From Moesziomyces globuligerus (taxonomy: Eukaryota > Basidiomycota > Ustilaginomycetes > Ustilaginales > Ustilaginaceae): 64,000 bases of DNA. The stretch covers positions 1 through 64,000 of the forward strand of contig JARVLF010000015.1 of assembly GCA_030849465.1 (NCBI GenBank), in the 5' to 3' direction. This document shows, one piece after another, positions 1-64,000 of this stretch. Below the pieces are notes generated by a model. That model was not told the DNA's origin. It did no database searches and saw only the letters and a list, made by a program, of their open reading frames with translations. Numbering within the stretch: the stretch's first letter is position 1; every line of letters starts with the position of its first letter. Both the position numbers and the translations under genes were made by a program.

Positions 1-98
1 CTAACCCTAAACCCTAACCCTAACCCTAACCCTAACCCCTAACCCTAACCCTAACCCTAACCCTAACCCCTAACCACCTAACCCTTACCCTAACCCTA
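1..98. repeat. Terminal telomere repeat, C-rich strand
   Basis: Tandem CCCTAA units with a few CCCCTAA and AACCCTAAA variants occupy the first 98 bases. The C-rich strand reads 5' to 3' inward, as expected at a left chromosome end with TTAGGG-type telomeres. The tract passes through slightly degenerate units (accaccta, cccttac) and then directly into reverse-transcriptase-like sequence, so there is no subtelomeric spacer. Confidence 0.95.
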
Positions 99-102
99 CA
101 AC

Positions 103-2687
103 CTCCTTCGCATCGCGCCGGGCCACGAATGGAAGACGGCCTTCCGGGACGCGCTACGGCAGTTACGAGTATTCTGGTGAATTGCCGTCTCGGCCTCTGT
201 AACGCGCCGGCGACGTTCCAACGCCTGATGAATCACGAGCTGTCGGACCTGCTCGTCGGTGTCGGTGATCGTCTAACTCGACGACATCCTAGTATTCTGC
301 GTACACGACCCACCAGAACGACCACCCGTCGCTGTCCGTCAAGTGCTAGAGCGGCCTCACTGCGAACCAGCACCAATACTGTACTGGGCGCGCCCGAAAC
401 AAGGTGCGTGGGTGGTGTGTTTCACACCCAAAGCGTCGAATTCCTCGGCTACGTGGTGCGCCCCGACGGGATCTCCATGGATCGCGGCAATGTCGCGACG
501 GTACTGGAGTGGCCTCCGCCCGCAGTAAGTCCGTCCGCCAAATCCAAGTCTTACTCGGATTCGCAGAACTTCTACCCGCCGCTTCATCCGACATTACTCG
601 CGCGTCGGCCGCCCCTCATCACCGACCTGCTCATGGGCGGCTGCGACGCGGGAAGCTGGAAACTACCGGCCGAGCGCACTGGACGCCTTCAACAAGCTCA
701 AGGCCGCGTTCACCGACGCCCCTATTCTTACGCCATTTTCTCCCCCCATCTCACGACCGTGTTGGAGACCAGAAGCGCGAGCGACGCCGTCGTCGCGGGG
801 CAGACCTACTACTGTCGCAATGGCACCCCATGCCACCGACGACGACGCCGCCAAAACCGCGACATCCACCCAACACACGTACGCATCGCCTACACCCCAT
901 CGCCTATTGGTCGCGAAAGATGATACCGGCCGAGGCGCAACTACGAGATACACGACAAGGAACTCCTTGCCGTGGTCGACGCGTGCGCACACTGGCGCCA
1001 TTACCTCCCACGGGTTGGCCGCCAACGTTTATCATCTACACCGTCCACCAGGCGCTCCAGTACTTCAACCACCAAAGCGACAGCTGGATCCGTCGGCAGG
1101 CCCGTTGGCAGGCCGAACATGGCCGAATACGACTTCGAAATCCGTTTACGGCCAGGCACGGATGCGGTCCGGCCAGATGCCCTCAGCCGTCGCCAAGACC
1201 TTTTCCCCGACGGGCCGTCGCGCCCCGACCCCGCCAACCAGGCAGTGCTACTGCCCGCACACCTGTTCGCGAACGCGACGGTCATACGTCCTACCCTCCA
1301 ACTACCGGCCGACTGGTTACCAGTCCTGCGCCAAACCACCGACCTACCCGACGGCGTCTCGTTTTCGGACACCCTGCCGCGTACGGCCGGCAGCCAGATT
1401 TACCTTCCGCCGGCCCTACGGCCCGCCGCCCTCCGACTGGTTCACGACCACCCATCCGCCGGCCACCCGGGCCCTAAACTCACGGCCCACTTGGCCAGCC
1501 GGCAGTTCTGGTGGCCATCCATAAACCAGGACTGCGAACAATACGCTCGCGCCTGTGCGGCCTGCCGGCGAGCGAAGCCCCCCCGACACAAGCCACACGG
1601 GTACCTATTGCCGTCGCACCCTCCCGACCGACCTGGTCACGAATATCTATGGACCACGTGACCGACCTGCCACCGTCAAAGGCCGACGGTTCCACCTACG
1701 ACGCCATTTTGGTTGTCGTCGACCGACTGACTAAGTTTGTGGTCTTCATCCCGGCCCGCAAGACCGACGGCGCGGCCGAACTGGCGTTCCAGCTGCACCG
1801 CTACGTCTTCGCGTACTTCGGCCTCCCCGACAACATCACGTCGGATCGCGGCACCACGTTCGGCGCTTCGTTGTGGACTGAGCTCCTCCGCATCCTTCGT
1901 GTGCGGTCGTCCTTCTTGTCGGCTTACCACCCGCAGACTAACGGTCAGACGGAGCGTGCGAACCAAACGTTGGAAATCTTCCTGCGTTTCTATACGGCCT
2001 ACGACCACAGCGACTGGGCTTCCCTCCTCCCGACTGCCCAGCTCGCCCTCAACAACAGGCCGTCAACAACCACTACAGTCGCCCCGAACGCAGCGTGCTT
2101 GTCGTTCGCCCCTCGCGTGCATCCGTCGCTGCCCTCAACGTCGCCCGCCAACACCGCGGCCGACCGTCTCGCCATCTGCCAGCGCGCGATTAAGAAGGCG
2201 AACGCAGCGGTCACAGAGGCGTTCAACCGTCGCAGGAGCGACGTCTCGTTCCGCCGGGGGGACCTGGTACTCCTACGAACCAAGCACCTACGCCCCGACC
2301 GACCCAGCCGTAAACTCTCCAACCCGCTGGCGGGCCCGTTCAAAGTGGAGGAGACGGTCGGGAGTCGCGCCTACCGCCTCAAACTTCCGCCGTCGTGGAA
2401 GGTACATCCAGTGTTCCACGCCCCAAATGTTAGAACCGTACCCCGACGGGGCCCGAGAGTCATCCGACGCCCCCCAGTCGCGCTCGCTGGAAGACGACTA
2501 TGCCGACTACGAGGTAGAGGCAATCACCGACTCGCGACGGCGCGCCGGCCGCCTCCAATACCTAGTCAAGTGGTCGGGGTACCCAGCCAGCTGGACGCAA
2601 GCCAGTGACGTGGACAACGCCGCGGACCTGGTCGCGGAATTCCACCGACGGAACCCGTCCAAGCCGCGACCGCACCGCGGCAACTAA
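103..2687 (+). pseudogene. Degenerate Ty3/gypsy pol (RT tail, RNase H, integrase, chromodomain)
   Basis: Recognisable pieces lie in different plus-strand frames. Near 104-150 is an RT piece with EWKTAF, near 200-235 one with NAPATFQRLMN, and near 435-515 one with VEFLGYVV. An RNase H piece near 895-930 reads HPIAYWSRKM, and 1120-1200 carries an RNase H/connection piece ending DAVRPDALSRR. The integrase HHCC finger (HDHPSAGH, then CAAC) lies at 1440-1575. The DDE core at 1650-2000 shows SMDHVTDLP, TSDRG and GQTERANQ. A chromodomain (YEVEAI, YLVKWSGYP) lies near 2505-2600, followed by a stop at 2685-2687. At least four frame changes separate them, so no intact protein is encoded. I give pieces only and no repaired reading. 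Confidence 0.85.
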
Positions 2688-2831
2688 TCCTGCGCCGCGA
2701 CCGCCCAGCCACGGCGACCAGACCCCGAACGAGGTGGCCGGCCCCCCGCCACCGCGGTCGCCCCAAACCTCAGACGGTCGCACGCACACAAGAGCGGACG
2801 GGGCACAAACAATTCATTTCGGACCCGTCGG

Positions 2832-4529
2832 CTACTCCGACGGGTCGGTGGGGAGCGCGTCGCTCCACGCGCGCAGGTTGGCCATCGTCGTCTCCAGGTT
2901 CGGGAGGAAGGCCAACACCGAACCCAGGGAGCGACGGTAAGGCGCGCCGCCGGGACGCGTCGCGCGCTCGGAGTAGACCGACGCGACGTCGCGCAGGGTC
3001 TCCTCCCAGTCCGTCGCGGCCTCCGACAGCGCACCGAACATCACCTGGGCCCGCTCAACTGTGTGGTTGAGCGAGGCCAGGTCCGTCGCGGGCTCAGCCG
3101 GCTGGCCGCGCGTCTGGGCGCGCGTGCGACGGCGCTCCTGCGCCGCCTCGGCCGGACGGTTCGGCTGGGAGCGGGCGCGGCGGCGGGCACGCTCGCGCTC
3201 GCGCGTCGCCTCGCTGGCGGCCTCGACGTCCCGACGGAGCCCCTCCTCAGCCAGAGGAAGCTCCCCGACCGTTTTGGCCGACAGCTTGATGTTGGGGTTG
3301 GGGCGCCGGCGGCGCCCGACCCCGTTCGCCCGCCAGTCGGCGAGCAGCGACGCGTAGACCCGCATGCGCAGCGGGCCCGTCGCACCAGTCATTTTGGGCA
3401 CTGAGGCCCGGCGGCAAAAAAGGGAACACAAGGCAAAGGGTTAGCGCCACGCCACGAGACCGACCGACAACGACCAAAGTCACTTACCCGTCATGTCGAC
3501 GTCGCACGGTACGCCGTGCCCGACGGTGCAGCGCCGGCAGCGCGGCTTGCCGGGCACGCGGACGCACTCCTCGCCCGCCTTGACGCAGGCGAAACAATCG
3601 CCCCACGTCCCCTCCCACAGCCCCGGCAGCTCCTCGCCCACGACGTCGGGCGCGACATGCTCCACCGGAGCAGCCTCCGCCCAAAGGGCGGCCGGCGCCA
3701 CGGCGAGGCCAGCCGCGGCCGACGCAGCGGGAACGGCGGGCGCAGCGGCGGGAGGGACCTCGGGCTGGGCGGCGGGCGGAGCGTCGGCAGGCGGGGTGCT
3801 GGCCGACGGCACCGGCGTCATCGCGACGTCGCCATCGGCCTCGTCGTCATCGTCGTCTATCAAAAAAAAACCGGCACAACGAGGTCAGTAAAGACCCGAC
3901 CGAACCAGACAAGTCCCGACCGACTCACCAACCACGGTGACGGGCACCGGAGAAGCGCGCGCGCCAGCCGACGCGGACGAACGAGCGCCGGCCGACGCAG
4001 AGGAGGGGGCGCCCCGCGACGCAGGCAGACGGACGCGCGGCTGCACGTCCTCGGGCAGCGGCGCGTCCCGCTGGTAGGGCGCGACGCGCGCGGCCGCGGC
4101 GCGTCGCGGGCGCGAGGGGCCCGTCGAGGGCGCGACGGGCGTGGGCACCCAGTCGGCCAAGCGGGCAGGGTCGGCCCAATCTACAGACAAAGGAGGAAAG
4201 GCAAAGCGAGGGGTCAGCGACGTCCCGGCAGACACTACGACAGCACGACTTACCCGAGATGTGGCAGTTGATGCCGCCGGGGAAGGGGAAAGGGGAGGGC
4301 GAGGCCGCCGGGCGCGTCGCCGCCGTCGTACCTGTCGCCGCCACCACCACCAAAAGCCCGACCGTCAGCCCGACCAACGCCGACGGAGCACCACGACGCA
4401 AAAATACTCACCGTCGCCCATCGCGACATCGCCGTCGCGGTCGTCGTCGTCGCGCTGAGAGCGCGCCGGGCGGGCGGGAGGGTAAAGGCCCGACGCGAAA
4501 GGGTATCGAGGGGAGGGGGGAGGCGACAT
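2832..4529 (-). CDS. Opposite-strand five-exon Cys6 protein gene inside element 1
   Basis: I model this gene by eye as exons 4529-4412, 4331-4254, 4180-3929, 3856-3488 and 3400-2832 (minus strand), giving 461 residues. Donors are GTGAGT or GTAAGT and acceptors all end in AG. Every intron is in phase 1 and the frame stays open throughout, which would be unlikely by chance. The product starts with a Pro/Ser-rich stretch, then an acidic Asp run near residue 150. Near residues 242-272 lies a Cys6 motif, C-x2-C-x6-C-x8-C-x2-C-x7-C, matching the spacing of Zn2Cys6 clusters but without their usual basic run. The last exon is Arg/Glu-rich and probably helical. A TATA-like TATATA at 4577-4582 lies 48 nt before the ATG. 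The gene sits between pol and the 3' LTR, transcribed against the element. The function is unknown; zinc and nucleic-acid binding are inferred from cysteine spacing only. Confidence 0.72.
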
Positions 4530-4576
4530 GGTGAAAGTTGGGGAGACGAGAGCCGGGGTGGACGTACTCGCGGTCG

Positions 4577-4582
4577 TATATA
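4577..4582 (-). promoter_or_regulatory. TATA box of the element 1 opposite-strand gene
   Basis: TATATA, within GGATATATACG on the minus strand, lies 48 nt upstream of the ATG at 4529. This is a sensible core-promoter distance. It lies inside the element between the opposite-strand gene and the 3' LTR, so the gene would have a promoter of its own, separate from the LTR. Confidence 0.5.
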
Positions 4583-4943
4583 TCCTTTCCCGAAGGGGGG
4601 TGCGACGGGTGGGTGTGCACAAAGCGTGCGCAGGACGTTGTGAGCCGCGCGCGCTGGCACAAAGCTCTCATTGGTGCGCTTGCGGTATCTCGCTCGCGAA
4701 CAAGGTTGAGATGATGGGAGCGCGGTGCGCAATAACGGGTGCGCGCAGCTCCGCCGACATGAAGCCGGCGGCTCGCGGAGATTAGCTCGGTGACACGCGG
4801 CGATCAACGGCGTGACACGCGTCTGCCGCCGCAAGGCGCGGACCGTCCGAGCTGCGACCGACCGACCCCCGGCCGCCACCAATTGTGGCCGCGACGCCCG
4901 ACAGCAAGCGCTGCCGGGCCGTCGTCGCTCGCGGACAAGCGAC

Positions 4944-4962
4944 TCGGGCGGGGGGGGGGTAA
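4944..4962 (+). other. Polypurine tract of element 1
   Basis: A G-run (gactcgggcggggggg...) followed by TAA directly precedes the TG start of the LTR at 4963. This is the usual place for the plus-strand primer of a Ty3/gypsy element. Confidence 0.65.
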
Positions 4963-5272
4963 TGTCAGGACCCCCAACTCCGCCCGGCCCGCAGTACACG
5001 GTCGCGCCCTCCCGGCCGAGAGCGTAACGCTCCTGGCGGCGTGATCAGGCGCAACCGACAGACTTCTTCTCGCGCTCGCCCGACGGGGGTTGTCTACGGA
5101 CCCCGTCGCATGTATTACTTCTGTCGCTCTATAGCAATAGCAGTGCCGTGCCCCGACCACCGCGACGCACCGTCGCGCAGCCTACTGACTCCGTCACTCT
5201 CAGCCTCTCCTCCCCGGCCGACCCCGACCGACCGTAGCCGCCCTGCGGTACCCAGACCCTACGGTTCTAACA
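4963..5272 (+). repeat. 3' LTR of element 1 (310 bp)
   Basis: The LTR begins TGTCAGGACCCCC after the G-rich polypurine tract and ends TTCTAACA, giving TG...CA termini. A TATA-like tctatagc lies near 5128-5135. No second copy exists in the window because the 5' half of the element is lost, so the ends are inferred from TG/CA, the tract and the abrupt change to CTACCTAACCCTAAC at 5273. Confidence 0.65.
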
Positions 5273-5580
5273 CTACCTAACCCTAACAATAACCCTAGGA
5301 GCTGGCATACCTCCATGACCCCTTGACCTACCTTCCTGAAACTTTGCATACAGCCTTCTTTCAGCATTATAAGCATCTTTCATTAAGACACTGGCAAGAT
5401 CCAAGCACTTTTTGAAGACCCCGTTTTGCCACCCGGCCAAATTTCTTCGGCTCATATCTCCGCAACCTACTGATAAACTTGAGTGGGGTTCAGCAAGGAA
5501 TATGCTCAATGGGACCTAAAGAACCTATAAACATCATAAAAAAGAGGTGGTCAAATCCCAACCCCAAGGGGCGCACCTTG
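5273..5580. other. Telomere-like junction plus about 280 bp of unassigned DNA
   Basis: The first 27 bases (to about 5299) read ctacctaaccctaacaataaccctagg, a degenerate telomere tract adjoining the LTR. The rest is visibly less GC-rich than its surroundings. A 78-codon minus-strand frame is open here but has no recognisable features. I see no gene, tRNA or repeat. Confidence 0.6.
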
Positions 5581-5645
5581 TAACCCTAACCCTAACCCTA
5601 ACCCTAACCCTAACCCTAACCCTAACCCTAACCCTAACCCTAACC

Positions 5646-5678
<33 letters not shown>
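5581..5678. repeat. Interstitial telomere tract
   Basis: About sixteen near-perfect TAACCC units lie in the same orientation as the terminal telomere. On the left it follows unassigned sequence ending gcgcaccttg. On the right it runs straight into element 2-related DNA (tggctccgcggcc). Its length and purity match the terminal tract, so it looks like a former chromosome end now buried 5.6 kb inside. Confidence 0.92.
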
Positions 5679-5900
5679 GGCTCCGCGGCCAAAGCAGACG
5701 CGCCGCTTCGACAGCGTCGACTCGGCCCCGGGGGAGGCCAAGCGGCGAGGGGATGCCGGCCCAACGGGGGCCGAGGAAGCGGATGGCCCAGCCGAAGAGT
5801 CAGCAGGGCGAGGCGGAGGCAGCGAGGCAGAGGCCGCGCGAGCGGCAGCAGCACGGGCGCGAGTCACGCGCGGAGAGGAGCGCACGGTGGGGGGCGCCAT
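5679..5900 (-). pseudogene. N-terminal fragment of the element 2 opposite-strand gene
   Basis: Starting at the ATG at 5900 (minus strand), the first 60-odd residues closely match the N-terminus of the 503-residue opposite-strand protein of element 2 (MAPPTVRSSPRV against MAPSNVRSSPRV). The frame is shifted by an internal deletion between gcgccgc repeats, and the gene is cut off by telomere repeats at about 5680. No Cys6 region survives. Confidence 0.8.
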
Positions 5901-5974
5901 GGTGAAGAGGGGGATGATGGAGGGGGAGACACGAACACGGCCTCGACGGAGCTCGGCTCTTACGAGGGGGGTAG
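5679..5974 (+). mobile_element. Truncated upstream copy of element 2 (end of internal region)
   Basis: This fragment matches 13930-14258 of element 2: the start of the opposite-strand gene, the region before the polypurine tract and the tract itself (gaggggggtag). It abuts the telomere tract on its left and LTR 1 on its right. Relative to the full copy it has lost roughly 35 bases between two gcgccgc direct repeats. LTR 1 therefore serves as 3' LTR of this fragment and 5' LTR of the full element. Confidence 0.85.
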
Positions 5975-6078
5975 TGTTACAGGCCTGGATCAGACCCTGA
6001 TCGACGCAGGCACATGTGGAGGGCGCTGTTACAGGCCTGGATCAGACCCTGATCGACGCAGGCACGTGTGGAGGGCGC
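5975..6078. repeat. 52-bp tandem duplication at the start of LTR 1
   Basis: Two copies of a 52-bp unit beginning TGTTACAGGCCTGG lie at 5975-6026 and 6027-6078 and differ at one noticed position (cacatgtgg against cacgtgtgg). LTR 2 has one copy. LTR 3 starts just after where the unit would be. Confidence 0.9.
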
Positions 6079-6121
6079 AGGCGAAAATCCGTAGCACGGG
6101 CTACGAGCGCGCCAAGTCGCG

Positions 6122-6189
6122 GTCCGGCGAGTGGAGGCCACTCGACGAATGCCGTCAATAATTCGCCGAGTGAGGCCCACTCGACGGAC
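6122..6189. repeat. Palindrome array, LTR 1 proximal (2 units, 39-bp period)
   Basis: Units at 6122-6150 and 6161-6189. Each has an 11-bp left arm, a 7-nt spacer and an 11-bp right arm, with approximate consensus RTYCGNCGAGT-N7-ACTCGNCGRAY. The spacers are ggaggcc and gaggccc, and the 10-bp linker is gccgtcaata. Equivalent pairs lie in LTR 2 at 14354 and 14393, and in LTR 3 at 15245 and 15284. Confidence 0.88.
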
Positions 6190-6829
6190 GGCCTGCGGCG
6201 ACCCCGGAAAACAACGAGCGGGTCATACGATGGACGTACCCGGCTCGGAGACGAAGGGGAGGAGGAGAGGGGTGCTTGTTGGCCCAGGGGGCAACGAGCG
6301 TAACGTGCAAAGGGGAGTCATGCACGAGAGGAGGCCTGAGCCCGAGGGGGTGGGCGAAACCTCCTGGCATCAATGAGATGCTAGCAGGGGCCGATCGAGA
6401 CGGCACCTTGCCACACGCTGGCCCTCCTGGTGAGGGCAAGTACTTATAGCTTCGACTCATCGAGTGCGATGGGGCTGCGCCCCATCCACTCTACTTTACT
6501 TTACAGCACTCAGTCGTATCATTCGTCAGTATCACTGTCCTTCAGTCAATTCGTCTCACAGTAGCAATCGCAGGGCGTTGCTACTACTTGCGTGTGTGTT
6601 GTATCACCGCTTCAGACGCCGCCGACACCTCCATCGGCGCTACGGCACCTACACCGTAGGCAGTACCTCCACTGCGGCCCTGGAACCTCCACCAGTGCCC
6701 GACAACCGTCTGAGCATTACGAGCACTCGTGCGAAGACGGAAGTCCTTCCCACGACGCCCAAAGGCGTCTGCAGCAATCGAGTCGTGCCGCGCTACCTCT
6801 GAACGGGGTGCTCACAGTGGTCAGCCGAT

Positions 6830-6936
6830 ATCCGTTGAGGCGCCTTGACTCGCCAAATAACTCAGGCGATTCGTCGAGTCCACGCCACTCGCCGAACGAG
6901 TCAAATAATTCGCCGAGTCCACATCACTCGCCGAAT
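6830..6936. repeat. Palindrome array, LTR 1 distal (3 units, 39-bp period)
   Basis: Units at 6830-6858 (worn), 6869-6897 and 6908-6936, each 11+7+11 bp and exactly 39 bp apart. Spacers are cgccttg, ccacgcc and ccacatc; linkers are aactcaggcg and gagtcaaata. The set recurs at 15062/15101/15140 in LTR 2 and 15955/15994/16033 in LTR 3, where the first unit is better kept. Confidence 0.88.
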
Positions 6937-7002
6937 AAGGATTTCGGGCACGCGACCCCTGACATTAGAGTGGATCGTTCAAGCAGCTCCCCACGACTCA
7001 CC

Positions 7003-8430
7003 ATGGCGGACGAGACCCTCGTCAAGAAGCTGGATGAGCTCATCAGCCTGGTCAAAGCCCAGCTCGAGCTCACCAACCGGGCCAATCAAGAGGCCATGAC
7101 GGCCCGAGCCCGCCAGCACCTTGCCGAGCGCCTCTCGCAGGTTCCCGAGGAGCAGGCCGACGAATCCTCGTTCGCCGACCCGCCCACCCCTACGCCTGCG
7201 GCTCGTCCTCGCCGATCGGTGGCCTTCGCTGACGATGGCGAACGCACCTACACCGACCGCGAGACGTACTCGACTCCGACTGGCAGTCGCTACACGAAGC
7301 CAAGGACGGAGGCCGCCTCAGGCGAGGAGGGGTACGATACCATCTCGCTCGAGGATCTTCCGCATAGCCAGCAGAAATCCCTCTCGACGCCCTTCCCCAA
7401 GTTCAACCCCCGTGACGTCGAACTCTTCGTGATCGAGGCCGAGGCCTGGTTCAAATTCAACCGAGTCTACGACCACGAGACGATGATCAACTACACGGGC
7501 ACCCAGCTTGACGGCAGTGCTCGCGAGTGGTGGACCTCCAAGCTCCGAGTCGACCGGCCACGCCAGGGCAAGTTGTTCCACGACTGGCACTTCTTCACGA
7601 AGCGCCTCTCAGAGCAGTACAACCCGCGCAACGTCAGGATGGAGGCCTACAACAAGCTGTTGGCCCTCCGCCTCACTAGCGACACCCCGGGCGCGGCCAC
7701 TCGCCACGTCGAGCGGTTCCGCGATCTCAAGAGCCAGGTCAACCTCGAAGACACCGAGCTGCTCATCGACCTGTTCCGAGGCAGCCTGACTCGCAGCCTG
7801 CAGGAGAAGTTCGAGCGCAACCCGCCCAGCGATCGCTGGGGGTGGTATCGCGAGGTCGAAGAGATCGACAGGCAGAGGATGTCTCTGCAGCAGGCCTCTT
7901 CCAGGCACCCAAGCCTACCGGCCCCGCGCGGGGGCATAGCAGCAAGCCAGCGCCCTGTAGGGCCCGCCGCGGTCAGCCCAGGCCGCCAGCCTGCCCCTCC
8001 GGCGCCTGGCACGCCGTATCGGCCCGGCAACCGGCCCCTGCCGCCGCACTTGGCGCAGAACCTTAGGCCGCGCGCCCCGGCAGGAGGCACAGGGCCCACG
8101 ACGTTTGGTAGCACGGTTTGCCACCTGTGTCAAGGCACGGGCCATTGGGCACGAGACTGCCCAAGCAGGAAGGCACCGCTAGCAACCCCGAGGCCGGCAG
8201 GCCCAAGGGTCGCAGTGACCCTCGAGGACCCGCAACAAGGCGGCCAGCCTCCAGAGGAAGCCGTGGAGGCGGAGCAGGCTGACGATGGTGAGGACTACGG
8301 GTACGACTCGGTCGATCAAGAGCCCCTGGACCTCACCCAGTTCGAAAGTCCGGCTGCGGCCGCCAACCAAGCCGTTCCTCAAGACGACAACGATGACGCC
8401 CAGGAAAACTGCTATGGGGCGATGCACTAA
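7003..8430 (+). CDS. Gag of element 2
   Basis: This 475-residue protein starts at the ATG at 7003, 38 nt after the LTR end. The start opens with a short helical coiled-coil-like stretch (LVKKLDELISLVKAQLEL). The same frame is open upstream through the LTR, but that part would not be in a genomic-type transcript as coding sequence. A retrotransposon Gag core lies around residues 130-290 (EAWFKFN, WWTSKLRV, FLRGSL-like RSLQEKFE). One CCHC zinc knuckle, C-x2-C-x4-H-x4-C (CHLCQGTGHWARDC), lies near residues 373-386, followed by an acidic tail. Gag forms the particle and packages element RNA. The stop overlaps the pol start as TAATG. Confidence 0.9.
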   Translation: MADETLVKKLDELISLVKAQLELTNRANQEAMTARARQHLAERLSQVPEEQADESSFADPPTPTPAARPRRSVAFADDGERTYTDRETYSTPTGSRYTKPRTEAASGEEGYDTISLEDLPHSQQKSLSTPFPKFNPRDVELFVIEAEAWFKFNRVYDHETMINYTGTQLDGSAREWWTSKLRVDRPRQGKLFHDWHFFTKRLSEQYNPRNVRMEAYNKLLALRLTSDTPGAATRHVERFRDLKSQVNLEDTELLIDLFRGSLTRSLQEKFERNPPSDRWGWYREVEEIDRQRMSLQQASSRHPSLPAPRGGIAASQRPVGPAAVSPGRQPAPPAPGTPYRPGNRPLPPHLAQNLRPRAPAGGTGPTTFGSTVCHLCQGTGHWARDCPSRKAPLATPRPAGPRVAVTLEDPQQGGQPPEEAVEAEQADDGEDYGYDSVDQEPLDLTQFESPAAAANQAVPQDDNDDAQENCYGAMH

Positions 8431-11400
8431 TGGCATGCATGGCCCTACATCCCTGGACGCCATCCATCTGTAAATATCAAGATTGCGCTCTTTGTTTCTC
8501 AGCCAGCGACGGCAAGGCGGTGCTCGAGTTGACCGGAACGGTCCAAGGCCACCCGGCTCGCATCCTCGCCGACACCGGCGCTGGCCTGTCCATAGTCTCA
8601 GGTTCGTTCGCCCGCAAACACAAAATACCATCAAAAACAGCAAAAACAACAACAATACATGGTGTCACCGGGCACCAGATGACCACGCGGTCCATGGCGA
8701 TGACCCGTGTAGCGATTGGGGGCCACAACCTCGGCCCGGTGCCCGCGTGGGTAGTGGACGTGGCCGACTACGACTTCATCCTGGGGTATCGGGCCCTACG
8801 CCGGCTCAAACCAACTATCCATTGGGAGACCGGGCAGCTCGAGTTCGAGCTACTAGGGCCGATGCAGGCCTACCATGCCTCCCAAGATGACGGGTCGCTG
8901 CTACCAAAAGCCGTCGAAGAAGGCACACGGCGAATTTCGGTGACATCCGCCGAGTCGCGGCTACTCGACGAACCTCCACATTCGTTCGCCGAGTCGCGCT
9001 CACTCGGCGAATTGCCGCTCCGGTCCGCCGAGCCCACCCCATTTGCCGAACGCCAAATTCCGGCGAGGCTCCACGGCCACGAGTTTGTATCCGCCGAACG
9101 CCTGCTGCAGGCAGCCGTCGAAGACGGCCCAATTGGGTTCATGCTCCTGGAGGAACCATGGGATTCTCTCCCGGCATTCGGTTTTGTGCCTACCGGAGCC
9201 GACAAGGGGGTGGAAATGGAGGTGGAGCCCGACAAGCCGGTGTTGGTCGAAGAGATCCCAGAGCCTTACAGGCATCTGCGAGTCGTCTTCGACGAGGTGG
9301 AAGCAGACCGGCTGCCGCCCCACACGGATCATGACCTCCGCATCGATTTGGTTGAGGGGAGCAAGCCCCCTCAAGGGCCGCTGTACCTCAAGGGGCCCAA
9401 GGAGATGGCAGAGCTACGCAAGTACTTGGACGAGAATCTCGCCAAGGGCTTCATTCGGCCATCAAAGAGCCCGGCGCGGTCACCGGTGCTCTTCGTACCC
9501 AAGAAGGACGGTGGCCTTCGCCTCTGTGTCGACTACAGAGGGCTCAACGAGATTACGATCAAGAACCGCGCGCCACTGCCGCTCATTGAGGAGCAGCTAT
9601 TCCTCCTCCGCAGGGCCAAGATCTACTCGAAGCTGGACCTCAAGGCAGCCTACAACCTGATTCGCATTTCAAGTGGCGATGAATGGAAGACGGCGTTCGG
9701 GACCCAGCTTGGGCTGTACGAGTACTTGGTGATGCCGTTCGGCCTGGCAAATGCGCCAGCACACTTCCAGTCGTTCATCAACCACATCTACCGCGACATC
9801 ATTGGTGTGTATGTGGTGGTGTACTTGGACGACTTCCTCATCTTCAGCGACACACTCGACGAGCACATCAAACACGTCACAGAGGTGCTCACGAGGCTCA
9901 AGCAGCACAGACTCTTCGCCAAGCTGTCCAAGTGTGCTTTTCACACCAACACGGTCGAATTCCTGGGGTACATCATCAAGCCCTCAGGGATCGAGATGGA
10001 CCCAGAGAAGGTCCGCACGGTCAAGGAATGGCCTATGCCGGAGTCGATCCACGACATCCAGCGCTTCCTTGGGTTTGCGAACTTCTACCGGCGGTTCATC
10101 GCTCACTTCGCCCGGATAGCCAAGCCTCTCACGGCCCTGGTGAAGCCAACGGAACGCTTCAAGAAGTTCGAGCTGCCGGAAGACGCCAAGCAGGCCTTCC
10201 ACAAGCTCATACAAGCGTTCACGACGGCAGGAGTGCTAAGACACTTCGATTACCACCTGCCAACGCGGCTCGAGACGGACGCCAGCGACTTTGCCATTGC
10301 CGGGGTCCTGAAGCAGGAGCACGAGGGCCGGTGGCACCCGGTCGCATACTACTCGCGGAAGATGGCGCCCGCCGAGAAGAACTACGAGATCCATGACAAG
10401 GAGCTCCTCGCAGTTGTGGCATGCCTCACCCAGTGGCGCCATATGCTTGCAGGGCTGCCTAGCCAGCTCGTTATTCTCACGGACCACGAGGCGCTCAAGT
10501 ACTTCAAGTCGCAACGCCGCATCACGGGCAGGCAGGCACGCTGGGCGGTGTTGTTAGCAGACTTCAACTTCGTGTTGCAGTACCGGCCAGGGGATAAGGC
10601 CGGCGAGCCTGACGCCCTGACTCGGCGTCGCGACATGGAGCCGGCAGGCGAGGAGCGCGAGCATAACGTGCGGCAACTATTGCCCTCCCGCGTATTTGCG
10701 GTAGAGGACGAGCCAATTCGGCGAGTCCTTGCAACTCGACGAACGTCCGCCGAGTCACCGGAACTCGACGGACGCGCGCCGACCATGGCCAATATCGCCT
10801 CGGAAGGACTGCTAGGCCTCGCCAAGACCTTCCAACCGCTCGATAAAGAGTTGGCCGAGCTGCACGCCAAAACACCGTTCGAGGAGAAGAACGGAGTGTG
10901 GTACAAGGAGGGCCGGTTGGTAGTGCCGAAGGTAACCATGCCAGGTAGCACCACCGACCGCAAGACTCGTCACGCCCGCGAGGTGGACGAGCAGTCGCTG
11001 TCGGTGGAGCACCTTCGCTTCATGGTAATGTCGCAGTGCCATGACGGAGTGGCGGCCGGCCACGTTGGCCGCGACGCCACGCTGCACCTGGCACGACGAC
11101 ACTACTGGTGGCCAGGCATGACAACCTGGATAGCGGACTACGTCGCGAGCTGCCCTGTCTGCGCCAGATACAAAGCGCCCAGACACAAGCCATACGGCTT
11201 GCTGCAGCCACTCGCAACGCCGCAACGGCCATGGGGCTCCATATCGATGGACTTCATCGAAGGCCTGCCGCTGTCGAGCGGGTACGACTCCATCTTGGTA
11301 ATCGTCGACCGCTTGACCAAGTATGCAGTTGTCGCCCCGACGCACAAGACAGCGACAGCCAAGCAAACCGCCGAGCTCCTCAAGCGTCACTTGTTCGCCC

Positions 11401-12290
11401 ACTTTGGCGTCCCGGACCACATTGTGTCGGACAGGGGACGCCAGTTCATCTCGAAGACCTGGAGCGAGTTCGTCAGCAACTTAGGAGCAAGGCACTCACT
11501 CAGCACGGCCTACCACCCGCAGACGGATGGCCAGACGGAGCGTGTCAACCAAGTCCTGGAGCAGTACCTTCGCATGTACTGCAACTACCAGCAGAACGAC
11601 TGGGCTAGCCTGCTCAGCGGGGCCGCTTTCGTCTACAACAACACGGTGCACACGAGCATCGGCGTCTCGCCCTTCTTCGCGTGCTACGGCTGGCACCCAA
11701 AGTCTCACCCGGAGATCCCGGCCAAGCTCGGCGTAAACGACACCAGTCGGGCCGAGTTCTTGGCGCAGGGCAACGAGCGGTTCCACTATCTGCAAGACCA
11801 GATCCGGCAAGCACAACGCCGAGCGGTCGAGCAGTACAACCGCAAGCACAAGGACATCGAGTTCAAGGTCGGCGACCTGGTCTACGTCAACCGAAAGAAC
11901 TGGATGACCAAAAGGCCGTCGCCCAAGCTCGATACGAGGTTCGCCGGCCCATTCCCGGTGAAAGAACGCATCGGCAGACGGGCATATCGCCTCACTTTGC
12001 CCGCAAGCCTCCGCGTGCATGACGTCTTCCACGTCTCGATGCTGGAGCCCGCCAAGAGCAGCGCGCTCCCTCAACGCGAGTTGCTACCGGTGGAACCGCC
12101 TCTGCCGGACGAAGAGCTCGAATACGAGGTGGAGGCCATCATCGGCAAGCGCGTCCGAAACCGCCAGGTCGAATACAAGGTCCTATGGCGCGGCTACTCA
12201 GAGGAAGCATCATCCTGGGAGCCCACCGACCTCCTCAGCTGTCCAGACCTCATCCGGGAGTATGAGGAGTTGGCGGGGGGACGGGCCTAG
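8430..12290 (+). CDS. Pol of element 2: protease, RT, RNase H, integrase, chromodomain
   Basis: The frame gives 1286 residues, open throughout. Aspartic protease shows DTGA at residues 48-51. RT has the catalytic YLDD at 465-468. RNase H begins near 612 (ETDASDFA). The integrase HHCC finger lies near 870-915 (CPVC), and the DDE core carries SMDFIEGLP, SDRGRQF and QTERVNQVLE. A chromodomain at about 1231-1285 (YEVEAII, YKVLWRGYS) ends the protein and is the chromovirus hallmark, thought to guide integration to marked chromatin. Two linkers, between protease and RT and between RNase H and integrase, contain the palindrome arrays. The ATG overlaps the gag stop (TAATG); pol is in the -1 frame to gag, so it could be made by reinitiation or by frameshifting. 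Confidence 0.93.
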   Translation: MACMALHPWTPSICKYQDCALCFSASDGKAVLELTGTVQGHPARILADTGAGLSIVSGSFARKHKIPSKTAKTTTIHGVTGHQMTTRSMAMTRVAIGGHNLGPVPAWVVDVADYDFILGYRALRRLKPTIHWETGQLEFELLGPMQAYHASQDDGSLLPKAVEEGTRRISVTSAESRLLDEPPHSFAESRSLGELPLRSAEPTPFAERQIPARLHGHEFVSAERLLQAAVEDGPIGFMLLEEPWDSLPAFGFVPTGADKGVEMEVEPDKPVLVEEIPEPYRHLRVVFDEVEADRLPPHTDHDLRIDLVEGSKPPQGPLYLKGPKEMAELRKYLDENLAKGFIRPSKSPARSPVLFVPKKDGGLRLCVDYRGLNEITIKNRAPLPLIEEQLFLLRRAKIYSKLDLKAAYNLIRISSGDEWKTAFGTQLGLYEYLVMPFGLANAPAHFQSFINHIYRDIIGVYVVVYLDDFLIFSDTLDEHIKHVTEVLTRLKQHRLFAKLSKCAFHTNTVEFLGYIIKPSGIEMDPEKVRTVKEWPMPESIHDIQRFLGFANFYRRFIAHFARIAKPLTALVKPTERFKKFELPEDAKQAFHKLIQAFTTAGVLRHFDYHLPTRLETDASDFAIAGVLKQEHEGRWHPVAYYSRKMAPAEKNYEIHDKELLAVVACLTQWRHMLAGLPSQLVILTDHEALKYFKSQRRITGRQARWAVLLADFNFVLQYRPGDKAGEPDALTRRRDMEPAGEEREHNVRQLLPSRVFAVEDEPIRRVLATRRTSAESPELDGRAPTMANIASEGLLGLAKTFQPLDKELAELHAKTPFEEKNGVWYKEGRLVVPKVTMPGSTTDRKTRHAREVDEQSLSVEHLRFMVMSQCHDGVAAGHVGRDATLHLARRHYWWPGMTTWIADYVASCPVCARYKAPRHKPYGLLQPLATPQRPWGSISMDFIEGLPLSSGYDSILVIVDRLTKYAVVAPTHKTATAKQTAELLKRHLFAHFGVPDHIVSDRGRQFISKTWSEFVSNLGARHSLSTAYHPQTDGQTERVNQVLEQYLRMYCNYQQNDWASLLSGAAFVYNNTVHTSIGVSPFFACYGWHPKSHPEIPAKLGVNDTSRAEFLAQGNERFHYLQDQIRQAQRRAVEQYNRKHKDIEFKVGDLVYVNRKNWMTKRPSPKLDTRFAGPFPVKERIGRRAYRLTLPASLRVHDVFHVSMLEPAKSSALPQRELLPVEPPLPDEELEYEVEAIIGKRVRNRQVEYKVLWRGYSEEASSWEPTDLLSCPDLIREYEELAGGRA
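8945..9051. repeat. Palindrome array inside pol, protease-RT linker (3 units)
   Basis: Units at 8945-8973, 8984-9012 and 9023-9051 (worn), spaced exactly 39 bp. Spacers are cgcggct, cgcgctc and ccacccc. Arms of the middle unit (TTCGCCGAGT / ACTCGGCGAA) pair perfectly over 10 bp. The array translates as a Ser/Glu/Leu-rich linker and disrupts no enzyme domain. Confidence 0.88.
10716..10773. repeat. Palindrome pair inside pol, RNase H-integrase linker (2 units)
   Basis: Units at 10716-10744 and 10745-10773 abut with no linker, so the step is 29 bp instead of 39. Spacers are ccttgca and caccgga. The two units lie in different codon phases of pol, so the conserved arms do not encode one conserved peptide. 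Confidence 0.88.
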
Positions 12291-12335
12291 ACAGGCGGCG
12301 GGGAAGGAGCGCGGCGGAGGGGGCGCTCAGAGGGG

Positions 12336-12442
12336 ATTCGGCGAGTATAGCGGACTCGACGAATTTGCAGGATGATTCGGCGAGTCGAGGCGACTCGACG
12401 AATTGCAAACTCGATCCGCCGAGTGCGCGTCACTCGGCGGAT
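12336..12442. repeat. Palindrome array in the 3' non-coding region of element 2 (3 units)
   Basis: Units at 12336-12364, 12375-12403 and 12414-12442, exactly 39 bp apart. Spacers are atagcgg, cgaggcg and gcgcgtc. The third unit pairs perfectly (ATCCGCCGAGTG / CACTCGGCGGAT). The array lies between the pol stop (12290) and the end of the opposite-strand gene (12608), so it would be in both 3' UTRs if those transcripts converge. Confidence 0.9.
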
Positions 12443-12607
12443 AGGGAAACAGCCCGACGCGAAGACCAGGAGGGCAACAACAAGCACACAGCCAGGGGAC
12501 TCAACGACCAGAAGCTCGCTCAGGCTGGTCGCAGGCAAGCTCAACGGGGACAGGTCACAGTCTCACACAAGCAAGAAGAGCCAAGACGCTGGGATTATCT
12601 CACGTCG

Positions 12608-14184
12608 CTACATGTCGATGTAAGAGCCGTCGCTGGGGCCCGGAGGGAAGACGGGCTCGTCAATAGGGTCAGGGGCCCCACCAGACACGGCGACGGACTC
12701 GTGCGGCTGACGCTCCGAGTATAGCGAGTGCCAACACTCCGAGAAGCGCAGCATCACCCGCAGCAGGGGAAGGCGCAGGCGGGCCGCCTGGATCCGGAAT
12801 ACTCGGCGGGTCGCAACGGTCCAACCGAAGGTCTCGGTCGGGATGGTCATCCGGTCGTACGACCGAATGGCGCCTGGCCCGGGAGCACCGGCCACCGACA
12901 AGTTGGCACGCTCGGCACGTTGGCGCGAGCGACCCGTGGGAGTGCCGTCGCCCGGGTACTCCATCCCGGGGAAGGCGCGAATGCTCCGCTTGCAGTTGCC
13001 AACGTCGGCAAGGTGGCAGTGAGTGCACACCCGCGGAAGGCGACTACGCTCCCCGTACGGGTTGGGGAACGCCGAGGGGAAGCAACTGTGAAGGAGAGGA
13101 GAAGGTCAGCAACCGCCAAGGCAAAAGCACGAGCAGGGCACAATACTTACGGGACTCCCAGGTCAGCGCACCGGCGGCACTGCCAACTCGGCCAAGGCAT
13201 GCAGCCCTCGGTCAAGCGCATCATGACGATGCGCTGTAGCCGCTGCTCGGCGTTAGAGCCCGCCGCGACGAGCCAGTTCCGAGGGTATCGACCCTCGGCC
13301 ACGCGCACCAACAAGTCGGCAACCTCGTACTGCCCCGACCAGCCGATGATCTCGGCATGCGACGGCTCGCGTTGGTCGGGGGGCGGCGGCGACGGGGTGC
13401 GAGGCACCTCCCACCGAGGGGGAGGCGTCAGTCGCTGCACATCCCGCTCGAAGACGGGTGTGGCAGACCGACCGAGGGGCGGGGAAGGCTCAGCGCGGCC
13501 GGGAGACGTGGGGACGACGGCCTCGATGCCGTCGGAAGCAGCCACCGGGGACGAGGGGACCACGTAGACGGCCCCCCAGCGCTCCAGCTGCTCCCCCAGC
13601 GACAACCCAACCGCAGCAGCTCGACGCTCGCGGTTGAGACGCGCCTCCTCGGCCGCCGCAGCCATGCCCTCCGCGGTCGGGGACGGCGGGGAGTACGACG
13701 GCGACCGCGGCTCGGAGACCAGCGCCGGGCTGGCCGGCACGGGGGGCGGCGACCAAGGGGCGTACACCGGGCTCCGAGGCGGCGACAGCGGGGCAGGGCT
13801 GCCCGAAGCCAGGCCGCTGGACGGCGGGGAGCCCAGGAAAAGGGCCTCCAGCGGCGCACAGCCACTGGAGTCGGGGGCCGAGGCGGATGCAGCCCGCGGC
13901 GGCGGCGGGGTGACGGCCGGCACGGGGGCTGACTCCGCGGCCGAAGCAGACGCGCCGCGCGGGCGCAGGCGCGAAGTGACCTTGCGCCGCTTCGACAGTG
14001 CCGACTCGGCCCCAGGGGAGGCCAAGCGGCGAGGAGATGCCGGCCCAACGGGGGCCGAGGAAGCGGATGGCCCGGCCAAGGAGTCGGCAGGGCGAGGAGG
14101 AGGCAGCGAGGCGGAGGCCGCGCGAGCGGCAGCCGCACGGGCGCGGGTCACGCGCGGGGAGGAGCGCACGTTGGAGGGCGCCAT
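12608..14184 (-). CDS. Opposite-strand two-exon Cys6 protein gene of element 2
   Basis: I model exon 1 as 14184-13151 and exon 2 as 13085-12608 (minus strand), with a 65-nt GTAAGT...CACAG intron in phase 2, giving 503 residues. The N-terminal two thirds are Ser/Pro/Ala-rich with many SP dipeptides. A folded-looking segment follows near residues 275-345. The Cys6 motif spans the splice junction near residues 338-381: C-x2-C-x6-C-x18-C-x2-C-x7-C, preceded by an extra Cys seven residues upstream. Without splicing, a stop falls right after the first half of the motif. The ATG lies 75 bp from the LTR, so its promoter should be in the 3' LTR, read backwards. The motif spacing matches the element 1 gene except for the central loop. 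Function unknown; zinc binding is inferred. Confidence 0.72.
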
Positions 14185-14248
14185 GGTGAAGACGGGGATG
14201 GTGGAGAGAGAGACACGAACACGGCCTCGACGGAGCTCGGCTCTTACG

Positions 14249-14258
14249 AGGGGGGTAG
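14249..14258 (+). other. Polypurine tract of element 2
   Basis: aggggggtag immediately precedes LTR 2 at 14259 and recurs before LTR 1 (tacgagggggg at 5961-5971). This is the expected plus-strand primer position. Confidence 0.7.
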
Positions 14259-15196
14259 TGTTACAGGCCTGGATCAGACCCTGATCGACGCAGGCACGTG
14301 TGGAGGGCGCAGGCGAAAATCCGTAGCACGGGCTACGAGCGCGCCAAGTCGCGGTCCGGCGAGTGGAGGCCACTCGACGAATGCCGTCAATAATTCGCCG
14401 AGTGAGGCCCACTCGACGGACGGCCTGCGGCGACCCCGGAAAACAACGAGCGGGTCATACGATGGACGTACCCGGCTCGGAGACGAAGGGGAGGAGGAGA
14501 GGGGTGCTTGTTGGCCCAGGGGGCAACGAGCGTAACGTGCAAAGGGGAGTCATGCACGAGAGGAGGCCTGAGCCCGAGGGGGTGGGCGAAACCTCCTGGC
14601 ATCAATGAGATGCTAGCAGGGGCCGATCGAGACGGCACCTTGCCACACGCTGGCCCTCCTGGTGAGGGCAAGTACTTATAGCTTCGACTCATCGAGTGCG
14701 ATGGGGCTGCGCCCCATCCACTCTACTTTACTTTACAGCACTCAGTCGTATCATTCGTCAGTATCACTGTCCTTCAGTCAATTCGTCTCACAGTAGCAAT
14801 CGCAGGGCGTTGCTACTACTTGCGTGTGTGTTGTATCACCGCTTCAGACGCCGCCGACACCTCCATCGGCGCTACGGCACCTACACCGTAGGCAGTACCT
14901 CCACTGCGGCCCTGGAACCTCCACCAGTGCCCGACAACCGTCTGAGCATTACGAGCACTCGTGCGAAGACGGAAGTCCTTCCCACGACGCCCAAAGGCGT
15001 CTGCAGCAATCGAGTCGTGCCGCGCTACCTCTGAACGGGGTGCTCACAGTGGTCAGCCGATATCCGTTGAGGCGCCTTGACTCGCCAAATAACTCAGGCG
15101 ATTCGTCGAGTCCACGCCACTCGCCGAACGAGTCAAATAATTCGCCGAGTCCACATCACTCGCCGAATAAGGATTTCGGGCACGCGACCCCTGACA
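14259..15196 (+). repeat. LTR 2 (3' LTR) of element 2 (938 bp)
   Basis: Starts TGTTACAGG after the polypurine tract and ends CCCCTGACA. It equals LTR 1 minus the 52-bp duplication, and the frames I compared across both were identical. It is followed without any gap by LTR 3. Its minus strand is the likely promoter for the opposite-strand gene whose ATG is at 14184. Confidence 0.93.
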
Positions 15197-16089
15197 GGCG
15201 CAGGCAAAAATCCGTAGCAGGAGCTACGAGCGCGCCAAGTCGCGGTCCGGCAAGTGGAGGCCACTCGACGAATGCCGTCAATAATTCGCCGAGTGAGGCC
15301 CACTCGACGGACGGCCTGCGGCGACCCCGGAAAACAACGAGCGGGTCATACGATGGACGTACCCGGCTCGGAGACGAAGGGGAGGAGGAGAGGGGTGCTT
15401 GTTGGCCCAGGGGGCAACGAGCGTAACGTGCAAAGGGGAGCCATGCACGAGAGGAGGCCTGAGCCCGAGGGGGTGGGCGAAACCTCCTGGCATCAATGAG
15501 ATGCTAGCAGGGGCCGTTCGAGACGGCACCTTGCCACACGCTGGCCCTCCTGGTGAGGGCAAGTACTTATAGCTTCGACTCATCGAGTGCGATGGGGCTG
15601 CGCCCCATCCACTCTACTTTACTTTACATCACTCAGGCGTTATCATTCGTCAGTATCACTGTCTTTCAGTCCACTCGTCTCACAGTAGCAATCGCAGGGC
15701 GTTGCTACTACTTGCGTGTGTGTTGTATCACCGCTTCAGACGTCGTCGACACCCTCATCGACGCTACGGCACCTACACCGTAGGCAGTACCTCCACTGCG
15801 GCCCTGGAACCTCAACCAGTGCCTCGACAACTGTCTGAGCATTACGAGCACTCGTGCAAAGACGGAAGTCCTTCCCACGACGCCCAAAGGCGTCTGCAGC
15901 AATCGAGTCGTGCCGCGCTACCTCTGAACGGGGTGCTCACAGTGGTCAGCCGATATCCGTTGAGTTGCGTCGACTCGCCGAATAACTCAGGCGATTCGTC
16001 GAGTCCACGCCACTCGCCGAACGAGTCAAATAATTTGCCGAGTCCACGTCACTCGCCGAATAAGGATTTTGGGCACGCGACCCCTGACA
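15197..16089 (+). repeat. LTR 3, 5'-truncated copy (893 bp)
   Basis: This copy begins at ggcgcaggca, which corresponds to LTR position about 48, so the TGTTAC terminus is missing. It ends CCCCTGACA at 16089. It differs from LTRs 1 and 2 at scattered sites (for example ggagccatg for ggagtcatg, and several small changes after 15600), so it is older or came from a sister lineage. It carries the same five palindrome units. Confidence 0.9.
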
Positions 16090-16145
16090 GAACCCTAAAA
16101 AAAGTTCTCCAACCTTACCCCAACCCTACCCTCCAACCCTACTTT
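16090..16145. repeat. Degenerate telomere-like tract
   Basis: gaaccctaaaaaaagtt followed by ccaaccttaccccaaccctaccc-like repeats resembles worn CCCTAA units. It marks the inner edge of the LTR array, as telomere-like DNA does at the outer ends. Confidence 0.5.
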
Positions 16146-16225
16146 GGCCAACCTGTCACGCCCAATTTTCTTAATGAAAAAGCGTAGGGTCACTTAATGA
16201 CTATTGCTATACGCATCTTGTACTA

Positions 16226-16768
16226 TCATATTATGCATAGAAAGTGGCATGTTTGACAGTTGCCCCTACCCATGGTTTGCCTTGTAACCCTCAAAACCCA
16301 TGACAAACGCCGCTGTATGAGATTGTTGCTTTGATGCTGGTTGTGCTGTACCTGCAGATGCTTGAGTGTATAATGAATGCAATTTCTCATTATGCGCAAC
16401 ATTGTTGACTGTGAGAGCTGCGGGCCACCACAAGAGAAGAGATGATTGTTGATCTCATTGAGTGTTGCTGCTGGGTGATCGGCAACAAAGTCTGTGATGA
16501 TGGTTATGTGCTCCTCGCTGGCTTGGCTACGGCAAGGAGCGCCTTTCTTCTTCTTTGTGATCATCTGACCATTGCTGTGGAAGGTTTGGATGATGCTTGC
16601 AATGGTGGAGTAGGGCTGGTCGTGATACTTGGCAACCTCGGCCTGGGTTTTTCCAAGTACCATTACTCCCCGTATGATTTGCACCCTCTCGGCGTCATTG
16701 ACAGGCTTCCGTCGCTGTCTCTGATCGCTTCGAGACGCAGGCATCATGGTAAAGCTGTGTGTTGGCAT
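16226..16768 (-). pseudogene. Tc1/mariner-type transposase N-terminal fragment
   Basis: A 180-residue frame reads like the DNA-binding half of a Tc1/mariner transposase. A helix-turn-helix region (RVQIIRGVMVLGKTQAEVAK, then STIASIIQTF) is followed by a basic turn and a second putative HTH ending near residue 110. The DDE catalytic half is absent; downstream on this strand lie telomere-like DNA and LTR 3. No terminal inverted repeats were seen. The surrounding base composition is AT-richer than the core. Family assignment rests on the HTH pattern only. Confidence 0.65.
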
Positions 16769-16783
16769 GCTGAGATGAGTTAG

Positions 16784-17275
16784 GCAGGGCAGATATATGG
16801 TGTTGCTAGATCAACACAACGCTCACTTGGCTAGCAAATACACATGCTCAATGACGTCCATTCACTGTATAAGTTATGTAGTTGAAATTATGGTGTTATG
16901 CTGTGCAGTGGGATTTGACGCCAAGCAAACAAGTTACTCCAAACACCGAGCTTACGTTAACCAATTATATTGCAGTCATCTGTAAGGTTACGTAATGTGA
17001 TGAAAATAGGAATAAATCAAAAACGCGTCGGTACTACACGGGCGTCGGTGGTACGCAGATTACCTTGGATGTCATTACCACTGCAAGCGCTATGAGACGA
17101 CGTGCTGCCGATCTTTGCACATACACTATATGGAGCGACACAGAAGGTCAAGCAACGGAAAAGAACAAGACTTGGATCGAGCAACATAGGCCCCTGACTT
17201 GGGCGCGACGGCGCTGCAGTCAAGGCTCGACGGCCTGAACGGTCCTATGGAGAGATGAGGAGAGCGAATGTGTCT
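16784..17275. other. Gene-free AT-rich boundary segment
   Basis: Comparatively AT-rich sequence between the transposase fragment and the first core gene. Short frames only; I see no convincing gene, tRNA or repeat. Confidence 0.6.
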
Positions 17276-18200
17276 CTAGTTGAGCGTCTGCGCATCGGTC
17301 TTCTTGTCAAAGGAGACGTTCGTGATGGTCCAGACCTGGCCGTCGGTGGTCTTGAACAAGGGTCGGTCGGAGTTGAGAGCCGAGTCATGTCCGCAGAGCC
17401 ATCCCTTGCCGAAGTTGTAGTCTACGCTGTCAAGCTCGACGACGACCTTGCTCCACTTGTGCGCCACGTTGGCCGAGAAAGTGATCACCTTCATGCCTTC
17501 GGCCGAGGCCTCGAAGCGTTCCTGTGGACCCAATCCCGAGACGGACAAAGTGATCACGTCAGCTGTGTCCGGAGACTGCTAAAGAACGCAAGGCGAGCAA
17601 AGTGTGCTCGTTGGTTTCGCCTTCTGCAGAGACTTACATGAGCGCAGGTATCAGGGACGCGGATCTTCCAGTTGTTGGTCAGACGGTTGAGATGGGCTCG
17701 GAAGAGAACCTCTTCGTCGGCCTTTCCTGGCGCGAAGACCACAGAAGCACTGCTCTGGCTGCCAGGCTTTTCGGAATGCTTGACCTCAGCGCAGGTGTTG
17801 TCGCCCGCGTGCACAACGTAGTCTCCGTTGCAAGGGTAGGCGCTGTAGTCTCCGACGGGGTCGCGGCAGTCGGACCCAGTGTGGCGGAAGTCGATGCGAC
17901 GTTCAGCCTTGTAGAGAGGCTGGGCGAGCTTATCTGTAAGGCAGCACCGGAAAGAAATCAGCGGAGTTCCCGTGTGCGACTCCGGCGCTGTGGGCGGTGC
18001 GACTTACCGGTTACAGTAACCGAGGCCCACCCGCCGTTCGTGTGATCACGGGTGATGGGAGTCTTGAGATCCTGAGCGGAGTGGACGGAGATGTGCTTGA
18101 CGTTGGCCTTGAACGTCTGGATGCTGCACTCAAGAGTGGCGTGGGCTCCGGTCAAGAGAGAAGCCGCAACGAGGATGGCAGGAGCGATCTTGATGAACAT
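17276..18200 (-). CDS. Small secreted cysteine-containing protein
   Basis: Exons 18200-18008, 17933-17638 and 17578-17276 (minus strand) give 263 residues; donors GTAAGT, acceptors TTACAG and TTTAG, phases agree. The start MFIKIAPAILVAASLLTGAHA is a clean signal peptide with cleavage expected after AHA. The mature part has six cysteines (in LEC, SDC, YPC, NTC, DTC, WLC), enough for three disulphides, and no membrane segment or GPI signal. I recognise no family. As the first core gene next to the transposon-rich chromosome end of a probable plant-associated fungus, it is a candidate effector, which is inference only. A TATA box (tatatata, 18293-18300) lies about 95 nt upstream of the ATG. Confidence 0.82.
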
Positions 18201-18292
18201 GGTTGCGAGTCGAAACGATATATCAGTTCGTCGAGTGAGATGTCTATGGTGGAATGTCGTTCGTGTCCTGGACAGATGCGACATCAGATGAG

Positions 18293-18300
18293 TATATATA
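18293..18300 (-). promoter_or_regulatory. TATA box of the secreted protein gene
   Basis: TATATATA about 93-100 nt upstream of the ATG at 18200, on the correct side for this minus-strand gene. Confidence 0.5.
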
Positions 18301-18893
18301 GCTTGAGGACGGAGGCTACCGGCCAAGGTCGGCGGACTTCCGTTACCGCCAAAGCTTAGCGAGGCAGAGCGGCGCCCGCCATGATCGATTGCGACATTCA
18401 ATGGCAGACAATGTGGGTTGTGACGACAATGGGTGGGACGCCACACGCAAGTCCGTGTGGTGATACCTTCATCTCCATCGACGATTGTCCACTGAATAAC
18501 GGCGTCCGTTCCCACCGCGTGTCCACTGCGTGGGGGGACGAAGAAATTTGAGACGCGTGGGTTTGGCCGTGGCGCAACCGCCTTCACCCACACGAGGGCA
18601 TGTCAAAGCCCCACATGATCCTCAGTGGCAGGCGCGGTAGCGATGTGATAGTCTGAACAAAGGGGCTTGTGCGGAAGTTTCCATCCGAGACGAATGCCAC
18701 CCACGAAAGGGAGTCGTTGCGAACAATGGGTGAAAATGTGGGTGTGTGTCAGGTGACGGTAGAGTACAGCGAGCGGAATGCAGATCGAAACGGCGCAGCA
18801 GAAAAAAGGCGATGCGATGCCACAAAGGACGACATTCTCGAGTGAAAGCATGGCACGGAATGGCAGCAGGAAGTCAGGAGGGTTGAAATGCAA
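18301..18893. other. Intergenic region
   Basis: Lies between the promoter of the secreted protein gene and the 3' end of the FKBP gene. Short frames only. No gene seen. Confidence 0.6.
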
Positions 18894-20018
18894 TTACTTG
18901 ATCTCGACCAGCTTGACATCGAAGACCAACGTAGAGTTGGCAGGAATGCCAGGGAGCTTCTGGTTACCGTAGGCGAGCTTTGGCGGGCAGGTGAGACGGC
19001 GTTCGGCGCCGACGCGCATGCCCTTGACGCCCTCATCCCAGCCCTTGATGACCTCGCCTGTACCGAGCTTGAAGCTGAAGGGCTTGCCGCTAGTGCACTG
19101 ATCAAAGACCTTGCCGTTGGTGAGCTTGCCGACGTAGCGCATGCCGACCTTCTGACCGGACTTGCAAGCGGGGCCGGTGCCTGCGCTCTTCTCCTCGATG
19201 ACCAGGCCCGAAGGAAGCTTGGTGGTGGCCATCTTGGGCTTCTGAGCAGCCTTCTTCTCGGGAACTTCGGTCTTGGTCTTGGCGTCCTTGGGGCTCTTGG
19301 ACTGCTTGTCGGCCTTGGCCTCGGTGGGCTTGGTAGGGGTCGAGGCAGCCGAGGTAGAGGCGGTAGCTTCGGCCTTGAGCTTCTTGGCCGCGTTTTCCTT
19401 CACAGGCTTGTCGGCGGCACGCTTCTTGGAGTCGGAAGCGGGAGCTGCGATGACCTTCTTCGGCTTGGTAGCCGGGGAATCGACAAGCTCTTCAAAGCGA
19501 TCCGGGTTCTCGTCCATGTCTTCGTCGTCGTCGCTGTCTTCGTCATCGAGCTCGTCGGAGTCGAGGCCGTAGATGTTGTCCTCGTCGTCGGAGTCGTCCG
19601 AGTAGATCTCGTCGTCCGAGGGCTCCTGGTCGTAGAAGTCGGGCGAAGCAACGTAGTTGCCGACGAGGTCAACGGGGGCATCACCAGTGATGGAGAAGCC
19701 GATGAGCTCTTCCTGGCAGAATTGAAGGTCTACGGTGGCGTGGTCCTTGGTAGCGGCGTTGAGGCTGCAGAGGGTGTAGACCTTCTCCTCGATCTCGTCC
19801 TCATCGTCGGCAGCCTTGGGCTCTTCGTCGTCCTCGTCGTACTCGTCCTCAAATCCGGGAACGTGGGTGTAGTGCACCTTGACAAGGGTCTTGGTGCCGG
19901 ACTTAGGCTGGTCGGCGTACGAGACGTTGGTGATCTTGAAGTCACGCGAAACGTCCATCCTGTGGACCTTGCCCGGGACGAGCTTGAGGCCGAAGAACGC
20001 GATAGGGGTGGCCGCCAT
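18894..20018 (-). CDS. FPR4: Nucleolar FKBP-type peptidyl-prolyl isomerase (FKBP39/Fpr3-Fpr4 type)
   Basis: Single-exon gene of 374 residues. The order is typical of this family: an N-terminal nucleoplasmin-like domain (about 1-115, starting [10 protein letters not shown]), long acidic runs (about 60-75 and 125-165), a Lys/Ala-rich basic linker (about 170-260), and a C-terminal FKBP domain (about 268-374). The FKBP domain shows [30 protein letters not shown] and LAYG, the residues that line the rapamycin/FK506 pocket and catalytic site. Such proteins act as histone chaperones and proline isomerases in nucleus and nucleolus. FPR3 and FPR4 are paralogues in yeast, so the symbol marks the family, not a strict orthologue. 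Confidence 0.92.
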
Positions 20019-22633
20019 GATGACAAGGAGCAGAAGCGTACGTCGAAGTGTACGCGAGCGACGGCAGATGGTGGTAGTTGTGTGAAAGGATGCAAGCGCC
20101 CGCCTCCTTCTCCGAACCTCGACCAGCTACTGTCGAGAATTTTGCGAGCGGGCCAAGACCCTTCGGAAGATTTCTGCCTTTCTGCGTCAATGCCCAAATT
20201 TTGTGGTGGAAGTTGGGCCGAGTCTCGGATCACGGAGGCCAGCCAATCGGGAGTTTTGAAATCGGCGATGTAATTTCAGAGACCTTCGGCTGACTCGCAA
20301 TTTTCGGGGTTGAGCGCCAAGTTGCGTCCGACGAGAGAATCAAGTTTGAGCACTGTGCACGGAGACTAGGAGCAAAGCGCTTTTCGAAGCTGAAAGCAAA
20401 GGACCATTGCGTGGGGGAGTATCAACAGTGGCCGCTGCCCTCGACAGATAAGACTCGATCGAGATTGCAATCATATAAAATAGAAGCGATAGGCGGCGTG
20501 GAGTCAGCACAGTCGGGTCTTGCATGTCTCGCTACAGAGGGTCGCCTTGCCAAAGGTCCAGGCGAGCGCCGATGAGAACGCCGAGCTCAGCACAAGGACA
20601 GTGTGTTGCCAGGGCGACGAGCTGTGCTGTATGGCGACGCTCGTTTGAATGGTGAGCGCCGGGCGAAGCGAGCTGCGGCCGTCGCATTCCCGAAACAGGG
20701 CCGGGGGAAACAGCGGTGGAAGCGTAGCGGCGAGTCTGAGGAGCGCGCGCGGGCGCGATACAGTTCGCGACGAAGACCGATTCGTGCTGCAGGGGTGATG
20801 TGCATGCTGCAAGATCTGTCTTTGGCGCGACGGCACAGCCGACAGCGGTTTCGGCCACGGCCAATCTCGAGAGCCAGCGGCCAGCGCACAAGGCGAGATG
20901 GGTGAGCGCGTGGGCGAACGTCGGTTGCAGCTCGAGCGGAAACATCACCGTCTGCAGGTCTCGGATGTCGGCAACAAACTTTTCGGTCTCGAACGGCTTG
21001 GCGCACTGGTGCGTGTGCTGCTCCTTTTCGCCATACTCGCGATGCTGCCATGTGACTTTGATGTGTTCAGAAGTGAACACAAAGCGCGCCAGGCACGACG
21101 TAGCGAGAGATGAGAGTGATGGGGACTTTGAGCACCGAGGCGGACCATTGCTAGTCAACTAGGGACGTGCGCCAAGGCGGTGGGGACACGGTGGGGATCG
21201 ACGATGCTGATGTGCAAAAGAGAGCCATGGCATCATAGCGCGCCGCGGCCAGGCCACAGCCACGCAGCCTGAGATTTGACCACGGCCAGCCGGTGAAACG
21301 TCTGAAATTGAAAGACAAAGCATATTTTATAAATATTTTCGAGACGCACTGCACTGATGAACAGGCAACTCCGACGAAGCGCAGTGCAACCAGGCTGGGG
21401 CTGCATGGCAAGGTTTGCAAGGACGGCCAGCTGCAGCCTCGGCGCGATTGAGTTTGTGCTTCGAGCAGCCGAGCAACAGTACTTTCGCGCGTCGCTCTGC
21501 AACTCGGTGTCAGGCCAACGATGCGCTTAGCTGCGCCTGGCCAAGCACGGCTCGCTGCCAGCGTGTGGGTGAATCGAAGCTCGATTCCGCGGGAATAGAG
21601 CTGAGCGTGTTGCATGTGAAGATGGCGACACGCGTCATGAGTAGCGGGCCAACGTCGGAAGGCGCCGTCCCCATGTGACAGGGGAGGATGCACGAGGCTG
21701 GCGGGCCGAGCCGATGGACGAGACACGTTGATCGGCGCCGGTCCGCCTCGAAGATCCTCGATGGCTTTGAAATTTTAATTTTGTTTTCAATGGCTTACCG
21801 CCTGGAAAGAGGTGGCTTCCACTGCAGCCCTGGCAAAGTACTGCACACCGCCTGCGCGTGGTGCGCTCGCGTATGCACCACCCAAACAGATCCGCTGATG
21901 CGCCCCCCTACGGCCCCCTGAAATCAACGCGCCTGCTGCGCCCTGCCGCCGCGACTTCAGCCTTTCGCTTCTGCTGGGTGGTGCGCTCAAACTGCCGCCA
22001 CGATCCAGAGTTTTCGTCGGATATCCGATGCGGTCACTCGCCTTGACAGCCAGCCACATTTCCTCGATTGCTAGCCGAGTTCGGCTGCCCCTTCGGTGCC
22101 TCTTATCGTCGATCGACTCGAGGCCTCATTCCCCCTTCTGGCATCAGTGCGCTCGTCTCCAAGCCTGGACAAGAAATGACTGCATCGATGGCCACGCTGC
22201 GATTCGGCCTAGGTGGTCGGCTTCCGTGGCATGTGCTCACCCTACTGTAAATCATCTTGACACTGCCGCTCGGTTGCCGCTGCAACTTGCAACTCCCAGG
22301 CCTCCTTCTATCTTTATCCTCACGGCACCCTCGCTTGCCCGCTCTCGCCTGACCTTCGCCGCCCTCGACCCTGCTTTCAACTCCCGGATGGTTCGGCGTG
22401 CCTTACGCTGCAACGTCCCTGCCTCACCGAACCGACGCTGACACCCTTGTGGGCCCCTCTGAGGTTGCTCACCTTACACCCACATCATTCTATATCAACC
22501 ACCCATCCTCTCATCACAGCCCGCGCGGAAAGGCCCCGTTTCATCTGCAGACCTGATCGTCTTCACCACACCCTTCGTTCAGAGCTCGTCATCCGTGCCG
22601 CCATCAAAGTCCTTCAACCTGCACTTCACCATC
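20019..22633. other. Long intergenic region between divergent genes
   Basis: 2.6 kb upstream of both the FKBP gene and the dehydroshikimate dehydratase gene. The longest frame (21158 to 20532, minus, 208 codons) has no domain, signal or composition that persuades me. A TATA-like catataaaatag lies near 20471-20482. The segment around 21300-21350 is AT-rich. No tRNA or repeat was seen. An unrecognised gene or non-coding RNA here cannot be excluded. Confidence 0.5.
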
Positions 22634-24028
22634 ATGTCGACATATACACGTCCATATCCATATTCCATCTTCACCCACTCCGTCGGCGCAAATCTTGCTG
22701 GCCACTCGCTCCTGTCCAAGCTCCGCGCCATCGCCGACGCTGGCTTTGACGGAATCGAACTTTTCCAGGATGATCTCGACGCTTTCGCCGCTTCCGACGA
22801 GTTCCTTCGCATACAGGAACGTGGCGACGCAAGCAATCCTTCCTCCTCGCACGTTCCGCTCGTCCTTACCCCGCCCGACTCGCCCATGAACCTCGACCGC
22901 CGTTACTCCGAATCGTCCACCGCAAGCCACTCGTCTGGCGCCCCCACAGCTTCCTCTTTCACGCTTGACACGCCAATTTCCCACAACAAGTCCGATTTTG
23001 CAGTCGCCGGCCTGCATGATGACCTGCTTGTTCGCGATGCCACCAACCAGCTCGTCATTGGATCCGACGGCCTCCCCATGACATATAATGCCTTTGGCAA
23101 GTGCACAGCCACCGCATATCGTCACGAACTGGCCGCCGCTTCCTACCTTGCTACTTTTTGCGAGACCCTCCGCCTACGTGTCTACAGCCTTCAGCCACTC
23201 CGCGACTTTGAGGGATGGGCCAAGCCCGAGGACCAGCTCCTTGCCCTTTGCCGCGCTCGTTCCCGCTTCGAAGTGATGCGCGCGCTCGGGGCCGATTTGC
23301 TGCTCATCTGCTCCAACAATCAACACGCTCCCGCCACCGTGGGCGACGTCGATCGTATCGCAGGAGACCTGGCTCAGCTCTCCGACTTTGCTGACCACTT
23401 CGGCCCTGTACTTGTCCCCATGAGTCCCAGCGCTGGCTCCACAAGCCCCGTCGAGCGCAGGTCGGTGCCCATTCGCATCGGCTATGAGGCCCTCTCTTGG
23501 GGAGCGCACGTCGATCTTTGGTCAAGAGCATGGCACGCCGTTCGCCTCGCCGATAGGCACAACGTCGGTCTCATCCTCGACTCTTTCAACACGCTCGCGC
23601 GCGAGTATGCCGACCCCTGCACCACCACCGGCATCACCGACCAATGTGCCGACCCATACGAAGAGGTCATGCAGTCTATTCGTGCTCTCGGTACCGTCCC
23701 GGCCCACAAAATTTTCTTCCTTCAAATCGGAGACGCCCGCCGAATGGCCCAGCCCCTGCCGCCATCTCCCAACGCCGACGAACCCAGACCTGCGCGTATG
23801 ATCTGGTCGAGAGGCAACCGGCTCTTCCCTTGCGAGTACAAAGAAGGTGCCTTTCTCCCCGTCAGGGAGTTCGTCCAGACAGCCGTGAAGGAGGCAGGCT
23901 ACCAAGGTCCGTGGAGCATCGAAGTCTTCAACAGCAGCTTGTCCGAAGAGCACGAGTCGGTCCCCACGCTGCACGCCCGTCGCGCTCGTGCTGGCCTCGA
24001 TCGCCTCGTCGAAGAAGTGGATGCGTGA
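22634..24028 (+). CDS. 3-dehydroshikimate dehydratase (quinate/shikimate catabolism)
   Basis: From the ATG at 22634 the gene gives 464 residues without introns; 13 upstream in-frame codons are possible but less likely. The enzyme converts 3-dehydroshikimate to protocatechuate, the step served by qa-4 in Neurospora. The protein has a xylose-isomerase-like TIM barrel: IFTHSVGANLAGHSLLSKL and GFDGIELFQDDL at the start, YEALSWGAHVDLW and GLILDSFNT in the middle, and FFLQIGDARRM then WSIEVFNSS near the end, which supply metal-binding Glu, Asp and His residues. Between the first barrel strands (about residues 75-165) is a long Ser/Pro-rich insert. No other quinate-pathway gene lies nearby, so it is not part of a visible qa-type cluster. 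Confidence 0.88.
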   Translation: MSTYTRPYPYSIFTHSVGANLAGHSLLSKLRAIADAGFDGIELFQDDLDAFAASDEFLRIQERGDASNPSSSHVPLVLTPPDSPMNLDRRYSESSTASHSSGAPTASSFTLDTPISHNKSDFAVAGLHDDLLVRDATNQLVIGSDGLPMTYNAFGKCTATAYRHELAAASYLATFCETLRLRVYSLQPLRDFEGWAKPEDQLLALCRARSRFEVMRALGADLLLICSNNQHAPATVGDVDRIAGDLAQLSDFADHFGPVLVPMSPSAGSTSPVERRSVPIRIGYEALSWGAHVDLWSRAWHAVRLADRHNVGLILDSFNTLAREYADPCTTTGITDQCADPYEEVMQSIRALGTVPAHKIFFLQIGDARRMAQPLPPSPNADEPRPARMIWSRGNRLFPCEYKEGAFLPVREFVQTAVKEAGYQGPWSIEVFNSSLSEEHESVPTLHARRARAGLDRLVEEVDA

Positions 24029-24362
24029 TCTTTCGTCTTCATCCTCTCGATCTCGGGCTTCCCTGCACCAAGAACGGGCTTTTCTATCCAACCTCTCGAA
24101 CATGGACCTTTTCTTTTTCTCGCTGGTTTTCTCCTTGCACCGCATCCTCGATGGTCCACGGGCCCCCCTTGCATACCATACCCCAGGGCCCAGTCCATTC
24201 CGTGTACATCTACGCACTATCGATTCAATTCTTCCCTCCTCTCTCTCGTCGCTGTCCAGTATCGATCCTGTCACGCTAGCGCCTTCCCGAATGGACCTTT
24301 TCCCTCTGATTTCGTGGCTCGAGCTAGGTCTGCGTCGCAGGGAAAACGACACCTCGGTCAAA
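24029..24362. other. Short convergent intergenic region
   Basis: The 3' ends of two convergent genes face each other here. Nothing else seen. Confidence 0.6.
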
Positions 24363-26844
24363 TCATTTTGCTTGGCTGAGCAGAAGATGTTCCATCCCAT
24401 CGCCGACTGCTTTCGTCGAGATCAGGGTCTGCCGTGCTGCTAGCTGTCCCACCTTGACGGCTATGCTGAGAGTGTCGCTTGTCGATGACGTCGGGTTGTT
24501 GCCACGAGCTCGTTGATCCGCGAGCAGGTGAAAGAGGGTGGCGGTGAAGGCACCAGCGAAGCTATCGCCGCATCCTGTCGTGTTGACCACCTCGACTTCT
24601 CCTGCAGGTATCGGATGATGCTGGCTTCGCGCAGCGTCGACCGTCACCACTCCATGGCGGCCAACCTTCAGCAGGATTGTCGCAAAGATTCCTGCCTCCA
24701 CAAGTTCTTGTGCCTTAATCAATGTCGATGGTGCGAGCACCGAAGGTGAAATCAACGTCGCAGGCCTCGCATATGCACTTTTGGTGCGACCGACAAGATC
24801 GAGACCCACTGCAGCCGCATGGATCTCTTCCAGCTCTACCGTGTTCGGGGTGGCAAAGCTGATCGGTTGTCCCTTGGCCCCGGTTCCTTCCATAGAGGCA
24901 AAGTACTTGAGGACAATGGTCGATTTGGCGACACTTGTAGGCTCGAATACAGTCAAGATGGCAGACCTGCTTCCTTGAACCGTCTCGCTGCTGGCGTTGT
25001 ACTCCTGACAAGCATTCAGCAGCTCAGTGGCGTGCTTTTCGCCAACATTGCCGTCGAAAGCAATCATTCGGGGCGTCTCGTGCTGGAGCAGGGAGACCAG
25101 GCCGGCCGAGGTCGAGTTTGGATACAGTGCGGTCTTGCCGATGTCCATGTCGGCCACACCAGAGATGAGGTCGCCAGCATCGTCGAGCATCAAAGAACAC
25201 ACTGCCGTTCTAGGGTGTCCAGCGGGCACAAAGAGCCCGTCGGTGCGCATCCCCGAATGCTTCAAGCCGCTGCGTAGCAGGAGACCAAAGTCGTCATCGC
25301 CGTGCGGGGACACGAGCTTGACGGTTGAAGATGCGCTGGGCGGGCATAGAGGCGAGAGGAGGCGTGTGGCGGTCTCGGCCATATTTCGCGCCACGCCGCC
25401 AAGAGTGACGGATACGCGGCCAGGATAGGTGGTGGCAGCAAGCTTGGAGGTGCTTCCTGCCGAGCGCGTCTGCGAGGTGATGTCGACGGCCGCTGCACCA
25501 AACATCAAGATGCTCGCCTTTTCTTTGGTGAGCTGAAGAACGGAGAGCCGAGAGACAGGCAAACAGGAAGGGTTCAGCACAAGCTGTTACGCAAACGTGG
25601 TCCGGAGTGTACGGCTTGCAGAAGGCTGATTGTGGAACATCCGTTGTGCGGGAGGTGGCGTATGTACATGCAAGGTCTCTGGCAAGCTGCTTCAACTCAC
25701 CGACTGCGTGAGACCACCGAGCGCATGCGTGTTTCCGGCTTGCTGCACCTCTTTCTGGATGCGGTTGAGCTCGACGGCGACCTGAGCGGCCTTCTTTGCG
25801 TTGTTGACGACGAGAGCGCGGTTGCTCTGCTTGCTCTCGGGGATGAGTTCGGCGAGGCGCTTGAGCAGCCAAGGCGTGACCTCCTTGCCCTTTCTGTCGA
25901 TTCGCTGCTCGACGGACTCGCGCACCGCCTGCTCGACGCACTGCTGGATGCGTTGACCGACTTGGTTCCATTCCGAGGGGATCGGGTTGGCAAAGACGTG
26001 GCCGCTCTGCAGACCGAGCTGCGCATTGGCAAAGATGGCGGAGGCGGCCTGCGCGTCTGTACCGGCGTAGGGCACCGAAAGGCCTGAAGTGGAAGTGTAG
26101 AAAGCAGGGAAATCTCCTGTCGGGTTGAAGGTGGTGACGGAAACGCCGAAGGTTTCGAGCACCTCGAGGGTACGTGGAATGTCGAGGATCGACTTAGGTC
26201 CAGAGCAGAAGACGGCGACGGGAGTGCGACCGAGCTCGGTCAGGTCGGCAGAGATATCCATTGCTACGAGAAGGAGAATCGAGAAACGGTCAGCCTTGTT
26301 CAACATCGGTCTGTCCAGCCGAGGGAATTGGACGCGGCAAGCAAAGTGACTCACTGGACTCGGCGCCGCGATGGACACCTCCAATGCCACCTGTGGCGAA
26401 GATGGAGATGCCGGCCATATGGGCTAGCACCATGGTGCCGCTGACGGTCGTGCCGCCCACGGATCCCGGACCTTTGGACAAGACGTGAGCGATGTCTCTT
26501 CGGCTCGCCTTGATCGCGGTGTTCTTGCTCGGATCGATGGCGCATTTTGCCAGCCGCTCCAGCTGTGGCTCGTCTAGTCCAACCAGAGGCTTGCCGTCGA
26601 GCAGAGCGATCGTTGCGGGTACGGCGCCATGGTCGACGACTGTCTGTTCGAGCTCCTGCGCCACCTCAAGATTGTATGGATATGGGAGGCCATGGGTGAT
26701 GATGGTGGATTCGAGCGCGACGACGGGTGCTCTTGTGGCTGGATTGAGAGCGGAGCGAACTGCCGGAGAGAGGGAGAGTGTAGGGTGGGGAGTGCGGCTG
26801 AGGGCGTGCGCCGCTTGCCTCAAAGCGGATGTAGATCGGACCAT
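24363..26844 (-). CDS. Bifunctional pseudouridine-5'-phosphate glycosidase / PfkB sugar kinase
   Basis: Exons 26844-26355, 26263-25701 and 25532-24363 (minus strand) give 740 residues; donors are GTGAGT and phases (1, then 0) agree. Residues about 35-340 are the pseudouridine-5'-phosphate glycosidase (IndA/PsuG) domain: VALESTIITHGLPYP, GGIGGVHRGAES joined by the first splice to DISADL, and FCSGPKSILD. Residues about 352-740 are a PfkB carbohydrate kinase (TLGGVARNMAE; the signature NTTGCGDSFAGAF near 667 holds the catalytic Asp). The two activities phosphorylate pseudouridine and cleave it to uracil and ribose-5-phosphate. Fused proteins of this kind are known from fungi such as fission yeast. 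The N-terminus is Arg/Ser/Ala-rich and could be mitochondrial targeting. A TATA-like TATAAAG lies about 65 nt upstream. Confidence 0.92.
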
Positions 26845-26906
26845 GACTTGCCAAGCACCGTGAAAGGAGATGGGAAGCAAAGCGGTCGCTTTTGCAGGTG
26901 TGTCCA

Positions 26907-26913
26907 CTTTATA
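26907..26913 (-). promoter_or_regulatory. TATA box of the pseudouridine gene
   Basis: TATAAAG on the minus strand about 65 nt upstream of the ATG at 26844. Confidence 0.5.
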
Positions 26914-27455
26914 ACCTTTTTCGCCCCTCCAGGGAAGGCTGAGCTGCACCGGACGCAGAGAGTGTGACGATGCGGAGGAGGAAGGGCGGGTCGGTGGAAG
27001 CGCGGCCCATCCGAGCTGCCCCCGCATGCTCGGCCAGGCGCCGGAAGAAAGGATGCCCTTTCGGCTCTTCGGTGCGGTCCGCGTTTCCATTTTCTTCGGT
27101 ACGCTCGGAAAGCACAAATTCGCCGAGCCGCCCGCCGTCTGCATGGAAGATCGGAAGCTCGGTCACCCACTCGCACTCGATCCTACGGCCATCCCCCGCC
27201 TCACGCAATCGTCTTGTCAGACCGCACCTAGCATCAGACTTCAATCACAGGTGTACGCCTTCTCGTCTCGTCCAGCTGTGCGGTTTCATGCTTGCCCTTA
27301 CGCCGAACAACACGCCGCACGCCACCGCAGAAGCCTCTCCAGTGTACAGGCGATGCATCTATTGCAAGTGAAAAGCTCCATTGCAAGTGAAAAGCTCGTC
27401 TCGAGTGTATATGCCACATCAGCCTTCTCGTGAGTGAGCCACTTGCCTCTGCAGA
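26914..27455. other. Intergenic region with a 19-bp tandem repeat
   Basis: Promoter-side region of the pseudouridine gene and 3' flank of the J-protein gene. A 19-bp unit (attgcaagtgaaaagctcc) occurs twice in tandem at 27361-27379 and 27380-27398 with one difference at the last base. No gene seen. Confidence 0.6.
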
Positions 27456-28849
27456 TCAGAGCTCCGCATGTGCGGGTGCGCCTGAGGTCGTTTCGGGTCG
27501 CGCCTTTGCACGATCGGTCACAGCTTCGAGGGCTGGAAGACAACACGTGCGTACCGAGCGTCAGCAATCTTATACAGCGGCAGCCCTCGGACACGACCAA
27601 TGTCCATCGATCGTACTTACCCATCTGAAGAGCCGGATCCACTGTTTCGGGCAGGACCAGCTGCCACTCAATGTAGAGCTTTCCGAAAAGCATGTCACGC
27701 CCTGCATTGCTTTCGTCGTCCGATGCCTCCGACAGCGTCGTTCCTTGCACAGGCATGCCTTCGTTGTCCACCACCGACACAAATCCGGGCTGGGTGACTC
27801 CGTCTCGCTTCACCCTTACGGTACGTCCATCCATGTGGGTGAGGTTGCGCTCGAAGCCCAGAAGTGCGTCCGCCAGCGAAACGGGAAGCGTCTTGTACAG
27901 CGAAGTACCGCCTCGTCGGAACTGCCCTTTCGACCGTCTAGCACTGTTCGCTCGACCAATTCGCAAGAACACATAGTGAGCCCGTCAGTCCTCCGTCCGC
28001 CATAAGTCTTGCCTTGTCCATCTTGTCACCTTCGGTGCATGGCACTTACCTGATTTTGACAATAACGTCGCCGGCTTCGTACTCGGGCGCCTCGTCCGCT
28101 TCTCCCTCGATCACCACTTCGACGCCCTCGTCTGCACCGCGCTCCAAGTCCACCTCGATCGATGCGATCTCTTGCACGATCTTCTGCCCGTGGCACTTGG
28201 AGCACTTTTGCGCGATCACGGAGCCAGCACCGCCGCACCGATCGCACGTCATCTGAGCATTGGTGATGAAACCAGGCATGATCTGCTGTCGCACGATGCG
28301 AACGCCGCGACCGTCACACGCATCGCACGTGTGGATGTCGCCTGGCGACTCGGCTCCACTACCGTCGCAGTGCGAGCAGACAACGTTTCTCTGATACTCC
28401 AGGGTAAATGTTTTGCCTCGGTAGAAGTCTTCGATGTCGACGTCCACGTTGAATGCCTTGTTGGGACCCTTACGGACGCCGCCGCCGCCGCCGCCTCCTC
28501 CGCCGAAGAAGCGCGAAAAGATGTCGAAGGGATCTTGAGCATGCGCATGGGGGTTGTCCTTTCGTGCCTGATGCTTCTTCACTCCATCGATGCCGTAGCG
28601 ATCGTAGACCTTGCGCATCTCTGCATCACTCAGCGTCTGATACGCGTCGCTCAGCTCGAGGAACTCGGCATGCTTGTCTGGGTGCTTGTCCGGATGGATC
28701 TTCTGAGCCCGTCTCCTGTATGCCCGCTTGATATCTCGCTCCGATGCGGTCTTGTCAACGCCAAGCACCCTGTAGTAGTCTTTCGCCGCAGCCACCAGCG
28801 CCGCCGCCCACAAGGTCACCAAGACAGAGAGCAGCGCGATCCACGACAT
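27456..28849 (-). CDS. ER-lumenal DnaJ/Hsp40 co-chaperone (Scj1 type)
   Basis: Exons 28849-28050, 27943-27621 and 27532-27456 (minus strand) give 399 residues; donors are GTAAGT and phases (2, then 1) agree. The chosen ATG yields a signal peptide (MSWIALLSVLVTLWAAALVAAA); an earlier in-frame ATG at 28927 would bury it. Next come a J domain (YYRVLGV, HPD in KIHPDKHPDK), a Gly-rich segment, four CxxCxGxG-like zinc motifs (CSHCDGSG, CDACDGRG, CDRCGGAG, CSKCHGQK) and a C-terminal client-binding domain. The short last exon ends in HAEL, close to HDEL/KDEL retrieval signals. Expected role: partner of the ER Hsp70 BiP in folding and quality control. The final exon is the least certain part; its intron holds a good CTGAC branch site. 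Confidence 0.85.
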
Positions 28850-29553
28850 ACGTAGACGATCGTGTCGGTTCATCCGTCTTATCAATGGCTTCATCTTGCT
28901 GCACGGTCTTGTCTGGCAGCCCTGCACGGCCGGGAGCGATGGGAGTTATCTGCCAGCACCGCAAGGGCCAATGCCACGGTTGAACGCCGGCTGATCAGCG
29001 ACGCTACTCCGACTACACGGAGCGCGGATCGATGACGAGCTGGGAATCTCCAGTAGCTGGGAGCTCGGCGAGACGGTGCGTCTGTCTTTTGATGGCACAG
29101 TTGCAGAAGAATGAAAAAAAGGAGCGACCGGAGGTGTTAAAGGTGCCAAGGCGGCGCTGCACATTCAGCAGCAGGATGCGTGTGTGTGCAACATTCTCGG
29201 CTTTCGGACCAGATGAGCTGGAAGGTGTGCGTGTCACTTTTCTTCTGGCAACGCACTCGGATTTCCAACGAGGCCGCGACGGACTTTACGCCCTAACACA
29301 TATCCGATTTCGTTGACGTTTCAGCCTAATTTATCACACCACCCCGTGTCTTCTTGTATTTGTGCACAGACTGGTGGAATCAGCGTCTTGCAATCAACCG
29401 GCGTGGTCCAGTTCTGACTCGATTCCTGAGATCCGGACCGGTACGAGATGTATGACGAATCTTCGATTAATACGACAGAAGAAAACCCAATCGCAAAGCT
29501 TGAAGGTGCAGACCAGGCAACTCGACTTGTCGACAAGGAATCGTCAAAACTCG
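28850..29553. other. Intergenic region
   Basis: Upstream region of the J-protein gene and 3' flank of the transcription factor gene. No supported gene. Confidence 0.6.
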
Positions 29554-32120
29554 TCAAAACGCCCAATTGAAGCACCCGACACTTTTGAGGAAAAGACCCC
29601 AGTCGGTGGGTGTAAGGCCGCTGTCGACCAGGCTCCAAAGATGCTCGTTGAGCTTCTCCATGCGCTCCAGGTCAAACTTGTAGTAAGGTCGCAGCTCATT
29701 AAGCATGACTCGGATGCGATCGCGGTCGTGGCCTCGGGCCGAGAACGCTGCGAACGAGAGTGGAAGCACCAGTCTGGCAGTGGCGTGGCATGCGGAGAAG
29801 AAGCGGTCAATAGAGTCAGCCCTGTGCGCATGGAAAGGGAGAGACACGGGACATCAAGAGCGTCTTACCCTTTCGTCATGCCCGCCTGAATCGCCTCCTC
29901 GGTTCGGTTCAGCACAACAGCCGTTGGCTCCGCGAAGCACGGATGATCGGCAGGCTTGGAGAAGATGACCGAATGGATGTAGAGCTCGGCTGCAGCAACG
30001 TAGAGGTGGTTCATGATCACTGGCAAGAGCGCCTGCAGCGTCCGTGATGCTTCCGCAGGGAACGGCATCTTTGCCCAGATGGGAATCTCGGCCACGAGAG
30101 CGCGTGCCGTAGACTCTAGCCAAAGGCGCGTCTCCTCGTATTCAGGCGGCAACGCTGGAGGAGAACCTCCTCCCACTGCTTCTGACAGGATAATGGTGAC
30201 GCTGGTGCGCTCCTGCAGCTCCCTTCGAGTGGCCTCAACACGCGTCATCCTCGCAAGCATGTCGATCATGCCACGGTGAAGACCAAATGTCTGCAGCACG
30301 CTGTCCTCCTTGATGCTTCGCGGCGAATCCATGAGTGCATACCACCAGTCATCCCATGGCTGCAGGAAAAGGGTATAGTCGTCCGAGGTGAGCGAGCTGA
30401 GCGCATCGAAACATGCAATCTGCTCGATCAGAAAAAGGCTCGACGGGTCGGACTGGTCGACGAACGCTGCCGGCCCACCGAGCTCGGCGATGGCGCGAGA
30501 AGCGATGTGCAGTGCGTCCTGCCAATCCTGCTGTGCGGCAAGCCGATCACGCGTGGCGAGACCGAGCACTGTCGCCAGCATGATTGCAGCATTACTGCGG
30601 TCGAGCGGCGCACGCCTCTCCTTGAGAGTGGTTCGAAGCAAGCGCAGGCTTTCTTCCCTTCGCAGGTAGCTGAGCTCGAGCAGGACGTTTGACACGACGT
30701 TCGCCGTGCCGATCGCGTCTTTGACGCCACCCAAGCTCGGAGGGAGATTGGATCCCGCGCCTGGCTCGTGCGATTGCGGCGTGGACCCGTATGGTGAAAG
30801 CCCTGATACGCTACGAACGCTATTACTGGTCAGGAAGTCCGAGTGGGGAGATGGTTCTCCCGCTCGCGCTCTCACTACGGGAAAGGAGTCTGGGAGAGGT
30901 GTTTGCGACAGTTTGTGACCGATGTCGAGACTTGCCATGCTGAGGAGAGCTGAGCGGAGGGCGTCCTCGTAGCCGTTGACTCCCGCTGGATGCCTCACTG
31001 CAAACGTGGCATGGTAGCGGATCCATCGATTGTCGGAGAGCGGTATGCGCATGACGCAGAGCTGCGGTGCCACTTCGAGGATATAGTGACGGAAGAGGCA
31101 CTGCTGCTCGTAGGTGGGGAAGAAGGCGTCGAGGTGATCGAAGCCAAGACCCGAGGGCAGCTCTGGCAGCTTCGCCTTGGCGATGTCGATGGGCGAGGAA
31201 GCATACGTCGCGGAAGAAGTATGCAGCGGTGGCAACGGTCGGTGGTGGTCGTACTCAGCGCTAGGCTGCCGCACCAAGCTTGGATCGGCGCTAGTGTAGG
31301 CAATGCTGGACTTGGAGCGATATCGATCGTGATGAGCTGTGGCGGACGCACGAGCCCGGCCATTGGCATGGAGGACGTGTGCGTGTGCGTCCTTGTCGTC
31401 GAGCGCTGACTGGGGCGAGGCGGATGGCGGAGAATGACTCCATGGGTACGATCGGGAGAATGGACCTGCGCCCTCGGGCGGGGACAGATGGCATGCGACA
31501 TCCACGCCAGCAACGAAAGAAGATGGAGCCTGAGCCGTCGGAGCTTGCACCGGTTGTGCAGGATGAACGAGTGAGGAGACCTGGATGCCTGGAAGAGTAG
31601 GCGAGCCGGTGGTCGGTGTCGGAACGGTGGCAGCATCAGCGCCCGATGCAGGATCGGCCGCCGAGCGGGAAAGGTCGGTTGGCTCAGCATAGACGCATTG
31701 ACGATCACCACATGCACATCTGCGGCAGACAGGCTTGCCCTCGTCGCATTTGACGCGCCGTTTGCGACATGTTAGACAACCGGCCAAGGATCTCTCGTGG
31801 TAGCGTTTGACGCGGTTGGGTAGGTACTTTGCTTTGCCTTTGGATCCTTTCGAGGGGCCGGGACGTGACGATGCTGGATTCAGAGGCGACTCGAGCGTGT
31901 CGGAGCGTTGACGTTTGGGTGATGTTCCGTCTGGCGGAATGGAGATGCTGTCGTCGGCGACATGGCTCAGAGACGAGGAGTGTGGAGAGCGAGTCGGATC
32001 CTCGCGCTCAAGTGAGAGAGCCGCATCGGATGGAACGCGGCCCGTCTGAGAGGATGTCGACGCGGAGTTGCGGCTCGTCATGTGCTTTTTGTAGCCATTT
32101 CCGTGCTGCGGGGCTGGCAA
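29554..32120 (-). CDS. Zn2Cys6 fungal transcription factor
   Basis: Exon 1 (32120-29869) and exon 2 (29821-29554), joined at GTAAGA...CACAG in phase 2, give 839 residues. The zinc cluster near residues 112-140 is canonical: C-x2-C-x6-C-x5-C-x2-C-x6-C with the basic run CRKRRVKCD. It is preceded by a basic, Ser-rich N-terminus. A Ser/Pro/His-rich linker follows (about 150-310), then a long helical region (about 320-839) resembling the regulatory half of such factors. I cannot name the target genes; no clustered pathway lies beside it. Start choice between the ATG at 32120 and one 13 codons later is open. Confidence 0.85.
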
Positions 32121-33685
32121 GAGGCTGGACGAGTGGCGAGCGAATCAAAAGCCCTGGTGACCAGCTCCAAGATCGATAGAGGAAAGAGCGATACAGCTGT
32201 CGCTGGTAGCAGCAATCGATACCAGGGTAGAAGGGATTGCGAGCGAAACGAAGGCGCAAGACGCGCGGGAGGTCGGCTCACCCGAGTGATGGCGGCAGGG
32301 ACTGCTTGGGCGCTGATTCCGCTAGGATGGCGTGTGCATGTGAGTACGGATGCAGAGATCAATCGGGCCGAGCGCTTCAAAGGAAGGGTGATGGGACAAC
32401 GATCGCAGAGGGGCTCGAGGGCGGGCGCGAGAAGCTCGCCGTTGCATCGCTGTCGCTATCTGGACCGGACCAAGCTCAGAGAGCGACAGACAGACAGAGA
32501 GCGAGACGGCAGACTCGGAACTTGATGCGAATGAGGGCGTGGGGGCTGTCGGGGTGCAGCCGACAAAGCGATAAGTGGGCGCGCTGTGCTCTCGTGGTTA
32601 GCCGCAGCGAGGTCGGGCTGCAAGCACACCCGCGCATGCACATGGAGGCGAGGCGCCGTTGGCCGCAACTGGCCGAGCCCAGGCACGGGCGGGCCAAAAG
32701 GCCGCAATTTGAGATTTCTCGTGGCCCCACGCTGCAAGCCAATCTCGCTCGCTGGCTTGACGAAGCTTGACGAGCTGGACCCTAGCTCTACCACTTGAAA
32801 CGCATTAGCATATACACACACACGCATACACACACATGCACACATATGAAGGCAGGGAAACCGTGAGCAGTGTTGATCGCAGCATGGCAACGTCATCGCT
32901 CCATTTCGGCTGCACATCTTCTGCTGACCACTTGAGCTTTCAGGGACCCGGGTGCAAGCACATCTACTTGCTGACTGGAGCGAACGGGGCCGCCCAGCGA
33001 AAAAAAAAAACGCGCCCTCAGCATGCTCGGTGGACAGGGACGGCAAACGAAAAGTGTTTGCCGTCACCCTTTTCTATCCGCGTCAACTGAGCAGCACTGC
33101 ATCTGCCTCGCTCTGGGATTAAAGGTGGCCACGGCTGCTCATCCGTAATGAATCACCAGACATCGAGACGCACCATGCTCTGAGCCCAGGTAGACACCAT
33201 TGGCTCTGGCTCAGCTGCAGAGTGTACACCTTAACTTACCGTGCGAGAAGGCCGGAATTTCGGAACAGCCGAACAGCGGAACAGCGCGGGGGCGGTGCGC
33301 CGTCGGACCGACCGAGGTGACTGCGCCACTGTGAGCTCAGCGGGTGGAGGTTGTGCGCCGCGAAGCCGAGCCAACGTTCCTGCGGATTCTTGGCATGACC
33401 TGCTTGCGCCGCCCTGAACTGCAACTGTAACTGCAACTGGGCAGATGGTGCTGTTGGCCATCCCTAAGCGAAGATGCCGGTGGCGCCTCGTCATGCAGCA
33501 CAGCTTCCGCGAGCCACCTTGCCATAGGGACGGATCCAACATGCCATGCCACTAGCGATCTCTGCCGTTCGTAGGTTCCGGACCTGACTCCAACCAGACG
33601 CAGCATGCTAGCCTGGCTTTGACCTTGTTGACCACCTCGCCGCCAGAAAGATCCGGGGTTTCGTCCTCGCGCATCGCTGCCTGGC
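32121..33685. other. Long intergenic region
   Basis: Shared upstream region of the divergent transcription factor and 33686 genes. Contains a CA-rich stretch near 32813-32842 (cacacacacgcatacacacacatgcacaca) and an A10 run at 33001. No supported gene or tRNA. Confidence 0.55.
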
Positions 33686-34546
33686 ATGACTCTCAAGTCT
33701 AACTTCGAGGAGATCCCGACGCTGCTGGCTCCGCCATCCTACCTGGACAGCACATCCGCAGAAGACCAAGGCAATCAGTCCAAGTCTCAGCTCCATCGCA
33801 CCAACATTGCGCCTCGCTTCGCCGCATGGGACCTCATCCTCCACGCATTCCTGCGCGATGCATATCATGCGGCGCCCGACGATCTTGATGAGGAGGAGCG
33901 TAGAGCGACCGCTTTACGAGAGGTGCTGTGCCACATCAGGCTCGTCTCGCGACTCGTGTACTCGGTCTCGATGTCCCACCTGCGCAACTTGTTCTTTCCC
34001 GAATACCTCGACGCCATCCCAGCCACTGTCTATTCGACCAACCTGAGTCGCCAATCGCTACACCTGCCGTGCCGCGAAACACGCGTCCTGGATCACTACA
34101 TCTCGTATCGAATCAACCGCCGCTACCTCGCCTCCCAGTCATCGCTTCTGCTCAACAACGACGACCTCGAGGTGGAGCATCGGCAGGTCTCCCAAGATCT
34201 CTTCAAATGGCTTCAACCTCAGACCTACATCGAGGACGAAATCGGCAAGATGCTCGAGACAGGCTCAATACCGTCCAATGGTGTCCAATTCCGTCATCTT
34301 CTCGTACGCTTCCAATTCACACGTGCATCTGTGACCCTCCCCTTCGCCGTCGACACTGGCACTGTGCGATCCGCCTCTTCGTCTCCTACAATCATCCGCA
34401 GGGAATGTGTGGTCGTGGACAGGCCCACAAACGAGACTGTCTTTGTCACCGCACATCGACTACTCCAGCAGCTTCGGGCGCTCGTCTTTGTCCGCAAGAC
34501 ACACTTGGACAAGACATGGTACGAGCTTGTGGGGCGCACCACTTGA
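33686..34546 (+). CDS. Hypothetical protein, 286 residues
   Basis: An intronless frame with a sensible start and even composition. The sequence is mostly helical-looking with repeated Leu/Arg/Asp stretches (LREVLCHIRLVSRLVYS, LLQQLRALVFVRK) and no signal peptide, membrane segment or metal motif. I do not recognise a family. It runs convergently toward the SDR gene, whose stop lies about 118 bp downstream. Confidence 0.6.
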   Translation: MTLKSNFEEIPTLLAPPSYLDSTSAEDQGNQSKSQLHRTNIAPRFAAWDLILHAFLRDAYHAAPDDLDEEERRATALREVLCHIRLVSRLVYSVSMSHLRNLFFPEYLDAIPATVYSTNLSRQSLHLPCRETRVLDHYISYRINRRYLASQSSLLLNNDDLEVEHRQVSQDLFKWLQPQTYIEDEIGKMLETGSIPSNGVQFRHLLVRFQFTRASVTLPFAVDTGTVRSASSSPTIIRRECVVVDRPTNETVFVTAHRLLQQLRALVFVRKTHLDKTWYELVGRTT

Positions 34547-34663
34547 TCAGCCGGTCCGGCCTCATTCCGATCCTTGTCCAAAGGCGGCAGCACCAGTGCA
34601 GGCCTTGCACAGTACGACTCTCTCCAATGACTTTATTGCTTCAAAGCAACGATGGACCCGCGG

Positions 34664-35910
34664 TCAGGCCAGCTTTTGACGGGCAAGGTTCATCTCTTCC
34701 ATACTCGTGTTGGAGCCGAGCATCCAATGCGCAAAGTCGGTAGCCCAGCTCGGAAGCAGCGCGAAGACCTCGGACCAGTTCGCGTACCAGGGAAGTGCGA
34801 TCGTGCCTCCATGCCGTGTCTGAACCGCTGCCACGATCCTGCGCGCCACGGCGTCCGGCTCTACCGATGGACCCAGGAACTGAGCCAGCCAGCCGGACCG
34901 GAAGCCTCGAAACAGCTGCGTCTTGACGTGACCAAGCACCACGAGCGTGGTGCGAATCTGCGGACAGCGATGGCAGTAGTCGAGCTCGTATCGCAGTGCT
35001 TTGTGCAGCCCAACGACACCGTGCTTGGACGCGCAGTAATCAACCATCTGCGATACCCCCGTGTGGCCCATGACTGAAGCGACCGAGACGATATGGGCAG
35101 GTGTCCCTCGAAGCTTGGCCCGCTGAACCATGCTCGGAAGCAGATGGTGGAGCATCCACAGGTGCGAGGTCAGGTTCACGTTGACCAGACGAGAAAGCTG
35201 AGCGGTCGAGAGCGACGTGATGGGCTGTGAGTGCGTCAGACCCGCATTGTTGACAATCACGGTGGGGACACCGTGGATGGCAAGGATCGACTGGACCACC
35301 TTGGCAAGAGCATCCTCCGAGGCGATGTCACAGATGTACGCCGACAAGTTGGGTCGGGCCGATGCTTCTAGCGTCGAGGCCACCGAGTCCTCCGCCGAGT
35401 TGTTCGAAGAATCGAGGCTAGGTAGCTTCTGTATATCGATAACGACCACCTTGGCGCCTTTTGCCGCGAGACGAACTGCCGTGCGATAGCCGATTCCGGA
35501 TGCACCTCCCGTGATGACGACGAGTTGGTCCTGCCAGCCGTTGTTGCGTATTGCGGAGACGCGCGTGCGATTGTACCAGAGATCAGAAGATAGTACGAGA
35601 GACCAGCCTAGAAGCACGGTGACTGCCGCTGCTGCAAGGCACCACTTCCAGACTGCATCGCGAGGCAGAATCGCTCTGGCATGGCCGAGCGTGTGCTCGA
35701 AAGGCTCATAGATGCGCTCGCAGCCATGCGTGTCGCATCCGAGCGTAAGCAAATAGGCAAGACTGACCAGCGGATCTGTATGAGCAATGGAGAGAAGGTA
35801 TCAGAAGCCTGTATGCAAAGAATTGAGCATAGGCTCGAACGCGCTCTTGACTTACTGAGCGCTGTCCACCGGAGGAAGTCGACGGCAGTGTCGATGCTGC
35901 AGACCGCCAT
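34664..35910 (-). CDS. Membrane-anchored short-chain dehydrogenase/reductase
   Basis: Exons 35910-35856 and 35775-34664 (minus strand, GTAAGT...ATACAG, phase 1) give 388 residues. Two hydrophobic stretches lie near residues 14-30 and 58-78 (WCLAAAAVTVLLGWSLVL), so the protein is probably membrane-anchored. The Rossmann fold follows: TGGASGIG cofactor motif (about 103-110), NNAG near 195, catalytic Ser in VSVASVMGH near 245 and the YxxxK pair in YCASK near 260. The layout resembles the retinol dehydrogenase/17-beta-hydroxysteroid dehydrogenase (SDR16C-like) group acting on lipids, sterols or retinoid-like substrates at ER or lipid droplets. The substrate is unknown. Confidence 0.86.
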
Positions 35911-37044
35911 GACCCCGGCTCGTCCCGCCCTCTGCGTGCAGTTATCTGCGAGTAGCAGCTGTGAGTGCCGAAGTCCTCGCCGCGGCGGTTGGGAGGGTGC
36001 TCTTGGCGGATGACGGCGTCGATTCTCCCTCCCGAATGCCATGAGAGCCTCGGCTGGCGGGATCTCCGTGAAAGCACCTCCGTCTTCCGAGCAGCGTGCC
36101 GATGAGCTCGCGGATCGGGTGCGGAGGTTCTGCATAAATCAGATCACCTTGTCGCACGTCTTGGGGCGACGGGCATGCCAGAGTCTGGACACTCCTAGAC
36201 CCAACCCACTCGTGTTTTTTTGGCGCGAGACTGCCGCGGCAGCATCATCAGTCCGGTCATGGCAAGTTCTTGGCCAGGGCTTGGCCTTCCATTGCGACAG
36301 TAAGCAGTCACAGACCATTTCCAAGCCCGACGAGAGCCCGACGAGGGCTTGACTAGGCCGACTTGATCGCGTCCTCGAGAGATTGAGGGTATCAAGTACA
36401 GCGGTCATTCGGGGCGCCATCAACTTGCAAGCGATCCGAATCGGCCGGTCGTTCGGACTGTGGTCTCGTCGATCGGGATTGGACGGGGCACCGCTACGAC
36501 CCGCGGCACGCTGAGCGGCTGTGCTCGTTGTGCTGTGTGTGGCGGCACGGCGCATAGCCAGCACATGGCGTATCGCCGCTGCAAGGCTGTGTGGACACTA
36601 AGCACCGCAATCGGCTGCCGACCGAATCAGGCTTCACAAGCGCCCCGACGCGTGCTGGCCTGCTCGAGTGGAGCCGAGTGGAACGGCCCGTCGAAAATCC
36701 CAGACCCTGTTTGGGAAAAGGCAGAGCGACTGCAGAAGCACCCTTTGCGAAAAACAGCAATCGAAAATGCCGAGCCACTGTATTCTGGCTTGGAATGACG
36801 TCGTTCCGCACCCACGGCATGCCTGCTCCGCCCCGCCTCGAAGGGCTGCATCCGCTTCGGATCAGCTTGCTCTGCTCGTTGAGCCAGTCTCTCAGCCCCA
36901 ACGTCACGATTCCAGCCGTGCGGGTATGCGTCAGTCACTTTGACCCACCAAGCTTAGCTGCAAAGCCCCTGATGGCCCGCCCACTTTTCGGTCCGTGGCG
37001 CCGCACTTGTACAGCATCCGCCCACAACGCCTAAATTTACTGCT
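35911..37044. other. Intergenic region
   Basis: Upstream regions of the divergent SDR and Pmp3 genes. Only short frames. No supported gene. Confidence 0.55.
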
Positions 37045-37052
37045 CTATATAA
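37045..37052 (+). promoter_or_regulatory. TATA box of the Pmp3 gene
   Basis: tctatataa about 111-118 nt upstream of the ATG at 37163. Confidence 0.5.
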
Positions 37053-37162
37053 TCCTCGCGACGGCATCGCATTCCACTCGTCCCGCCCCCAACCACATCT
37101 TGCCCCTTCGCGTACCACGACCTTCTCTCACGAACCCATCCGTACACACGAACTCGCCCAAC

Positions 37163-37419
37163 ATGCCTTTCACTTGCAGCGACATCGTCAAGATCATCCT
37201 GGCCATCTTCCTCCCACCTCTTGGTGTCTTCCTGGAGCGAGGTTGCGGCGCGTAAGTACTCGCTTTGCTCGAATGCTTCCTACTCACCGCGATGGGATGC
37301 TGATATCCGCCTCCTTCTTCCTCTTGACCCACAGTGACTTCTGGATCAACGTCCTCTTGACCATCCTTGGTTACCTGCCCGGTATCATCCACGCTCTCTA
37401 CATCATCTTCAAGTATTGA
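37163..37419 (+). CDS. PMP3: Pmp3/UPF0057 small hydrophobic plasma-membrane protein
   Basis: Two exons, 37163-37251 and 37335-37419, joined at GTAAGT...CACAG in phase 2, give 57 residues, the usual size. The family pattern is plain: IVKIILAIFLPPLGVFLERG, then a second hydrophobic hairpin half (VLLTILGYLPGIIHALYII) ending KY. Members are small proteolipids with two membrane helices that influence plasma-membrane potential and salt or low-temperature tolerance. The intron falls between the helices. A strong TATA box lies upstream, as expected for a highly or stress-expressed gene. Confidence 0.95.
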
Positions 37420-37712
37420 GCAGCCAGCGCCCTACATGATACGGGATGCCAAGCCAGTCCGTCACGATCGCCAACGAACCCTTTCACCTCACGACATGGC
37501 GTTGTAGCCTCTTTTCGATGATCACGGCACAGCCGCTCGACAATATTATACCATGATTACCCGATCTAGCTCTCGCATACCAGACGCCCGTGACACCGGC
37601 ATGAGATGGGACCATTCATTCTAATCGAGAAGATGGAGGGACGCTCTTCAGTAACGTTCTACCGCCCGACGGTCAGTGGGACAAGCGTGGTCTCAGAGCA
37701 AAAAGGCACCAT

Positions 37713-38564
37713 CTAGATGGCTCCCTTGCTTCCGTCCTGGGCCCTGATGGGCAGTGGCTCGGGCACAGAGGCATCTCCCGACTGCACAGTGCCGGTGAAG
37801 TCCTTGAAGATGATGTAGGCATCCGTGAGCTCTTCGCGACCGTCTTCGGTCTTGAGAGCGCCTGCCATGGGCAGTCTGCCGACAATCGTGAAGCCGAGAC
37901 GTTGCCAGATGCGAACGCTGGCCATGTTGTTGACATAGACGAGGTTGAACACGGAACCTTTGTAGCCTGCAAGCGGTCCGTAGTGGAGGAAGGAACGGCC
38001 CAACACTCCTCCCAGACCCAGGCCACGCCCTGCTGGAGGCACGACAAAGCCAGCGTTGCACAGATGAGAGGATCGGCCGGGGTAGTTGGGCTTGATGTAG
38101 TAGAAGCCAGCAACTTGGGTGGCATAGTCCATCGAGGCGAGGTCCGGAAGAGCGGACAAGCCGCTGATCTCGAGGCCATCGTCAGGGATTGACGCGGTGG
38201 TGGACAGGCCGGCTAGCTGCTCGGCAGAAAGGAAGAAGCCGACAATGAGGTCGTATCCGAGAAAGTAGCCCTCAAACTCGGCGAGCGGCATGGGCCCGCG
38301 CTGTGGATAGCTTACGCCCCGCTCGAGCTCGTCGTTGAACACGCTGGCGAGGTATTCGACGAGCGCCTGCGGCGGACGGAGCATACTTTTGTCGCCCCGA
38401 TGCAGCTGGGAGTAGGTGGCTTGGTCCACCCCCTGGGCGCTGAAAGCAGAGGTCACGATCGCGCGACGGTCGTCGGTCTGCGCTCGCGCTGGCAGCGAAT
38501 AGAGACGCGGTCGGAGCGTGCTGGGGTCCGAACCAGCCGGTCGTGGCACATGTCCGTACGCCAT
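37713..38564 (-). CDS. GNAT-family N-acetyltransferase
   Basis: Intronless, 283 residues. The C-terminal half carries the GNAT core: a hydrophobic strand (VAGFYYIKPNYPG), an acetyl-CoA pyrophosphate-binding loop of R/Q-x2-G-x-G/A type (PAGRGLGLGGVLG, near 177-189), and the family B motif YVNNMASVRIWQRLGF near 210-225. The N-terminal half has no recognised domain. The substrate is unknown; similar proteins occur widely in fungi. A frame in the opposite direction is a shadow of this gene. Confidence 0.85.
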   Translation of the reverse strand: MAYGHVPRPAGSDPSTLRPRLYSLPARAQTDDRRAIVTSAFSAQGVDQATYSQLHRGDKSMLRPPQALVEYLASVFNDELERGVSYPQRGPMPLAEFEGYFLGYDLIVGFFLSAEQLAGLSTTASIPDDGLEISGLSALPDLASMDYATQVAGFYYIKPNYPGRSSHLCNAGFVVPPAGRGLGLGGVLGRSFLHYGPLAGYKGSVFNLVYVNNMASVRIWQRLGFTIVGRLPMAGALKTEDGREELTDAYIIFKDFTGTVQSGDASVPEPLPIRAQDGSKGAI

Positions 38565-39383
38565 TGTGTCGTTCGAGGAAGGCTGCTATCGTATCAGCGT
38601 GGGCTGTCTTGAGCCAAGGTAGATTCAGCTAGGAATACAGAAGATCGGAAGGCTGCATGGTGTGGTTTGAATTCGAATGCGCACGCTCGGCTGTGCCAAG
38701 AACGTAGAGTGGTGAGCGGTCCGCTGTCGGTGTCTAGATCGGACGCAGCTGAGACGGTGACTACTTGATCGCCGATGGGATCACCCGATCTCATCTTCCC
38801 TTTGGCCGGACTTGTTCACATTTTGCGGGACGCGACTCAGGCTGATGGCCATGATTGACCGCAAGAGTGCGCGGCAGACAGTGAGGTCAAGTGCCAAGTC
38901 TGAACATGCTCAAGGTCACGTCATCGCCCGTCGACGGCTCCGAATGCCGAGAGTAAGCGGTGACATTCTTCCATCAAGTCCCCTCGGATGGCCGTGACCC
39001 ACTCGCCATGGCTCACACTGGCCATCCGTCGATTTCTTGTTCGAGCGGATAAGGCTTGACATGCTCGACGACGCCGTCTTGGAGGGTCGCAACTACAGAC
39101 CCGAGCCTGTTGCACAGACCACGACATTTTGATGTCGGACGATGCTCACCTCGGCAATGCAAAAATGTTCTCTACATTTCGACAAGACTGGCGCACGTGA
39201 GAGCCGCGTATGACCGGTGCGGTGACGCCACGCTCAGAAGAAAGGCACTCACAGGATCGGCACGGACAAGTTCCGATGCGGGTTTAGCGAAAAGCCGAGA
39301 GCGGAAAGGGCTGGCCTGCTTCAGGGATCCCAGGAATCGATGCAGTGTTTGGCTTAAGTCCGGCTGAGAGTCCAACGCTTCAG
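38565..39383. other. Intergenic region
   Basis: Divergent promoter space between the acetyltransferase and the Old Yellow Enzyme genes. No supported gene. Confidence 0.55.
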
Positions 39384-39389
39384 TATATA
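39384..39389 (+). promoter_or_regulatory. TATA box of the Old Yellow Enzyme gene
   Basis: TATATA (in cagtatatagatg) about 70 nt upstream of the ATG at 39459. Its position also argues against the earlier in-frame ATG at 39345. Confidence 0.55.
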
Positions 39390-39458
39390 GATGAGCCATC
39401 GGTCCCTCCTTTCCACTTGGCCCCAGCCCACACCCATCTGCTAACAATTCCTGCCAAC

Positions 39459-40721
39459 ATGTCTCAACTCGAAGTTCTCAAGAAGCCCGTTGTCTTCAAC
39501 AACGGCCTCTCTGCGCCCAATGCGACGCTCAAGAGTGCAATGACCGAGCGTCTGTGCACGTGGTCGGACGATGATTTCAAGAAGCGTGGCTGGCCTACGC
39601 CCGAGTACATCCAGCTCTACAAGACGTGGGGCGAGGGCGAGATCGGCACCATCATTCTCGGCAACATTCCCTGCGACGCTCGCTACCCTGAGGCCAAGAA
39701 GAACGCATGCATCGACCCGGAGATCGCTTCGCACGACGAGTACGTCAAGGCCTACAAGCCCGTCATCGAGGCTGCCAAGGCCCATGGCTCGCTCGTCATC
39801 GCACAGGTGACGCACGCTGGCCGTCAAACCTCCGCCGAGGTCGCACCCACGCCCGTCTCGTCTTCCGACGTCCCCTGTCCGCCCCGCATGGGCATGACGT
39901 TCGGCAAGCCGCGCCCGCTCACCGTCGACGAGATCCACGACATTGCGCGCCGCTTCGGCTTCGCAGCAAAGGTGCTCTACGACACACAGTGCAACGGTAT
40001 CGAGCTGCACGCCGCGCACGGCTACCTGCTCTCTCAGTTCCTCTCGCCTCGCGTCAACAAGCGTACCGACCAGTACGGTGGCGACCTCGAGGGGCGCTCG
40101 CGCATCGTGTTTGAGATCATCGAGAGTATCCGTAAGGCGGTGCCCGACCCCAAGTTCATCATCTCGATCAAGATCAACTCGGCCGACTTTGCCGACGGCG
40201 GTTTCGACGCCGAGGAGTCGTTCATCATGTCGCAGAAGCTCGAGGCTGCCGGCGTCGAGCTCATCGAGCTCTCGGGCGGTACCTACGAGAGCTCGGGCTT
40301 CGAGCACAAGAAGGAGTCTACCATCGCCCGCGAGTCGTTCTTCATCGAATTCGCCGAGCGCATCCGACCGAACCTCACCACGGCAAGGCTCGCAGTCACC
40401 GGCGGCTTCCGCTCGTCCAAGGCCATGGCCAAGGCGGTGGACGAGAAGTCATGCGACATCGTTGGTCTCGCACGACCTCTCTGCGGTGAGCCCTTGCTCT
40501 GCAAAGAGCTCCTCAGTGGCCAGAAGGACAAGGCGAGAGAGACCCACGCGGACCTGCCCAAGGAGATCGAGATTGCCGCCTGCGTTGTTCAACTCCACCA
40601 GGTTGGCAACGGCGCCACCCCCTGCGACACCTCGACCTCGGAAGGTGCCAAGTTCGCTACCGACGCCGTCATGAACCTCATGAAACCCAAGCAGGATGCC
40701 GAGAAGGAGCAGAAGCTCTGA
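39459..40721 (+). CDS. NADH:flavin oxidoreductase, Old Yellow Enzyme family
   Basis: Intronless from the ATG at 39459, 420 residues. FMN-binding TIM barrel with the OYE signatures: an N-terminal APNATLKSAMTE stretch, QVTHAGRQ near residue 116, the substrate-binding pair H-x2-H in ELHAAHGYLLSQF near 184, SPRVNKRTDQYGG near 200, and a phosphate-binding VTGGFRSS near 315 followed by CDIVGLARPL. The reaction is NAD(P)H-dependent reduction of activated C=C bonds; the physiological substrate cannot be read from sequence. The sequence resembles the bacterial-type (YqjM-like) rather than the classical yeast OYE group, which is inference from the motifs. Confidence 0.9.
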   Translation: MSQLEVLKKPVVFNNGLSAPNATLKSAMTERLCTWSDDDFKKRGWPTPEYIQLYKTWGEGEIGTIILGNIPCDARYPEAKKNACIDPEIASHDEYVKAYKPVIEAAKAHGSLVIAQVTHAGRQTSAEVAPTPVSSSDVPCPPRMGMTFGKPRPLTVDEIHDIARRFGFAAKVLYDTQCNGIELHAAHGYLLSQFLSPRVNKRTDQYGGDLEGRSRIVFEIIESIRKAVPDPKFIISIKINSADFADGGFDAEESFIMSQKLEAAGVELIELSGGTYESSGFEHKKESTIARESFFIEFAERIRPNLTTARLAVTGGFRSSKAMAKAVDEKSCDIVGLARPLCGEPLLCKELLSGQKDKARETHADLPKEIEIAACVVQLHQVGNGATPCDTSTSEGAKFATDAVMNLMKPKQDAEKEQKL

Positions 40722-41350
40722 ATGCATTTGCATCACCCTAGAGACATAGAAAGATGGCTTTGTTCGGTGCCGTCTTGCAATATCATAAGTTCGTCAAAGC
40801 GAATTCTGGTGCGGGGATTTTCTGCGCTCGTGTGGTGATGCGTCGCTCCGATGCACTGTACAGTAGATGGATTGGGAGAACAAGTGCACAATCGCACGCC
40901 GAGAGGCCGTTTCGATGTGAAAGCATGGCATTGGTAACCTTCGTGTTGCGGCCGTCGTCGAACCGAGTGCTGCATGTATTGGCGCCTCTTCCCTTTGTCA
41001 TCGTATGATGCAGCTCTCGTGGGATTTTCTTCGCACTCCCTTTGTCTTGCACATGCAGCAGCAATCGGTCTTCACAATCGCCTGCATTACTGTCGAACCT
41101 GTGCAGAACGAACTCGTGCGCGCTAACCTGCGCCTCCACAGTCCCACCCGACGACCGATCAATCAGTCGGGAGCTCTCGTGACTTCAATCTCGACCACGA
41201 CGGCTCGATCTTGGCACGACAAGAAAAGAGTACAAGGCTCGAAGCTACTCGTTGTCATCAAGATGTCCTCGTATCTTTGCCGTTTCATCAACAAGCACAG
41301 CCCTTCGATCACTAGCCCTTTGGAGCAGTGTCCAGATTGGCGAAGAAAGC
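40722..41350. other. Intergenic region
   Basis: Follows the Old Yellow Enzyme gene and precedes the split Cys6 gene. No supported gene. Confidence 0.55.
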
Positions 41351-42727
41351 ATGTCTCCTCCTAAAGATATAGCAGCTGTCCAGACTGCGGCCGCCAGAGA
41401 CTCTCCTTGGGCCAATCAAGGAGCGATTCCCGCGGCGTCAAGCGACTCTGACTCCGGCTTTTCGAGCCCATCGGACTGCGATGCTCCTCTATATCGTCGC
41501 AGTCGCCGTGCCTGTGGCAAAGGGCTTGCTTCTCAACTGGTAGAGCCGAGCATTCTTACAGAGAGCTGTGTCTCTGTGAACTTGCCGCTTGCAAACGCCG
41601 AAATCAGATCGAGCCGGTCATCGGAGTGTTCACGCTTCTCCCGGGAGGAGTTCTCGTCCACAAGGATGCAGTCGAGCCAAGCTACACCTGACAATCACTT
41701 GTCTCTCGAAAACACGAAGCGCCGCCACGATGTCGACTGGGAACGCATATGCGACGGATGTCGAGAGCGGGGCTCTCGTTGCTTTTCTTCTCGCCACCAG
41801 ACGCACCGAGCGGCCGCATGCTGGTAGTGCAGCAAGTATCACACGGCTTGCTTTGTCGACGGTAAGCGTACGAGCTTGGCTTCCGAATCAGCAAGCAGGT
41901 GTGGAACTGGAGAGTCGTCGATCAAGCAGCGCCGAGGTGCTGATATCAGCCCAGTCGACAAGTCGAGCACAGCTGATGCGCCATCCTCGCCAGTTCGCCC
42001 TCCCAGCAGCCTGCGTTCTCGCTCTCAGAGGCGAACGAAAGCGAAAGCAATCCGCGCTTTGAGGAGGCAGAGTCGGACCGAAGTTCCAGTCGTCTCGTCG
42101 GAGGACGAACTAGAATCCGACACACCTTTGCTCGATCGGTCACATAACAAACGGTCCCGCAAGGACAATCGACTGGAAGGGAGCGAGCTCGAGAAGCATG
42201 CTGATCCGGGCTGTACTGCGCTCTCCGGCGCGGTTCAGGCAAATGAGTCCATGGAGAAGAACGCCACAACCGAAGAGCAAGGTGGAGCGCAGGCGTCCGC
42301 CGACAACAACACTGCGTTGGGAGTCCATCCGCGCCCTTTCCACCGACAACGTTTCGAAAGGTACGCGAGCGGCCTCTTCCAGGATATCGGTACTGCCATT
42401 CGGCGATGTCGTCGACACATAGCCGCCATGTCGTCGGATGCGGGGCTGATGGCACTGGAGAGCACGCTCGAGCTGCTCGTGAGCGATCTTGTCAAACTGG
42501 CAGCAGCTAACAAAGAGGCGATCAGCTCGGATCCCTGTTACTGGTTTGTTCCGCAGCTCACGGAATATCTGAGAAGCATCCAGTTCGAAAGCCGGAGAAT
42601 CAAGGGAACGCGCAAGGATGGAGCACACGACGATATCAACGCCCGGCAAGCGGCGGCCACACTGGTCTGTGAAACGCTCTTCGACCGTTGTCTGAGCCTC
42701 CTTTCGATGCACGAGCAGAACGAGTAG
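41351..42727 (+). pseudogene. Zn2Cys6-like gene interrupted by an in-frame TAG
   Basis: Two frames, 41351-41827 (158 residues) and 41828-42727, lie in the same reading frame and are separated only by one TAG at 41825-41827. The stop falls inside a zinc-cluster-like motif: C-x2-C-x6-C-x12-C, then Trp and the stop, then C-x6-C. Reading across the stop keeps the last cysteines in register, so the spacing becomes the standard C-x2-C-x6-C-x12-C-x2-C-x6-C. The N-terminal part is Ser-rich, the C-terminal part (after about residue 330) is helical (YASGLFQDIGTAIRRCRRHI). It may be a gene with a recent nonsense mutation, a sequencing error, or a stop that is read through. The 9-nt GTAGTGCAG cannot be an intron. 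Confidence 0.6.
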
Positions 42728-43194
42728 CATAAAAGGCAGAAGCTGATCAGGACTTGATCACGCCAATGGGATTGTTACGGTCTCCTTTTAAACGAATCAT
42801 AGTCATCTCCTTTATCAACAGGTCAAGGCGGCCCTTTGTGCAACTGTGCGTGTGAAGGATGAATGACCTGCACCGTGCAGCTCATGCAGACGCTGGGTCC
42901 CTCATTGTCCGCAAAGGGACAGTAAGTTCCTTTGTTCAGGGATCGACCTTTGCGCCCGAAAGACAGCATCACCTCATTTGGGTAAGCCCACTGAGGTCAA
43001 TGCGGTAGGGAGCATTTAGTCTGCTCACCCTGACATGGAGAACTCGAGTGAATATAAGCTTCGACCTCATGCCCGTGCTCCTTCCCTTAGTACCCTCTCC
43101 CAAGCGAGGCCCCTTTCCACCCAGCGTTTATCCAGTCCGCCACCGAGCCTTCATTGCAAGACCCGACACGAGCGTTCAGCTTTGCTGACTCAAG
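42728..43194. other. Intergenic region
   Basis: 467 bp upstream of the 43195 gene, with a TATA-like gaatataagc near 43050-43059. No gene or tRNA seen. Confidence 0.55.
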
Positions 43195-44778
43195 ATGCCC
43201 CAGCTTCGACTTCAAATCAAGAGCACGTATACAGACGATGTGCCGACATTCTCGCCCGATGAAGAGGAGCCACTCACATTCAAGAGGACGCAGTCTACGC
43301 CTACTTCTCGTCCCAAGCCTAGCGTGCGACCTCAAGGAGCGGTTGCGCCATTGCGAGATCAACGGCCGAGGCTATCAGCGGCTAGTATCGGCTCTAGCAA
43401 CGTTGCAGCCAAAGCCAGTTTCGAGAGCGCCGGAAGGGCGTCAATGTCGAGTACAGCGGTGCGCAGCATCTTGTTGTATCCTGGTGAGAGGCGCGGACGC
43501 AGCATCAGCAGCTCATCCGGGCCTAAACGACTTCGCTTCCGAACCCACCAATCTGACGAAGCCCGGCAGTTCAACAGCGTGCCCTCAACGTCGCGACGTC
43601 AATCTCTCGCGAATGTGTCGCTTGACACAGCGACGATCAAGCTCGAGGACCAGGCTGAAGTAGAGATCCATCGCGACTTGCCGGATTTGCCAGCGTGCGT
43701 CCCTGGACAGGAAGCAGAGGGGCCCGACTGCAAGGTCAAGACAGAGCTGGGAGCGCTCTTCTTTGCTGAAGAGAAGTCAAGCTTGACACTTCAACTTGAT
43801 TTGGCGAGCTGTGCACGACGAATCAGACGACGTCGTAGAAAGACGAGGTTGTGGCGTCGTCGGTGGTATGCACTTCACTGCTCACCTGGTCGAGGCTGTC
43901 ATCTCCAGCCTCGTCGAGCCGTCTGTAGATGGACTCTGCGCTCTCGCTTACTCTCAAAGCGCCTGCACCACTTGGGCCGTGCTAGCTCTGCAAAGTTCCG
44001 ACTGCTTCAGTGGCGGCGGGCACGAGTCCTGCAGGGCGGCTGTGCTTACCCGCACATGTCCAGAAGCCTGTTGGCCAAGCTGCTGGAGACACGACTTGCT
44101 GCAGGCGCTGAGTCGGTTGCCAGACGTCCAAGGGCCGTGATGTGTGCAGTGCGTGACTCCAGGCTGCAGAAGCAGAAGGTTCGAACGCCGAAGCCGACGA
44201 AACCTGAGCGCGCTCGCGTCGACGTTCCTTCGATCGTGGTGACCAGGGCGATGACCCCAGGTCTTCCAGAAGGAGTGCGTTCACCGCCAGTGGATGTGAT
44301 CGCCTTCCCAGAGACTGTGGGCCAAGGCGATGGTGAGGTTCAAGACTTCTTGAGATGTGCCTCGGCCATGTTGAGCACCTGTCGATACGTGCAGCATTTT
44401 CCGTCGTTCCAGCTTCTCACGTGTCTGCGGGCGCTAGCACACGACCTGCTCCAGCGCTCGCAGCCTTTTCGTGATGCAGAGCAGCACTTGGCAGCTCACG
44501 AGACGAAGACGGTCGGCAGGCTGCGCAATCTCCTCAAGCACATGCTTGTCACGACGCAGATCGTCAAGCTCCAACCGCCTGGGGTGGATTTCGAGATGTG
44601 GGAGCGGTCGCGCCTCCTCAGCCTCCAGCAGCTCGAAGCCATCCAGAAGCTCCTTCATCATGCTGTCCAGCCGAACGCTTCACGCTTTGCAGCCATCAAG
44701 ACCGGACCTTCGGGCCAGAACGTAACAGCTGGACCGCAGCAGCGGTTTCTGCTCGCCCCATCTCTGGCTCGTTGACAG
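43195..44778 (+). CDS. Hypothetical protein; possible decayed relative of the split Cys6 gene
   Basis: A 526-residue frame with a Ser-rich N-terminus and a helical C-terminus (about residues 380-510). The middle (about 43790-44150) is Arg-rich and unlike the flanks, while the next frame over this stretch has a more normal composition, so a pair of compensating frameshifts or missed introns is likely. In the alternative frames lies a broken cysteine pattern (C, stop, x, C, then C-x8-C near 43976-44033) that recalls the Cys6 motif of the preceding gene. The general plan (Ser-rich, cysteine cluster, helical tail) is also alike. It may be a pseudogene. No known family recognised. Confidence 0.4.
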
Positions 44779-45062
44779 TGCTCCCACCATGCCCATGCTC
44801 CCATTCTTTTCCTGATACCATTTCGGGGCCTGGATTCGTGCTTTTCTTTAATACTGTAATTTATATTCTATTATTTTTGTCTGAAAAGACAGCGAAATAT
44901 CCGAAAGAATTTCCCATTTTTATTTTTTCCAACCTCCACCCGCGAATCTGCCTCGTCACTCGTCTGTGCGCAGCGAGCGGCACACTCTGTCCCTCCCACC
45001 ATCACCACCATCGTCATCGTCATCGTCGTCAGCTGCACAGCATCTTGGTCACCGAATCAGAC

Positions 45063-45956
45063 ATGCTCTCCGCTACCAGAACAGCCGAGCCGTCGTTTCA
45101 GCTCGACTCAGCCGATAGCGCCGCCGCTATCAGTGAAGTTCTCACAGATGCACATGCGGAGGCGCTCTCAGGCCTTCTCGACGAACCGGTCCATGCCCGC
45201 CTAAAGATCTACGCCTACTTCCTCGGCAGCGACGAGCGATCCACCGATGCACTCCTCAACTCTGCCACGCCGATCCCTGACGCGCTCTATCCACTCTGCC
45301 TCGTGCTTAGGTATCTTGTTGTCAAGGAGCACAGCCGCCTGGGCGAATCTAGCCGCCGTTTCAACTGGTCGCTCAAGCAGATCCACGCTGCTGTAGCTTC
45401 GGCCTACCGCGCCTACACCATTCACAGCGCACTCACAGCCGATCCGGAGCTTACCGCACTGCCTCCCCACCTCACCTATCCCGATGCGCTCAGCGTGGAA
45501 CCTACAACGCGCGACATCCATCTTCAGTCCAGCGTTCAGCTTACGCTCCTCGCCGCTTGGCAGCTCGCCCAGTCGCTCCTCCTCTGCCCCGACCCTTTCA
45601 GTGCTCCTCCGAGTGCGCTCGTCCTTGGCTCGCTCTTCCACACCATCGCACAGACACCAGTCCCCGCCACGCGAGAGGCCATCGCTGCTGCCTCCACGCC
45701 GATCGAAAATGCAATGATGGATTGGATCTTGCACGACACCGAAGAGCTCCTCGCCATCGACGTCGAGGCACTTCGCAAAGCCAAACGTGACCGCAAAAAG
45801 GAGGAGAAGAAGCAACAAGTCGCAGCCGCCGAGGCGGAGAAGAAAAAATCCGCTGCAGCTGCCAAGCAGACCTCCGCACGCTCAGGCTTTGGTCTTCTCT
45901 CGCGCGATGACGACGACGATGACGACGACGATGAGGAGGACGAGGACGATGCATAG
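45063..45956 (+). CDS. Hypothetical protein with acidic tail, 297 residues
   Basis: From the ATG at 45063 (the frame is open further upstream, but that part is low-quality). Residues 1-225 look like a compact helical domain (LKIYAYFLGSDERSTDALL, LVLRYLVVKEHSRLG). A charged coiled-coil stretch rich in Lys/Glu/Ala (KKEEKKQQVAAAEAEKKK) and a C-terminal run of about nine Asp followed by EEDEDDA close the protein. I do not recognise the domain. It converges with the GH92 gene, with only 18 bp between stops. Confidence 0.7.
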   Translation: MLSATRTAEPSFQLDSADSAAAISEVLTDAHAEALSGLLDEPVHARLKIYAYFLGSDERSTDALLNSATPIPDALYPLCLVLRYLVVKEHSRLGESSRRFNWSLKQIHAAVASAYRAYTIHSALTADPELTALPPHLTYPDALSVEPTTRDIHLQSSVQLTLLAAWQLAQSLLLCPDPFSAPPSALVLGSLFHTIAQTPVPATREAIAAASTPIENAMMDWILHDTEELLAIDVEALRKAKRDRKKEEKKQQVAAAEAEKKKSAAAAKQTSARSGFGLLSRDDDDDDDDDEEDEDDA

Positions 45957-45974
45957 ACAATACCAAGTATCTAA

Positions 45975-48572
45975 TCAATCGCGCTCGGTCTTGAGGTTCA
46001 GGAAGCCACCCGTCGAGAGCGAAGCGGGCCAGTCACCCTCAGAGTCACCGCATCCCTCCACCTCTCGATCCGTCAGCACGATCTCCACCTTGCGCTCGCC
46101 CTCGGGCGTGCCAGGGAAGAGGTCGTCGAAGCTTAGACGACATCGCGACGGGTGACGCTTGCCGTCGATGCGCACCTCGTCGACAAACATCTTGACGCCC
46201 TCGGGGATCTTTGCGCCGATCGAGCGCTCGTCGTACCCGATCACGCTCACCGTCGCCTTGCCGAGCACTGGGTTGTGTAGCGTGTAGCCTGGCATGAACG
46301 GCGAAAGGATCAGCAGCTCCTTGGTCCCTGGCGTCGGGTAGAAGCCAAGCAGGTAGAAGCCTAGCAGCGAGGCCATGGCGGCGTTGTCGTCATTGCCCGG
46401 GATTCCACCTGGCTGCAGAGAAAAGTACTTGTTGACCACCTCGCGTACCCGCCTTACGCTGCGGCACGGCTTGCCGATCCAGTGGTAGAGCGTCGGCGTG
46501 TCGAAGCTCGGCTCGTTCCCTGGCGCAAAGTATCCCTTGGTGAAAAAGTGGTCGAGCCGCTCTTCGAAGGTCTTCTTGCCGCCCAACAGCTCGACCAGCC
46601 CGGCTCGGTCGTGCGGTGCGTAGAAGCTGTACTCCCACGACGACGATTCGTATACGCCAAAATCGTTCTCGGCCTGCAAGCTACACGCGTGGTTCGGATC
46701 ATTGTCCAACGGGGAGCAAAACGTCGGGTCGCTCGGCACGAACGTCCCGTTGGCACGGCGACGCTGAACGAACGTCTTGAAGCCATCGCTCGTCGTCTTG
46801 TGGTCGAAGTTGAGCGAGTAGTTGAGCGAAGCCTTGGCGTATCGCTGCACGTCCACCAGCGGCTTGCCCAGCGCCTGCGCCGTCATAGCAGCAGTAAAAT
46901 CACCAAAGGCATACTCGAGCGAACGGCTCGCCTCGCGAGTCTGCTCGCCCACCGAAGCCGGGTCGAGGTAGGCGAACGGAACATAGCCGTACAGCTGGTA
47001 CGGCGCTGCCTGCCGGCCCTCGTACTCCCACTGTGGCGAAGGAACGTCGAGATCGTGCTGCATGGCCCGGTACAGCTCGTCCGTATCGACACCAAGCGAG
47101 CTCGCCGCCTTGGCATACTTGACCGCGAAATCGGCGAGCACTGGCACGCCGTTGTTGGCGCCTTGCACAAAGCCCTTGGCCTGGTTGGCTCTGCACTCGG
47201 GCAGCCACCCCTCCTTGCGCCAGCCGTCGATGAACGTCTCGACGATTTCGCCAAACTCGTGAGGGCTGGTCAGCGAGAGGAAAGGGTACAGCGTACGAAA
47301 TGTGTCCCAGGTGCAGTACAGACCATCGTAATACGGTGAAGTGGTCTCGAAGGGGCTGTCTTCCGTGGCATTGTTGGGCGAAAGGAAGGTGCGGTACATC
47401 GAGGTGTAGAAAAGCCGTCGGATGTAGTCGGGCGTCGCAGCGCTCAGCTCGATGCGACGCAGCTTGTCTTCCCACGCCGATTCGCTGGCGGCGACGGTAG
47501 CGTCAAAGTCCCAGTCGCCCACCTCGGCCTCCATATTGCGGCAGGCGTTCTCGGCAGAAGCGAAGGAAACGCCGCGGCGCACCACGATGGTGACATCCTC
47601 CTCAGCTGTAGCGTCGACGTCGAAACGAACGAGCGCACCTGCCTGGTACTGGCCAATGTGCTGGGCCACTCTGACCCAGTGGTCCAGATCTTGACGCTTG
47701 GTGTCGTATCCACGTCGATTTCCCCCGAAAAAGGCGTGTGCAGAGAGGCGCTGCTTGCCCTGGTAGTGCAGGTCAACACACTGGAACGCCTTGTAAGGGA
47801 ACTCGCTCGGGCCGAACGAGCTGAGCCAGGTGCCGTTCATCGTGAGTCGGCCCTGCTGCCAGTCGGCCTTCATCTCGCCGCCGCGAAATGTTCCCGGCGA
47901 ATCGTTGGTCCAGTCGAGGACAAGGTGCGGGCTCGATTTGGTTCGACGCATCTCGTCGGCCGGGAAGGTGTACTTTTCGAGCGTGCTGCGACGCGTGCTG
48001 GTGAGCTCTATGCGAATGCCGTTGTCTAGCGTGGTGGTGAAGTAGCCGGGACGGCCGTGATCGGTGCCGTTGCGACGCATGCGCTCGCGGGGTTCGAGGA
48101 GCGTTGTGCACGCATCGAGCGAGCTGTCGCCACATAGGATGGGCATGATGCAGAAGTTGCCGTAGCTGCCAGAGCTGGAGCCGGTGCCCGAATCATGCAG
48201 CGGGCTCACGCCGCGCGTGGGCTTGTCCGACGGCCACACATAGCCGGCTGGCGCATAGCCCTCGACGTTGATGGTGGCCTTGGCCATACCGTACGGCACT
48301 GAGGCACCTGCAAACACGTCGCCCGGATCGCTGTTGGCTTCGGTGCCGACGAAGACATTGACGAACTGGGTCAGACTGGTTGTATCCGTGTTTAGCTCGA
48401 TGACGGGCGCCGGAAGCGCATCGCGCGGATGCACTTCCGAGGCGACGCTGGTGTCGAGCCGGAACGACTGCCCATGATTTGCGTTCCAACCCAAAGGCAG
48501 GCTCCGCGATGCGGCTAGATCAAGCCAGACGAAGGCAGCAGCAGCAAGCAGGAAGGACGAGGTGACCTTCAT
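45975..48572 (-). CDS. Secreted GH92 family alpha-mannosidase
   Basis: Intronless, 865 residues. It has a signal peptide (MKVTSSFLLAAAAFVWLDLAAS). GH92 features run through its length: FVGTEANSDPGDVFAG and SVPYGMAK near 75-100, HDSGTGSSSGSYGNF near 130, CTWDTFRTLYPFLSL near 415, and the C-terminal block GIPGNDDNAAMASLLGFYLLG near 720. GH92 enzymes are calcium-dependent exo-alpha-mannosidases (mostly 1,2-linkage) acting on N-glycans or mannoproteins; fungal members are exported. Its task here is probably trimming of its own or host glycans, which is inference. Confidence 0.93.
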   Translation of the reverse strand: MKVTSSFLLAAAAFVWLDLAASRSLPLGWNANHGQSFRLDTSVASEVHPRDALPAPVIELNTDTTSLTQFVNVFVGTEANSDPGDVFAGASVPYGMAKATINVEGYAPAGYVWPSDKPTRGVSPLHDSGTGSSSGSYGNFCIMPILCGDSSLDACTTLLEPRERMRRNGTDHGRPGYFTTTLDNGIRIELTSTRRSTLEKYTFPADEMRRTKSSPHLVLDWTNDSPGTFRGGEMKADWQQGRLTMNGTWLSSFGPSEFPYKAFQCVDLHYQGKQRLSAHAFFGGNRRGYDTKRQDLDHWVRVAQHIGQYQAGALVRFDVDATAEEDVTIVVRRGVSFASAENACRNMEAEVGDWDFDATVAASESAWEDKLRRIELSAATPDYIRRLFYTSMYRTFLSPNNATEDSPFETTSPYYDGLYCTWDTFRTLYPFLSLTSPHEFGEIVETFIDGWRKEGWLPECRANQAKGFVQGANNGVPVLADFAVKYAKAASSLGVDTDELYRAMQHDLDVPSPQWEYEGRQAAPYQLYGYVPFAYLDPASVGEQTREASRSLEYAFGDFTAAMTAQALGKPLVDVQRYAKASLNYSLNFDHKTTSDGFKTFVQRRRANGTFVPSDPTFCSPLDNDPNHACSLQAENDFGVYESSSWEYSFYAPHDRAGLVELLGGKKTFEERLDHFFTKGYFAPGNEPSFDTPTLYHWIGKPCRSVRRVREVVNKYFSLQPGGIPGNDDNAAMASLLGFYLLGFYPTPGTKELLILSPFMPGYTLHNPVLGKATVSVIGYDERSIGAKIPEGVKMFVDEVRIDGKRHPSRCRLSFDDLFPGTPEGERKVEIVLTDREVEGCGDSEGDWPASLSTGGFLNLKTERD

Positions 48573-49134
48573 TGTTGAAGAGCATCTGCCGGAGTTCGTG
48601 ACAGGCTTGCGGAGAGGGGAAGCGGAGAAATGGAAATGTGGCTCTTTTGTAGCACCGTCTCGCCGCTGCCGCCTGAGCGGAAAGCTCCCCCCTGTAACCG
48701 TTGTTGAAGTGCAATGAAGGCCGCCGCATGTGCAGTCGCGCCTAAGCGTGCCCCACCAAGCCTTGTGCGATGGGCTTGTGCACGCCTCAGACTCTAGAGC
48801 GGCGGCACGATCCTTCCGCTCATTTCATTTGAAGGGACCGCGCCAGTATCCCTCTTCGCGAGTCACAATGGTATGACATGATATTGTGTCATAAGGTGGG
48901 CATGATTGGGTATCGCGAGTGGCACAGTAAGTGAAGTTCGTCAAGGTGGGCCCGCCCAGTGATGCGATCCGAGACCATGTGGCGCAAGGTGCTCGAGGGA
49001 TTCGAGCGCACATCAGGTGGCACCGAGGCTCAGAGTGTCGAGAACTCTCGCAGAGCCTAAATTAGGCTTGCGAGAAGTTGACTAGGTGGGCAAGGTGCGA
49101 GCGGGAGACGAGATGAAGACGATTCGATCCAAGC
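48573..49134. other. Intergenic region
   Basis: Upstream of the GH92 gene and downstream of the LURP-one-like gene. No supported gene. Confidence 0.6.
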
Positions 49135-49864
49135 TTATCCGAGTAAGTGATTGCCCCGACCTTTGTCGTGATATGCCTCGTCGAGGCATACGCAGAGGGC
49201 TGTGATGAGCGCCGCATCGACGCCAGGAGCGACAACGACGCCGTAAGTCTGTGTGTCGACTGTTGAGATTTAAAGGACGAGAAAGGCAACTCGATCAGTG
49301 ATGAGCTGGGTGGCATTGACGACGAGTGATCCCCCATCTGCGCTTACACATGCTGAACTCTCTCGAGATCTCGGCGACGACGACACCGGCTTCGGTTGTG
49401 ATCTGTGCATCTCTGCTGAGCCATCTGCCACGGAGGGTCCAGTTCTCCTTGCGCCCGCCGGCGATGTGATTGGCGAAGGTGATGACGAGTTTGGGATTGA
49501 AGATGCCAATCTTTTCGACAGTGAAGAGCGTTTTGCGTTCATTTCCGTAAGGAAAGCCGGCATAGCTCTTGGTGAAGCCGCCAGTGCGGCAGAACTGAAG
49601 GAGGGGCCTGCCCGTATGGTCGTGGAGCGTCTTGCGGCTGCTGAGCGAGAAGATCTTTGCTTGGACCTGAAAGATGGGCTTGCGAGTGATAGCATCCTTG
49701 ATGGTGAAGTCGTCGTCGGCAAAGGGGCCCCAGTGCTCCTTGATGCGCAGCGCGATGGGCGTGACGTGGCGCGTGTACTCGGGATGGATGCCCATCTGAT
49801 AGGGCGGCGGCGGCAGCTGTGGGATGACGGGCACACGGGCAGCGCCTGTGGTTGGCTTGGACAT
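49135..49864 (-). CDS. LURP-one-related / Tubby-C-like protein
   Basis: Exons 49864-49348 and 49259-49135 (minus strand, GTAAGC...CAACAG, phase 1) give 213 residues. The fold signature of the LOR domain is visible: LRIKEHWGPFADDDFTIKD, IFQVQAKIFSLSSRKTLHD, then after the splice YGVVVAPGVDAALITALCVC, the usual C-terminal helix. The frame is open for 103 more codons upstream (ATG at 50173) but that extension has mixed composition; I prefer the ATG just before SKPTTGAARVPVIPQLPPPP. Members of this family are small beta-barrel proteins of poorly known function, often linked to membranes or phospholipid handling. Confidence 0.82.
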
Positions 49865-50351
49865 GGCTGAGCTCGGTCTTTGAAGTATGCTGTGAGACGG
49901 TAGGGAAACGGAGACGGCCTCTGTTGAAGCAGGAGCTGCGAGGATGCGGGGGACGTCGAATGCAGGCGGGCAGGCGCCTTTTTGTATGGCAGACGCCCGG
50001 CCATGGAAGCCTGCGAAGCGAGCTGTCGTCCGAATGCCCGTACCGAATGGACCCTGAGAACAAGGCACGGCTGCGACGATAGAGCGCGCAAGAGTGTGCG
50101 ACCGAAGCCACCGAGGGAGGCTGTGCCCAGCAAAACCACAAGGCAGAGAGAGTGAGATCACCGCCATCTGCATGCTGGATTTTATTAATTTCGCGCTCAG
50201 CCTTTTGGTACCATTTCATGCGAGGCAGACGAGATGCGACCGGATGACGGCCTTCCGAAAAGAGAGCCTGTCAATCAAAGATGCCATTTTCAAGCTTAGG
50301 GCGGAGGCAGGGCGGAGCAGTGGTGTGCACGACGGCCAGGCTGGCAGGCGT

Positions 50352-51242
50352 TTAGTTCTTGCTGCCGATAAAGGGGACGAAGCATGGGACTTGGTTCTTG
50401 TACTTTTTCCACTGCGGGTTGTCCTTGTGCTTTTTCTCTGCGCTGGCCTCGAGGAGAGGAACGCCCGAGATGAAGCGGATGAGGCCGTACTCGAGGAGCG
50501 GGCTGAGTGCGGCGAGGCCGACGGCCCAGGAGGGGTAGAAGGAGCCGGCGTGGGCGAGCGGGGTGGTGGCGAGGAGGAACTGGCCGGACCAGAGGCTGAC
50601 CTCGCCAAAGTAGTTTGGATGCCTGGACCAGCTCCAGACGCCCGAGGAGATGAAGGGTTGGTCGTGCTTGCCTGCGTCCCTGCGCTCCCTCCAGGCCGAC
50701 TTTTGGCGATCTGCGGCGACCTCGAGGCCCATGCCGGCGATCCAGATGGCGAGGCCGAGGTAGTCGCGCGGGCCGAGCGGAGGCTGTGCGGCCCTGGGGA
50801 TCGAGTTGACGAGGTAGACGGGGAGCGCGGTGATGGCGATCCAGGTGGCCTGCATCATCCAGGCGCCAAAGAACTTGGGCGGGCTCTGCTTGATCTCGTC
50901 GAAGCGGGTGTCTGTGCCCGACTTGCGGATGCGCTGGTAGAGGAAGCTGCCGAGGCGGATGGCCCAGACGAGGGTGAGGCCGGTCATGATGAGCTGGCGC
51001 GGGTGGAAGGCGGCGAGCGAGGTGGGGAGCGCGACCTTCTTGAAGCCTTCGAGGTAGCGGGCGCGGATCCAGGGCATGTAGAGCGAGAGACCGGCGGCCG
51101 AGATGAAGCCGAGCGAGCCGCAGAGATCATAGTACTTTTCCGTCTTGAGCGGGACGGCGATGGCGGCACACGCGGCCTGGAAGCCGTAGATGACGCCGAG
51201 CGTCGGCAGGAGCGCCTTGAGGCCCACGGTGAACATACTCAT
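50352..51242 (-). CDS. DUF1295 / steroid 5-alpha-reductase-like membrane protein
   Basis: Intronless, 296 residues with about six or seven hydrophobic segments. The C-terminal third carries the family hallmark SRHPNYFGEVSLWSGQFL and LLEASAEKKH, shared with DUF1295 proteins and related to steroid reductases and isoprenylcysteine methyltransferases, where it forms the NADPH or SAM site. It is probably an ER membrane oxidoreductase of lipid metabolism; the substrate is unknown. Its promoter faces the Pns1 gene. Confidence 0.88.
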   Translation of the reverse strand: MSMFTVGLKALLPTLGVIYGFQAACAAIAVPLKTEKYYDLCGSLGFISAAGLSLYMPWIRARYLEGFKKVALPTSLAAFHPRQLIMTGLTLVWAIRLGSFLYQRIRKSGTDTRFDEIKQSPPKFFGAWMMQATWIAITALPVYLVNSIPRAAQPPLGPRDYLGLAIWIAGMGLEVAADRQKSAWRERRDAGKHDQPFISSGVWSWSRHPNYFGEVSLWSGQFLLATTPLAHAGSFYPSWAVGLAALSPLLEYGLIRFISGVPLLEASAEKKHKDNPQWKKYKNQVPCFVPFIGSKN

Positions 51243-51921
51243 GGTGACGAGGGCGGCGCGGGCGATGAGCTTGAGGGGGACAGAGGGTTAGACAAGGAAC
51301 GGCTACGAACGGCGAGCTCCTTCTTATCGACGGTCGACCCCAGGCTGAGTTGGGGGGTGGTACGTGCGGAGGTGGTCGAGGTTAGGCAAGCAGGCGGCTG
51401 CTTCCGCGGGAAGGCCGAATGGCGCTGATTCACGTTCTCTCATCTCTGCTCGATGGACCCTGCTGAGCTCGCAATTTGTGAATGTGGAGGCAAGTACCGG
51501 CAACGAGCATGTGTGCCACTCCGGTCTCACATTTTCCCTTGGCCTTTCGACTTGGTCTAGGCGTAGGCTTGTTGTGTTTTTGACACTTCGGATGGCAGCA
51601 AACGGAACGGGCTCGGCAAGCGCGATTCGTGTAGCTGGATCGGGCATGCCGGTTGTCGATCTTGGCAGCCGCACTGTGACGGTGCGATGCGGCGATGCCG
51701 CGATTGAGGCTTCTGGAAGCACTTCGGCTGCAGCTGAAATCAACAACTAGTTAGTTTGGCCGACTGACGTTTCCAAAAGAGCATTTCACTTTCACCCACC
51801 CAACTCGCACCGGCATCCCCTCTTTGACGTTCATCTCTCTTTTCCATCCACACTCGCTGTCTTCCGCAGCCATCGTCTCTTCCTCCACCACCATCCTAAC
51901 TCACATCAACCCCCTTCCATC
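51243..51921. other. Divergent promoter region
   Basis: Shared upstream region between the DUF1295 gene and the Pns1 gene. C/T-rich toward the Pns1 start (51800-51915), as common in fungal promoters and leaders. No supported gene. Confidence 0.55.
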
Positions 51922-53505
51922 ATGGCTCAACCCTACTTCGGCGGCGGAGCCGGCTATCCGCCTCCCCAGCAGCCCCCGCAAATGCAGCAGCCCGGCTCGT
52001 ACGGCCCCGGCTCCTACCAGGGTCAGCCCAACGGCGCACAGAACCAGTACTACAACGGTCAGCAGCCGCCTCCCCAGCACTACCACGGCGGCGATTACAA
52101 GCAGCCCCTCAAGCCCGACGGCTTCCAGGGCGAGCGTCTCCAGCCCAAGCCCAAGTTCAACGATCCCATCTTCCTCGTCCTCTTCCTCCTCGTCTTTGGC
52201 GGATTCATCGCCCTCTCCGTCATCTGCCTCCGCGGTTACTCCTCCTCCGACGTCTCGGCCAACATCGGCCAGGCAAACGTCGTCGGCCGCACCCTCAACG
52301 GCCACACCGCCATCCTCTTCATGATCTGCTGCGCCATCGGCCTCGTCCTCTCCACCGTCTACATCCTCCTCGTACGCACCTTCCCCAAGTTCATCCTCGA
52401 GGCCACCCTCCTCCTCACCACCCTCAGCAACGTCGCCTTCTGCGTCTACCTCTGGATCCGCGGCAACACCGCCGCAGCCATCATCTTCACCATCTTCGCC
52501 GTCTTCAGCGTCATCGCCTACTTCTTCATGCGCAAACGCATCCCCCTCGCAAAACTCCTCCTCGTCACCATCATCCGCACCGCAAACGAGTACAAGAGCG
52601 TCTACGTCGTCGCACTCTCCGGCCTCGTCGTAGAGACCGCTTTCAGCGCCTGGACCAGCTGGGTCGTCGTAGCCACCTACCAACGCTTCGAACCCTCCGG
52701 CCAGGCAGCCGGCAGCAGCTCCAGCAACGCCTCCGTCATCGGCCTCATGGTCTTCATCGTATTCGCCTACTACTGGATCTCCGAGGTCATCAAAAACGTC
52801 GCCTTCACCACCGTCGCGGGCATCTTTGGCACCGCCTACTACAACGCCACCAAGGTCTCCCACGCCGCCTGGGGCGCCTTCCGCCGCTCCATGACCTACA
52901 GCCTCGGCTCCATCTGCTTCGGCTCCCTCATCGTCGCCCTCCTCGACCTCCTCCGCGCTCTCCTCAACCTCCTCCAGAGCCAGGCCGCCTCCGACGGCGA
53001 CCTCGTCGGCTCCATCCTCGCCTGCGTCGCCTCGTGCTGCGTCGCCTGCGTCCAGGGCCTCGTCGAGTTCTTCAACCGCTACGCCTACATCAACATTGCG
53101 CTCTACGGCAACAGCTACATCCGCGCCGCAAAGGAGACCTGGTCGCTCCTCGCCGACCGCGGCATCGACGCCGTCATCAACGACAGCCTCGTCAACATCG
53201 TCTTCAACTGCGGCGCCTTCATCATCGGCCTCCTCACCGCCCTCTTCGCCTTCATCTACGAGCAAAAGACCAACCCGCAGTACCTCCAGAACGACTCGGG
53301 CTACTACTCGATCATCCTCCTCGTCGCCTTTGGCCTCGGCTTCAACATCGCCCTCAGCGTCGGCGCAGGCAGCATCGCCTCGGGCGTCAGCACCTACTTT
53401 GTCGCCCTCGCCGAGGACCCCTACGTCCTCCAGGGCAAGAACCCCGAGCTCTTTGAGATGATCCGCCAGCAGTACCCGCGCGTCATCCAGGGCGTTCACA
53501 ACTGA
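51922..53505 (+). CDS. PNS1: Choline-transporter-like protein (Pns1/CTL, SLC44 family)
   Basis: Intronless, 527 residues. A Pro/Gln/Gly-rich cytosolic N-terminus (1-75) is followed by about ten membrane helices, starting PIFLVLFLLVFGGFIALSV. The C-terminal half holds the CTL family region: GSICFGSLIVALLDLLRALL, CVACVQGLVEFFNRYAYINI and SYIRAAKETWSLL, the last of which is the most conserved stretch of the family. Yeast Pns1 is a plasma-membrane protein without a settled substrate; animal relatives carry choline and related amines. Codon use is strongly biased to C-ending codons, which opens an equally long frame on the other strand that I do not accept. Confidence 0.93.
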   Translation: MAQPYFGGGAGYPPPQQPPQMQQPGSYGPGSYQGQPNGAQNQYYNGQQPPPQHYHGGDYKQPLKPDGFQGERLQPKPKFNDPIFLVLFLLVFGGFIALSVICLRGYSSSDVSANIGQANVVGRTLNGHTAILFMICCAIGLVLSTVYILLVRTFPKFILEATLLLTTLSNVAFCVYLWIRGNTAAAIIFTIFAVFSVIAYFFMRKRIPLAKLLLVTIIRTANEYKSVYVVALSGLVVETAFSAWTSWVVVATYQRFEPSGQAAGSSSSNASVIGLMVFIVFAYYWISEVIKNVAFTTVAGIFGTAYYNATKVSHAAWGAFRRSMTYSLGSICFGSLIVALLDLLRALLNLLQSQAASDGDLVGSILACVASCCVACVQGLVEFFNRYAYINIALYGNSYIRAAKETWSLLADRGIDAVINDSLVNIVFNCGAFIIGLLTALFAFIYEQKTNPQYLQNDSGYYSIILLVAFGLGFNIALSVGAGSIASGVSTYFVALAEDPYVLQGKNPELFEMIRQQYPRVIQGVHN

Positions 53506-53650
53506 TCCTTGGCATCGTCATTCACCCCTTGACACCACTTTGTTTCACGTTTCGATAATACCCGTCGCTTTCTTCCTCGCCTTTTGTGCAATATGAGGTT
53601 GGTCTGTCTACGGGGAGAACGAGCGACCCGGATCGAGGACGGAAGCGAGC

Positions 53651-55914
53651 TCAAAGCTTGGCCTGCGCACTTGGCGAGGCTGCGCTTCTGGACTGCTTGA
53701 TAATGTGGACCTTGTGGCCCTTGGTGGCCGCGATGTCTTTGCGCAGCAGTTTGCCCGTGGGATTACGGGGCGCCGATTCGGCAAACAGATAGGTGCTGGG
53801 CCACTTGTAGTAGGCAGTCTTGTCGCCGACCCAGGTGTGGAGTCGCATGGCGAGCTCGTGCATTTCCGATTCCTCGGTGAGGATCCTCTTGTCCTTGGGC
53901 ACCACGAGCAGCAGCACGTGTTCCTCGGCGGTCGAGGCGTCCTTGATGTAGCCCGTGGCGGCGGCGTCGACGAGCTCGGGATGCGTGGCGAACAGATCGT
54001 CCAGCTCGGCGGGCGGCACTTGGAATCCCTTGACCTTGATCAGCTCCTTGGTGCGGCCCGTGATCCAGAGCCGACCGTTGGCGTCCAGACAGCCCTCGTC
54101 GCCCGAGCGATACCAACCATCTTCGGTGAAGGCGCCCTTGGTCAGTTCTGCATCGAGTGCCGAGTGGGTTTCGGACGACAGCCCTGAGAAGTAGCCGGAC
54201 ATGACGGCAGGTGCACGGATGAGCACCTCGCCCACCAGCTCGGGATCGAGCGGGGCGCGCTCGCCGCGCGCGCGCGCTTTGCGCGACATGGCCCGGATCT
54301 CTTCGCGCCTCTGCTCGATCTGCTCTCGGTTGGTACCGGGCAAGGGTCGGATCTGAAGCTCGGTGTTGGGCACGGGCATGCCCACGCTTCCAAGCTCATC
54401 GCGCGGGCCGCCTGCATCGGCGTCCAGCCCTGAGCCGGCGGTCTGGGCGGTGGAGCAGGTCTCTGTGGTGCCGTAGCCGAGGTGGATGTACTTGCCCGTA
54501 CGCTCGTACACCTTGCGGACCACCTCGACGGGGACGGGAGCGCCGCCGGTGAGGAAGGCGGCGATGCTGGACAAGTCGATGTCCTTGCTCTGCGGCGACG
54601 CCGGATCGAGGTGCGGGCAGGAGCGCAGCGCCACGGCCACAGCAGGCGCAATGTGGCTGAACGTGGCGCGGTAGCGCGTCACCAAGCGGAGGTAGTAGCC
54701 CAGGTCGAACTTGGGCGTGGCAGGGATGATGAGCGTAGTGCCAAACGCTACGGTGGGTAGCAGCACGGTTGCCAGACTGTCCATAGAGTGACAAGAGCGA
54801 ATCGGATCAGCATTCAAGGGCCGCGCAAAGAGGAGAAGAGTCGAGAAGAGACTTACCCGTACACATGGTACCATGGTGCGAGGGTGATCCAACGCTCGCC
54901 GCCGCCATTGGAACCGCGAGACGGGCCGCTGAAATGCGGATTGGAGTCCCAGATGCCGAGGGTGTTGCTGACGAGGGCGCGGTGGCTGATGAGGACGCCC
55001 TTGCTCTGGCCGGTGGTGCCGCTGGACCAGAGGACGAAGGCGATGCGCCTCTGCTGCTCCTCGGGCGTCATGGGTGCTGGTTGGAAGGCAGGTCTGTCGA
55101 GGGTGGCGATGCTGCCTTCGGCCTTGGATCCGGGGGGAGGGAGGAGGAGATTTGTCCAGTCGCGGGGGTCGGTGGCGGAGGCGACGCCGTTACGGTCGAC
55201 GTTGGTGCCGTAGTAATCCATGCCGGAGGAGATGTCGACGGTCCAGACGCGACGACGGCGGAAGGGGATCTGGTTGCTCTTTTCGAGACGCGCCGCCTTG
55301 GCCTGGTCCCAGTCGCGCGCGAGCTCAGCCGCCCAAGCGCGGATGTCGTTGGCCTTTAGCTGGCCCAGATCGGATGGAGGGCTGTCGAGGAGAAGCTGGA
55401 GGGCCTTGCGGAGGGGCAGCTCGCCCTCTGCGCCGACGGTGGTGAAGAGGAGCTGGGGTCGAGCCTTTGCGAGGATGTAGGCGAGCTCGCGAGGGCTGAG
55501 GTAGGTGGAGATGGGGCAGACGGTGAGGTTGGCGGCGACGGTGCCGAGGGCGACGAGGGGCCAGACCATGCCGTTGGGGATGTGGAGGAGGACGGTGGTG
55601 CGGGGCGCATGGATGGGTTCCAAGGGTCGATGCGGCGCGGGGACAAAAGCGGGGGCAGCGCCGGTGAGCGCGTGGAGGGAGCGTGCGAGACGCAAGCTGT
55701 CCGCCTTCAGCCTTGCCCAGCTGAGCTGTGCGCCGGTGCCATCGTGGACGAGGATGGGACGATGCTGTGGGATGAGGGCGGCATCGTAGGTGTGGTCGGG
55801 GTATTCTGTCTCGAAGCGGTTGGGATGGTTCTGGAGAGGGTTGCTGAAGAGAAACGTGTGCAGATTCTGGTCTTGTGGGAAGGCGACGTTGAGGCCGGTG
55901 ACAGAGGTAGGCAT
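53651..55914 (-). CDS. Peroxisomal AMP-forming acyl-CoA ligase (4-coumarate-CoA ligase-like)
   Basis: Exons 55914-54857 and 54776-53651 (minus strand, GTAAGT...GGACAG, phase 2) give 727 residues. The ANL-superfamily motifs are in order: P-loop WSSGTTGQSKGV near 297, APWYHVYG at the splice, YGTTET near 470, the hinge region RSGDEGCLDANGRLWITGR near 610 and the catalytic Lys in PTGKLLRKD near 700. The protein ends in AKL, a consensus type 1 peroxisomal targeting signal. It likely activates a fatty acid or aromatic acid to its CoA ester inside peroxisomes. The residue range after the N-terminus is longer than plant 4CL (about 550) because of inserts around 170-270 and 400-500. Confidence 0.88.
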
Positions 55915-57297
55915 GATGGCGCAAGAAGGGGTGGGCGAGAGGGGGGACGGACGAGCCTAGTTAGCTAGAGGCGGTCGAGAAGGGAAGCGACGGTGTGTTG
56001 CTTTTAAGCAAGGGCCGCGAAGGATGGACGACGTTTGAGGTCCGGCCCAGCGCACACGCGCTACTGGACCGAGCTGAGCCGAGCCATGGCAGCCAAGCGT
56101 CGAAGCCGTCAGCCGAGAGCGCGTCCGACTCTGCGTGGATGGGTGCCGCGATTCCCGGAAGCTGGTCGTAGGCGTCCTGCGCATCTGGACACGGAGTCTG
56201 CCATGTGACAGCCCCATCGAATGCCTCTTTCATCTGACCCAAAGCCAAAGGGCGAATCGAGTTGCAGCGTCGAACGGCAGAGTGTGGGGTTGGGTCGTGC
56301 CGTGCCATGCCGTGCCATGCCAACCCCACAGGGTCCCGAAATGTTGCCGGATTGGCTTTATCGGCCGTCGGGCGCAAGTCGTCGCGTCGCCATCCGCGCG
56401 AGAATCCGCACATCTGCGCCAACACTCGGCCGGGTCGAGCCGGCCATGCGGTCGAGCCGAGGCTGTCAGTGATCCTAACCTAACAGCCCGCTATCCCGGC
56501 GACTTTGAGACCCCGAGTCAGACTCTGTTGCTTTGCTTTGCGCTCGGCAGACGGCCAAGTTTCGCGGCAGGCAGCATTGCATCAAGGCGGTGCTTACAGT
56601 ATCAGCCCCCCCAAAACTCACGGCCAAGGCTGCACACAGTACAACTCGTCGAGCTGCATCCTCACGGGCAACGCCCAGCTGGCAATCAGGCTTGAGCCAC
56701 AGCGAGGAGCGATGGGTAGATCCCTCATCCGGGCCCACCTGTGCTGGAAAATTGATCGCAACCGACGACGGGTCAGGCGCTGGCGCGGTCCGAGACGTGT
56801 GACAGGTCAGACGTGAGTATGCACAGCGCTGCGCTGCAGATGCTGCATTACCGCATCGCCTGCCTCGACTCTCTACGGACATGGTATCCTTGCGCACGGC
56901 GACCGTGACTGCAACGTTACACGAACCCTGGGAAAAGCATCGCCGTCATGTCCACAACTTCAGCTTGCCCGTTTGGACAGCGCCCAACCTCAAGTCGGTC
57001 CAAAAATGCTCCTGCCCAGGGTTTCAGGCGCGCAGCCTCGCAGCGGCTTGCCGCCATCAAGCGAGCACGAAAAACCGCATGGCCTCTCGCTCGGAAGCCG
57101 GTGGCGATCTTGGCAACCCCTCCTCGCCTCCAACCCGGCTTGCCACGGCTTGCCGGCCACCCAAGGACCATGGCCGCGCGCCGCACCTGTCACACCTTCA
57201 CGCACACCTCTACCTCGCTCCGACCTGATCGCTTCCCCCTTGTTCCTCTTGGCGCTGGACGCAAACCTCGACCGATTCCATAGACCTGGCCGGAACC
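55915..57297. other. Intergenic region
   Basis: 1.4 kb between the divergent acyl-CoA ligase and the GPI-type secreted protein genes. A short tandem ccatgccgtg run lies near 56296-56321 (gtgccgtgccatgccgtgccatgcc). Frames here are short and unconvincing. No supported gene. Confidence 0.55.
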
Positions 57298-57306
57298 TCC
57301 TTATAA
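57298..57306 (+). promoter_or_regulatory. TATA box of the GPI-type secreted protein gene
   Basis: ccttataagc about 55-63 nt upstream of the ATG at 57361. Confidence 0.5.
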
Positions 57307-57360
57307 GCTCGAAACAATCGTGACGCCTGGTGCGCACACCAACTCGCCTCCAACACGACC

Positions 57361-58242
57361 ATGAAGCTTTCCTCAGCACTCTCGAGCCTGGCGCTCGCAA
57401 GCGTTTTCGTCTCGTCCTGGACCAACGCGCTGCCATCAGCCATGCTCCGACGTCAGAGCGAAGCGCAAGGCTACTACAGCCCATTCACCAACGGCGGCTC
57501 CATGCTCACCGGTAACACGGCTTCTGGCCTCGGCGAGCCGCTCAACGTCATTGTCTCCGGCCAGTCCGACAGCGGCGTGCTCAGCCAGGCCGGCTTCGAA
57601 GAGTTCTCGCGCGCCTTCTTCTTCTCGCCCGGCAGCTGCCTCAACATCAGCCAGGGCGGCTACCAAACCGCCAACCTCGGCGACGGAAACGCTGCCAAGC
57701 CCCAGACCAACATCATGCGCTACAACTTTAAGCAGGGCGACGGAGGCACCTGCCTCCAGTCGCTCAAGGGCGGCAACCACTTTCGCTACTGGATCCAGAA
57801 CGGCACCTCGGCCAACTCGGGCGCCATCTTCATCGCCGCCAGCGTCGAGCTCAACGCCACCCTAAACCACATGATCGCGCCCAACGGCTACGACGACGGA
57901 CGCGACCAGCTCGTAGCCAGCGCCACCGCCGGCACGCTCACCAGTCCAGGTGGCTTCCAGTACACGGTCGCGCGCCAGTCCACCCAGCTGCTCAGCGGCC
58001 TCTCCGCCAGCCAGATCAACCACGGCATCGGCGTCGACGGCAACGTCCAAGTCCTCACCGTCCGCATCACCAAGAACGGCACCATCGGCGCAGGCCGCAC
58101 CACCACCGCCGCCAGCGGCGGCTCCACCAGCACACCACAGCAGGGTGGCGCCGGCGCCACCCTCACCCTCGATCGCCGTACGTTGGGTGTCGCTGCTGTG
58201 CTTGCCGTGGCAGTCTCTTCAGGCCTCTCGCTGGTCCTTTAG
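57361..58242 (+). CDS. Secreted, probably GPI-anchored cell-surface protein
   Basis: Intronless, 293 residues. A signal peptide (MKLSSALSSLALASVFVSS) is followed by a possible Kex2-like site (RR at 30-31). The mature domain (about 35-235) has two cysteines (SPGSCLNIS and GGTCLQSL) and several NxS/T sites. A Gly/Ser/Thr-rich linker (about 240-265) and a C-terminal hydrophobic tail (LGVAAVLAVAVSSGLSLVL) preceded by small residues are typical of GPI anchoring. I recall similar fungal secreted proteins without known activity and do not name a family. Confidence 0.82.
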   Translation: MKLSSALSSLALASVFVSSWTNALPSAMLRRQSEAQGYYSPFTNGGSMLTGNTASGLGEPLNVIVSGQSDSGVLSQAGFEEFSRAFFFSPGSCLNISQGGYQTANLGDGNAAKPQTNIMRYNFKQGDGGTCLQSLKGGNHFRYWIQNGTSANSGAIFIAASVELNATLNHMIAPNGYDDGRDQLVASATAGTLTSPGGFQYTVARQSTQLLSGLSASQINHGIGVDGNVQVLTVRITKNGTIGAGRTTTAASGGSTSTPQQGGAGATLTLDRRTLGVAAVLAVAVSSGLSLVL

Positions 58243-58509
58243 ATGCAGGAATCCTCTTGGAATCGGACAATTGCTTCATGCTGCGTTCATGCTGTGTTGA
58301 CTGTATGTGCTCAGGTGAGCGTCGGGGCTAGGGTTTACCAGCTTGGTGTGACATCGTTATGAAATCCGTGTTCCGCTCTAAAGCCCGAGAAAAAAAAACT
58401 TGGCCAGGCCTCCACTTTGTGCCTTCCTTGTTCCTCCTGCAGGCTCGACCTGCTTCTTTCTTCCACACGCTCACCACCTCCCCCCTCTTCTCCTCATCCC
58501 GCTGTACCA

Positions 58510-59085
58510 ATGTCACTTCGCACACCACTTTCACAACTGGCACACAGTGTCGCGTCCACCAGTCGGCAAACGCTGTCACGCCGCGTTGCGCTCGGCCCGC
58601 AGCCACGGTCGCTGCTGCCTCCACTTGCTCGCTCCCAAGTGCTGCCGCAACGATCCTTTGGCTGGTCCGCATCTCTCCGCAACGATCGCTCGCGCACCGA
58701 AACTTTCATCCCGGAAACATCACCTCAGAGCGCCGATGTCGATGCGGCCGAAGAAGCGAGCTCGGTGCCCGTGACGGGCGAACGCACGCCCATCGGCCAG
58801 ATCGAGCAGCGCCTCGCCATCACCTTCACCTGCACCGTCGACGAGTGCGGCCACCGCAGCACCCACGAGTTCTCCAAACGCTCCTACACAAAGGGCATCG
58901 TCATCGTGCAGTGCCCCGGCTGCAAGAACCGCCACCTCATCGCAGACAACCTCTCCTGGTTCACCGAGTCCGAAAGCGAACCCCGCACCATCGAACAGAT
59001 CATCGAAGCAAAGGGCGGCAAGGTCCGCAGAGGCACGGTAGGCGCCGATGGACTCACAGGAGAGACGCTCGAGATTCTGTCGTAG
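58510..59085 (+). CDS. ZIM17: Mitochondrial Hsp70-escort zinc finger protein (Zim17/Tim15/DNLZ)
   Basis: From the ATG at 58510 (191 residues); an in-frame start 31 codons upstream would hide the presequence. The Arg/Ser/Leu-rich N-terminus (1-60, including QRSFGWSAS) is a mitochondrial targeting sequence. The DNL zinc finger at about 105-145 reads CTVDECGHRSTHEFSKRSY, then IVIVQCPGCKNRHLIADNLSWF. The first cysteine pair is C-x4-C instead of the family's usual C-x2-C; the second is C-x2-C. The protein keeps mitochondrial Hsp70 soluble and supports protein import and Fe-S biogenesis. Confidence 0.93.
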   Translation: MSLRTPLSQLAHSVASTSRQTLSRRVALGPQPRSLLPPLARSQVLPQRSFGWSASLRNDRSRTETFIPETSPQSADVDAAEEASSVPVTGERTPIGQIEQRLAITFTCTVDECGHRSTHEFSKRSYTKGIVIVQCPGCKNRHLIADNLSWFTESESEPRTIEQIIEAKGGKVRRGTVGADGLTGETLEILS

Positions 59086-59218
59086 AAAGCCGCTTAGCGA
59101 TTAGACAATTCACCATCCCCAACCTGCTGCGCTTGAAGAGCACACGAAACACACAGCACGCAGCGTTTGGATCGCACAGTTTGGCAGCATGGTCTGGATC
59201 TAGCATTGCACAGGCAGT

Positions 59219-60946
59219 CTAGGCGGTGTCGGCGTGCAGCTTGCGCGCGACGGCGATCGTCTTTTCCTCATGCAGCCGGGCACCGACCACCTGGAGGCAC
59301 ACGGGGAGGCCGTGCAGCTCGTCGGCGCTGTACTGCGCCCACACCTTGCGCTCCGCTTCGGACTTGGGCTCGAAGCCTGCGTCGGCCTGGTCGAGCTGCT
59401 TGTCGACGGCGACGTTCTGCATGGGGAAGACGACGGCAGGCATGTCCATGAGGTTCCAGCAGCCCGTGTAGAAGATGTGGTGGTAGGCGTCGTGCGTCGT
59501 CGAGCATTCGGCAGCCACGGGCGAGACGAGCGCGTCAAAGTGACCGCCACCCACGAGCGAGCGCATGCGCTCCAGCAGCTCGGCTGCCCATGCCGTGCGC
59601 TTGGCCTGCACCTTCCACAGCTCGGCGACCGACTTGCTCCAGTCGGCGTTGGTCTCGGCCAGACCCTCGACCCACTCCTCGTGCTCGCCCGACGCCTCCA
59701 TCAGCGAGTGCACCGTCGCACCGCCCTCGGCCCGGAAGAAGGCCTCGATGAAGCTGAGTCCGCGCGCAAACAGCTCGGCGTCCGACGCCGATTTGGATGC
59801 ATCCCACTCCACCACCTTGTGACCAGCCGCACGCAGCTTGGCCACAGCTGACTTGAGCGCACGCTGCAACGGCGGCGTAGGCGCTACGATGCCGTTGTTG
59901 GTGAGCACCAGCAGGGTGAGCGAGGCGGGCAGCGATGATGTCGCGACTGGCGTCCACGGCATGGGCACGCACTTGGGGTCCACGTGCCACGGCTCGGTGT
60001 CCACCACGGCCTTGGCGTAGATCTCGAGGCCTTCGGGCTCGTTGCACATGGGTCCGTTGATCGACATGACCGCCTCCTGACCCGCCAGTCCGCTGCGGCA
60101 CTTGGCCGTAGGGAAACGGCCGAACGACGGCTTGAGGCCCCAGAGGCCGGTGAAGGAGCAGGGGATGCGGATGCTGCCGCCGATGTCGGTGCCCACGCCG
60201 AGCGGCGAGCCGCGCAGGGCGAGCAGCGCCGACTCGCCGCCCGAGCTGCCACCGGGCGTGATGCGCGTGTTGAAGGGGTTGAGCGTGCGGCCGTTGGCGT
60301 TGCTCACGGTCTCGGCGATCATCATGGCGGTGGGCGTGGCGGTCTTGCAGTACAGCACCGCACCCTGCTCGCGCAGCAACGTGACGAGCGTCGAGTCGTG
60401 GTCGGCTGCATCGTCGATCCACGTGACAAAGCCGAGGTTCGAGTCCTTACCCTTAAGGTTAAAGTTGTCCTTCAGACTCACGGGCAGGCCGGCAAGGGGA
60501 CCGGCCGGCTTGCCAGTCGCTGCAGCTTGACGGTCGAGCTCCTTGGCGGCGGCGATGGCCTCGTCGAAGAAGATCTCGGTGAGGCAGTTGGTGAGCTGGT
60601 GTGCGATAGCAGCGCGCTTGCAGAAGGCGGTGGTCACTGCCTCGGACGACCAGGTACGCGCCTGGAGCTTGGCCAGGACGTCGGCGACGGGAGATTCGGT
60701 GATGGCGAGCTCGTCGGGAGTGAGAATGCCGCATGCCGCTGGGATGGAGCGCAGATCGGCGCCGCTGGTGTGGTTGGCGGTGGCGAGCACCTCGGACGAG
60801 AGGCGCCAGTCGGCGGGGATCTGGTCGAGCTTCGCCTGTTGCTTGGCTGCGGCGATCTGCTTCCACGAGGTGGAGGAGGACGACGACATCTTGGTGGTGG
60901 TGGCGTTGTTGATGGCTGCACTTGCGGTGGCGACGGCGGCAGGCAT
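59219..60946 (-). CDS. Fungal amidase (amidase-signature family)
   Basis: Intronless, 575 residues; an ATG at residue 20 is another plausible start. The amidase signature triad is visible: catalytic Lys in PVSLKDNFN near 155, the cis-Ser in GGSSGGESALLALRG near 232 and the nucleophile Ser in GTDIGGSIRIP near 252. The signature class hydrolyses carbon-nitrogen bonds of amides. The protein resembles fungal acetamidase/general amidases more than GatA, with no tRNA-related partner nearby; it lacks a signal peptide, so it is cytosolic. The substrate is unknown. Confidence 0.91.
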   Translation of the reverse strand: MPAAVATASAAINNATTTKMSSSSSTSWKQIAAAKQQAKLDQIPADWRLSSEVLATANHTSGADLRSIPAACGILTPDELAITESPVADVLAKLQARTWSSEAVTTAFCKRAAIAHQLTNCLTEIFFDEAIAAAKELDRQAAATGKPAGPLAGLPVSLKDNFNLKGKDSNLGFVTWIDDAADHDSTLVTLLREQGAVLYCKTATPTAMMIAETVSNANGRTLNPFNTRITPGGSSGGESALLALRGSPLGVGTDIGGSIRIPCSFTGLWGLKPSFGRFPTAKCRSGLAGQEAVMSINGPMCNEPEGLEIYAKAVVDTEPWHVDPKCVPMPWTPVATSSLPASLTLLVLTNNGIVAPTPPLQRALKSAVAKLRAAGHKVVEWDASKSASDAELFARGLSFIEAFFRAEGGATVHSLMEASGEHEEWVEGLAETNADWSKSVAELWKVQAKRTAWAAELLERMRSLVGGGHFDALVSPVAAECSTTHDAYHHIFYTGCWNLMDMPAVVFPMQNVAVDKQLDQADAGFEPKSEAERKVWAQYSADELHGLPVCLQVVGARLHEEKTIAVARKLHADTA

Positions 60947-61536
60947 GGTGGATGTCTTGGAGGTGTGTGATAGGGGAGGGGTTGGCGCAACCGAAGAAAA
61001 CGCCGCGCTTTACAATGCCTTATATGGCTTCATGTATCGCGACGTGCGGGGATGCGGCTGTCGTATAGCCGACGCTGCGCGCGAGACGCCCAGACGAACA
61101 AGCTCTGTGCCGCCCACGCTCTCGGCCAATTGCACAAAGTCACTTATCTGACTGCCGTCCAGCTCAGGGTCTGGTGGGACACCACGGCGGCTCATGTGAC
61201 GCTGGGACCGCTGTCCTACCTCGAGCTGCTGCTGCAGCCACCGGCAGTCTCGGATCTCTCGACCCGCGCCGACAAACGCTGGGCGGACGCCGCGCGCCTT
61301 TTGGCCTCCTTTTGGCCTCCTTTTGGCCTCTTTTTTCCCCGACCAGGTGCGGGTCTAAATCCGACGCAGCTGCCGTCCTAAGTCCGACCACCGTGCACAA
61401 TCTTGACCCAATAACACCGTCACATGTCGGTCCAATCCTATCTCGCAATCAGACAGCTCTATCTTGTTCACAGCTGCGGGGGCGTACATGGCGATGATCT
61501 CAGATTGCTTGCACTTCCAGCGAATTGGGCGCACAT
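60947..61536. other. Intergenic region
   Basis: Between the amidase start and the 3' end of the ATPase gene. A short direct repeat (ccttttggcct, three times) lies at 61297-61331. No supported gene. Confidence 0.6.
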
Positions 61537-63576
61537 CTATGCGTCGTCGTCGCCCTCGCCATCACCCTCCGTATCACGGCCGAGCCTCTCGTCGCCGCCG
61601 AGCAGCGTCCAAGACTCAAACTCGCGGCCCTTGTGGTCCTTCTTGATGAGGAACCTGCCGCCGTCGCCCTGCTCCTTCCATACAAGCTCGCGCGTGCGGC
61701 CGAGACTCTCGATCGCCGAGACCCGGTCCATGACCGACTCCAGACGCTCGCCGTAGCCTTCGGACTCGGCTACACGTCGCATCGCACGTAGCAACGGCAT
61801 CGAATCGGCGCGGATGTGGTGGTGCCGGTCGATGTGGATGACGTTGAGATGGTCGAGCTCCATGATGAAGTCTGGTCGCGTCATCACCTGTCGTGCTTCG
61901 CCCCACGTTACGTGCGGGTTGGGCACGTCGGCGCCACGCACATCCGCCTCCTGGTCCATGCACGGATCGGTGATAGGCGACTCGGTGAGTCGTCGATGCG
62001 ACGACGCCGCCTCATCGTCGTCGTCGTCATCATCGTCATCATCGTCGTCGTCCGCGTCGTTGCTACGCGCATTGCTGCCCGCGCCGGAGCGGGCCAGTCT
62101 CTCGTCGTCGTTCCGCGACGCCACGGTCGTGAAGCGCGTGAGGCCGGGAACGGGCGACGCACGTGCCTTGAACCACCCGGCATCGCTGTGCAGCTGTGCT
62201 GCCAAGCTGCTGTACTGCGGGTCCTCAACGTCGTCCTGGTTGACAAAGGCCGGCAAACGGCCGCCATACTCGTCGAGCAGGCCCTCGAGCTCCTTCTGCT
62301 TGTGAGCGAGCTCGCAGAAGAGGAGCCAGCTGCAGGTGGACCACTTCTGCTCGTCCATGACGTCGTCGTCGTGATCCTCGATGATGCCTGTCTTGCTGAG
62401 CACCCACTGCATGTCGTCCTCGACGAGCTGGCGCGCGGCGCGCAGCATGTCCTTGCGCCGCGCCACCTTATTGAGCAGGCCAAGGCGGCCGCCGCAGATC
62501 TCGTACACCTCCTGCAGCACGCGCTGGTCCTGCGACGACGGCTTTTCGCCCCAGTACTGCTTGCGGCATCCGCGCAGCACGTTGATCGACTGGCGTCGCG
62601 ACAGGTCGCGGAAGGACAGCGTGTCCATGCGATTCGAGGCCTTGCGTAGCACGTCGTAGACCCAGTAGTCGGCCGTGGTGAAGACAAACGTCGCCGTGCC
62701 CGCCGAGGCCCACTTTTCGGCGCGCTGCTGGAAGATGTGGAGAAGCTTGGTGCCCTCTTCATCGCGCGGCAGAAGGTGTGCGCTGTTCATGACGATAATC
62801 GCCGGCTTGCCCGTCTTCTGCTTGCGCGTGATGAGCGCCTTTTCAAGCTTGTGCAGCGCGCGCTCAAGCTGCTGGTAGTAGGACATGCCCGACAGATCCG
62901 AGAGGCCAAGCAGGTTGCCGAGGTAATCGCGGTTGTTGCTAAAGTTGATCGATTCCGAGAAACGGTCTACGACGATGGTCGGGTCGAGGTGAGCATCGAA
63001 GAAGGCGCAACCGTCGGCATCGATCTCGGCCATGGCTTCGATGATGGACGTCGCCTTGCCCGAGCCCTTGCTGCCCATGACGAGGAAGTAGCGTCCGGCC
63101 TCCTTGCCCGAAACGATGCTGCGGATCATCTCGTCCTCGGGCCGCGGCGGGTCGATGCGCACGTGTGCCAGCTGGTCGCCGCTCTTGGCAAGTGCTAGGA
63201 CAGGATCGTAGCCCGGATCGAAGGCGGCCTCCATCTTCCGGAGCACGTGGCGCTTGTACCACGAGTGGTAGACCATCGCCGCGCCACCGAGGAGCAGAAC
63301 GCCCACGGACGCGCCCATGGCTGTCTCCCAGCCCGTCGAGTTGAAAAAGCTTCGGAAGCCCTCGCTTGAATCCTTCTCGGACCGACCACCCGAAGACGTC
63401 GATGTTGAAGGTCGTTGCGCTTCCTCCGAGGCATGGCTGCGTGAGGTGGAGAAGCGCTTGGCCGTCGAGGCTGAAGCCACAGGGCGGGCAGTAGCCACCG
63501 CGGCACGCCTGTGCAAAGGCGCCGCGATCCATGGCCGCGCAGACGCAGACACGACAGTCCTGGGGATCAGCACCAT
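61537..63576 (-). CDS. Mitochondrial membrane P-loop ATPase
   Basis: I start this at the ATG at 63576 (679 residues); the frame is open to 63987 but the extra part is not conserved-looking. The N-terminus (VLIPRTVVSASARPW) is an Arg/Ser/Ala-rich mitochondrial presequence. A transmembrane helix lies at about 87-105 (ASVGVLLLGGAAMVYHSWY), then an AAA/ATPase-like domain with Walker A VMGSKGSGKAT near 160-170 and a Walker B-like PAIIVMNSAH near 259. A helical region follows, then an uninterrupted run of about 13 Asp, and a C-terminal winged-helix-like segment. The family is that of ATPases seen at the mitochondrial inner membrane in fungi; the exact role is unknown. Confidence 0.78.
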   Translation of the reverse strand: MVLIPRTVVSASARPWIAAPLHRRAAVATARPVASASTAKRFSTSRSHASEEAQRPSTSTSSGGRSEKDSSEGFRSFFNSTGWETAMGASVGVLLLGGAAMVYHSWYKRHVLRKMEAAFDPGYDPVLALAKSGDQLAHVRIDPPRPEDEMIRSIVSGKEAGRYFLVMGSKGSGKATSIIEAMAEIDADGCAFFDAHLDPTIVVDRFSESINFSNNRDYLGNLLGLSDLSGMSYYQQLERALHKLEKALITRKQKTGKPAIIVMNSAHLLPRDEEGTKLLHIFQQRAEKWASAGTATFVFTTADYWVYDVLRKASNRMDTLSFRDLSRRQSINVLRGCRKQYWGEKPSSQDQRVLQEVYEICGGRLGLLNKVARRKDMLRAARQLVEDDMQWVLSKTGIIEDHDDDVMDEQKWSTCSWLLFCELAHKQKELEGLLDEYGGRLPAFVNQDDVEDPQYSSLAAQLHSDAGWFKARASPVPGLTRFTTVASRNDDERLARSGAGSNARSNDADDDDDDDDDDDDDEAASSHRRLTESPITDPCMDQEADVRGADVPNPHVTWGEARQVMTRPDFIMELDHLNVIHIDRHHHIRADSMPLLRAMRRVAESEGYGERLESVMDRVSAIESLGRTRELVWKEQGDGGRFLIKKDHKGREFESWTLLGGDERLGRDTEGDGEGDDDA

Positions 63577-63616
63577 CTTGTTCTCCGGAAGTGCAGGTTC
63601 GACGTATGACGTGCGA

Positions 63617-63645
63617 GGCGAGGCGAGGCGAGGCGAGGCGAGGTG
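63617..63645. repeat. GAGGC simple tandem repeat
   Basis: About six copies of gaggc in tandem in the short space between the two divergent genes. Confidence 0.85.
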
Positions 63646-63928
63646 ATGGTCGGAAGGAGGAGCACGTTGGAGCCAGCGAGTCGCTTCGTTGGTCAGGCTT
63701 GGCATCGGATGTTCTAAAAGTGTCGTCAACGCCGCGCATCGATCGGGGTTGCAGTCTGTGCACGGCCACGCATGATTCGGATTCCAAGATGTTAGGCCGA
63801 TTCGCGCCGAGTGTCGCTTCCGACTCCCGAGCCGAGGCGTCGAAAGTGACGAGGGTTTCAGTGACCCTTCAACCGCACGTTCAGCAGTGGGACATCTGCC
63901 TACCATCATACGTCGGGCCGCTGCCACC

Positions 63929-64000
63929 ATGTCGCTCTTCAAAAAGTTCGAGCCCAAGCCCGATCTGGGACCCGCGACGGCGCTCAAGTCGTCTGTGCGC
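63929..64000 (+). CDS. Start of a Tma20/MCT-1-like gene (cut by window end)
   Basis: The ATG at 63929 has a strong context (gccaccatgtc) and the frame is open to the window end, 24 codons. MSLFKKFEPKPDLGPATALK resembles the N-terminus of Tma20/MCTS1 proteins, which begin with FKKF and a conserved Leu-Lys-Ser/Thr-Ser-Val a few residues on (here LKSSVR). These proteins take part in translation initiation and 40S recycling. With only the N-terminus in view, the assignment is provisional; introns may follow. Confidence 0.5.
   Translation, partial: MSLFKKFEPKPDLGPATALKSSVR

What the first reader, a model, noticed from the sequence alone, without database searches (positions are those of the whole stretch)
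6122..16061. A 29-bp palindrome with a fixed 7-nt spacer recurs at least 23 times through element 2
The sequence shows units of RTYCGNCGAGT-N7-ACTCGNCGRAY in five places: LTR start (2 units), LTR end (3), the protease-RT linker of pol (3), the RNase H-integrase linker of pol (2) and the 3' non-coding region (3). With three LTR copies that makes 23. The spacer is always 7 nt and not conserved in sequence. Within arrays the step is exactly 39 bp (29 in one pair) while the 10-bp linkers are unrelated. Simple tandem duplication would keep the linkers alike, so arms and spacing look selected. In pol the units lie in different codon phases, so a conserved peptide is not the reason. I saw none in element 1. 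A dimeric protein-binding site or an RNA hairpin used in packaging, priming or silencing are candidate roles.
Basis: seen in the sequence. Interest (0 to 1): 0.88.

Follow-up and report, generated by a model that had tools for sequence, protein, structure and literature searches.

The report
Palindrome arrays in a smut retrotransposon
A smut-fungus jumping gene carries spread-out arrays of one palindromic DNA signal, kept in the copies examined and hinted at in related species, which looks like the landing site of a paired DNA-binding protein, perhaps one the element makes itself.

Summary
All 23 units lie at 6122-16061 (17 exact; 0.07 expected by chance); the core has 221/212 matches in the 18.5-Mb genome against 5/4 for a control. 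The carrier is a self-priming Ty3/gypsy chromovirus of a smut fungus. All 38 LTRs read keep the U3 pair at step 39 and 37 keep all five units. Outside CpG, fixed arm letters changed in 5 of 1420 cells against 937 of 21189 elsewhere in the LTR. Degenerate letters of the two arms do not co-vary, which speaks for a dimeric DNA site rather than an RNA stem. Codon scans suggest the same unit in the same pol linkers of elements from other sources; U. hordei-group pol lacks it. Best explanation: the arrays are operators for a dimeric regulator, most likely ORF3. Binding is inferred, not shown; structure predictions failed and no known family matched. New variant of a known kind.

The parts
6027..6964 (+). 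5' LTR (TGTTACAGG...CCTGACA); U3 about 6027-6483, R-U5 about 6484-6964
   Evidence: 100% identical to 14259-15196; 5-bp duplication GGCGC
6122..6189 (.). U3 array, 2 palindromes, step 39
   Evidence: kept in 38 of 38 LTRs read
6484..6493 (+). ATCCACTCTA, complementary to the letters after the LTR: presumed transcript start used for self-priming
   Evidence: 38 of 38 LTRs read
6830..6936 (.). U5/leader array, 3 palindromes, step 39 (first one degenerate)
   Evidence: all three units in 37 of 38 LTRs read, the 38th is cut short
6966..6975 (+). self-priming primer-binding site (TAGAGTGGAT within TTAGAGTGGATCG)
   Evidence: same letters in 7 of 7 other copies printed
7003..8430 (+). gag (first ATG after the LTR, in frame; Retrotrans_gag, CCHC knuckle)
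8430..12290 (+). pol: protease, RT, RNase H, integrase, SH3_Tf2-1, chromodomain
8945..9051 (.). array in the protease-RT linker of pol, 3 palindromes, step 39
   Evidence: 13 copies
10716..10773 (.). array in the RNase H-integrase linker of pol, 2 palindromes, step 29
   Evidence: 12 copies; 0 of 320 fixed-arm cells changed
12336..12442 (.). array between the convergent ends of pol and ORF3, 3 palindromes, step 39
   Evidence: 11 copies; two have one 11-bp linker
12608..14184 (-). antisense gene ORF3, 503 aa; exon 1 14184-13151, intron 13150-13086 (GT..AG, predicted), exon 2 13085-12608; Cys pattern C-x7-C-x2-C-x6-C-x18-C-x2-C-x7-C
   Evidence: intron place agrees with homologs P0001, P0011, P0012, P0133, P0138
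14259..15196 (+). 3' LTR
14354..14421 (.). U3 array of the 3' LTR, 170-237 bp upstream of the ORF3 ATG
15062..15168 (.). U5 array of the 3' LTR
15197..16089 (+). rest of an older LTR interrupted by the element (its start is 5974-6026)
15245..15312 (.). U3 array of the older LTR
15955..16061 (.). U5 array of the older LTR

Best explanation
Each 29-bp unit is a binding site for a homodimeric DNA-binding protein: two inverted half-sites ACTCG[ACG]CGRAY held 7 bp apart, stacked in arrays of two or three. The most likely binder is the element's own antisense protein ORF3, a zinc-cluster-like factor. It would bind the U3 array, which lies between the sense start and the ORF3 gene, and the arrays set every 1.6-2.1 kb through the body, to keep the element's chromatin open for transcription (self-encoded activation or anti-silencing), mostly in subtelomeres. 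Shown: arrays, geometry, conservation, ORF3 as a selected protein gene. Inferred: that sites act as DNA, that a dimer binds, that the binder is ORF3, that the effect is activating.
For: Arms and spacing kept. Fixed non-CpG arm letters 5/1420 changed against 937/21189. Partner degenerate positions vary independently, 6/24 complementary in 2 of 13 units against 3.4 expected. ORF3: exon-2 pN/pS 0.091 in 11 distinct copies, close to RT 0.058; full seven-Cys spacing in 10 of 12 homologs tested, P0135 lacking the first Cys and P0138 starting at exon 2. Units compatible with the motif at the same pol linkers in P0013 (4), P0060 (2), P0072 (1) against 23 in 454,344 position-frames counted as outside linkers; 13-residue = 39-bp period in several linkers. 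Array gaps 2115, 1747, 1644, 1998 bp are more even than random (P about 0.002, a test made after the fact).
Against: No direct evidence of binding. ORF3 has no Pfam or PDB-sequence match and both structure models are poor (mean pLDDT 42 and 44). Its 18-residue middle loop exceeds the recalled 5-12 of Zn2Cys6 clusters. Ustilago hordei has ORF3 relatives but compact pol linkers without units in the pol homologs listed; its LTRs could not be read. The element-1 family also has an antisense six-Cys ORF but no such arrays. No Melanopsichium ORF3 relative was listed (each scored only the best ~8000 candidates). In the protease-RT array, fixed arm letters vary nearly as much as the flanks (pi 0.077 against 0.087).
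Confidence: 0.45

Rival explanations
1. A host dimeric DNA-binding protein recognises the arrays, and the element has gathered its sites to recruit transcription or chromatin factors, or the host uses them for silencing or subtelomere organisation.
For: 35 of 40 LTRs with known contig length lie within 35 kb of a contig end. ORF3 relatives occur in U. hordei, whose listed pol homologs lack the units. The element-1 family has an antisense six-Cys ORF without arrays.
Against: No excess of the palindrome outside this family was seen: the isolated hits in the cut list are as rare as the control. A silencing site would not be expected to be kept by the element.
Confidence: 0.3
2. The units are RNA hairpins of the genomic transcript, for packaging, dimerisation or priming.
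For: The five arrays fold better than the mean of 200 shuffles (z -2.2 to -5.4; 0 to 3 shuffles as good); the U5 array is in the RNA leader near the self-priming site.
Against: Any palindrome folds. Paired degenerate positions do not co-vary; the U3 array of the 5' LTR lies upstream of the presumed transcript start, though the 3' one is transcribed; units are spread over the whole RNA.
Confidence: 0.08
3. Inverted sites of a site-specific recombinase or of the integrase, acting on DNA ends or element excision.
For: Two inverted ~11-bp arms around a short core resemble tyrosine-recombinase core sites (recalled).
Against: Spacers differ between the 13 unit types, where a recombinase overlap would have to match; no recombinase domain in gag, pol or ORF3 by Pfam; 6 of 7 LTR pairs carry 5-bp duplications, and the 30-bp flanks printed hold no unit.
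Confidence: 0.05
4. A minisatellite-like repeat that spreads by slippage or gene conversion, without function.
For: Arms alike between units, linkers hypervariable (pi 0.23), third protease-RT unit degenerate in the window's subfamily, weak arm-flank contrast in that array.
Against: Linkers and spacers differ while arms and exact spacing stay; LTR arms resist change about twelvefold outside CpG; same linkers used in other species.
Confidence: 0.07

Closest known systems
VANC proteins and their motif arrays in Arabidopsis VANDAL transposons (Hosaka et al. 2017, PMC5735166; abstract start and passages seen)
   Same: A short motif accumulated in arrays inside one transposon family and rare elsewhere; an element-encoded protein binds it there (shown for VANC, proposed here).
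   Different: VANDALs are DNA transposons (recalled); motif YAGTATTAY is arrayed in one orientation and mainly non-coding. Here the site is a 29-bp palindrome with fixed spacing, also inside pol, in an LTR retrotransposon of a fungus; no sequence relation between VANC and ORF3 was tested.
Retand LTR retrotransposons of plants (Vicient 2025, PMC11963269; passages seen)
   Same: Antisense ORF between pol and 3' LTR predicted to bind DNA, and tandem repeats in that region in about half of the elements.
   Different: Retand is a non-chromovirus lineage with a TRP28 domain; repeats are family-specific and of unknown function. No TRP28 match here.
Antisense additional ORFs of Grande, RIRE2 and fungal Boty (Vicient and Casacuberta 2020, PMC7264820; parts 1-2 of 3 read)
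   Same: Antisense gene between pol and 3' LTR, conserved like other element genes.
   Different: No palindrome arrays described in the parts read; functions unknown there.
Tf1/sushi chromoviruses (recalled)
   Same: Self-priming start, SH3_Tf2-1 and chromodomain, 5-bp duplication.
   Different: Recalled Tf1 has no antisense gene and no palindrome arrays.
Zn(II)2Cys6 fungal regulators such as Gal4 (recalled)
   Same: Two C-x2-C-x6/7-C halves; typically bind inverted half-sites at fixed spacing as dimers.
   Different: Middle loop of 18, no Pfam match, no strict CGG triplet in the half-site.

Membership tests
Ty3/gypsy chromovirus, Tf1/sushi group | RT and RNase H before integrase, C-terminal chromodomain | tested here: met
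Ty3/gypsy chromovirus, Tf1/sushi group | self-priming: transcript start complementary to the primer-binding site | tested here: met
   10 bp complementary, LTR side in 38 of 38 LTRs read; the start itself is not mapped
Ty3/gypsy chromovirus, Tf1/sushi group | 5-bp target duplication | tested here: met
   6 of 7 LTR pairs
Zn(II)2Cys6 regulators | C-x2-C-x6-C-x5-12-C-x2-C-x6-8-C (recalled) | tested here: not met
   loop is 18 in 10 of 12 homologs tested, the other two giving no full match; the halves fit
Zn(II)2Cys6 regulators | match to a curated zinc-cluster model | tested here: not met
   no Pfam match to E 10 apart from one RHS hit at 0.08 in P0002
Zn(II)2Cys6 regulators | binuclear zinc fold | tested here: inconclusive
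   models at mean pLDDT 42 and 44; Foldseek gave 2 matches, both E 9.5
VANDAL/VANC anti-silencing system | element-specific motif arrays | tested here: met
VANDAL/VANC anti-silencing system | element-encoded protein binds the motif and removes silencing | not testable with these tools
   needs binding and chromatin assays
VANDAL/VANC anti-silencing system | Mutator-like DNA transposon (recalled) | tested here: not met
   LTR retrotransposon
Retand | antisense ORF with TRP28 (PF04195) | tested here: not met
   antisense ORF present, no TRP28 match

The most novel reading that the evidence does not exclude
An LTR retrotransposon that carries its own sequence-specific chromatin regulator and has spread that regulator's dimeric operators evenly through itself, even inside the pol reading frame, so that the factor can coat and protect every copy of the family and no host gene: a retrotransposon counterpart of VANC anti-silencing, co-evolving across smut fungi.
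Probability: 0.3. Interest if true: 0.85.

Novelty: new variant of a known kind. Interest (0 to 1): 0.62.

Why it matters
The function of antisense genes of LTR retrotransposons was called unknown in a 2020 review (PMC7264820). Here one sits in an element that also carries a well-defined, strongly kept palindromic site (13 unit types), which turns 'what does the antisense protein do' into a plain binding test. If ORF3 binds, it would show that retrotransposons, like VANDAL DNA transposons, can evolve family-specific self-recognition, with operators tolerated within coding sequence.

Tried and rejected
Same arrays in element 1 or its relatives: in 11 pol-related loci scanned to 5 mismatches only L056 had units, and those lie in the neighbouring LTR of this family; k-mer tables of element 1, L069 and L070 show nothing of that kind. 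Isolated near-palindromes shared by L053 and L054 (such as CGTCGGAGA..TCTCCGACG) have no fixed spacing and form no array. Reading DNA of other smuts: viral contigs by palindrome pattern 0 matches, by pol 1 candidate and none confirmed, by ORF3 profile 19 candidates and none confirmed; genome contigs 48 candidates and none confirmed. So cross-species evidence rests on proteins only. ORF3 fold: two AlphaFold jobs with 12 sequences each, both low confidence, and a PDB fold search of the second with two matches at E 9.5. 13-residue period (12 linkers tested): strong in the protease-RT linkers of W, P0060, P0013 (0 of 500 shuffles) and the RNase H-integrase linkers of P0014 and P0125 (1 and 2 of 500); top lag but weak in P0082 protease-RT (32 of 500) and P0013 RNase H-integrase (66 of 500); not the top lag in P0014 protease-RT (lag 23), in the RNase H-integrase linkers of W, P0060, P0072, or in the U. 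hordei linker. P0014 and P0125 carry the period without motif-compatible units. background: 18 of its 23 hits are one shared peptide in related proteins, and one (P0063) lies in a protein whose linkers my patterns did not locate, so the rate is not built from independent cases. Literature: smut antisense ORFs 0 papers; smut gypsy/centromere terms 21 papers, 10 seen as a listing; self-encoded LTR regulators 13, 10 seen as a listing; palindrome plus antisense terms 2; Moesziomyces retrotransposon 3; zinc-cluster dimer sites 0. None of the listings describes this system; of the smut papers I opened only PMC9603552 (passages), which holds none of the words palindrom-, antisense or chromodomain. 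Most subscription papers are not in that library.
Full report
What the thing is. The window begins with telomeric CCCTAA repeats and is the end of contig C15 of an 18.5-Mb, 24-contig genome. Named ORF3 relatives are all Ustilago (each search scored only the roughly 8000 best candidates), so the host is a smut fungus; its genus is not given by any tool. The element runs 6027-15196 with identical 938-bp LTRs. Gag and a 1286-residue pol (protease, RT, RNase H, integrase, SH3_Tf2-1, chromodomain) make it a Ty3/gypsy chromovirus. Letters right after the LTR are complementary to ATCCACTCTA at 6484, present in 38 of 38 LTRs read: the Tf1-type self-priming arrangement (the comparison with Tf1 is recalled). 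It sits in an older LTR of its own family with the 5-bp duplication GGCGC; 6 of 7 LTR pairs examined have such duplications.

The observation. One search finds 23 units, 17 exact, all in this stretch, against 0.07 expected. In the genome the core has 221/212 matches against 5/4 for the reversed control. One search lists 47 LTR matches, a lower bound, 41 of them long; I read 38 of the 41 (three were in no fetched locus). All 38 keep the U3 pair at step 39 and 37 have the three U5 units at step 39, the other being cut short. Internal arrays were read in 13 (protease-RT), 12 (RNase H-integrase) and 11 (after pol) copies; copies in which BLAST covered less than 90% of the stretch were dropped. The layout is the same in all of these except one 11-bp linker in two. 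Over all loci, 456 exact half-sites give spacer 7 in 187 of 193 left-right neighbours and 46 in six that skip a degenerate half.

Is it selected? In 34 distinct LTRs, fixed arm letters outside CpG differ from the commonest letter in 5 of 1420 cells, other LTR letters in 937 of 21189, spacer and linker letters in 141 of 1686. CpG sites decay almost alike, 9.0% in arms and 11.3% elsewhere, so the plain diversity of fixed arm letters (0.043 against 0.071 for random windows; 367 of 5000 as low) is a much weaker contrast. C-to-T change is strongest in TCG (7.6%; TCC 4.6%, CCC 3.9%, CCG 2.9%, ACG 2.1%, GCG 1.3%). Internally, fixed arm letters changed in 0 of 320 cells (RNase H-integrase) and 6 of 480 (after pol) against about 2% in flanks, but in 30 of 576 (5.2%) against 6.0% of flank letters in the protease-RT array, where the contrast is small. 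In that array one subfamily has diverged by about 15% and still keeps the step and most arm letters.

DNA or RNA? The 13 unit types of the window vary at positions 1/29, 3/27 and 6/24. If the unit were a stem, partners should change together. They do not: complementary pairs number 7, 8 and 2 of 13 against 6.7, 6.8 and 3.4 expected by shuffling. The arrays fold better than the shuffle mean (z -2.2 to -5.4), as a palindrome must. I therefore read the unit as two independent half-sites ACTCG[ACG]CGRAY for a dimer. Arm letters that never change cannot speak for or against a stem.

The missing gene. Between pol and the 3' LTR an antisense gene runs from 14184 to 12608 with one predicted intron (13150-13086). 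Exon 2 in the 13 copies examined (11 distinct) is open and shows pooled pN/pS 0.091, near that of an RT piece in 11 distinct copies (0.058). Homologs number 12 and 14 (8 shared). Unspliced ones end (P0011, P0012, P0133, P0137) or begin (P0138) at the same splice site. Of 12 homologs tested, 10 show C-x7-C-x2-C-x6-C-x18-C-x2-C-x7-C; P0135 has Trp for the first Cys and P0138 covers exon 2 only; gene models P0008 and P0010 lack part of the stretch. The last six cysteines resemble the two halves of a fungal zinc cluster, but the loop is too long for the recalled rule and no family or structure search confirms it. The U3 array sits 170-237 bp before the ORF3 start and 295-362 bp before the presumed sense start, in what may be a shared regulatory stretch.

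Other species. Of 508 pol homologs 120 are listed. I located the protease-RT linker in 103 and the RNase H-integrase linker in 102 of these: 95 of 103 have 28 residues and 93 of 102 have 35, where this element has 75 and 48. Longer linkers in P0060 (U. trichophora), P0013 (unnamed) and P0014/P0125 have a 13-residue, hence 39-bp, period, though not in every linker. A codon-compatibility scan of the 16 fixed core letters, at most one mismatch, gives 23 hits in 454,344 position-frames counted as outside linkers in 121 proteins, but 4 in the linkers of P0013, 2 in P0060 and 1 in P0072 (Melanopsichium), and none in the located linkers of the rest; shuffled linkers reach these counts in 0, 6 and 38 of 2000 trials. 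The P0072 case alone is weak. The simplest reading is that units exist at the same linkers in at least two other smut elements; DNA is needed to prove it.

How it most likely works. Arrays occupy the LTR ends, the pol-ORF3 boundary and two pol linkers, but not the gag-pol boundary, at gaps of 1.6-2.1 kb through the body, more even than three random points would be (P about 0.002, post hoc). Together with an element-encoded, selected, antisense protein this recalls VANC, whose motif arrays let a transposon protein recognise its own family and remove silencing (PMC5735166, passages). Of 40 LTRs with known contig length, 35 lie within 35 kb of contig ends, where silencing is likely (inference). 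I put 0.45 on ORF3 as dimeric binder with a positive effect, 0.3 on a host protein.

What is not shown. No binding, no expression and no structure. U. hordei has ORF3 relatives while its listed pol homologs lack the units, and element 1 has an antisense six-Cys ORF without arrays. Either could mean that ORF3 has another target.

Noticed in passing
window 3596 (minus strand), L069 8152 (minus), L070 2410 (plus): The element-1 family also has an antisense ORF with C-x2-C-x6-C-x8-C-x2-C-x7-C, a spacing that does fit the recalled Zn2Cys6 rule; no operator array found for it.
   Followed up: partly
window 6484-6493 and 6966-6975: Tf1-type self-priming signal; the LTR side is kept in 38 of 38 LTRs read.
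   Followed up: yes
LTR copies genome-wide: C-to-T change is strongest in TCG (7.6%), like a repeat-directed mutation process with TCG preference.
   Followed up: partly
U3 and U5 arrays of the LTRs: The 10-bp linkers are about 3.5 times more variable than the rest of the LTR (pi 0.23 against 0.067) yet keep their length; cause unknown.
   Followed up: no
L069 2042-2260 (C9:4141-4359): Another tandem repeat of about 22 bp (TTTTGAAGCGGACCGTCTT-like); the flanks of the C11:474610 copy look like the same repeat.
   Followed up: no
C21:532773-550183: Three LTRs in a row enclose two pol regions, with one 5-bp duplication outside, as after LTR-LTR recombination.
   Followed up: no
window 5581-5680: Internal block of telomeric repeats between element 1 and a broken ORF3-LTR piece (ORF3 match 5688-5900).
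   Followed up: no
L053 3032 and L054 1334: Shared near-palindromes in the element-1 family (arms such as CGTCGGAGA/TCTCCGACG), single and without fixed spacing.
   Followed up: no
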